37,740 nucleotides of DNA. It comes from Thermoplasmatota archaeon. GTDB lineage: Archaea; Thermoplasmatota; E2; DHVEG-1. The notes below the pieces were generated by a model that was given only the letters and a program-made list of their open reading frames with translations, made no database searches and was not told the origin of the DNA. Below are positions 1-37,740 of the stretch, one piece after another. Every line of letters begins with the position of its first letter. Position 1 is the stretch's first letter. The stretch spans positions 1 to 37,740 of the forward strand of contig JAJISJ010000004.1 of the NCBI GenBank assembly GCA_022848765.1, written 5' to 3'. The position numbers were made by a program, and so were the translations under genes.

Positions 1-312
1 TTGCGTGAGGAATGGTTCAGATACAAACGAATTCCAAGGAACTGGAGAAGACCAGATGGTATAACATCCAAAATGCGAATTAATCTTAAATATAGGCCTA
101 GCAAAGTAAGAATTGGATTTAGAGGACCAAAAGAAACTCGTGGATTGCATTCATCTGGTTTTGGAGAAGTAATTGTTCATAATATGAATGAGTTGGAAGC
201 AGTTAATCCAAAAACACAAGCTGCAAGAATAGGCAGTACAGTTGGAACAAAAAAGAGAATTGAAATTGCAAAGAAAGCTGAAAAGCTTGATATTAGGATA
301 CTTAACATGTGA
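1..312 (+). CDS. rpl32e: 50S ribosomal protein eL32, truncated at its 5' end by the window edge
   Basis: EEWFRYKRIPRNWRRPDGITSKMR...KYRPSKVRIGFRGPKETRGLHSSGF is the eL32 signature; followed by eL19, uL18, uS5 and uL30. Confidence 0.95.
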   Translation: MREEWFRYKRIPRNWRRPDGITSKMRINLKYRPSKVRIGFRGPKETRGLHSSGFGEVIVHNMNELEAVNPKTQAARIGSTVGTKKRIEIAKKAEKLDIRILNM

Positions 313-325
313 GAGTGATATAAAA

Positions 326-790
326 ATGACTGATTTAAGAAATCAACGAAGAATGGCAGCAACAATAATAAAATGTGGTGTTAACAGAGTATGGATGGAT
401 CAAGATAGGATAGATGAGATTGCAAAAGCTGTTACAAAAGATGATGTTAGAGTTCTAATAAAAGGTAAAGCTATAAAAAGTAAACAGGAGAAAGGTATAT
501 CACATGGACGAAAAAAATATGTCGCTGAACAAAAAAGAAAAGGTCGTAGAAAAAATCATGGTTCAAGAAAAGGTGCAAAATATGCACGTTTTCCAAGAAA
601 AAGAAGGTGGATACTAACAATTAGACCAATTAGATCATATCTTAAGACTCTAAGAGAGAATCAAAAAATAAATAGGAAAATTTATCGTATGTATTATCTA
701 AAGGCAAAGGGTGGAGAATTTAGGAATAAAAAACATTTAAAAACTCATCTAATTTCAGATGGCATCATTAAAGAGGAGAATAATCAATGA
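326..790 (+). CDS. rpl19e: 50S ribosomal protein eL19
   Basis: MTDLRNQRRMAATIIKCGVNRVWMDQDRIDEIAKAVTKDDVR...; start trimmed to the ATG at 326 from the ORF-track start at 242. Confidence 0.96.
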   Translation: MTDLRNQRRMAATIIKCGVNRVWMDQDRIDEIAKAVTKDDVRVLIKGKAIKSKQEKGISHGRKKYVAEQKRKGRRKNHGSRKGAKYARFPRKRRWILTIRPIRSYLKTLRENQKINRKIYRMYYLKAKGGEFRNKKHLKTHLISDGIIKEENNQ

Positions 791-1290
791 AACAAGGACC
801 TCGATATTATATTAAACAAAGAAGAAGAAGAGAAGGGCTTACAGATTATAGAAAAAGATTAAAATTATTAAAATCAAGAAAAATTAGAATTGTTGTAAGA
901 CATTCTCTTAAAAATATTCGTATACAATTCATAGAATACGAAGCAACTGGAGATAAAATTCTTGCTTCGGCAATTTCAACTGAGTTAATAAAAAACTATA
1001 ATTGGAAATATTCCACCTCTACGACTTCTGCCGCTTATTTAACAGGTATTTTAGCTGCAAAGAGAGCTTTGGATAAAGGAATAAAAGAGGGGGTATTAGA
1101 TATAGGTAGAAGAAATCCAGTAACTGGTTCAAAAATTTTTGCTGCTCTCAAAGGAGTTTTAGATGTTGGTATTGAATGCCCCCATAGTAATGATAAATTA
1201 CCAGATGAAAATAGAATTAAGGGGCATCATCTTAATAAAAAAATTGAGACTCAAATGAATGATATTAAAAATAAAATAATCGGTGATTGA
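787..1290 (+). CDS. rpl18: 50S ribosomal protein uL18
   Basis: [36 protein letters not shown]...; ATGA overlap with eL19. Confidence 0.96.
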
Positions 1291-1292
1291 TA

Positions 1293-2033
1293 ATGGCAAG
1301 AGGAAATCAAAGACAACGAAGACCATCAAGACCTAGAGAGATGACTTCAATAGAATGGGATCCTAAAACACGTCTTGGGAAAATTATAAGAAGTGGAAAA
1401 ATTACTAATATGAAAGATGCACTAGAAACAGGTTTACCTTTAAGAGAATCTGAAATTGTAGATTTATTATTACCTGATATACAAGATGAAGTAATTGATG
1501 TAAATATGGTTCAAAGGATGACTGATTCAGGTCGAAGAGTAAGATTTGTAATAACTGTTGCTGTGGGTAATAATGATGGATATGTAGGTCTAGGACAAGC
1601 AAAAGGTAAAGAAGTAGGTTCAAGTATAAGAAAAGCAATAGAAAATGCAAAATTAAATATTATAGAAATTAGAAGAGGTTGCGGTTCTTGGGAATGTGGA
1701 TGTGGAAAACCTCATACAGTTCCTTATGCAATTAAAGGTAAAAGTGGTTCAGTTGAAATAGTATTCAAACCTGCACCTCAGGGTATTGGACTTGCAACTG
1801 GAGATGTAGCTAAAAAAATGCTTAAATTAGCCGGTATAAAGGATTGCTGGGCATTTACTAAGGGTAAAACAAAAACAACAGTAAATTATGCAAAAGCAGT
1901 ATATGATGCTCTTCAAAAAAATACTCAGATGAGAGTAATGAATAATGAAATTCGAAAGATTGGAATTTTATCTGGAAGTGAAGAAGTATTATCAAAGGAT
2001 CATCAGACAATTAAAAATCAGGAGGATAATTAA
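1293..2033 (+). CDS. rps5: 30S ribosomal protein uS5
   Basis: [49 protein letters not shown]...; ATG at 1293 preferred over the TTG at 1287. Confidence 0.96.
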
Positions 2034-2034
2034 A

Positions 2035-2499
2035 ATGGTATTTGCAGTTATTCGAGTAAGAGGTGTAATTAATATTAAACCAGATATAAAACATACATTA
2101 AAATTATTTCGTTTAACTAGAGTTAACCACTGTGTTCTAATTGAAGAAAATAATGTAATGAAAGGTATGCTACAAGTAATTAAGGATTATGTCACATGGG
2201 GTGAAATTGAAAAAGAAAATTTATTAAAATTGATAATATCAAGAGGAAAACTTAAGGGAGATAAACAATTAACAGATGACTATATAAAATCAGCAACTTC
2301 TCTCGATAATATTGATAAACTATCCAAATCAATCATTGAAAATAAATTTAAATATACCGATATTCCAGAGATAAAACCATTATTTAGATTAAATCCTCCA
2401 AAAAAAGGATATGAAGGTGTAAAAAAATCATTTAAAAACAAAGGTGCTTTAGGCTATAGAGGAAAAGAGATAAATAGACTAATTGAAAGAATGATATAA
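2035..2499 (+). CDS. rpl30: 50S ribosomal protein uL30
   Basis: MVFAVIRVRGVINIKPDIKHTLKLFRLTRVNHCVLIEE...; GGAGG before the ATG at 2035. Confidence 0.94.
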   Translation: MVFAVIRVRGVINIKPDIKHTLKLFRLTRVNHCVLIEENNVMKGMLQVIKDYVTWGEIEKENLLKLIISRGKLKGDKQLTDDYIKSATSLDNIDKLSKSIIENKFKYTDIPEIKPLFRLNPPKKGYEGVKKSFKNKGALGYRGKEINRLIERMI

Positions 2500-2563
2500 T
2501 ATTTTTAAATATTTCATAAATTATTTATATCAAATATATTTGGTTTGAGGTGGAGGGTAAAAC

Positions 2564-2767
2564 ATGGAAGAAACTTTATATGATATAGAAATTCATAAAG
2601 GAGAAGGGAAATATTTTGGAAAATTATTTTCTGATGCGGATGGAATTAAAGAATTTAGAAATGAAAGGCTTGATAAATTGTTAAGAGATATTTCAATTGA
2701 TATACAATTAGCATTAGAAGAATTTTCTAACCGTTCAAGTGAATTTATTGAATCTCGTGGCGATTAA
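2564..2767 (+). CDS. Hypothetical protein, 67 aa, between uL30 and rpoK
   Basis: Open frame with a GAGGTGGAGGG purine-rich leader before the ATG; no family recognised. Confidence 0.65.
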   Translation: MEETLYDIEIHKGEGKYFGKLFSDADGIKEFRNERLDKLLRDISIDIQLALEEFSNRSSEFIESRGD

Positions 2768-2843
2768 TTAAATTTTAAGGGTAATCTTTTTAAATGTAAC
2801 TGGCATTTGGTGCTTCTATTATATCCATTTAAGGAGGATAAAT

Positions 2844-3023
2844 TTGAAATATACTCGATTTGAAAAAGCGCGAATAATTGGTGCAAGAGCTTTACAAATA
2901 TCAATGGGAGCTCCTTCCTTGATTAAAATTCCAAAAGATATTATTTTCCCAATAGATATTGCTATGCTTGAATTTAAAGAAGATGCAATACCAATAACAG
3001 TTAAAAGAGTCGAGCAAGAATAA
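2844..3023 (+). CDS. rpoK: DNA-directed RNA polymerase subunit K (RPB6/omega homolog), TTG start
   Basis: Translated by eye: (M)[65 protein letters not shown] upstream; 59 aa so absent from the ORF track; followed by uS2. Confidence 0.93.
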
Positions 3024-3041
3024 AATAAAGGTGCAAAATAA

Positions 3042-3674
3042 ATGACAAAAGATTTACAAGAAGATAACAAAAAAATTTCTGAAGATATGATGATATCGGA
3101 TGAAGTGTATATGACATCAGGTGTTCATATTGGTACAAGACAAAAGACAGCAGATATGAAAGAGCATATCTACAAAGTTCGAAATGATGGACTGTATATT
3201 ATTGATATAAATAAAACTGATCAAAAGATAAATATTGCTGCAAAATTCATCTCAAAATTTAATCCAGAGAATATTCTTGTTGTATCTGTCCGTCAATATG
3301 GACAAAAACCAATAAGAAAATTATCCGAATATACTGGAATAAAAGTATTAGACGGACGTTTTAGACCTGGAACATTAACAAATCCAAGTGCAAAAGGATT
3401 TATTGAACCAGAATTATTAATTGTAACAGATCCTTTAGCTGATTCTCAAGCTTTAGATGAAGCAAGGAATATTGGAATCCCTGTTGTTGGATTATGCGAT
3501 ACTAATAATGAGTTAAAATATATTGACATCGTAATTCCAACAAATAATAAAGGAAGAAGAGCTCTTGCTCTTGTTTATTGGCTTCTATCAAGGGCAATAT
3601 TAAAAGAAAATGGGAAAATTAAATCTTATGAAAATTTTAAACCAACAGTTGAGGATTTTGAAGCTGAAATATAA
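3042..3674 (+). CDS. rps2: 30S ribosomal protein uS2
   Basis: [38 protein letters not shown]...[37 protein letters not shown]. Confidence 0.96.
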
Positions 3675-3717
3675 AAAGTAAATTATATTTTAATAGTTAT
3701 AACTGAAGGAAAGCAAA

Positions 3718-4878
3718 TTGCATGAGAAGATTAATGATAGAATTATATTGGTAGGTACTGCACATATTTCTAAAGATAGTATAACAGAAGTAAAAAAAGT
3801 AATTGAAGAATATCACCCAGATATTGTTGCTGATGAACTTTGTAAGAGACGTCATGAAGGTATCATAAATAAAGATAGATGGGAAAACACCCCAATTACT
3901 TCTCTATTAAAATCAAATAATGCATATTTTATGCTTGCTCAAACATTTTTATCATCCATTCAGAGAAGATTGGGAAAAGATCAGGGAGTTGAACCAGGTT
4001 CTGAAATGATTGCTGCTATAAATGAAGCAAAGAAAAATAATTTAAAAATAGCATTAGTCGATAGAGATATATCGATAACATTAAAAAGAGCTTGGAAAAA
4101 AATGGGTTTTAGAGAAAAAATTAGACTCACATGGGAATTTTTAAAGGCTATTGTTGGCTATGAAGAGGAGGATTTAGATCAAATTGATTTAAAGGAAATG
4201 ATGGATCAAGACATCATATCAACAATGATGGATGAATTTGGTGAAATTGCTCCAAGTGTTTCAGAAGTACTTATACATGAAAGAGATAAATATATAGCAA
4301 AAAAAATTCTAAACGAAAGTCAAAAAGGAAGAGTTGTTGCTGTTATAGGCGCAGGTCATCTTAAAGGCATTAAAGAGTATCTTACAAAAAATGATTTTGA
4401 TTTTGATTTAAAAGAATTAGAGTATGTACCAAAAAAACGATTTAGTATAATTAAAACGATAGGTTATATAATTCCAATTTGTTTTGCTGCATTAATAATT
4501 TATGCATTTTATTTTAAAGGATTAGATCTAGCTTTAGAGATGTTTTTATATTGGTTCATAATAAATGGTGTTTTTTCAGCTATAGGTACTGCAATTGCAA
4601 GAGGTCACCCATTATCAATAATAACTGCTTTTGTTGCAGCCCCAATTACCTCATTAAATCCAGCTATCGCTGCTGGATGGGTAGCAGGTTATGTAGAAGC
4701 TAAATTAAGAACACCTCTCATAAAAGATTTTAAAGGTCTAAGTAAAATTGATTCCCTTAGAGATTTTTGGAACAATAGAGTAATTCGATTACTAATGGTT
4801 GTTGCATTGGCAAACTTAGGTAGTATGATCGGTACAATTATAGCTTTTCCATATATAACAAGTTTATTAGCAGGTTAA
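3718..4878 (+). CDS. TraB/PrgY (GumN-type) family membrane protein
   Basis: ILVGTAHISKDSITEVKKVIEEYHPDIVADELCKRR...VVAVIGAGHLKGIKEYL, then C-terminal TM helices; TTG start. Confidence 0.9.
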   Translation: MHEKINDRIILVGTAHISKDSITEVKKVIEEYHPDIVADELCKRRHEGIINKDRWENTPITSLLKSNNAYFMLAQTFLSSIQRRLGKDQGVEPGSEMIAAINEAKKNNLKIALVDRDISITLKRAWKKMGFREKIRLTWEFLKAIVGYEEEDLDQIDLKEMMDQDIISTMMDEFGEIAPSVSEVLIHERDKYIAKKILNESQKGRVVAVIGAGHLKGIKEYLTKNDFDFDLKELEYVPKKRFSIIKTIGYIIPICFAALIIYAFYFKGLDLALEMFLYWFIINGVFSAIGTAIARGHPLSIITAFVAAPITSLNPAIAAGWVAGYVEAKLRTPLIKDFKGLSKIDSLRDFWNNRVIRLLMVVALANLGSMIGTIIAFPYITSLLAG

Positions 4879-4930
4879 TCAGCATAATTAAAAAAATACA
4901 TAAATAGAATTTTAATTAAAAGATATTGAT

Positions 4931-5650
4931 ATGATTGAAGATACTAAAAAATACAAATCATACCATGATATCCCCCCGAGGGAGTATATGTATTTCCCTA
5001 AAGGTACAATTGAGTTAGGGGAAACAGGACAATTTAGTAGATTGGAAATAAAACATCTATTAATCTCAATATTCGTGTTAACATTTGCTTTTTCTTTTGC
5101 CTTAACAGATAATAATATGATTCAAGCATATTATTCTGGATTTAAATTTAATAATTTAATTCTTGGAATTGAAAAATCATTTCTTGGAGTGATAATCGCT
5201 TTTTTTTGTCATGAGATCTCTCATAAATTTGTTGCGCAAAAATATCATCTATGGTCTGAATATAGAATGTATTCAAAGGGGTTGATATTAGCAATTATAC
5301 TTGGTTTTTTTACACCTATCGTGTTTGCAGTACCTGGCGCCGTTATGTTTAGAGGAAAAGTAAGATTATTTGAAATGGGGAAAATTGCATTAGCAGGCCC
5401 ATTATCAAATTTGTTAATTTCTATTATTACATTTTATTTATATTTATTTGTATTTTTTGAATCAACATTATTAAATGATATATTTGGATTCATTTGTCTT
5501 ATAAATGCAGTTTTAGCAACATTTAATTTGATTCCTTTTCAATCATTTGATGGTTATAAAATTTTTATATGGAATAAAAATATTTGGCTCATCTCTTTAG
5601 TATCATCATCTATTGTATTATTCAATATAATTATTAGATTTAATTATTAG
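4931..5650 (+). CDS. M50-family (site-2-protease-like) intramembrane metalloprotease
   Basis: HEISH (HExxH) within a TM segment; NLIPFQSFDG resembles the second metal-binding NPxDG motif; multiple TM helices. Confidence 0.82.
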   Translation: MIEDTKKYKSYHDIPPREYMYFPKGTIELGETGQFSRLEIKHLLISIFVLTFAFSFALTDNNMIQAYYSGFKFNNLILGIEKSFLGVIIAFFCHEISHKFVAQKYHLWSEYRMYSKGLILAIILGFFTPIVFAVPGAVMFRGKVRLFEMGKIALAGPLSNLLISIITFYLYLFVFFESTLLNDIFGFICLINAVLATFNLIPFQSFDGYKIFIWNKNIWLISLVSSSIVLFNIIIRFNY

Positions 5651-5669
5651 ATTTAATTATTAGATTTTA
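5631..5669. repeat. Three tandem 13-bp units, ttattagattta(a/t), the third with one mismatch
   Basis: Direct reading: ttattagatttaa|ttattagatttaa|ttattagatttta; includes the M50 stop codon. Confidence 0.9.
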
Positions 5670-5717
5670 AATAAATTGTATTTTTTTAATATATTATAAA
5701 TATTAAAAAAAATTAAA

Positions 5718-6170
5718 TTACTTTCTAATTCTATTAAAAGATATCATTGGTATTCCTAGAATACCATTACTATCATAAAGTGAAAAATGATTATTCGAAT
5801 TTGTGAAAACATATGAATAAGTTTTATAATCACTAGTTGGTTCAAATTTTAAATAAATAAAAGTATCTTCCAATTTAAATTCATGCCATTTAATTTTTGT
5901 TATTGATTTACTACCATCATATGATAAACCTGTTGTTATATTTTTAATTGTATCATTTTCATAAAATTCCCAAGTACTATAAGAATTGTCATCTAAATAA
6001 TAAAAAAGATCGTCCCATTTACCAATAAATAATGTTTTATAATCAATTATTAATCCATTATTTTCATTAATCTCATCTGTTTGATCATTAATAAAAACAA
6101 AAAATATTATTATGGAAAAAATTAATATCAGAATAATGCCAACAGATATAGTACCAATTTTTTTATTCAT
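5718..6170 (-). CDS. Hypothetical membrane-anchored or secreted protein
   Basis: N-terminal hydrophobic segment MNKKIGTISVGIILILIFSIIIFFVFIN, then a polar domain. Confidence 0.75.
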   Translation of the reverse strand: MNKKIGTISVGIILILIFSIIIFFVFINDQTDEINENNGLIIDYKTLFIGKWDDLFYYLDDNSYSTWEFYENDTIKNITTGLSYDGSKSITKIKWHEFKLEDTFIYLKFEPTSDYKTYSYVFTNSNNHFSLYDSNGILGIPMISFNRIRK

Positions 6171-6242
6171 GTTTTATCCTCTTAAATAATATTCAAATAA
6201 TGAATTTAAGAATAAAAAGATAACTATTTTTTAAACCATAAA

Positions 6243-7820
6243 TTATCTTGAAATTTTCTTTTTCTGTTTTTTCTCTTCCAGTTTTATTTTATTTATTGAT
6301 TTTATTTTAGTTTTTTCAGATCTATCCATATTTTCAGGCCTATTATTAACTTCATGCTGAACATCTTTATTTATAATCGGAGGTTTTTTTATTTTTAGAT
6401 TTTCTTTTTTCTCTTTATTTTTAGTTAGATTACTAATAAATTTCTTTAATATATTATTTGCATCTTTTTGTTTTTTTTCCAATAATTCTATGGTTTTTGT
6501 TTCATTATAATTTTCTTTAATATTATCTTCTATTTTCTTTATTTTATTTTTTTGAATTTTCTTTTTTTTCTCCAATTTTATTTTATGTTTTTGATTTGAA
6601 TTATTAAAGAAATTTTTTAAAATATCCTTGTTTAAAATCCCATTTGATCGATTTTTATTTTTTTGTTTTTTTTCTTTAATTTTGTTTTTTTCAATATTAT
6701 CTTTATACCATAATAATGAAGATTGATATTCGTCCATCATCATTTTTTTAATTTCATTATATTCTTTTTTATCTTTTATTCTAAGTTCCTGTAAATATTT
6801 TTCTTCACTTGGAATTTTCCATGGTTTATCTGGTTTTCCAAAAATCTTTATTCTTCTTTTATCAATTATATAGATAAAAATAAAGTAAATAAATATAATA
6901 CTCAAGATAATTATTGCAATAGTTAACACAAACATTTCTGAAATTAAAAAACCTTTAGATGTAATTGATATTGATGCTGAAAATTTTTTAGATGTTTCAT
7001 ATACTGAATATGCACTAATGTTAAGAGATGTTTGAGTCCCAAAATCATATAAGTAAACATATGGTGTTAAAATCATTGCTGAAATCTGCCCTGTTTCACC
7101 TGGTTTTAATGTTATATGACCTGATACTAATCCTAAAAACCCGTTAATTTCATTGCTGACTTCAAATTCAAATGTATCTTCATAATTACCACGATTTGTT
7201 ACTTCAATGGGAAAGTAAACAACAGTATCCGGTGGTACTTCTCTATGTTGATTTATTGCATTAACCTCTGCTAGATGGTATTGCTTTATTGAAACTAACA
7301 CATCAGTAGTAGCTGTTCCCATTATATTTTCACCACCACTATATGCAGTATATTTTATTCGAATCGTTGCAGTATTTGCAGTTGTAGGTCTACTAACCTT
7401 TACATGAAGGTCCACATCAGCTGTAGATTCTCCTGTGAAATACGTAACTGAACTTGGCGAAACCCATGCTTCCCATCCAAATGGGTTATTAATGATTTCG
7501 GTTTCGAAAACAACACTATTATAACCAAGAAGATAAATTATTGAATTAAACAGGATAGGTAAATATATTTTTGCAAATATAAAATCCTTTAAAGGTTTTC
7601 CTGTTTCACTTAGTTTAGTCCAGTTAAAACCTGATTGTGTAAATCTTAAACCAATTGTTGATTCCTTACCAAATTCGACTAAATCTACATCATCTAAAAT
7701 TGTTAATTCTGCTTCTAGAATAGGAAGATTATTATCATCTGCTTTTATTAACCCAGCATTAGAATATATTAATGGCAAAATTAATAATAATATGCATAAT
7801 ATTGATAATATATGTCTAAT
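6243..7820 (-). CDS. Exported Ig/NPCBM-associated-like (COG1470-like) membrane protein with a very Lys-rich cytoplasmic tail; probable ATT start
   Basis: ORF-track start (TTG 7778) splits a signal peptide; extending to ATT at 7818-7820 gives (M)RHILSILCILLLILPLIYSNA; TM near FVLTIAIIILSIIFIYFIFIYII; Lys-rich C-terminus. Confidence 0.75.
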   Translation of the reverse strand: MRHILSILCILLLILPLIYSNAGLIKADDNNLPILEAELTILDDVDLVEFGKESTIGLRFTQSGFNWTKLSETGKPLKDFIFAKIYLPILFNSIIYLLGYNSVVFETEIINNPFGWEAWVSPSSVTYFTGESTADVDLHVKVSRPTTANTATIRIKYTAYSGGENIMGTATTDVLVSIKQYHLAEVNAINQHREVPPDTVVYFPIEVTNRGNYEDTFEFEVSNEINGFLGLVSGHITLKPGETGQISAMILTPYVYLYDFGTQTSLNISAYSVYETSKKFSASISITSKGFLISEMFVLTIAIIILSIIFIYFIFIYIIDKRRIKIFGKPDKPWKIPSEEKYLQELRIKDKKEYNEIKKMMMDEYQSSLLWYKDNIEKNKIKEKKQKNKNRSNGILNKDILKNFFNNSNQKHKIKLEKKKKIQKNKIKKIEDNIKENYNETKTIELLEKKQKDANNILKKFISNLTKNKEKKENLKIKKPPIINKDVQHEVNNRPENMDRSEKTKIKSINKIKLEEKKQKKKISR

Positions 7821-7826
7821 GATAGT

Positions 7827-7835
7827 ACCTCCTTC
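7827..7835 (-). promoter_or_regulatory. Strong Shine-Dalgarno sequence (GAAGGAGGT) for the gene above
   Basis: Plus-strand acctccttc; 7 nt between GGAGG and the ATT at 7820. Confidence 0.75.
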
Positions 7836-7860
7836 ACTATTGCAGATATTTATTGAATCA

Positions 7861-8904
7861 TCATTTCTTTTTTGACATCTTATGTTTTTTAATGATTATA
7901 AAAATTAAAACTCCAGATATTAAAAATAAAAACTCAAATCCAGGCATAGAAAATCCTCTAAGTTGAATTGCAAGGGTTAGATATATTGATTCCCCTTTTG
8001 TTAAATTTGCCGAAGCTCCAGTACCTGGTGATGAAAATTCTGGTGTTAATTCGATTTCTAACATAACATTTTCATTATAATATCCAATATTTAACGGTGG
8101 TAATGCTGTTAGTGACATTACTTTTTCATTTAATTCCCCATCAGCTAAAGAGGGGACAATTGTTTGTGGATTTACAGAAACAACCCATCCTTCGGGTATG
8201 TTAATTATTCTAGCTCTAACTAATGCCTCACCATTTCCATTATTTGATATTTTTATATCCCAACTTACAGGTTCACCCGGCGATGTTTTTTTAATTGTTG
8301 CTCCAGGATCTGTAGATATAAGAGGGACATATCCAGGAGTTATTGCAATTGGTAAGCTTACTTCAGGAGGAGCTTTAATATGTTTGTCAGGGCTATCTCC
8401 AGTTGCTTTAACTTGAAGTGTAAAAGGGAATAAAGCAGTTGATTGTTTATTCACAGCAACTTGAAGGGTTACTTTACGTTCAAGTTCAGATCCTTCACCA
8501 AAAGCATCAAAAATAATATCTGGCGGTGCTATAGATGCAGTACACCAGTCGGGTATGTTCTCAATTTTTAGATGAACTGGTGCAAGAAAAACAAATTTGA
8601 AAAATCCAAAAAGTATATATTTACCGGGCGGAGTTTTAAAAATATCTGGAACAGTGCTGATATATGTTACTTTTATATCCACATTTCTTACTCCCCCTAA
8701 TGGATGAATAGGTGTATTCAAAGCACTAGAATCAGCAAATTCTAAGGCCACAATAGAATCATATTGTACTAGTGGATCTATAGCCGATACAATATTAGAT
8801 TTTGGATTTATTATTGCAAATGAAGCAAATAGGCTAAACAACAGAATACTTATCATAAAGCATATTTTTATTGATCTTAATATATATCTCATTTTTGACA
8901 CCAA
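7861..8904 (-). CDS. Secreted surface protein with signal peptide, Ig/NPCBM-like repeats and a PGF-CTERM-like C-terminal sorting segment
   Basis: N-terminal signal ICFMISILLFSLFASFA; C-terminus MPGFEFLFLISGVLIFIIIKKHKMSKKK (PGF + TM + basic tail). Confidence 0.78.
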   Translation of the reverse strand: MVSKMRYILRSIKICFMISILLFSLFASFAIINPKSNIVSAIDPLVQYDSIVALEFADSSALNTPIHPLGGVRNVDIKVTYISTVPDIFKTPPGKYILFGFFKFVFLAPVHLKIENIPDWCTASIAPPDIIFDAFGEGSELERKVTLQVAVNKQSTALFPFTLQVKATGDSPDKHIKAPPEVSLPIAITPGYVPLISTDPGATIKKTSPGEPVSWDIKISNNGNGEALVRARIINIPEGWVVSVNPQTIVPSLADGELNEKVMSLTALPPLNIGYYNENVMLEIELTPEFSSPGTGASANLTKGESIYLTLAIQLRGFSMPGFEFLFLISGVLIFIIIKKHKMSKKK

Positions 8905-9138
8905 TTTATTAGATTATATATAAATATAGTTGTATTGCAAACTATATAAGGATTATTGTTCACTTCTTTTCTTAAATATCATATTTATTTTAATATTATA
9001 GTAATAATATTGTTTTTATAATATAAATATTTTCCTTATTTAATTTTTGAATCTAAAAAATATTAATATATAAAATTAATTAAAAATTTCTTTAATTTTT
9101 TAAACCATCAAGAATTTTTTAATTATTTAAGTATAATA

Positions 9139-9474
9139 TTATTCAACAATGTCAATTTCAGAATCTTCTTTTTCGGTTTCTTCTTGTTTTTTCTTAGTAG
9201 TAACCCGATCTGGAAAATGTGATAAAATAACTATATCACCTATTGCATTAACCCATCTATATGGAACAGCCACATCAACAGTACCTTCAACAATTGATGG
9301 ATTTGTGTTTGTCACAAGAAGACTACTAATACGTTTTTCATCCATGTCAAAAAAAATATTTCCAACATGACCAACATATATTCCCTCACGTGTATAGACC
9401 GGTAATTTTAAAAATGATGTTACTACCTCCGCCTCAACCTTTGTTTCTTTTTCCATCATATAACCAAAATACAT
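9139..9474 (-). CDS. PRC-barrel domain protein
   Basis: FLKLPVYTREGIYVGHVGNIFFDMDEKRISSLLVTN...VAVPYRWVNAIGDIVIL; acidic/basic C-terminal tail. Confidence 0.85.
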   Translation of the reverse strand: MYFGYMMEKETKVEAEVVTSFLKLPVYTREGIYVGHVGNIFFDMDEKRISSLLVTNTNPSIVEGTVDVAVPYRWVNAIGDIVILSHFPDRVTTKKKQEETEKEDSEIDIVE

Positions 9475-9545
9475 TTTCCGGTATTAAAATGTGATGGTGA
9501 AATAAAGGAAATATTTTTTGAATAATTAAATCTTTTAGGTTTTAA

Positions 9546-10706
9546 ATGATCATTAATGACAAAAAAATAAAATATAAGAATATATTAAAAAAATTAGATA
9601 AATATAAAAACAAAGATTTTACTTTTTCAAGTGGAAAAATAATTGGATCAATGTGTACACAACCGCATGAAATTTCAACCAAAGCATATATAAAATTTTT
9701 AGATACTAATTTAGGCGATCCTGAACTATTTCCAGGTACAAATGAAATTGAAATTGCCTTAAAAAAGTATATATTAAAATTATTAAATGCACCCAAAACA
9801 GCTAGAGGAATTACAGTAAGTGGAGGTACTGAGGGAAATATTACTGCAATGTGGTTAGCAAAAGAGTTGACTAAAAAAAATGAAATAATCTTATCAAAAA
9901 GTGCTCATTTCTCATTTAAAAAAATAGCGTCACTAATAAATATGAAAATAATCACAATTCCACTAACAAAAAATTATGTTATCGATATTAACAAAATAAA
10001 AAACAAAATAAATGATAATACTGCTGCTATAATTGGCATTGCTGGATCAACTGAACTTGGAACAATTGATTCAATTCCACAACTTAGTGATATTTCTTTA
10101 GATGAAAATATTTTTTTACATGTCGATGCAGCTTTTGGAGGTTTTATCATCCCTTTTTTAAAAAATTTGAATTATGAAGTTACTGATTTTGATTTTAAAT
10201 TAAAAGGTGTAAATTCAATTTCAATTGATGCTCATAAAATGGGATATTCGGCAATACCTCTCGGGTTACTAGCAGTTAGGAAAAAAAATTGGTTGAATAA
10301 GATTAGTGTAGAATCACATTGCATAAATAGTAAAAAACAAACTGGTATTTTAGGTACAAGATCTGGTGGTCCAGTTGCGGCTGCTTATGCAGTTACAAAA
10401 TTTCTTGGTAAAAAGGGTTATACAAAATTGATTGAAAATTGTATGAATCTTACAATATATGTTGAAAGTGAAATAAATAAAATTGGATTAGAACTTATCA
10501 CAAAGCCTACAATGAATGTATTAGGTATAAAAATTAAGAATTTAGATGAAGTTTATAAAAAACTATCTGATTTAGGTTGGAAAGTAAATAAAATTGATAG
10601 GATTTCATGTTTACGTATTGTTGTTATGCCACATATATCAAAAAAAAGTATTGATGAATTTATTCCTATATTAAAAAAAGTTTGTATGGAGGTAGGAGAA
10701 ATTTGA
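9546..10706 (+). CDS. mfnA: PLP-dependent group II decarboxylase, archaeal L-tyrosine/L-aspartate decarboxylase (MfnA) type
   Basis: GSMCTQPHEIS...NLGDPELFPGTNEIE...VSGGTEGNITAMWLA...HVDAAFGGFIIPF...SIDAHKMGYSAIPLG. Confidence 0.9.
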   Translation: MIINDKKIKYKNILKKLDKYKNKDFTFSSGKIIGSMCTQPHEISTKAYIKFLDTNLGDPELFPGTNEIEIALKKYILKLLNAPKTARGITVSGGTEGNITAMWLAKELTKKNEIILSKSAHFSFKKIASLINMKIITIPLTKNYVIDINKIKNKINDNTAAIIGIAGSTELGTIDSIPQLSDISLDENIFLHVDAAFGGFIIPFLKNLNYEVTDFDFKLKGVNSISIDAHKMGYSAIPLGLLAVRKKNWLNKISVESHCINSKKQTGILGTRSGGPVAAAYAVTKFLGKKGYTKLIENCMNLTIYVESEINKIGLELITKPTMNVLGIKIKNLDEVYKKLSDLGWKVNKIDRISCLRIVVMPHISKKSIDEFIPILKKVCMEVGEI

Positions 10707-10708
10707 AA

Positions 10709-11272
10709 ATGAAAATATTAAGAAAATCTTTAGAAAATGCACCAATTATGAATAAAGGGAAATATCAATATGTTATTCACCCTTTAACAGATGGGATCCC
10801 AGAAATAAAACCTATTCTTTTAGAAGAAGTAACAAATAGAATGCTTGAAATTGTTAAGAAATATGAAAATATTGACAAAATTGTAACCATAGAAGCAATG
10901 GGAATACCTCTTGCAACAGCATTATCTCTTAAAATGAATATCCCATTTTCGATTATAAGAAAACGTAAATATGGATTAGATAACGAAATTATTGTTGAAC
11001 AGAAAACTGGTTATTCAAATTCAAAATTATATTTAAATGGTTTTAAAGAAGGAGAGAAAATAATAATTGTTGACGATGTTTTAAGTACTGGAGGGACTTT
11101 AAAAGCAGTTTTAAAAACTCTAATTAAAATTGGCGTTATTGTTAAGTGTGTCATTATAACAATCGATAAAGGAAATTCTGTTGAAGAAATTATTGAAAAT
11201 AATAATATCGATATTTATACACTTGCTAAAATAAATGTAAAAAAAGGAAAAACAATAATAAGAAAAATATAA
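10709..11272 (+). CDS. hpt: Archaeal hypoxanthine/adenine-type phosphoribosyltransferase
   Basis: PRPP motif IIIVDDVLSTGGTLKAVLK; MKILRKSLENAPIMNKGKYQYVIHPLTDGIPEIKP. Confidence 0.85.
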   Translation: MKILRKSLENAPIMNKGKYQYVIHPLTDGIPEIKPILLEEVTNRMLEIVKKYENIDKIVTIEAMGIPLATALSLKMNIPFSIIRKRKYGLDNEIIVEQKTGYSNSKLYLNGFKEGEKIIIVDDVLSTGGTLKAVLKTLIKIGVIVKCVIITIDKGNSVEEIIENNNIDIYTLAKINVKKGKTIIRKI

Positions 11273-11327
11273 GAAAGTGTTCAAGTATATGATCTACTAA
11301 ATTAAAGATATAATAAGAGGATTTATT

Positions 11328-11522
11328 ATGATTGAGAAAGTTAATCAACATGCTCATTGTCACATGTGTGGAAACGTAATACCTATTTCTGAAACGTTAT
11401 GTTCAAAAGAATGTAAAGATAAATATCAAAATATGGTTAAAAGAAGAAAAATGTTTGTATATCTAATGTATGCAATTATTTTCTTTATTATTGCCTTATT
11501 CTTTGTACAAAATATATTTTAA
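11328..11522 (+). CDS. DUF2116-like zinc-ribbon plus TM protein
   Basis: HCHMCGNVIPISETLCSKECKDKYQ, then one TM helix. Confidence 0.8.
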   Translation: MIEKVNQHAHCHMCGNVIPISETLCSKECKDKYQNMVKRRKMFVYLMYAIIFFIIALFFVQNIF

Positions 11523-11525
11523 TTT

Positions 11526-11684
11526 TTATTCTGCTAATTCTTCTTGCAGATCAATTACCATCTCAGTCAGAGCATCTTCAAAAACTTGGTGTCGATATTC
11601 TTTTGTTGTACCATCAGCTAGATGAACTCTTGCAACAAAATCTCGCCCATCCTTTACAATTTCAATGTGACAAACAGTTTCCAT
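11526..11684 (-). CDS. Small hypothetical protein, 52 aa
   Basis: Translated by eye: METVCHIEIVKDGRDFVARVHLADGTTKEYRHQVFEDALTEMVIDLQEELAE*; not in the ORF track. Confidence 0.7.
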   Translation of the reverse strand: METVCHIEIVKDGRDFVARVHLADGTTKEYRHQVFEDALTEMVIDLQEELAE

Positions 11685-11785
11685 CAATAATCCTTATCCA
11701 GTTTTTACTCGTATTAAACAATCATATTTATAATTTTTGTGGATAAGATTAATGGACTATTAATAAATATAGATGTTTTGTTAGA

Positions 11786-12676
11786 ATGAATTTGAAAAAA
11801 ATTAGAAAAGCTACCGTAGCAGGAAGTTTCTATTCATCAGATAAAGAGAAACTTAGAAATGAAATAAAAAATTGTTTTATTAATAAACATGGACCCGGAG
11901 TATATCCTATTTTAAATAATAAAAAACGTCAATTAAAAGGAGTTATTGTACCTCATGCAGGAATTTCATATTCAGGTGCGGTTGCTGCACATTCATATTT
12001 AGCAATAGCTGAAGACGATTTCGCAGATAGTTTTATTATAATTGGGCCTAATCATAGAGGCGTGGGCTCTAATGTATCGTTGTATCCTCCAGGTAAATGG
12101 GAATCACCTATGGGGGATGTAATGATGGATGAAGAATTAATAGACAAACTTTCAGGAAATTTTATTGATGTTAATGAGAATTCTCATCCATATGGTGAAA
12201 ATAGTATAGAAGTTCAAATACCATTTCTAAAATATATTTCAGAAAATAGAAAATTTACAGCAGCATTAATATCAATGGCAACACAAGATTTTGAGACAGT
12301 CAAAAAAACTGGAGAAATAATTGCAGATGCGATTAAAAAAGATAGCAGGAAAATATTAATAATTGCTAGTAGTGATTTTTCTCATGAGGGATTTCCATAT
12401 GGTAGATTACCGCCAAAAAATCTCTCTGCGGATTCTTATGCAAGAAGTCAAGATAAACTAGCAATAGAAAAAATTAAAAAATTCGATGCAAATGGATTAG
12501 TTTCAACTGTTTATAATAATAATATTTCAATGTGTGGATATGGGCCTATTGCCACTCTTCTTATTGCAACTAAAAAACTTGGGGCAAGTAAAATTGAATT
12601 ACTGAAATATATAACTTCTAATGATGTTGAATCAAGTAGTTATTGTGTTGGTTATGGATCATTTAAAATTTTATAG
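11786..12676 (+). CDS. MEMO1 family protein (AmmeMemoRadiSam system protein B)
   Basis: RKATVAGSFYSSDKEKL...GVIVPHAGISYSGAVAAHSY...IIGPNHRG...SSDFSHEGFPYGR...YCVGYGSF. Confidence 0.94.
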   Translation: MNLKKIRKATVAGSFYSSDKEKLRNEIKNCFINKHGPGVYPILNNKKRQLKGVIVPHAGISYSGAVAAHSYLAIAEDDFADSFIIIGPNHRGVGSNVSLYPPGKWESPMGDVMMDEELIDKLSGNFIDVNENSHPYGENSIEVQIPFLKYISENRKFTAALISMATQDFETVKKTGEIIADAIKKDSRKILIIASSDFSHEGFPYGRLPPKNLSADSYARSQDKLAIEKIKKFDANGLVSTVYNNNISMCGYGPIATLLIATKKLGASKIELLKYITSNDVESSSYCVGYGSFKIL

Positions 12677-12683
12677 GTGAAGA

Positions 12684-13643
12684 ATGAGAAAAATCATTGT
12701 TGAAGATATTAAATTAAAAAATAAAAGTACTTCAAATGAGTTAATTAACCAGTTGTATAAATCTGGCGGTTTTACAGCAAAAAAAATTGCAAATGGAGTG
12801 AATATTATAGAGCAAATGGTAAAAGAAAAAAAATGTGTAAAATTTCTATCTTTTCCAGCATGTATCTGTTCAACTGGGACAAGAGGAATAATCAAAGATT
12901 TATTAAAATATAATTTAATTGATATTATAATTACAACATCGGGGACTTTAGATCATGATTTAGCAAGAATTTGGGAGAAATATTATCATGGAAGTTTTAT
13001 AGTTGATGATGTTAAACTCCATAAGGAGGGCATTAACAGATTAGGTAACATTTTTATTCCAAATAAATGCTATGGAGAAATACTTGAAGAAAAAATATAT
13101 CCCCTAATTAGCAATTTATATAAAATTAAAAAAAGATGGTCAACTAAAGAGTTAATATGGGAATTTGGGAAAAATCTTGAAAGAGAAAAAAATTGTAAAG
13201 ATTCAATAATATATTGGTCATGGAAAAATAAAATTCCAATGTTTATACCAGGTATAACTGATGGGGCTTTTGGCTCTCATTTATGGATGTTTTATCAGGA
13301 CCATAGAGATTTTAATATTGACATATTAGCTGATGAACAGGATATATCTGATATAATCTTTAATGCAAAAAAAAGTGGAGCCATTATACTAGGAGGTGGC
13401 ATTTCGAAGCATCATACGATATGGTGGAATCAATTTAAAGGTGGCTTGGACTATGTTGTTTATATTTCAACTGCATTAGAATATGATGGAAGTCTTAGCG
13501 GAGCAAGAACGAGAGAAGCTATATCTTGGGGTAAAATAAAAGAAAGAGCAAATACTGTAACAATAGATGGAGATGCAACTGTTTTTTTACCTTTAATGAT
13601 AAGTGCACTATTTGAAAGATTGGATATTAAAATTCATAGATAA
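12684..13643 (+). CDS. dys: Deoxyhypusine synthase
   Basis: SGGFTAKKIANGVNIIEQM...CSTGTRGIIKDLLKYNLIDIIITTSGTLDHDLAR...PGITDGAFGSHLWMF...ILGGGISKHHTIWWN. Confidence 0.95.
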   Translation: MRKIIVEDIKLKNKSTSNELINQLYKSGGFTAKKIANGVNIIEQMVKEKKCVKFLSFPACICSTGTRGIIKDLLKYNLIDIIITTSGTLDHDLARIWEKYYHGSFIVDDVKLHKEGINRLGNIFIPNKCYGEILEEKIYPLISNLYKIKKRWSTKELIWEFGKNLEREKNCKDSIIYWSWKNKIPMFIPGITDGAFGSHLWMFYQDHRDFNIDILADEQDISDIIFNAKKSGAIILGGGISKHHTIWWNQFKGGLDYVVYISTALEYDGSLSGARTREAISWGKIKERANTVTIDGDATVFLPLMISALFERLDIKIHR

Positions 13644-13726
13644 TTAATAATTGAATATTAATATTTTTTTTAAAAAAAACAAAGTATTATAGTTTTTCTC
13701 CTTATGTTCTATTTATCTCCAAATTA

Positions 13727-14590
13727 TCATTCCCAAAATAATGCTTTCATAATTATATTTTTATTTTTAGGTAATTTTAAGATTTTTCCATTTTCATATA
13801 ATGCAATTGTTGCATTCACATAAACATTAACAATTTCATTAAAAAACCATCTTCCATAATCAGCATCTGCCTTAGACGGGCTACCAACATATCCTTCTTT
13901 TAATCCTAATTGTTTGAATTTTTTTCCAACAATTCTAGGTGATTCTAAATCCCTATAAATACTTTGAAGATTTTTATATGATTCATCAACTAGATAGGGG
14001 TATTGATATTTCATAAGCGAAGTTTCTCTAAATCCCGCATGTATCTCTCTACTTGAATCAAATCCTAACTTAGGTTCTCGATTTTTTATTTCATCACTAA
14101 AGAAGAAAGGACCCCATGGTTCACAAACTTTCATATTATATTTATTTTTTAGTTTATTCATTGCAGAGTAAATGCCTCTAAGATGCGCTATTGCCATGTG
14201 AAATGTTGAAATTACCATGAATTGAAAACCATGATGAGCAAGTGATGATCCAAAGCTATATACTACATCTCTAACAATTTTACTACTAACTGATATACTA
14301 CCAGGAAAATCAGTGTTAAATTTACATGAACCAATCGGAATAGGCGGTAAAATAACATAGGTTAATTCTGGTTTCTTTTTATTTAATATCTTTGCAGTTT
14401 CAAATATTACATCTCTAGCTGTAAATATATCAGTTCCCACAGGTAAATGCGGCCCATGTTCTTCTAAGGGGCTAATAGTTAAATAAAAAATTGTTTTCTG
14501 ATAATCTAATTCTTGAATTTGTTTCCAATTTAATTCTTCAAACTTTAATATTCCAGATTTTTTTATACCTGAATTTTTTGTAGATTTCAT
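13727..14590 (-). CDS. Creatininase family protein
   Basis: LTISPLEEHGPHLPVGTDIFTARDV...FHMAIAHLRGI...REIHAGFRETSLM. Confidence 0.88.
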   Translation of the reverse strand: MKSTKNSGIKKSGILKFEELNWKQIQELDYQKTIFYLTISPLEEHGPHLPVGTDIFTARDVIFETAKILNKKKPELTYVILPPIPIGSCKFNTDFPGSISVSSKIVRDVVYSFGSSLAHHGFQFMVISTFHMAIAHLRGIYSAMNKLKNKYNMKVCEPWGPFFFSDEIKNREPKLGFDSSREIHAGFRETSLMKYQYPYLVDESYKNLQSIYRDLESPRIVGKKFKQLGLKEGYVGSPSKADADYGRWFFNEIVNVYVNATIALYENGKILKLPKNKNIIMKALFWE

Positions 14591-15492
14591 ATTCTTGTAA
14601 TCACCTCACACCCCCCCTCAATTACTAATACTGTATGTTCTTTTTGCGAAACTACACTTTTTCCTTGTTCAACTAATTGAGAGTACTGTTTTATAATCCC
14701 AAAAAATGAGAGTTTTTTTAAAGAGATATCTACATTATTTGTCATATTTTTACACCACCGTTGAGCAAATGGAAGAGTACCAAATCTATTTTTCATATTT
14801 TCAAATAATATTTTCAATTTTTTTTCTCGTATTAATCTTGATTTTATTAGAGATTTAATCAAATATATATTACTTCCATCTCCTGAAATTACATGACCAT
14901 CCCCAATAGTCGAAAAAGGTTCTATGGCTATTGCATCACCATATTTTAGTTTTTTTTTATTTATAGTATTTGCTACATTTGGAATAGAAACACCTGAATG
15001 AAGTTCATATCTGTCTAAACTGTGACCGGTTAAATTGTTAATAGGATTAAAATTATAAGATTTTATTGTTGAATCAATAATATTACCTATTTCTGAAACT
15101 GCAATACCTGGTTTAATAATATCAATTGCATTATCTAAAGCTTCGCTTGAGGCTTTTATTAACTCCGTGTGCTTATTTGACCCGATTTCCAGTGTTATTG
15201 CAACATCTGCAATATAACCATCTACATGAGATCCAACATCCAATTTGATTAGATCTCCTTTTTTAAAAATAGTATTATCATCATAATTGGGGCTATAATG
15301 AGCTGCAATTTCATTTTTGGATATATTTACTGGAAAAGATGGTTTTGCCCCTTGTTCAATTATTTGTGATTCAATTCTATCAGCAACGTGAAAATAACTA
15401 ATCCCTGGTTTAATTAAATTAACGCCAAATTGCATTGCTTTAGTTGCAATTTTTCCAGCTTTCCTATATTTTTCAAAGACTATATCATTAAT
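14587..15492 (-). CDS. map: Methionine aminopeptidase type II; N-terminus extended to a probable ATT start
   Basis: Extension gives (M)NDIVFEKYRKAGKIATKAMQFGVNLIKPG, the standard archaeal Map N-terminus; GHSLDRYELHSGVSIPN; no ATG/GTG/TTG between the in-frame TAA at 15496-15498 and the KYRKAGKI motif. Confidence 0.9.
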   Translation of the reverse strand: MNDIVFEKYRKAGKIATKAMQFGVNLIKPGISYFHVADRIESQIIEQGAKPSFPVNISKNEIAAHYSPNYDDNTIFKKGDLIKLDVGSHVDGYIADVAITLEIGSNKHTELIKASSEALDNAIDIIKPGIAVSEIGNIIDSTIKSYNFNPINNLTGHSLDRYELHSGVSIPNVANTINKKKLKYGDAIAIEPFSTIGDGHVISGDGSNIYLIKSLIKSRLIREKKLKILFENMKNRFGTLPFAQRWCKNMTNNVDISLKKLSFFGIIKQYSQLVEQGKSVVSQKEHTVLVIEGGCEVITRI

Positions 15493-15495
15493 TAA

Positions 15496-16083
15496 TTAAA
15501 TCACCGCCAAAATATCTTTTAGAGATATTGTACCTTGACGAACTATTGTTGGTTTCTTATATGTTAAATCAACTATTGTTGATGGATTATTGTTTAACAT
15601 CCCATAATCTAGATAACAATTTATATTATCTTTAAATTGTAAATAAATATTTTCTATTGTACTTTGTGTTTTTTTTCCATGGAAATTTGCACTAGTTACT
15701 GTTAGTGGGCCAAATTTTCCGAGTAATTCCAATGCAATATTATTATTAGGTATTCTTATTGCGATTTTATCTTTTCCAGCTGTTAAAACATTTGAAATGT
15801 TTTCATTTTTGTATAAAATTATTGTTAATTGACCTGGTAAGAAATGATCACATATCTTCTTGACATATTTATTTTTATAGGTAAGTTTTGTAATATCATC
15901 ATATTTTGCTACTGCAATTGGTAGAGGATTAATATTAGGACGATTCTTTATCTTAAAAACTTTCTTAATTGAATCATCATTCCATATATCTACCCCAAAC
16001 GCATATTGAGTATCTGTTGGATAGACAATTATATCTCCCCTTTTTAGCAACTCAATCGCTTTTGATAAATTTGCTTTTAACAT
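15496..16083 (-). CDS. Threonylcarbamoyl-AMP synthase (Sua5/YciO/YrdC family)
   Basis: KAIELLKRGDIIVYPTDTQYAFGVD...KNRPNINPLPIAV...TVTSANFHGK. Confidence 0.92.
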   Translation of the reverse strand: MLKANLSKAIELLKRGDIIVYPTDTQYAFGVDIWNDDSIKKVFKIKNRPNINPLPIAVAKYDDITKLTYKNKYVKKICDHFLPGQLTIILYKNENISNVLTAGKDKIAIRIPNNNIALELLGKFGPLTVTSANFHGKKTQSTIENIYLQFKDNINCYLDYGMLNNNPSTIVDLTYKKPTIVRQGTISLKDILAVI

Positions 16084-16085
16084 AT

Positions 16086-16565
16086 CTATTTTTCTTCTGT
16101 TTTAATGAAATCGCCTAAGGTGAGACCACTTGAATGATTGCTACTTATTTTTGTTGGAATTTCTTTCACTTTCTCAAAAAGAGATATTGAAAGTTCTTTC
16201 TCAATTTTTTCAGCTATCTTATCTGAAGGTCTTAGATCACCATTTTCAATCTTAGCAACTGTCACAGTTCGCTCACCAATTCTAAAACCTAATTCTTCTC
16301 TTGATAATTCTTTTTCTATTCTTGCATTTTTTATTGACTCTGACCAGTTAGATATCAATTCTCTATCCATCCCAACATAAACATCTCTAACTATTTTTCT
16401 TTTAATAATAGTTTTAATAGATTTGGTTACATTGGGCCTTATTTCTTTTTTTTCATTTATACTTTTTCCATATTTCATGCAACCTGGACAAAGCATCATT
16501 CGTACTCCATCAACATTAGATGGAAAACATTTAAAACCTTCATTACCACAAAGCTCGCATTGCAT
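16086..16565 (-). CDS. Archaeal multiprotein bridging factor (aMBF1) HTH transcription factor
   Basis: N-terminal zinc ribbon CELCGNEG...CPGCMKYGK plus HTH IKNARIEKELSREELGFRIGERTVTVAKIENGDLRPSDKIAEKIEKEL. Confidence 0.92.
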   Translation of the reverse strand: MQCELCGNEGFKCFPSNVDGVRMMLCPGCMKYGKSINEKKEIRPNVTKSIKTIIKRKIVRDVYVGMDRELISNWSESIKNARIEKELSREELGFRIGERTVTVAKIENGDLRPSDKIAEKIEKELSISLFEKVKEIPTKISSNHSSGLTLGDFIKTEEK

Positions 16566-16593
16566 AATTTCAACACCTTATAGATAGGTATTA

Positions 16594-17475
16594 CTAAATA
16601 AGTCCTGCTTTTTGTAAGGCCATAAGATCTTCAGTGCTTAGTTTTTCACCGCGTTTGAATTTTTCAAATATTTCATTCGCTTCTTTATGAGCAGTTGAAA
16701 CCTCAACTGCTTTCTTTTTTATTCTTTTTTCATCATGAGCAGTCGAAATTTTTCTTTCTAAATCATGAATCTTATCAACATAGTTAATAAATTCTTTATG
16801 AACCTCATCAGCTTGTATCTTTGTATTTACTATCATTTCTTGAATTTCATTTACCTTTCTTATTGAATTATCAAGCTGTTTTATTAATTTAATCATCGAC
16901 TCATGTTCTTCTTGAGCTCTTGTTGCTAATTTCTCAACAATATCGTGCTGTTTTTCTGCCTTATTCTTAATTGCAGTTTCCTCTTCAAGTGCTTTTTTTA
17001 ATTTAGGATCCTGATTTAAAAGTTTCTCTTGTTTTATTATTTTTGCATATAATTCAGAAATATATTCAATGACTTTTTTTTCTTTTCTAGGCGACATAGG
17101 TTTCGTCATTTGTTCTTCTTCTAAGGATCTTAATTGTTTACGTAATTCATTTAAATTAATCCCAGATGAAGATGATTGGGAACGTTCTAAACTAATAATT
17201 CTTTTTTTTATTTCTAATAGATTTGTATTTAATTTATTTCTTTGTTCTTTGGCATGTTGAACTCTTTCATTTAATTCATCCCTATTTTTTTTATGAAACG
17301 CAATATTGTTTCTTGTGTTTCTAATTGTAGAATTAAGGGAATCTCTATCATCTGCTAGTCTTTTAGAATTTGAATGTAATTTATTCCTTTTTTCTTTTAA
17401 TGTATTTGCCGTTTTTTGATATTCGTCTTTTTCAATTTTTAATTCATCTATTGTATTGCTCATTACATGCCTCAA
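16594..17475 (-). CDS. Archaeal coiled-coil protein (COG1340-like)
   Basis: Long heptad-rich helix; KEANEIFEKFKRGEKLSTEDLMALQKAGLI C-terminus. Confidence 0.85.
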   Translation of the reverse strand: MRHVMSNTIDELKIEKDEYQKTANTLKEKRNKLHSNSKRLADDRDSLNSTIRNTRNNIAFHKKNRDELNERVQHAKEQRNKLNTNLLEIKKRIISLERSQSSSSGINLNELRKQLRSLEEEQMTKPMSPRKEKKVIEYISELYAKIIKQEKLLNQDPKLKKALEEETAIKNKAEKQHDIVEKLATRAQEEHESMIKLIKQLDNSIRKVNEIQEMIVNTKIQADEVHKEFINYVDKIHDLERKISTAHDEKRIKKKAVEVSTAHKEANEIFEKFKRGEKLSTEDLMALQKAGLI

Positions 17476-17717
17476 ATATTATTAACAATTATTGTATTAT
17501 GTGCAAAATATAATATATTTATTAAGTATTTCGAAAGTGATGTTATTACTCCTCAATTTCTTTTAAATTTATATAACAAGTTAAATTTAATATGGCGGGA
17601 ATTAACGGTTCCTATATATATGTTTCTTTAATATTAGTATTTATTTAAAATCTTATTGAAAACATAGAATAAAGCGTAATATTTTTACTACTTGTTTACT
17701 TATCAATACTTGATTTA

Positions 17718-18107
17718 ATGATTAACACAATCGAACAATTTGGCCGAAATGCTGGTAAGGTTTGGAATGTCCTTAATAATAGTAATAATTTGCTTACAGA
17801 TTTTAAATTAATGGACTTAACAAGTTTGAGAGAATATGAATTATATATAGCTATTGGATGGTTAGCAAAGGAAAATAAAATAAGAAAAGAAGGAGAATAT
17901 TTTAGATTAGATAATACAAATTTAACCAATCAAATTGGCAAAAATGCAGGAATAATCTGGAGATTTTTGTTCAAGGAGGGAGATATAACTATTCATAATC
18001 TATTATTCAAGTTAAGAATTGATGAAAAGGAAATTTATTCAGCAATTGGATGGCTAGCTAGAGAAAATAAAATTAAAATAAAGAAAGACATATACAAAAT
18101 CAAATAA
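17718..18107 (+). CDS. Tandem DUF2582-like winged-helix protein
   Basis: Two repeats: IGRNAGKVW..L...YELYIAIGWLAKENKI and IGKNAGIIWRFL...KEIYSAIGWLARENKI. Confidence 0.8.
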   Translation: MINTIEQFGRNAGKVWNVLNNSNNLLTDFKLMDLTSLREYELYIAIGWLAKENKIRKEGEYFRLDNTNLTNQIGKNAGIIWRFLFKEGDITIHNLLFKLRIDEKEIYSAIGWLARENKIKIKKDIYKIK

Positions 18108-18214
18108 TAAAACATTAAAAATCGTCAGATTTAGGAGAAATAAATTTTAACTTTCCTTTCATTAATTCGGTCAATCTTATTAACTAATTAAATATTCAAT
18201 GAAAGTGATATAAA

Positions 18215-20965
18215 ATGGATTCATTTCTAGAAAAAGAATGTAAATTAAATTTCTTCATAAATAATGATTTTATTAGAAAAAAATGTAAATCTTGTGGAGA
18301 TTATTTCTGGACATTAAATTATGATTTAGACATTTGTGGAGATAAACCTTGTACAGATTTCAGTTTTATAAACAATCCAATGGGAAATAGTAAACTATCT
18401 CTTAATGAAGTTAGAGAATATTTTTTATCTTTTTTTGAGAAAAATAATCATTCTAAGTTGTGTTACCCTATAACTGGAGAAAGATGCCCAGTTATTGCAA
18501 GATGGAGATCTGATATATATTTAACAATTGCATCTATTGCAGATTTTCAACCACATGTTACATCTGGAGAGGTTCCTCCTCCAGCTAATCCTTTGGTAAT
18601 TTCTCAACCATGTATAAGATTAAATGATCTTGAGCAGGTTGGTGTAAGTGGACGTCATCTAACAATTTTCGAAATGATGGGACATCATGCTTTCAATAAA
18701 AATATTGATGAAATATATTGGAAGGAAGAAACTGTAAGATATTGTGACGAGTTTTTTGTAAATAAAATTGGAATTGAAAGAAATGAAATAACATATAAAG
18801 AACAATTATGGGACGGTGGAGGAAATGCAGGTCCTTGTCTTGAAGTTTTAGCTGGAGGATTAGAAATTGCAACGCTTGTTTTTATGAATCTAAAAAAAGA
18901 ATTAAACGGTAATTTCATAATAAATGGTGAAAAATATTCTCAAAATCCATTAAATATTGTTGATACGGGTTATGGACTTGAACGAATATCATGGATAACA
19001 AAAGGTACTAACACAATATATGAATCAGTTTTTCCAAGAGTTATTGATTGGATATATAATAATTCAAAAAATAATCATGATACTCCGATTTTATACTCAC
19101 TTGCAGATCATTCAAAATGTCTTGCATTTATGCTTGGAGATGGTATAGTTCCATCAAATGTTAAAGCAGGGTATCTTGCAAGACTCATAATAAGAAGATC
19201 TCTTCGTTTTATTAAAAAATTACAATTTGATGCTACATTAAGAGATTTAGTTGAAATCCAGTTAGATAATTTAAATAATGATTTTCCATCATTATTAAAT
19301 GGAAAAAAGCAAATATTTGAAATATTGGATATTGAAACAAAAAAATATTCTGACACTATATTGAAAGGCGGATTATTAGTAAAAAAAATAATAAAAAACA
19401 AGGAGAAGTTAGATAATAAAAAGCTAATAACTTTATATGATACCCACGGAATGCCGCCAGATTTGGTTAAAAAAATTTCTAAAAAAGAGGGAGTGTATAT
19501 AGAAATTCCGGAAAATTTTTATTCTATGATAGCTGAACTACATTCACATGAAGAAAGAGTTATATTAAATGAGGAGATAAAGCAAGATTTACCAATTACA
19601 AAGAAACTTTTTTATGATGATCATTACACAAAAGAATTTGACGCTAAAGTTATATGGAAAAATAAATTAATTAATGGAACTGAAATAATTCTTGATAAAA
19701 CTAGTTTTTATCCTGAGGGCGGTGGTCAACCAGGAGATCATGGATTTTTCATAGTAAATAATAATAAAATAAAAGTTAAATCTACTTTAAAAAAAGGAGA
19801 TACAATAATACATATTATTGAAGGTGATTTATCTATTGGAGATAAAATTCATGCGAAAATTGACTGGGAATATAGATATTCACTTATGAAACATCATACA
19901 GGCACTCATGTTGTAAATGCAGCATTAAGGAAAAATTTGGGTGACCATATCTGGCAAGCAGGTTCTCAAATTGCAGATAAAGAAGCTAGATTTGATTTTG
20001 CTCATTATAAAAAAATATCTGATGATGATATTAAAATAATTGAAAAAACTGCAAACGATTTAATAAAAGGGGGAGCAATCGTTGAAAAAAGTATCATTGA
20101 TCGAAACAAAGCTGAAAGAAAATATGGGTTTAGATTGTACCAGGGCGGGGTTCCTCCTGGGAATTCAATTAGAGTCATTAATATTCCAGAAGTAGATGTT
20201 GAAGCTTGCGGTGGTACACATCTCAATAACATAAATGAAGTCGAACAAATTAGAATTTTAAAATCTGAGAGAATTCAAGACGGTGTAAATAGAATTACCT
20301 TTACTGCTGGTAAAATGGTTGAAGTTTTTCAAAAAGTGGAAATCGAGCAATACAACAGAATTATTCAAATAATTAGTTCTAAATATAAAATAAAAAATGA
20401 AATAAATATTACAAATCAATTGAATGAGGCGTCTAAAATATTCTCAGTTCCAATTAGCCAATTAGAATCGACAATTCAAAGATTTTTATCAGATTTTGAT
20501 AATGATAAATTAACTGAATTAGAGGATTTAAAAGAAGCTTGTCAACATATATTCAATAATTGGAAAAAAATAAAAAAAATAAAACGAAAAAAATCAAATG
20601 AAAAAGAAGTTTATAAACAATTACCGTATGAAATTAAACATATTGGATCTGTTGAAATAATAATAATACAAAAAATATCAAACCTCTTTAACGAGTTGAT
20701 AATAGCTGGTCAAACAACTATAGAAAAAGAAAGTAGAATTATAGTCATAGGTAGTAAAAAGGGAATAACTATTGCATGTTCAAAAAATTTAACTGATGAA
20801 TATAATTTTGATTGTTCAGCTGTAATAAAAGAATCTGGTAAGTTATTAGGTGGTGGAGGAGGAGGTTCAAAAACATTAGCTCAAGCTGGTGGGCCAGAAA
20901 AAAACAATATTAAAGAAGCAATAGAAAAAACGGTTGAATTAACAATAAAAATGCTAGTTAAATAG
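18215..20965 (+). CDS. alaS: Alanyl-tRNA synthetase, archaeal type
   Basis: FFEKNNHSKLCYPI...ARWRSDIYLTIASIADFQPHVTSG...GLERISWI...MKHHTGTHVVNAALR...VDVEACGGTHL...GGGGGGSKTLAQAGG. Confidence 0.97.
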   Translation: MDSFLEKECKLNFFINNDFIRKKCKSCGDYFWTLNYDLDICGDKPCTDFSFINNPMGNSKLSLNEVREYFLSFFEKNNHSKLCYPITGERCPVIARWRSDIYLTIASIADFQPHVTSGEVPPPANPLVISQPCIRLNDLEQVGVSGRHLTIFEMMGHHAFNKNIDEIYWKEETVRYCDEFFVNKIGIERNEITYKEQLWDGGGNAGPCLEVLAGGLEIATLVFMNLKKELNGNFIINGEKYSQNPLNIVDTGYGLERISWITKGTNTIYESVFPRVIDWIYNNSKNNHDTPILYSLADHSKCLAFMLGDGIVPSNVKAGYLARLIIRRSLRFIKKLQFDATLRDLVEIQLDNLNNDFPSLLNGKKQIFEILDIETKKYSDTILKGGLLVKKIIKNKEKLDNKKLITLYDTHGMPPDLVKKISKKEGVYIEIPENFYSMIAELHSHEERVILNEEIKQDLPITKKLFYDDHYTKEFDAKVIWKNKLINGTEIILDKTSFYPEGGGQPGDHGFFIVNNNKIKVKSTLKKGDTIIHIIEGDLSIGDKIHAKIDWEYRYSLMKHHTGTHVVNAALRKNLGDHIWQAGSQIADKEARFDFAHYKKISDDDIKIIEKTANDLIKGGAIVEKSIIDRNKAERKYGFRLYQGGVPPGNSIRVINIPEVDVEACGGTHLNNINEVEQIRILKSERIQDGVNRITFTAGKMVEVFQKVEIEQYNRIIQIISSKYKIKNEINITNQLNEASKIFSVPISQLESTIQRFLSDFDNDKLTELEDLKEACQHIFNNWKKIKKIKRKKSNEKEVYKQLPYEIKHIGSVEIIIIQKISNLFNELIIAGQTTIEKESRIIVIGSKKGITIACSKNLTDEYNFDCSAVIKESGKLLGGGGGGSKTLAQAGGPEKNNIKEAIEKTVELTIKMLVK

Positions 20966-20975
20966 AAATCATTAA

Positions 20976-21143
20976 CTAAAATTTAATAACTAAATGTGCA
21001 ATCGATAAAATTACAATTGTTGAAATGCACATAACAATTACAAACCAAGGTGGTATCCTTAATGATGATTTTTCTTCTGCATCAAAATATCGGATTAAAC
21101 CTGCAGAGGAATGAAACCCCTCTCCTTTTTTTTGTTTAGCCAT
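20976..21143 (-). CDS. secG: Preprotein translocase subunit Sec61beta
   Basis: Translated by eye: MAKQKKGEGFHSSAGLIRYFDAEEKSSLRIPPWFVIVMCISTIVILSIAHLVIKF*; archaeal Sec61beta SSAGL(I/M)RYF motif plus one C-terminal TM; not in the ORF track. Confidence 0.92.
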   Translation of the reverse strand: MAKQKKGEGFHSSAGLIRYFDAEEKSSLRIPPWFVIVMCISTIVILSIAHLVIKF

Positions 21144-21289
21144 TATTATCAACTTTATATATATAGTATAATCTCCACATAGATTTCCAATATTTTAGTT
21201 TTTCTATTGTTTAAATAAATAATTTAAGATTTCTAAATTTTGCAAACATCTAAATATTATTTTCATATTCATAGGTAAAGGTGTAAATA

Positions 21290-21871
21290 ATGAAGGAGAT
21301 CGATGCTCTTATTATCAAAGCATTAAAATATAAGAAAAATGGACTTACAGATCATGAAATTGCTGAGGATCTTAATGTTTCAAAAGAAACGGCTATATGG
21401 CTTTTAAATAAGGGAAAAGAAAAAAAACCAGAGGGGGATATAAAAGTTGGTTGGCGTTCCCTTGGAGTTTATCCTTCGAGGATGAGTTATATCTCAGATG
21501 CATTATGTGATATTTTATTGGAAGAAATAGAAAATAATGATCTTGATGTAAACACAGTAGTAGGTATTGCAATAAATGGCATTCCTTTTGCCACTTTAAT
21601 CGCTGAAAAATTGGATTTTGAACTTGCTGTTTTTAGACCCCATCATGAAAAGGAAGGATGGTTTTCTTCAAATTATGCAAATGTAAAAAATAAACAAGTT
21701 GTAATTATAGATGATGTTGTTGGTACTGGCGACACATTCAAAAATACAATTAAAGCAACTAAATCTGAAAAAGGCACTCCAGTATTGTGTATTGCTATTT
21801 TAAATAAGAGGGCTCAAAATGATATTCAAGGAGTTCCGTTAAGAGCTCTGATTAGATCTAGAGTAATCTAA
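21290..21871 (+). CDS. gfcR: HTH plus orotate-phosphoribosyltransferase-like regulator (GfcR family)
   Basis: N-terminal HTH GLTDHEIAEDLNVSKETAIWLL; PRPP motif VVIIDDVVGTGDTFKNTIKA. Confidence 0.85.
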   Translation: MKEIDALIIKALKYKKNGLTDHEIAEDLNVSKETAIWLLNKGKEKKPEGDIKVGWRSLGVYPSRMSYISDALCDILLEEIENNDLDVNTVVGIAINGIPFATLIAEKLDFELAVFRPHHEKEGWFSSNYANVKNKQVVIIDDVVGTGDTFKNTIKATKSEKGTPVLCIAILNKRAQNDIQGVPLRALIRSRVI

Positions 21872-21903
21872 TTTTATTTACCAAGTTTAGGGAGAAATTC
21901 TTA

Positions 21904-23454
21904 ATGCATTGGGCAGATGTCATTGCAAATAATCTGATAAAAAAAGGGAATAAACATGTTTTAGCAACTGGGATAACTCCATCAGGGCCTATTCATGTTG
22001 GAAATATGCGCGAAGTAATCACCACAGATGCTATTTATAAGGCTTTGATTGAAAAAGGTGCTGAACCAGAATTTATATATATTGCTGATGATTATGATCA
22101 TTTAAGAAAATTATACCCTTTTTTACCAGATTTTTTTAAAAAATATATAGGTATACCAATATGTGAAATACCTTGTATATGTGGAAAGCATGAAAGTTAT
22201 GCTGATCATTATCTGATTTCATTTTTAGATTCTTTAAAAAAATTGGGCATTACTCCAAAAGTAATTCGTGCCAGTGAGATCTATAAAAATGGTAATTACA
22301 ATCATTCAATACAAATTGCTTTGGAAAATGTTGAAAAAATAAAGGATATCATTGAAAATATTTCTAAAAGAAAATTACCAAAAAATTGGATTCCTTTTAA
22401 TGTTAAATGTATTAATTGTGGAAAGATAACTGAAACAAAACCGATTTTATATGAATTTCCAAATATTGAATATAAATGCAATTGTGGGTATGAAGGTTCT
22501 GCGGATATTAGAGAAGGTGGTTCAGGTAAATTACCATGGAGAATTGATTGGCCCGCAAGATGGAAGATGCTTGGAGTAACTTTTGAACCCTTTGGAAAAG
22601 ATCTTGGTACAGTAGGAGGAGCTAGACAAACCGGAGAAAAAATTGTTAAAGAGATTTTCAATTATTCTCCACCTGACTACACAGTTTATGAATTTATATT
22701 ATTAAAAGGAAAAGGTGCAATGCATAGCTCTAAAGGAACTGCGTTAAGTTCCGAGGAAATGCTTGCAATGACCCCGCCTGAAGTTTTAAGATTCTTAATT
22801 GTTAAAAATCAACCTAATAAACATATAGTTTTTGATCCAGGTTTTGGATTGTTAAACCTTGTTGATGAATATGACCAATTTGAACGGATATTTTTTGGAA
22901 AAGAGGATATAATAAAGGGTATGAAAGATATTGAAAAAATCTATGAATTATCTCAACCATATAAAATTCCAAATAAAATTCCATTTCAAATTCCATACAG
23001 ACATTTGGTTACTATTGTCCAGATATCTAAAGAATGGAAGGATATTAAAAAAATACTATTAAGAACGAAACAAATTCCTGAGAATATTGGAAAATTTGAA
23101 GAGAAAAATATTAAACAACGAACAAAACATGTTGAATATTGGTTGAAATTTTTTGCTCCGAATAAATTGAAATTTGAAATTAAAAATAAACTTCCTAATC
23201 TAAAACTTTTAGAAAAACAAAAAAAAATTATTAATGCACTTATAGATAAATTAAATTCAATTGAATGGGATCCAAATGCTATTCATAAAGAAATTTATGC
23301 TATATCTGAAATTGAAAATGTATCAATAAAAACTACTTTTACAACTTTATATCAAATTCTTCTAGGACAAAATGAAGGCCCTCGTGCGGGATATTTCATA
23401 TCAAATTTAGATAGAGATTTTGTCATGAATAGATTAAAAGAAGCAGTTAAATAA
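21904..23454 (+). CDS. lysS: Lysyl-tRNA synthetase, class I
   Basis: TGITPSGPIHVGNMREV (HIGH-like); KGKGAMHSSKGTALSSEEML (KMSKS-like); zinc-binding CINCGK...CNCGY. Confidence 0.96.
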   Translation: MHWADVIANNLIKKGNKHVLATGITPSGPIHVGNMREVITTDAIYKALIEKGAEPEFIYIADDYDHLRKLYPFLPDFFKKYIGIPICEIPCICGKHESYADHYLISFLDSLKKLGITPKVIRASEIYKNGNYNHSIQIALENVEKIKDIIENISKRKLPKNWIPFNVKCINCGKITETKPILYEFPNIEYKCNCGYEGSADIREGGSGKLPWRIDWPARWKMLGVTFEPFGKDLGTVGGARQTGEKIVKEIFNYSPPDYTVYEFILLKGKGAMHSSKGTALSSEEMLAMTPPEVLRFLIVKNQPNKHIVFDPGFGLLNLVDEYDQFERIFFGKEDIIKGMKDIEKIYELSQPYKIPNKIPFQIPYRHLVTIVQISKEWKDIKKILLRTKQIPENIGKFEEKNIKQRTKHVEYWLKFFAPNKLKFEIKNKLPNLKLLEKQKKIINALIDKLNSIEWDPNAIHKEIYAISEIENVSIKTTFTTLYQILLGQNEGPRAGYFISNLDRDFVMNRLKEAVK

Positions 23455-23478
23455 TGATATCATTTATTAAGAATAACT

Positions 23479-24732
23479 ATGAATATCTATATTGAAACTT
23501 ATGGTTGTACTGCAAATAAATGTGACGAGAGCATTATTAAAGGTATTTTATTAAAACATTTTTTTAAAATAATAAATCATGTAGAAAAAGCGGATATAAT
23601 AATTATTTTAACTTGTACAGTTATAAATACTACTGAACAAAGAATGCTATCTCGTCTTAGATATTTTAAAAATTTTAAGAAAAAAATTATTGTAACAGGC
23701 TGTATGGCATCTATTCAATCTAAATTAATAAAATCAATATTACCCGATTCCATAATATTGCCACCATACTATATTCATCATATTGTAGATATTATAAATG
23801 AGGGAGAAAAAATTAAATATAAATTGATAGATAAAACAAAACTTAGCAAATATTTTAATGAGGTAACAGCATCAATTTTAATATCAGAAGGTTGCGATTT
23901 CTCTTGTTCCTATTGTATTACATCTCTTGCTAGAGGAAAACTTAGAAGTTTTCCAATAAATGAAATAAAAAGAGATATTGATTTAGCTTTGATGCAGGGC
24001 TGCAAGGAAATTCAAATAACCTCACAAGATGCAAGTTCCTATGGGTTAAATTCAAAAAGTAATCTTGGAATTTTATTAGATAATATTTGTAAAATTAGGG
24101 GAGAATATAGAATTAGAGTAGGTATGATGAATCCATATACGGTTCAAAAAAATCTTTATCCAATTATTGATGGTTTTAACGATGATAAAATTTTTAAATT
24201 TATTCATTTGCCGGTTCAATCAGGAGACGATATAATATTAGAAAAGATGAATAGAAAATATAATGTTACAGATTTTTTCAACATTATTAATAATTTTAAG
24301 AAAAAATTTCCAAGAATTACAATTTCAACTGATATTATAGTTGGTTTTCCTACTGAAACAGTTGAACAATTCAATAAATCTATTAATCTCATTGAAAAAT
24401 TACGTCCAGATATTGTTAATATTACTCGATTTTCAGCTCGCCCTAATACAAAAGCAAAGAAATTTTCTGGCCGTATTAAAACCGAGGATGTAAAAAATCG
24501 CTCTAGACTTTTATCAAAAATTTCTAAGGAAATATCATATAATAATAATAAATTACATATTGGAGAAAAATATAGGGTATTAACTACTAAAATTGGAAAA
24601 AATAAGACTATAGTTGGACGAACAGATAATTATAAACCAGTAATATTAAAAGAAGAAATTGGTTTAGGTAAATTTATCAAAGTAGAAATTACCCAATCTA
24701 CTCAGAATTATCTTGTCGGAATTATTATATAG
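23479..24732 (+). CDS. tRNA t6A37 methylthiotransferase (e-MtaB/CDKAL1 type)
   Basis: ETYGCTANKCDE...TCTVINTTEQRMLSRLR...GCMAS; radical SAM EGCDFSCSYCITSLARGKLRSFP; C-terminal TRAM-like region. Confidence 0.93.
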   Translation: MNIYIETYGCTANKCDESIIKGILLKHFFKIINHVEKADIIIILTCTVINTTEQRMLSRLRYFKNFKKKIIVTGCMASIQSKLIKSILPDSIILPPYYIHHIVDIINEGEKIKYKLIDKTKLSKYFNEVTASILISEGCDFSCSYCITSLARGKLRSFPINEIKRDIDLALMQGCKEIQITSQDASSYGLNSKSNLGILLDNICKIRGEYRIRVGMMNPYTVQKNLYPIIDGFNDDKIFKFIHLPVQSGDDIILEKMNRKYNVTDFFNIINNFKKKFPRITISTDIIVGFPTETVEQFNKSINLIEKLRPDIVNITRFSARPNTKAKKFSGRIKTEDVKNRSRLLSKISKEISYNNNKLHIGEKYRVLTTKIGKNKTIVGRTDNYKPVILKEEIGLGKFIKVEITQSTQNYLVGIII

Positions 24733-24761
24733 CTTCATAGTATTTGAGGGATGTGGAAGGG

Positions 24762-25820
24762 ATGATTAGAGTATCGATTAATGGTTTTGGAAGAATAGGA
24801 AGAAATGTTTTACGTGCTGCATTTGGTCATTCACAATATGGCAAAAAATTTGAGATTGTAGCCATAAATGATCTTGGTAACACAAAAACACTAGCTCATT
24901 TATTAAAATATGATTCTATTTACGGTAGATTTCATGGAGATATTAATCAAAAAGATGATGGTTTAGAAATAAATAATAGATTTATCAAATTTTTTTCTGA
25001 AGTAAATCCCTTAAAATTGCCTTGGAATGATTATCACATAGATGTAGTAATAGAATCAACTGGTATTTTTCGTAATAGAGAGGATGCAGCAAAACACATA
25101 GCATCTGGTGCAAAAAAAGTAATTATATCCGCTCCTGCTATAAATCCAGATTTAACAATTGTACTTGGTGTAAATGAAAATGAGTATGATAAGGAAAAAC
25201 ATCATATCATATCTAATGCATCATGTACAACAAATAGTTTAGCACCCCCCGTTAAAATTATTAATGATTTATTTGGTATTGAAAAAGGTATAATGACTAC
25301 AATTCATTCATATACTAGTGATCAACGAATTTTAGATTTTCCTCACAAAGATTTAAGACGTGCTAGAGCTGCAGCAACTTCAATAATACCTACAACAACT
25401 GGAGCAGCGAAAGCGGTTTCTCTTGTTATTCCTGAATTAAGAGGTAGACTTGATGGTATGGCTGTTCGTGTACCAACTCCAGATGGTTCTCTTACAGATT
25501 TTACTTGTATATTAAAAAAAGAAGTAACAGTTAATGAAATTAATGAATCTTTAAAAAATGCCGCAAATACAAACTTAAGAGGTATTATGGAATATAGTGA
25601 AGAACCTTTAGTTTCAGTTGATATTATTGGAAATCCTCATTCTTCTATTATAGACGGATTAAGTACAAAAGTTGTTGGAGAGAAGGGGAATTTAGTTAAA
25701 ATTTTATCTTGGTACGACAATGAATGGGGTTACTCATGTAGATTAGTAGATCTTATAAATTATTTATATTCAAAAAATCTGATTGTCGAAAGAGAACTTG
25801 AAATGTTAAAAGAATTTTAA
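24762..25820 (+). CDS. gap: Glyceraldehyde-3-phosphate dehydrogenase, bacterial (type I) class
   Basis: INGFGRIGRNVLRA...SNASCTTNSLAP...HSYTSDQRILDFPHKDLRRARAAATSIIPTTTGAAKAV...SWYDNEWGYS; start trimmed to the ATG at 24762. Confidence 0.95.
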   Translation: MIRVSINGFGRIGRNVLRAAFGHSQYGKKFEIVAINDLGNTKTLAHLLKYDSIYGRFHGDINQKDDGLEINNRFIKFFSEVNPLKLPWNDYHIDVVIESTGIFRNREDAAKHIASGAKKVIISAPAINPDLTIVLGVNENEYDKEKHHIISNASCTTNSLAPPVKIINDLFGIEKGIMTTIHSYTSDQRILDFPHKDLRRARAAATSIIPTTTGAAKAVSLVIPELRGRLDGMAVRVPTPDGSLTDFTCILKKEVTVNEINESLKNAANTNLRGIMEYSEEPLVSVDIIGNPHSSIIDGLSTKVVGEKGNLVKILSWYDNEWGYSCRLVDLINYLYSKNLIVERELEMLKEF

Positions 25821-25888
25821 TTTATTATTAAAAAAAATATAGTTTTAAATAATCAGTAGATATATTTATTTTATTGAGGTTTTTCATA

Positions 25889-27112
25889 ATGGAAGAATTT
25901 AACACATTAGATGATTTTAATTTTGAAAATAGAACTGTTTTATTAAGAGTAGATTTTAATATGCCTCTGGATAAAAAAACTTTGCATATTTTAGATGCCA
26001 CAAGAATGAATCTAGTTATTCCAACAATTAATGAATTAATAAAAAAAAAAGCAAAGATTGTTATACTTGCCCACCAGGGAAGAAAAGATAGTTGGGATTT
26101 TATTTCAATGGAAGATCATGCAAAAAAATTTGGAACATTAATAAATAAAAAAGTAAAGTATATTGATGACATCTTTGGTAATAAGGCTAAAAAATCAATT
26201 AAAGAACTTAAATATGGAGAAATATTATTTTTGGATAATGTTAGAAAAATACCATACGAAACATTGAAAAAAACTGCGTTTGAACACTCAAAATCAGAAT
26301 TTATTCAAGATTTATATCCATTAGCAGATTTTTTTGTTAATGATGCATTTGCAGCTGCCCATAGGAGTCAATGTTCTTTAATTGGATTTACAGAAGTATT
26401 ACCATCTTGTGCAGGTAGACTACTGGAAAAAGAAATTAGACAACTAAATAAAATAATTAAAAAACCTAATAAACCAAGTATGTTTTTATTTGGTGGGGCA
26501 AAATTTTCTGATGCAATTAGCACTATTGACCATTTACTTAATAAAAAAATTGCTGATAAGATATTGTTAACTGGATTACCTGCTAATGCATTTTTAAAAG
26601 CCATTGGTTATAATATGGGTAAAAAAACTGAAAATATTTTAATGATTGAAGACATTTCAAATCAATTAAAAACTATAAAAGATATTTTTCAAAAATATGA
26701 AAAAAAGATTTATTTACCAATTGATTTTGCAATATCTAGTAATGAGAAAAGATTTGAAATTAGTTTAGATGAATTACCAAATGATCATGATTTATTCGAT
26801 ATTGGGGAGAAAACAATAATTAAATATAAAAAAATATTGAAGAATGCTAAAACAATATTTTTATCTGGACCTTGCGGAGTATTTGAAAAAAATATATTTC
26901 AAAATGGAACTAAAGAGATTTTTAATTTTATAGCAGATTCTAATGCTTTTAGTATTGCTGGGGGAGGTCATACTGTTGCAGCTATTGAAAAATTAAATTT
27001 AAAAAATAATTTTTCTCATATTAGTACTGGTGGTGGTTCACTAGAAAAATTTATAACAGGTGATAAATTAGCAGTTATCGAAGCTTTAAAAAAATCTAAG
27101 AATTTAAAATAA
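25889..27112 (+). CDS. pgk: Phosphoglycerate kinase, archaeal type
   Basis: VLLRVDFNMPLD...ILAHQGR...FVNDAFAAAHRSQCS...GGAKFSDAI...GGGHTVAAIE...STGGGSLEKFITG; start trimmed to the ATG at 25889. Confidence 0.95.
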   Translation: MEEFNTLDDFNFENRTVLLRVDFNMPLDKKTLHILDATRMNLVIPTINELIKKKAKIVILAHQGRKDSWDFISMEDHAKKFGTLINKKVKYIDDIFGNKAKKSIKELKYGEILFLDNVRKIPYETLKKTAFEHSKSEFIQDLYPLADFFVNDAFAAAHRSQCSLIGFTEVLPSCAGRLLEKEIRQLNKIIKKPNKPSMFLFGGAKFSDAISTIDHLLNKKIADKILLTGLPANAFLKAIGYNMGKKTENILMIEDISNQLKTIKDIFQKYEKKIYLPIDFAISSNEKRFEISLDELPNDHDLFDIGEKTIIKYKKILKNAKTIFLSGPCGVFEKNIFQNGTKEIFNFIADSNAFSIAGGGHTVAAIEKLNLKNNFSHISTGGGSLEKFITGDKLAVIEALKKSKNLK

Positions 27113-27162
27113 TAATATAGCTTTTCCCTAAACAATTTCTTAATGCAATTAAATTTAATGGT

Positions 27163-27618
27163 CTAATTTTGGGCTGGTAGATCAGTGGAAGATCGCCACC
27201 TTCGCAAGGTGGAGGCCGTGGGTTCAAATCCCACCCAGTCCATAGATAGATTTCGAGTGGTGTATATATTTTCATTATCACCATTCTTAGTATCTATCTT
27301 TATATCATTTGAATGTGTGTATTTACTTCTGTAGTTTTGTCCTAATCTTTCAATTCCATCTTCAACTCTCATTATATCGATTCCAAATTCTTTTGCTTTT
27401 TTTCTTTTTGATTTAATGCAGATATCTTTAATAATTCTATAAATAATATTTTTATAATCATTTTCGTGTTTACAAAGATTTGTTGAAATCATTTCAAGAT
27501 CATTTTCATTTATCTCTGGTTTTTCTATAAAAGTAAAATTAGATTTTTTCTTTTTTTTCTTCATCCAATTAATTATATATTTAAATATTTCAAAAATATT
27601 TTCATAAATTATATACAT
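27163..27618 (-). CDS. Hypothetical ORF; real status uncertain, last ~26 aa read antisense through tRNA-Ala
   Basis: C-terminus MDWVGFEPTASTLRRWRSSTDLPAQN is the tRNA antisense translation; upstream ~125 aa has a plausible charged composition; likely ATG at 27564. Confidence 0.35.
   Translation of the reverse strand: MYIIYENIFEIFKYIINWMKKKKKKSNFTFIEKPEINENDLEMISTNLCKHENDYKNIIYRIIKDICIKSKRKKAKEFGIDIMRVEDGIERLGQNYRSKYTHSNDIKIDTKNGDNENIYTTRNLSMDWVGFEPTASTLRRWRSSTDLPAQN
27171..27242 (+). tRNA. tRNA-Ala(CGC), no encoded CCA
   Basis: GGGCTGG...CCAGTCC acceptor with a G3:U70 wobble; D stem GATC/GATC; anticodon stem CCACC/GGTGG with loop TTCGCAA; T arm GTGGG TTCAAAT CCCAC. Confidence 0.96.
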
Positions 27619-27655
27619 AAAAATATTAATTTTTTATATTATTTATATATTATTT

Positions 27656-28240
27656 TTAATTAAATTTTTTTACTAAATAAAATGAATACCATTTAAAATT
27701 AGGTATCGAAGAGTTATTCATTTTATCTATAAATTTTATATTTTTATTAGATTTAATTATATCATTTATATTATCAATATTTTTCTCAATTTCTCTTACA
27801 ATAATTTTAGTGTTGATATCCGCTGTTTTTAATATATGTTCCAATATTTTTCTTTTAGGTGATGAACAACTTGATAATATAATTGTATCATAATTTTTTG
27901 CAGGATATTTTTGACCATTTCCTATATCGATATTTATTTTTTTTTCCAATTTTTTTTTATTAATAACTTTTTGTGCAAATTTAACTGCTATTGGATCTTT
28001 ATCGATTGATACGATTTTTGCTGATGTTTTTTTTGCTAATACTAATGCAGTTATTGGATATGCGCCACAACCTATATGAAGTATTTTTTTTGACTTCGTT
28101 AATTCGAAATTTTTTATTTCTTTTTCATATTCAATACCAATTATTTTTTCATATATTATACCAAATCTGTTAAAAAAGAACGAAAGAAAATCAATAAAAT
28201 GCCAAAAATAATTTAGCTTAATTTTAATTATTTTATCCAT
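27656..28240 (-). CDS. Nicotianamine synthase-like SAM-dependent enzyme (NAS-like 1)
   Basis: KKILHIGCGAYPITALVLAKKTSAKIVSIDKDPIAVKFAQKVI...INTKIIVREIEKNID. Confidence 0.65.
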   Translation of the reverse strand: MDKIIKIKLNYFWHFIDFLSFFFNRFGIIYEKIIGIEYEKEIKNFELTKSKKILHIGCGAYPITALVLAKKTSAKIVSIDKDPIAVKFAQKVINKKKLEKKINIDIGNGQKYPAKNYDTIILSSCSSPKRKILEHILKTADINTKIIVREIEKNIDNINDIIKSNKNIKFIDKMNNSSIPNFKWYSFYLVKKFN

Positions 28241-28497
28241 AATATATTCCCAATTTTAAATGACTTATACTTGATTAAATATTAAATATTTTTCCAATTA
28301 TGTATTTAAATAAAATATTTTTTTTATTTTCAGTTTGATATTTAATTATATTTATGTAAAAAATGTTAAATATAAAATGATCATGTTCTATTTATATTAG
28401 ATAAAAAATCCTGGAAGTAATAGTTAATATAGAACTCAATAATAATAATAATTGTTTATAAAAATTATAACAAAAAGTTCTTAGGAGAAATTATGAA

Positions 28498-29784
28498 ATG
28501 AATATACTTTTAATAATGCCTCACCCTAATCCAAAAAGAAGTATTTTCTCTAAATTTCAATATCCTTCTTTAACTCTTCAGCAAATTGCTGGAGTCACTC
28601 CAAAAGAACACCATGTTAAAATAATTGATGAAAGATATGAAGATATCGATTTTTCAAAAAATTATGACTTAGTGGGAATCTCATGTTTAACCTATAATTC
28701 ATTAAGAGGTTATGAAATTTCAGAAAAATTTAGAAGGAAAGGCATTCATGTTATTTTTGGGGGTTATCATGCATCTTTATTACCCGAAGAAGTAAAAAAA
28801 CATTGTGATAGTGTAGTTATTGGAGAGGCTGAAATTACATGGCCTCTATTGTTAAAAGATTATGCAAATGGAAAACTTAAACCGTTTTATAAAGCCGATA
28901 GAGTTGTTAATTCTGATGAAATACCAGCAGCAAGACATGATATTGGAGTATATACTCCTTTTTTTGAAGCGATTCAAGCAACCCGAGGATGTCCAACTGG
29001 TTGTGAATTTTGTGCAATGAATATTGTTGAAGGAAAAAAATTTCGTGCAAGACCTGTGGATAATATTATAAACGAAATGATAAGTATTAGAGCTAAAAGA
29101 ATATTTTTTTCTGATGCCTCATTAACCATAAATCCAAAATATTCTAAAGAACTTTTTAAAGAAATGGTTGAATTAAATAAAAAATTTGATTGTTTTGGTA
29201 ATATTAATGTAATTTCACGTGATGATGAATTTTTAAGATTGTCAAGAGAGGCTGGTGTAATTAAATGGTATTTAGGAATTGAATCAATTTCTCAAGAAAA
29301 TATTAATCAAGCTGGTAAGGGTACAAATAAAGTCGAAAATTATGCAAAAGCCATTAGAAAAATTAAGGATTATGGAATGACAGTTACAGGTTTTTTTATT
29401 TTTGGATTGGATCATGATACACCTAAAATATTTGAAAGGACATTACAAGCTATGTATGATTGGGATTTAGATGAAGCATCATTTAGTATTGTTACTCCAT
29501 ATCCAGGTACAAGACTATTTAATCGTCTTGAAAAGGAAAAGAGAATAATAAATTATGATTGGTCAAAATATACGGAAGGAAATTTAAATCTAAAGTTAAA
29601 TAAAATGACTCAGGAAGAATTAATTGATGGGATCAAAAAAATAGCTTTTAATTTTTATTCAATAAAAAGCATATTTAGAAGAAGTTTTTTAACTAAAGAA
29701 ATTAATCCAATAACTTCATTTACTAAATTTATATCAAATATGAGTATAAGATCGTTTTATCATAGAGAGAAATTTAATTATTGA
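28498..29784 (+). CDS. B12-binding-domain radical SAM protein 1
   Basis: Rossmann-like N-terminus MNILLIMPHPNP...VIFGGYHASLLPEE; cluster motif TRGCPTGCEFCAM; TPYPGTRLF. Confidence 0.93.
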   Translation: MNILLIMPHPNPKRSIFSKFQYPSLTLQQIAGVTPKEHHVKIIDERYEDIDFSKNYDLVGISCLTYNSLRGYEISEKFRRKGIHVIFGGYHASLLPEEVKKHCDSVVIGEAEITWPLLLKDYANGKLKPFYKADRVVNSDEIPAARHDIGVYTPFFEAIQATRGCPTGCEFCAMNIVEGKKFRARPVDNIINEMISIRAKRIFFSDASLTINPKYSKELFKEMVELNKKFDCFGNINVISRDDEFLRLSREAGVIKWYLGIESISQENINQAGKGTNKVENYAKAIRKIKDYGMTVTGFFIFGLDHDTPKIFERTLQAMYDWDLDEASFSIVTPYPGTRLFNRLEKEKRIINYDWSKYTEGNLNLKLNKMTQEELIDGIKKIAFNFYSIKSIFRRSFLTKEINPITSFTKFISNMSIRSFYHREKFNY

Positions 29785-29806
29785 AAAATTTAATTGTGAT
29801 ATTAAT

Positions 29807-31126
29807 ATGAATATACTACTTGTATTTCCAAGAATTGAACATGGTGCATCAACGTATTATAATAAGGGAACGTGGAGTTCAATTATTTTTGGCTATCCAA
29901 TTATTACGCTACCACATATAGCTGCTATAACTCCTAAAAAACATAATGTTAAAATTATTAATGAAAATTACGAGGATATAAATTTTGATTATAATGCTGA
30001 TCTAGTTGGAATTACTACATATACAATGACTGCTCCAAGAGTTTATAAAATTGCTGATGAATTTAGATCTAGAGGTAAAAAGGTTGTTTTAGGTGGATAT
30101 CATGCAACTGCCTTACCTGATGAATCAAAAGAACATGCAGATAGCGTAATTTTAGGTATGGCTGAGGCAAATTGGCCAGAGCTTTTAGATGATTTTGAAA
30201 AAGGAGAAATGAAGTCAATATATCCAAGAAATACTAATTTTGATATGGCAAAAATTCCCCCTTTAAGGAGAGATTTGATTAAACATAATCCATTGATGGG
30301 GGCAGTTCAATCTACAAGAGGTTGTTCAAATAAATGTGAATTTTGTGCAATTACAAGTTTCTGTCATCACGGTGTAAAACAACGTCCTATAAAAAATGTA
30401 ATTGAGGAGATAAAACAAATGCCAAACAAGATATTTGTATTTCATGATCCTCATCTTACAATAAATAGAAAATACGCGCAAGAAATATTTAAAGAGATTA
30501 TTAGAAACAAAATCAGAAAAAGTTGGGTTGCAAATGGAACAGTAAACGTACTTGGAAAAGTAGATGAGAAATTTTTATCACTTGCTTATAAATCAGGTTG
30601 TGTTGAATGGTTTGTTGGATTTGAATCAGTTAGCCAAGAAGCTCTAAATGGAATAAAAAAAACTCATAATAAAGTTGAAGATTTTAAAAATATGATTAAA
30701 CGTATTCATGATTATGGTATGTCAGTTCAAGGGGGAATTATTTTTGGATTTGATGAAGATACTCCAGATGTATTTGATACAACCTTAGAAAAAATGTATG
30801 AGTTAGATATTGATGTTGTAGAAGTAAATATTTTAACCCCTTATCCAGGAACTCCATTATTTGATAGAATGGAAAAAGATGGTAGAATACTAACAAGAGA
30901 TTGGTCTAAATATAATCAAATTGATGTTGTTTTTAACCCAAAAAATATGTCAGTTGAAGAACTAAGAAATGGAGCAAGAAAAGTTGCTAAAGAATTTTAT
31001 TCTTTGAAAAATATTTTAATTAGGAATATCAAATTTATATCAACTATTAAAAGGTTCGGAGCTCTTCTTCCAGCTGGAACAAATTATAATTTCAGAAGAT
31101 ATTATAAAAAAGATTTTAATTTTTGA
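29807..31126 (+). CDS. B12-binding-domain radical SAM protein 2 (tandem paralog)
   Basis: MNILLVFPRIEHG...VVLGGYHATALPDE; STRGCSNKCEFCAI; TPYPGTPLF; collinear similarity to protein 1. Confidence 0.93.
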   Translation: MNILLVFPRIEHGASTYYNKGTWSSIIFGYPIITLPHIAAITPKKHNVKIINENYEDINFDYNADLVGITTYTMTAPRVYKIADEFRSRGKKVVLGGYHATALPDESKEHADSVILGMAEANWPELLDDFEKGEMKSIYPRNTNFDMAKIPPLRRDLIKHNPLMGAVQSTRGCSNKCEFCAITSFCHHGVKQRPIKNVIEEIKQMPNKIFVFHDPHLTINRKYAQEIFKEIIRNKIRKSWVANGTVNVLGKVDEKFLSLAYKSGCVEWFVGFESVSQEALNGIKKTHNKVEDFKNMIKRIHDYGMSVQGGIIFGFDEDTPDVFDTTLEKMYELDIDVVEVNILTPYPGTPLFDRMEKDGRILTRDWSKYNQIDVVFNPKNMSVEELRNGARKVAKEFYSLKNILIRNIKFISTIKRFGALLPAGTNYNFRRYYKKDFNF

Positions 31127-31137
31127 GGTAAATATTT

Positions 31138-32508
31138 ATGAATCCATTTTATAATCCTGCATTTTTAATTAAACTAGCTCAAAGTTATATATCAGATATT
31201 AACAGAATATGGAAATTGGACGAAAAACAAATTAGAAAATATCAAGATAAAGAATTTCGAAAAATTGTTAAATATTCATTTAATGTACCCTTATATTACA
31301 ATATATATAAAAATCATAATATTTATCCACACGATATAAAAGGATTAGATGATCTTAAAAAACTCCCAATAATTACAAAAGAAGATTTAAGAGCAAATTT
31401 CCCAGATAAAATTATTCCAAGTAACTTTGATAAAAAAAATAGTTATTTAATATCTAGTTCAGGTTCAACTGGAAAACCTTTATTTATCTATTGTAGCATT
31501 TTCTCAGCTGTAAAAAGATTAGAGGGATTTGCAAGAATTTTAAAGGCTTATGGGGGAAATTGGAGAAAATCAAAAGCATTACTAATCATAGATCTTACTC
31601 CCGGCAGCGTAGAATATGCAACATATGTAGGAGGAGGTTTATCATTTCTTGATAAAATTTTTTCATTAAGAAATATTAAGTATCTCCCGATTAAAGAAAA
31701 AGCAGAAATATTAATAAATAAAATTAATGAATTTCAACCTGAATTTCTTGGATCTGACCCTAATATGCTTAGAAAACTTGCATATTTAAAATTAAACGGA
31801 TTAGGTAATGAAATTAAACCAAAACATATTTTTTCAAGTGGAATGATGTTAGATCAATATACAAAAAAATATATTGAAAATGCATTTGAATCAACAGTTT
31901 TAGATGTCTATAGTTCCACAGAAGCGGGACCTATGGCTTTTGAATGTATTAAAGAAGGTTATTATCATATAAATTCAGATTTTATTCTTTTCGAGTTCTT
32001 AGATGATTATGATATTCCAGTTTCTTATAATGAATCTGGGAATGTTATTATAACTAAGTTATATGGGGCAGATACTCCAATTATTAGATATAATGGTCTA
32101 GAAGATACTGCAATTCCTATTGAACGTATTAGTACTTGTGGTCTAAAAAGTGAAATGATAAAAAAAATTGAAGGGCGAATAACAGATTTAATTATATTAC
32201 CAAATGGAGAATCAATATCTCCTTTAACAATTACCGGCATTCCAGCTAAAATAATGGAAGAATATAATTCATATAAAATAAAACAATTTCAAATAATTCA
32301 AAATAAGAAATCAGAGTTAGAAATATTAATCGTTATTGATGAAAAATTAAGAAATAAAGGAATATCTGTTCAGAATTTATTTAAAGAATTAAGTAAAAGA
32401 ATTAATGAACAGATAAATCGTGATATAGAAATAATCGTAAAAGAAAAGAAAACATTGGAACATGATAATCCATCAGAAAAATTTAAAGTTTTTATCTCAA
32501 ATATTTAA
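31138..32508 (+). CDS. PaaK/CapK-like AMP-forming adenylate-forming enzyme
   Basis: SSSGSTGKPL (P-loop-like A3 motif), DVYSSTEAGPMAFEC, RYNGLEDTA, KKIEGRITDLIILPNGESISP. Confidence 0.88.
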   Translation: MNPFYNPAFLIKLAQSYISDINRIWKLDEKQIRKYQDKEFRKIVKYSFNVPLYYNIYKNHNIYPHDIKGLDDLKKLPIITKEDLRANFPDKIIPSNFDKKNSYLISSSGSTGKPLFIYCSIFSAVKRLEGFARILKAYGGNWRKSKALLIIDLTPGSVEYATYVGGGLSFLDKIFSLRNIKYLPIKEKAEILINKINEFQPEFLGSDPNMLRKLAYLKLNGLGNEIKPKHIFSSGMMLDQYTKKYIENAFESTVLDVYSSTEAGPMAFECIKEGYYHINSDFILFEFLDDYDIPVSYNESGNVIITKLYGADTPIIRYNGLEDTAIPIERISTCGLKSEMIKKIEGRITDLIILPNGESISPLTITGIPAKIMEEYNSYKIKQFQIIQNKKSELEILIVIDEKLRNKGISVQNLFKELSKRINEQINRDIEIIVKEKKTLEHDNPSEKFKVFISNI

Positions 32509-32532
32509 AAAATCATCGGTAATTATTAGATT

Positions 32533-33159
32533 TTATTTTTTAATTAAATACGATTTTACTTGGCCAAGGTATTTTGATTCAACATTTTTCCCAACTTTAA
32601 ACTTCTTAAAAAAACTATCATTCATTTCGTTATTTGTTCTAACAATAATTCTTGCATCAGTTTTAACATTATCATACATATAATCAAAAAATTTTTCTAG
32701 ATTTTTAACTCCATATAAGATTATAATAACATCAAATTCATCAAGAGGGTAATCTAATCCATTTGCATATTTTAACTCTATTTTACTATTCATATTTTTA
32801 TTTGATAAGAAAATTTTTGCTTCGTTAATAGCTTTTTTATCCTTATCTATTGCAATAATTTTAGCATTTGTTTTCATTGATATTATTAGAGTTGTTGAAG
32901 GGAGTGACCCACAACCAATAACAATTATTGAATCCGATGAGGTAATTCCCGCCATTTTAATTTCTTTTTGAACTAAATCGGTATATAGATTCAAATAATT
33001 AAGAGAAATAATATTGAACTTTATTGCTATTTTTTCAAAGAGTACATATGAAAAATCAATAATTCCTTTTAATGAATTTTTTTTAAATTTTGGAGAAATT
33101 TTTTCAAAAAATATTTTTCTAGAATACGACAGGATTTTATTTATAATTTTACTCATCAT
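32533..33159 (-). CDS. Nicotianamine synthase-like SAM-dependent enzyme (NAS-like 2)
   Basis: SIIVIGCGSLPSTTLIISMKTNAKIIAIDKDKKAINEAKIFL...KTDARIIVRTNNEMND; aligns with NAS-like 1. Confidence 0.65.
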   Translation of the reverse strand: MMSKIINKILSYSRKIFFEKISPKFKKNSLKGIIDFSYVLFEKIAIKFNIISLNYLNLYTDLVQKEIKMAGITSSDSIIVIGCGSLPSTTLIISMKTNAKIIAIDKDKKAINEAKIFLSNKNMNSKIELKYANGLDYPLDEFDVIIILYGVKNLEKFFDYMYDNVKTDARIIVRTNNEMNDSFFKKFKVGKNVESKYLGQVKSYLIKK

Positions 33160-33345
33160 ATTTTAAAATTCACTATATTATTATTGTTTATTATCATTTA
33201 AACCATAGTCTACTAATTTTTTCATTAAAGATTATCACCAGCTTTTTCTTATCCTGTTAGGTCATTAAATAAATGTATTTATTAAAAACTTTGGGAATTA
33301 TCAACACAATATTGAAATTAATTGAAGTTACAATATATAAAATTA

Positions 33346-34350
33346 TTAACTATAAATATTCATAATCAATATTTGAATAAAAATATCCATGAAAATCAAA
33401 TCAAAAGATAATATAAAGTAATTAAATCCTTTTCTACCTATTATCGCACCATATTCTTCCATTTCAATTTCTTTCGTTTTTAATAGATTGAAGGAATAAT
33501 ATAAAGTATAAATCCAAAGAATTATGAAAGGTATGAGAAATATCTCTGATAATATAGTTTTAAAATATAGAATAATACCCAAAATACCTGATATTATAAA
33601 CATAGCAAATGAAATTTTTGCAGCATTTTTTTTTCCAAAAGATGTCGCATATGTTTTTACACCTATCTTCATATCTCCAGAAAAATCATGAATTCCTTCA
33701 GGTAAATCATGAGCATTATCTGCAAAATATGTAAACAATATAAGAATTATCATGTTTTGGAATTCGACTACACTTGTTGAAACATTTTCAAAAAGTGGCA
33801 TTTGAAAAATTATACTATGTTGATATGAAATAGTTGTCCATATAGCCACATATCCAAATACCACAACTATAATCCATTGGAGAGGGGTAAATATTTCTGA
33901 ATAAGCTGGAAATTTTACAATTTTTTTTAAGTATTTATTGTGTATTGCAACAAAAAAAGCAGATATAATGACAACAATAAAACACCAAAAACTTACCATA
34001 AAAGAAAAAATAAATGTTAGAAAAGAAAAAAATAAAGCAATATGAAAAAATTTTTTTGAGCTTATTCTGCCTGACGGTATTGGTCTATTTGGATGTGCAA
34101 TTTTATCTATTTCAGCATCAGTTATATCATTCCAGATAAGAGCAGCAAAATATCCTGAATACATTGCTAATATTGTTAATAATATAATTACAATGATATT
34201 GTTATTGTATGGTTGAATTCCGTAAGCAAGCATTGGTATGCTTGCATACATCAAAATATAACTAAACATTTCAAAGGGAGGCAGGGACCGCCACTTTGAT
34301 AAAAAATTTAAAGGATATATGATACTTGATCGTAAATTTTTTCTTAACAC
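33346..34350 (-). CDS. UbiA-family prenyltransferase
   Basis: NDITDAEIDKIAHPNRPIPSG (first Asp motif); DNAHDLPEGIHDFSGDMKIGVKTYATSFG (second Asp motif); polytopic. Confidence 0.9.
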   Translation of the reverse strand: MLRKNLRSSIIYPLNFLSKWRSLPPFEMFSYILMYASIPMLAYGIQPYNNNIIVIILLTILAMYSGYFAALIWNDITDAEIDKIAHPNRPIPSGRISSKKFFHIALFFSFLTFIFSFMVSFWCFIVVIISAFFVAIHNKYLKKIVKFPAYSEIFTPLQWIIVVVFGYVAIWTTISYQHSIIFQMPLFENVSTSVVEFQNMIILILFTYFADNAHDLPEGIHDFSGDMKIGVKTYATSFGKKNAAKISFAMFIISGILGIILYFKTILSEIFLIPFIILWIYTLYYSFNLLKTKEIEMEEYGAIIGRKGFNYFILSFDLIFMDIFIQILIMNIYS

Positions 34351-34394
34351 AGCCTTCTTTTCTCCAAGTATTTATATACAATTAAAATGTAAAT

Positions 34395-35723
34395 TTAAAT
34401 ATTTTTCATTTGGTCAATAAGTGTTCCATCCCATAAAATATTTTTAGATATTATTTTTTCAATATTTTTATTATCCTCAGTATTTATTATTGGAGGAAAT
34501 GAACCATCGGGTACTTTTGCAGCCCATGAAACCATTCTACGGACTATCCACCATGTGTGGGTTAATTCATTCTCAATTGTTCTACTTAAATTGTTAATGT
34601 TTATCCATTTATGTAAACCTGAACCTAGAGAGTTAAAGTTATTATAAGAGGATTCAATTATTTGTCCCCCCCTCCATATCATATATTCAGGATGAGCTGT
34701 GCACAATAGAATTCTTCCTTTATTTTTATTTGGATATATTTCAGATGTCATACATGGTTTTGAGTTATAATCTAGATCTATTATTTTATTTGTAATCTCC
34801 CAATTTCCTGCAAGATAAAATGAATAAATTAGTAAGTTTTTTAGACTGCTCTTCTCTTTTTTTATTAGTTTTGAAGCTTTATAAAAACCTTTAATAATTC
34901 CTATTATACCTCCTGTATATTTCCATGCAAATATTCTAGTAGATTCATGTTGAGATATATCACTATCAGGATATTTTGCTAAAATTTTAATATCTCTTTT
35001 TGAATTATTTGGTACTATTAAAGCGGGTCCACCCCACCATCTTATTCTTTCTGTTTCTTTTGGGTAATCAGAAAAAATTGGATTATCTTTATTTATATTA
35101 AAATCTATTGGTACACCACCACTATGAATATATGTTCCATCAATTGTTTTACCTGGTGAAAATGAAAAAACATATGACATTGCACCAATTTTTTCTGGAT
35201 TTTTTTGATTCAAGTTAAAAATTGGCATAGATATTTCTTTATAATATGATTTCACACATGATATTCCAAACGAGCTATTATCATATAATTTTTCAATAAA
35301 ATTTTTTTTATTATTATTTTTTGTTTCTAATTCTGTTATTAAAGCAGTTCCTCCGCAAATTCCTACATATCCTCCACCATCTTTGATGAAATTGATAATT
35401 TGTTCTTTCCATTTTTTAACTTTTTTTAATTTGGAAAAACCTTTTACAATAGATTCTCCATCTCCAACTCCCCCTCCTGGAACTAATAAGACATCATAAT
35501 TTTTAATATTTAACTTGCCTTTCAATATATCTTTGTCATATATATATTCAGTATTAAATCTAAAAATTTTATTATTAATCTTCCATGAATAGTTGTTTAA
35601 TATAATTGGGAAATAATGTTTTCCTGATCCCCATCCAAGAGGCTCCTCAGCAAGAATTGCAATTTTTATTATTTTGTTATATGAATTTTTTTCAGTTTGT
35701 ATCGCTCTCTCATTTGACATCAT
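34395..35723 (-). CDS. BPL_N / class I glutamine amidotransferase-like protein
   Basis: LLVPGGGVGDGESIVKG, GGGYVGICGGTALITE (Cys nucleophile elbow), IHSGG, LLCTAHPEYM (His). Confidence 0.75.
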   Translation of the reverse strand: MMSNERAIQTEKNSYNKIIKIAILAEEPLGWGSGKHYFPIILNNYSWKINNKIFRFNTEYIYDKDILKGKLNIKNYDVLLVPGGGVGDGESIVKGFSKLKKVKKWKEQIINFIKDGGGYVGICGGTALITELETKNNNKKNFIEKLYDNSSFGISCVKSYYKEISMPIFNLNQKNPEKIGAMSYVFSFSPGKTIDGTYIHSGGVPIDFNINKDNPIFSDYPKETERIRWWGGPALIVPNNSKRDIKILAKYPDSDISQHESTRIFAWKYTGGIIGIIKGFYKASKLIKKEKSSLKNLLIYSFYLAGNWEITNKIIDLDYNSKPCMTSEIYPNKNKGRILLCTAHPEYMIWRGGQIIESSYNNFNSLGSGLHKWININNLSRTIENELTHTWWIVRRMVSWAAKVPDGSFPPIINTEDNKNIEKIISKNILWDGTLIDQMKNI

Positions 35724-35943
35724 ATGTATATTAATTAGATATATTCATTATTTTTTAATTTTTACATTTATAAATTATTTTCAAGTAATTTTATAACATT
35801 TAAGGGTCATTATGAATATATTTGTATACATATTAATATATTTTATTGATTGAACTTAATATTTTATTAACCAATATTTATGTACTATATTATTCATTTA
35901 GATTTCAATATAAATCAAAACCCTATTAAATGGAATAATTAAC

Positions 35944-37125
35944 ATGAACGTTTTTAAAAATAAATATATTTTTGAAAATAATAAATCAAAATCCATTAAA
36001 ATCTCATCAAATAAAAAAATAATGGTAGTTAATAATATAATATTATTTGAAGATTTTTTTAAAGTTGGTTTGAATATTTATAAAAATAATAAATATTGGG
36101 TTCAACCTTTTTGGAAAGAAATGAAGACCTTTTTTTATAAAAAAGATTTGTTTTGGACTCATGGAGATTGTAAACTTTTTATTGCCTATAAAAATAATAT
36201 TCCTGTAGGTAGAATTGCAGCTATTGTCGATTATAGTTTTATTAGAACAAGTAATAAGAATGCTGGTTTTTTTGGCTTTTTTGAATGTATAAATGATTCT
36301 GAAATTGCATTAAAACTTCTAAGTGAAGCGCAAAAATGGATTGCAGGAAAAAAATTAAACTTATTAATTGGACCGATAAATGGAAGGGTTGATGTTGGAG
36401 TAGGTTTTTTAGTTAAAGGTTTTCGTTCGATACCTTATTTGCTAGGAAATTATTCTCAAGAGTATTATAACAATTTTGTAGAAGAATTTGGGATGAAAAA
36501 ATTAAAGGATTTAGTTTCGTATAATATTGAGTTAAATAATAAAATTTCAGAAAAAGATATTATGAACTGTACGCAAAAATGCGAAAAAATGGGGATTAAA
36601 ATTAGAAAATTCAATCGGTTTAAATATAAAAAAGAAATGGAATGGTGGATTGATTTATTTATGAATGAATTCCATGATCATTGGGGTTATACATCAATCC
36701 CTTACGAAGAAGTGAAATCTAGGTTTGGCATTAAACAATTAAGATGGATAGTGGACCCAAAACTTTTTTTAGTGGCAGAAAAAGATAATAAACCAATTGG
36801 TTTTAGATGGTCTTTACCTGATTATAATTTATTTTTTAAGAAATTTGGTGGAAAATTAGGGGCATTGGAATTATTATATTTAATGTTTAACAAGAGTAAA
36901 ATAAATCGCGGTAGGTTTATTATTATGGGGATAAAAAAAGAGTTTAGAGGTAAAGGCATTGGAACTTGTTTGAATTATCATTCAATTTCAGAAATGAATA
37001 AAAGAGGTTATTTAAATTCAGAGTATGGATGGATTGATGAAGATAATATTGCTTCAAGAAAAGCTGGTGAGAAAATTGGTGGCCAATTATCTAAAATATA
37101 TAGAGTATATGAAAAAAATATTTGA
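35944..37125 (+). CDS. Large GNAT-fold acyltransferase (YghO-like)
   Basis: FWKEMKTFFYKKDLFWTHGDCKLFIAYKNNIPVGRIAAIVD...FFGFFECINDSEIALKLL...GPINGRVDVGVGFLVKGF; C-terminal GNAT motif IIMGIKKEFRGKGIGTCLN. Confidence 0.8.
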   Translation: MNVFKNKYIFENNKSKSIKISSNKKIMVVNNIILFEDFFKVGLNIYKNNKYWVQPFWKEMKTFFYKKDLFWTHGDCKLFIAYKNNIPVGRIAAIVDYSFIRTSNKNAGFFGFFECINDSEIALKLLSEAQKWIAGKKLNLLIGPINGRVDVGVGFLVKGFRSIPYLLGNYSQEYYNNFVEEFGMKKLKDLVSYNIELNNKISEKDIMNCTQKCEKMGIKIRKFNRFKYKKEMEWWIDLFMNEFHDHWGYTSIPYEEVKSRFGIKQLRWIVDPKLFLVAEKDNKPIGFRWSLPDYNLFFKKFGGKLGALELLYLMFNKSKINRGRFIIMGIKKEFRGKGIGTCLNYHSISEMNKRGYLNSEYGWIDEDNIASRKAGEKIGGQLSKIYRVYEKNI

Positions 37126-37227
37126 TATTACACTTAAATAAGTAAAATTGATTAATGAATTTATAATTAGTGAATATTATTCTCAATTTGAAGTTATATA
37201 TTTATTAAATTGTGGTGGCTTTCAAAT

Positions 37228-37590
37228 ATGAAAAAAATTATGGTCGTAGATAATGAACCCGATATTGTTGATTTAACTAGAACAGTTCTTGAGATTGGTG
37301 GATATAACGTTATACCGGCTTATAGTGGTGAAGAATGCTTAAAAAAACTTGATAAAAATAGTGTTGATCTTATTTTATTGGATATAATGATGCCTGGTAT
37401 GAGTGGTTGGGATGTTTTTAATAGGGTAAAGAAAAAATATTCTAAAATGAAAGTAGCATTCATGAGTGTACTTGAAATTTCAGATAAAAGAAAACAAGTA
37501 TTATTAGATGAAGGTTTATCAGATTATATAATGAAACCATTTGACAAAGACTCTCTATTAAATAAAATTGATAAAATTCTTGAAGATTGA
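37228..37590 (+). CDS. Stand-alone response regulator receiver (REC) domain protein
   Basis: KKIMVVDNEPDIVDLTRTVLEIGGYNV...DLILLDIMMPGMSGWDVF...DYIMKPFDKDSLLNKI. Confidence 0.93.
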   Translation: MKKIMVVDNEPDIVDLTRTVLEIGGYNVIPAYSGEECLKKLDKNSVDLILLDIMMPGMSGWDVFNRVKKKYSKMKVAFMSVLEISDKRKQVLLDEGLSDYIMKPFDKDSLLNKIDKILED

Positions 37591-37740
37591 ATTTCAAATT
37601 ATAAATTTTCGAAGAGATTATAAGGATACGTTAAAATCCCCAAATAATTTTTTGGTAAATTTCTCATGATTGTAAATTCAGTTTTATTTTCTTCTATATT
37701 TTAATTCAAATATAAATTTAGTTAGGGAACAACTGTGTTA

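Follow-up and report, generated by a model that had tools for sequence, protein, structure and literature searches.

The window, by which we mean the whole analysed stretch of 37,740 nucleotides from a Thermoplasmatota archaeon, contains eight consecutive genes for enzymes of small-molecule or lipid type at positions 27656–37125. Do they form a single biosynthetic gene cluster, and what could such a cluster produce? The initial annotation had proposed a biosynthetic neighbourhood with a gene combination known from no described pathway. Indeed, no described pathway with this combination was found in the open-access literature, and open-access papers on DUF4070, bacterial ceramide synthase-like GNATs and NAS-like archaeal enzymes yielded none either.

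Layout of the island and its enzyme families

All eight open reading frames are present at the coordinates and on the strands originally assigned to them, and the reported gaps of 22 and 11 bp (rSAM1/rSAM2/ligase) and 44 bp (UbiA/GAT) are exact. A housekeeping stretch does precede the island: genes for LysRS, a MiaB-like protein and GAPDH, then pgk and the adjoining tRNA-Ala(CGC) gene (27170..27243, plus strand; ARAGORN), which forms the left border. The right border is marked by a gene for a stand-alone response regulator (37210..37590, plus strand), recognized by the identity of this neighbor in relatives. It was considered as a cluster member but is treated as a positional marker that is probably outside the pathway. 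The frame at 27163–27618 (minus strand) was not accepted as an established gene: it overlaps tRNA-Ala, its C-terminus is antisense to the tRNA, and its N-terminal part is at most a possible gene. Judging by the sequences, catalytic motifs appear intact across the island enzymes.

The rSAM1 (28498..29784) and rSAM2 (29807..31126) genes, both on the plus strand, encode proteins that are about 44% identical to each other. In both, the B12-binding, Radical_SAM and DUF4070 domains score above the Pfam cut-offs, and the CX3CX2C motif is present; Cys165, Cys169 and Cys172 of rSAM1 are invariant in 13 rSAM1 sequences. The earlier label of B12-radical SAM enzymes is thereby refined to the HpnP-like architecture, which consists of these three domains (PMC10697835). 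The similarity to HpnP has limits: the DUF4070 match covers 60–66 of 144 model positions, i.e. less than a half, the genes form a tandem linked to PaaK, and no hopanoid pathway was detected in the window genome (82% complete). The two enzymes also resemble the B12-radical SAM proteins of ladderane, hopanoid and bacteriochlorophyll pathways (TIGR04072, HpnJ, BchE), but score far below the respective equivalog cut-offs and have different partner genes.

The PaaK-like adenylate-forming ligase (31138..32508, plus strand) is homologous to PaaK structures (4r1l, phmmer E-value 1.6e-23) and has the adenylation loop SSGSTGKP; its orthologues, 49–55% identical, lie beside rSAM2. The proposed homology to PaaK therefore stands, whereas the protein does not qualify as a phenylacetate ligase, given 93.7 bits on the NCBIfam PaaK equivalog model against a cut-off of 646.3. 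It shares the sequence family and the adenylation loop with phenylacetate-CoA ligase, coenzyme F390 synthetase and FlxY, but is below the equivalog cut-offs of all of them and, unlike them, is genetically coupled to a B12-radical SAM enzyme.

Two small SAM-dependent transferases, MT1 (27656..28240, minus strand, 194 aa) and MT2 (32533..33159, minus strand), had both been called NAS-like. For MT1, a NAS/CntL-like protein, this holds according to the curated Pfam model NAS (PF03059; 36.4 bits, cut-off 27.1), where the match spans profile positions 102–231 of 276 only, that is, the Rossmann domain; MT1 also scores 56 bits on the NCBIfam CntL model and matches CntL structures with E-value 7e-10. 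The label fails for MT2, which has no match to Pfam NAS and whose best NCBIfam match, CntL (32.8 bits), barely exceeds UbiG (31.9 bits), but sequence comparison places it in the same family as MT1. Both share a Rossmann domain with the GxGxxPxT motif with nicotianamine synthase and CntL. In contrast to nicotianamine synthase, they are 194–208 aa long and have no N-terminal NAS domain, so the NAS likeness does not establish aminobutyrate transfer.

The UbiA, BPL_N and GNAT labels hold, each protein scoring above its Pfam cut-off. The UbiA-type prenyltransferase (33346..34350, minus strand; PF01040, 99 bits, cut-off 34.2) contains both Asp-rich motifs, NDITDAEID and DFSGD, a feature it shares with the membrane prenyltransferase DGGGP synthase, which is also its closest solved structure (6m31). 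Its scores on two archaeal DGGGPS models are 65.5 and 62.8 bits (cut-offs 296 and 353). A DGGGPS-like copy encoded elsewhere in the same genome (L140) scores 181.6 and 157.3 bits, also below these cut-offs, and passes NF009523. On the phylogenetic tree the window UbiA is in a clade separate from L140 and L142 (support 100/100). Given this separation and the other DGGGPS-like copy, the assignment of the window UbiA as an ordinary DGGGP synthase was rejected. The cut-offs of the NCBIfam models for quinone-type prenyltransferases were not reached either.

GAT (34395..35723, minus strand) is a class I glutamine-amidotransferase/BPL_N-like protein (Pfam BPL_N, 27.9 bits, cut-off 24.2) with a Cys-His-Glu triad, Cys123 and His344-Pro-Glu346; Cys123, His344 and Glu346 are invariant in 12 homologues. 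Its structural model (pLDDT 69.6) is too weak to assign a function beyond what the triad indicates; PdxT, gamma-glutamyl peptidase and PurQ-type glutaminases are matched weakly in fold, with TM-scores normalized to target length no higher than about 0.54. GNAT (35944..37125, plus strand; PF00583, 32.9 bits, cut-off 20.7) is a tandem-GNAT N-acyltransferase, the model of which (pLDDT 83) matches the tandem GNATs 7q3a, 5kf1 and MshD. The predicted fold supports acyl transfer to an amine as its probable activity. This two-domain fold is shared with MshD, MAB_4324 and glucosamine N-acetyltransferase, but identity to them is only about 10–14%.

Clustering and genomic position in related genomes

Had the eight genes been a chance row, they would be scattered and uncorrelated in relatives. 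They were found to be neither: more than 20 relatives have parts of the island, well beyond what chance would give. Among the first 40 relatives, co-location within 20 kb was counted among the genomes having both genes of a pair, with 0.1–0.2 expected for each pair. It was observed for rSAM2 and MT2, the latter represented by its best homologue, in 8 of 9 genomes, for rSAM2 and PaaK in 6 of 6, for rSAM1 and rSAM2 in 7 of 9, for MT2 and UbiA in 6 of 9, for UbiA and GAT in 4 of 7, and for GAT and GNAT in 5 of 7. These statistics treat related genomes as independent, and hence their significance is overstated; the spread across many genera at 30–77% identity is a better argument for clustering.

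The orthologues of rSAM1 were found at 12 other loci (60–77% identity) and those of rSAM2 numbered 26 (65–76% identity); the rSAM1-rSAM2 tandem is retained in at least eight relatives. The order rSAM1-rSAM2-PaaK-MT2 is repeated in L176. MT1 homologues (38–44% identical) occur in islands at tRNA-Pro and also beside rSAM2 in L190. Overall, the genes fall into two modules, rSAM1-rSAM2-PaaK-MT2 and UbiA-GAT-GNAT, that are linked to each other but lie separately in several relatives. They are joined in the window and in L188, and, without GNAT, also in L039 and L035. In the first 40 genomes GNAT was never near orthologues of rSAM, PaaK or MT2, and the window and L188 are the only loci where it occurs together with them.

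L188, from another genus within the family, belongs to a second set of genomes, drawn later from the phylum. Its gene order is pgk, tRNA-Ala, a PaaK paralogue, a B12-radical SAM gene of a third type, rSAM2, a CrtC-like gene, PaaK, MT2, UbiA, GAT and GNAT. The series rSAM2-PaaK-MT2-UbiA-GAT-GNAT thus repeats that of the window in order and orientation, all strands matching, at 44–70% identity (rSAM2 70%, PaaK 52%, MT2 44%, UbiA 64%, GAT 64%, GNAT 58%), which ties the two modules of the window into one order. As the genes are clustered and conserved in other genera, the proposed neighborhood is supported: the eight genes are a real conserved biosynthetic gene cluster, more than a chance row.

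PaaK and HpnP-like radical SAM genes are closely associated. With the window locus left out, an HpnP-like gene lies within 5 kb of 37 of the 68 PaaK-family hits, with 1.3 expected. Moreover, for 28 adjacent pairs the PaaK and radical SAM distances are correlated (Mantel r 0.83, reached in none of 5000 permutations). The pairs were taken from loci fetched through matches to these very genes, and duplication of a pair as a block would also yield such a correlation; it is evidence for joint movement of PaaK and the radical SAM gene, not for action on a common substrate. PaaK and the HpnP-like radical SAM gene move as one genetic unit. HpnP-like radical SAM enzymes thus gain a genetic partner and a testable pathway context.

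The island occupies a fixed place between housekeeping genes. It is bordered by pgk and tRNA-Ala(CGC) in seven genera (the window, L035, L059, L188, L187, L194 and L189), and on the other side a response regulator, 77–86% identical across relatives, adjoins islands in nine of them, often close to tRNA-Thr(CGT). A second site in relatives is next to tRNA-Pro(GGG). What lies between the borders differs among genomes, its length ranging from about 9 kb up to about 30 kb. Borders formed by tRNA genes, namely Ala(CGC)/pgk, Thr(CGT) and Pro(GGG), recur in the window, L035, L058, L059, L042, L056, L068, L053, L055, L061, L067 and L188. A repeat of the tRNA-Ala 3' end that could serve as an attachment site was looked for in the window and not found; origin from a mobile element was therefore set aside, and mobility of the island is a suggestion only.

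Candidate products of the island

We lean towards the view that the eight genes belong to a family of islands, variable in content, that make a decorated isoprenoid lipid or a prenylated metabolite. Homology, intact motifs, clustering, the paired evolution of PaaK and radical SAM genes and the distinctness of UbiA from the DGGGPS-like copy are observed, whereas all substrates, the sequence of reactions and the final product are inferred. The PaaK-like ligase would activate a carboxylic acid to acyl-AMP or acyl-CoA, and the two HpnP-like enzymes would C-methylate, or possibly cyclize, unactivated carbons of this acid or of an isoprenoid chain. UbiA may use a polyprenyl diphosphate to attach the prenyl chain to this building block. 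MT1 and MT2 could transfer either methyl or 3-amino-3-carboxypropyl groups; amide formation with a CoA-activated acyl donor could fall to the tandem GNAT, and GAT may supply or remove glutamine-derived nitrogen.

The isoprenoid nature of the product is hinted at by genes that related islands add: a second type of UbiA, a weakly CrtC-like protein, an SDR scoring on the OleD and HpnA models and a UDP-glycosyltransferase. The HpnP-like architecture, which is that of the hopanoid C-2 methylase and of the terpenoid-methylase type, likewise points to an isoprenoid substrate for the radical SAM enzymes. That the product is decorated is suggested by genes for sulfotransferases and arylsulfotransferase-like proteins next to GNAT-GAT in relatives. 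An isoprenoid built from prenyl diphosphates, without carotenoid or hopanoid precursors, fits best.

Several observations count against this reading or qualify it. The modules sit apart in several relatives, with GNAT joined to the rest in two loci only. No substrate has been assigned to HpnP-like proteins beyond the HpnP clade (PMC10697835), and the DUF4070 match is partial. Some cobalamin radical SAM enzymes do not methylate, but form rings or rearrange their substrates (PMC13142503), so methylation by rSAM1 and rSAM2 is not assured. Finally, the CrtC-like proteins of relatives are just under the Pfam cut-off, and there is no match in the window genome, which is fragmented as well as incomplete. 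More tentatively, the islands might define a new class of archaeal lipids or natural products, in which a dedicated, co-evolving HpnP-like enzyme modifies an acyl unit activated by PaaK and the island's own UbiA joins it to an isoprenoid, with species diversifying the product as tailoring genes are exchanged in these islands adjoining tRNA genes.

The strongest competitor, which we nevertheless consider unlikely, is modification of membrane ether lipids: the HpnP-like enzymes would methylate or cyclize isoprenoid chains or the glycerol backbone, UbiA would be a divergent ether-forming enzyme, and the other proteins would build head groups. The solved structure closest to UbiA is consistent with this, as are a phosphatidylglycerol-lysyltransferase-like gene in the G010 island and the sulfo- and glycosyltransferases recurring in relatives. 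On the other hand, the window UbiA clade is separate from the DGGGPS-like copy, the island content differs sharply between genera, unlike that of core lipid genes, and we know of no role for PaaK, GAT or CrtC-like proteins in ether-lipid synthesis. The enzymes known to modify archaeal tetraethers are radical SAM proteins (PMC11186832, PMC8941075), which again speaks for an ether-lipid product.

A prenylated aromatic or quinone-like compound is less probable still. PaaK homologues activate aryl acids; the ligase could supply an aromatic acid to be prenylated by UbiA and methylated by MT1 and MT2, and the CrtC-like proteins of relatives could hydrate or cyclize the prenyl tail. The pairing of UbiA with a small methyltransferase is of the quinone type, and the arylsulfotransferase-like genes beside GNAT-GAT agree with an aromatic product. 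However, the islands yielded no identifiable gene for the synthesis or hydroxylation of an aromatic ring, the ligase falls far short of the cut-off for phenylacetate ligases, and UbiA does not reach the quinone-type models.

It is quite improbable that unrelated genes were gathered at a hot spot flanked by tRNA genes and share no pathway. The variable content next to tRNA genes and the modules that can occur apart would be expected in such a case, but order and orientation are kept in L188, PaaK and radical SAM genes stay together at several places in the genomes and show parallel evolution, and the window has no attachment repeat of the tRNA end. Modification of a carotenoid or hopanoid (C30/C40 terpenoid), suggested by the HpnP-like enzymes and by the CrtC-like proteins of relatives, is hardly credible and was disfavored, as no phytoene/squalene synthase (SQS_PSY) match was found in the window genome (82% complete) or in most of the 30 relatives and of the island-carrying genomes, while the same search gave matches, as it should, in 7 of 14 control genomes.

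Carriers of the island and related gene groups

Archaea of the MBG-D/Thermoprofundales/DHVEG-1 group are common in sediments and uncultured. The carriers of the island are probably uncultured Thermoplasmatota of this group. Named matches above 47% identity are from Thermoplasmatota metagenome-assembled genomes, including those from cold seeps, Guaymas and Great Salt Lake, with one labelled Euryarchaeota only; the Great Salt Lake matches suggest this group because DHVEG-1/Thermoprofundales are present in sediments of that lake (PMC11287216). Relatives of rSAM2 (E-value below 1e-70, a threshold that also admits paralogues) were found in 64 of 243 genomes of the phylum, nearly all from one class. 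No description of specialized metabolism in these archaea was found in the open-access literature. A product that is a membrane lipid would offer a candidate biomarker of benthic archaea, and a diffusible one would represent a new archaeal natural product family.

Members of the island families also occur in other surroundings. GNAT/GAT relatives in L060, L071, L072, L143 and L146–L148 are accompanied by Sulfotransfer_3 and arylsulfotransferase-like genes and by a gene for an uncharacterized protein of about 1100 aa. In L177, L178, L180–L182 and L184–L186, rSAM2 is followed by citrate-synthase C-terminal, citrate-lyase-alpha and HD-domain genes. L051 (G026:C11) has five HpnP-like radical SAM genes, of which two are truncated at contig ends, and a MiaB-like gene within 6.9 kb. 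A second, divergent pair of PaaK and HpnP-like radical SAM genes is widely conserved at other places in many relatives (L008:1201-3975 in the window genome itself and L118–L129); it often adjoins a conserved operon that includes a gene for a 4Fe-4S protein, and genes for large Ig-domain proteins.
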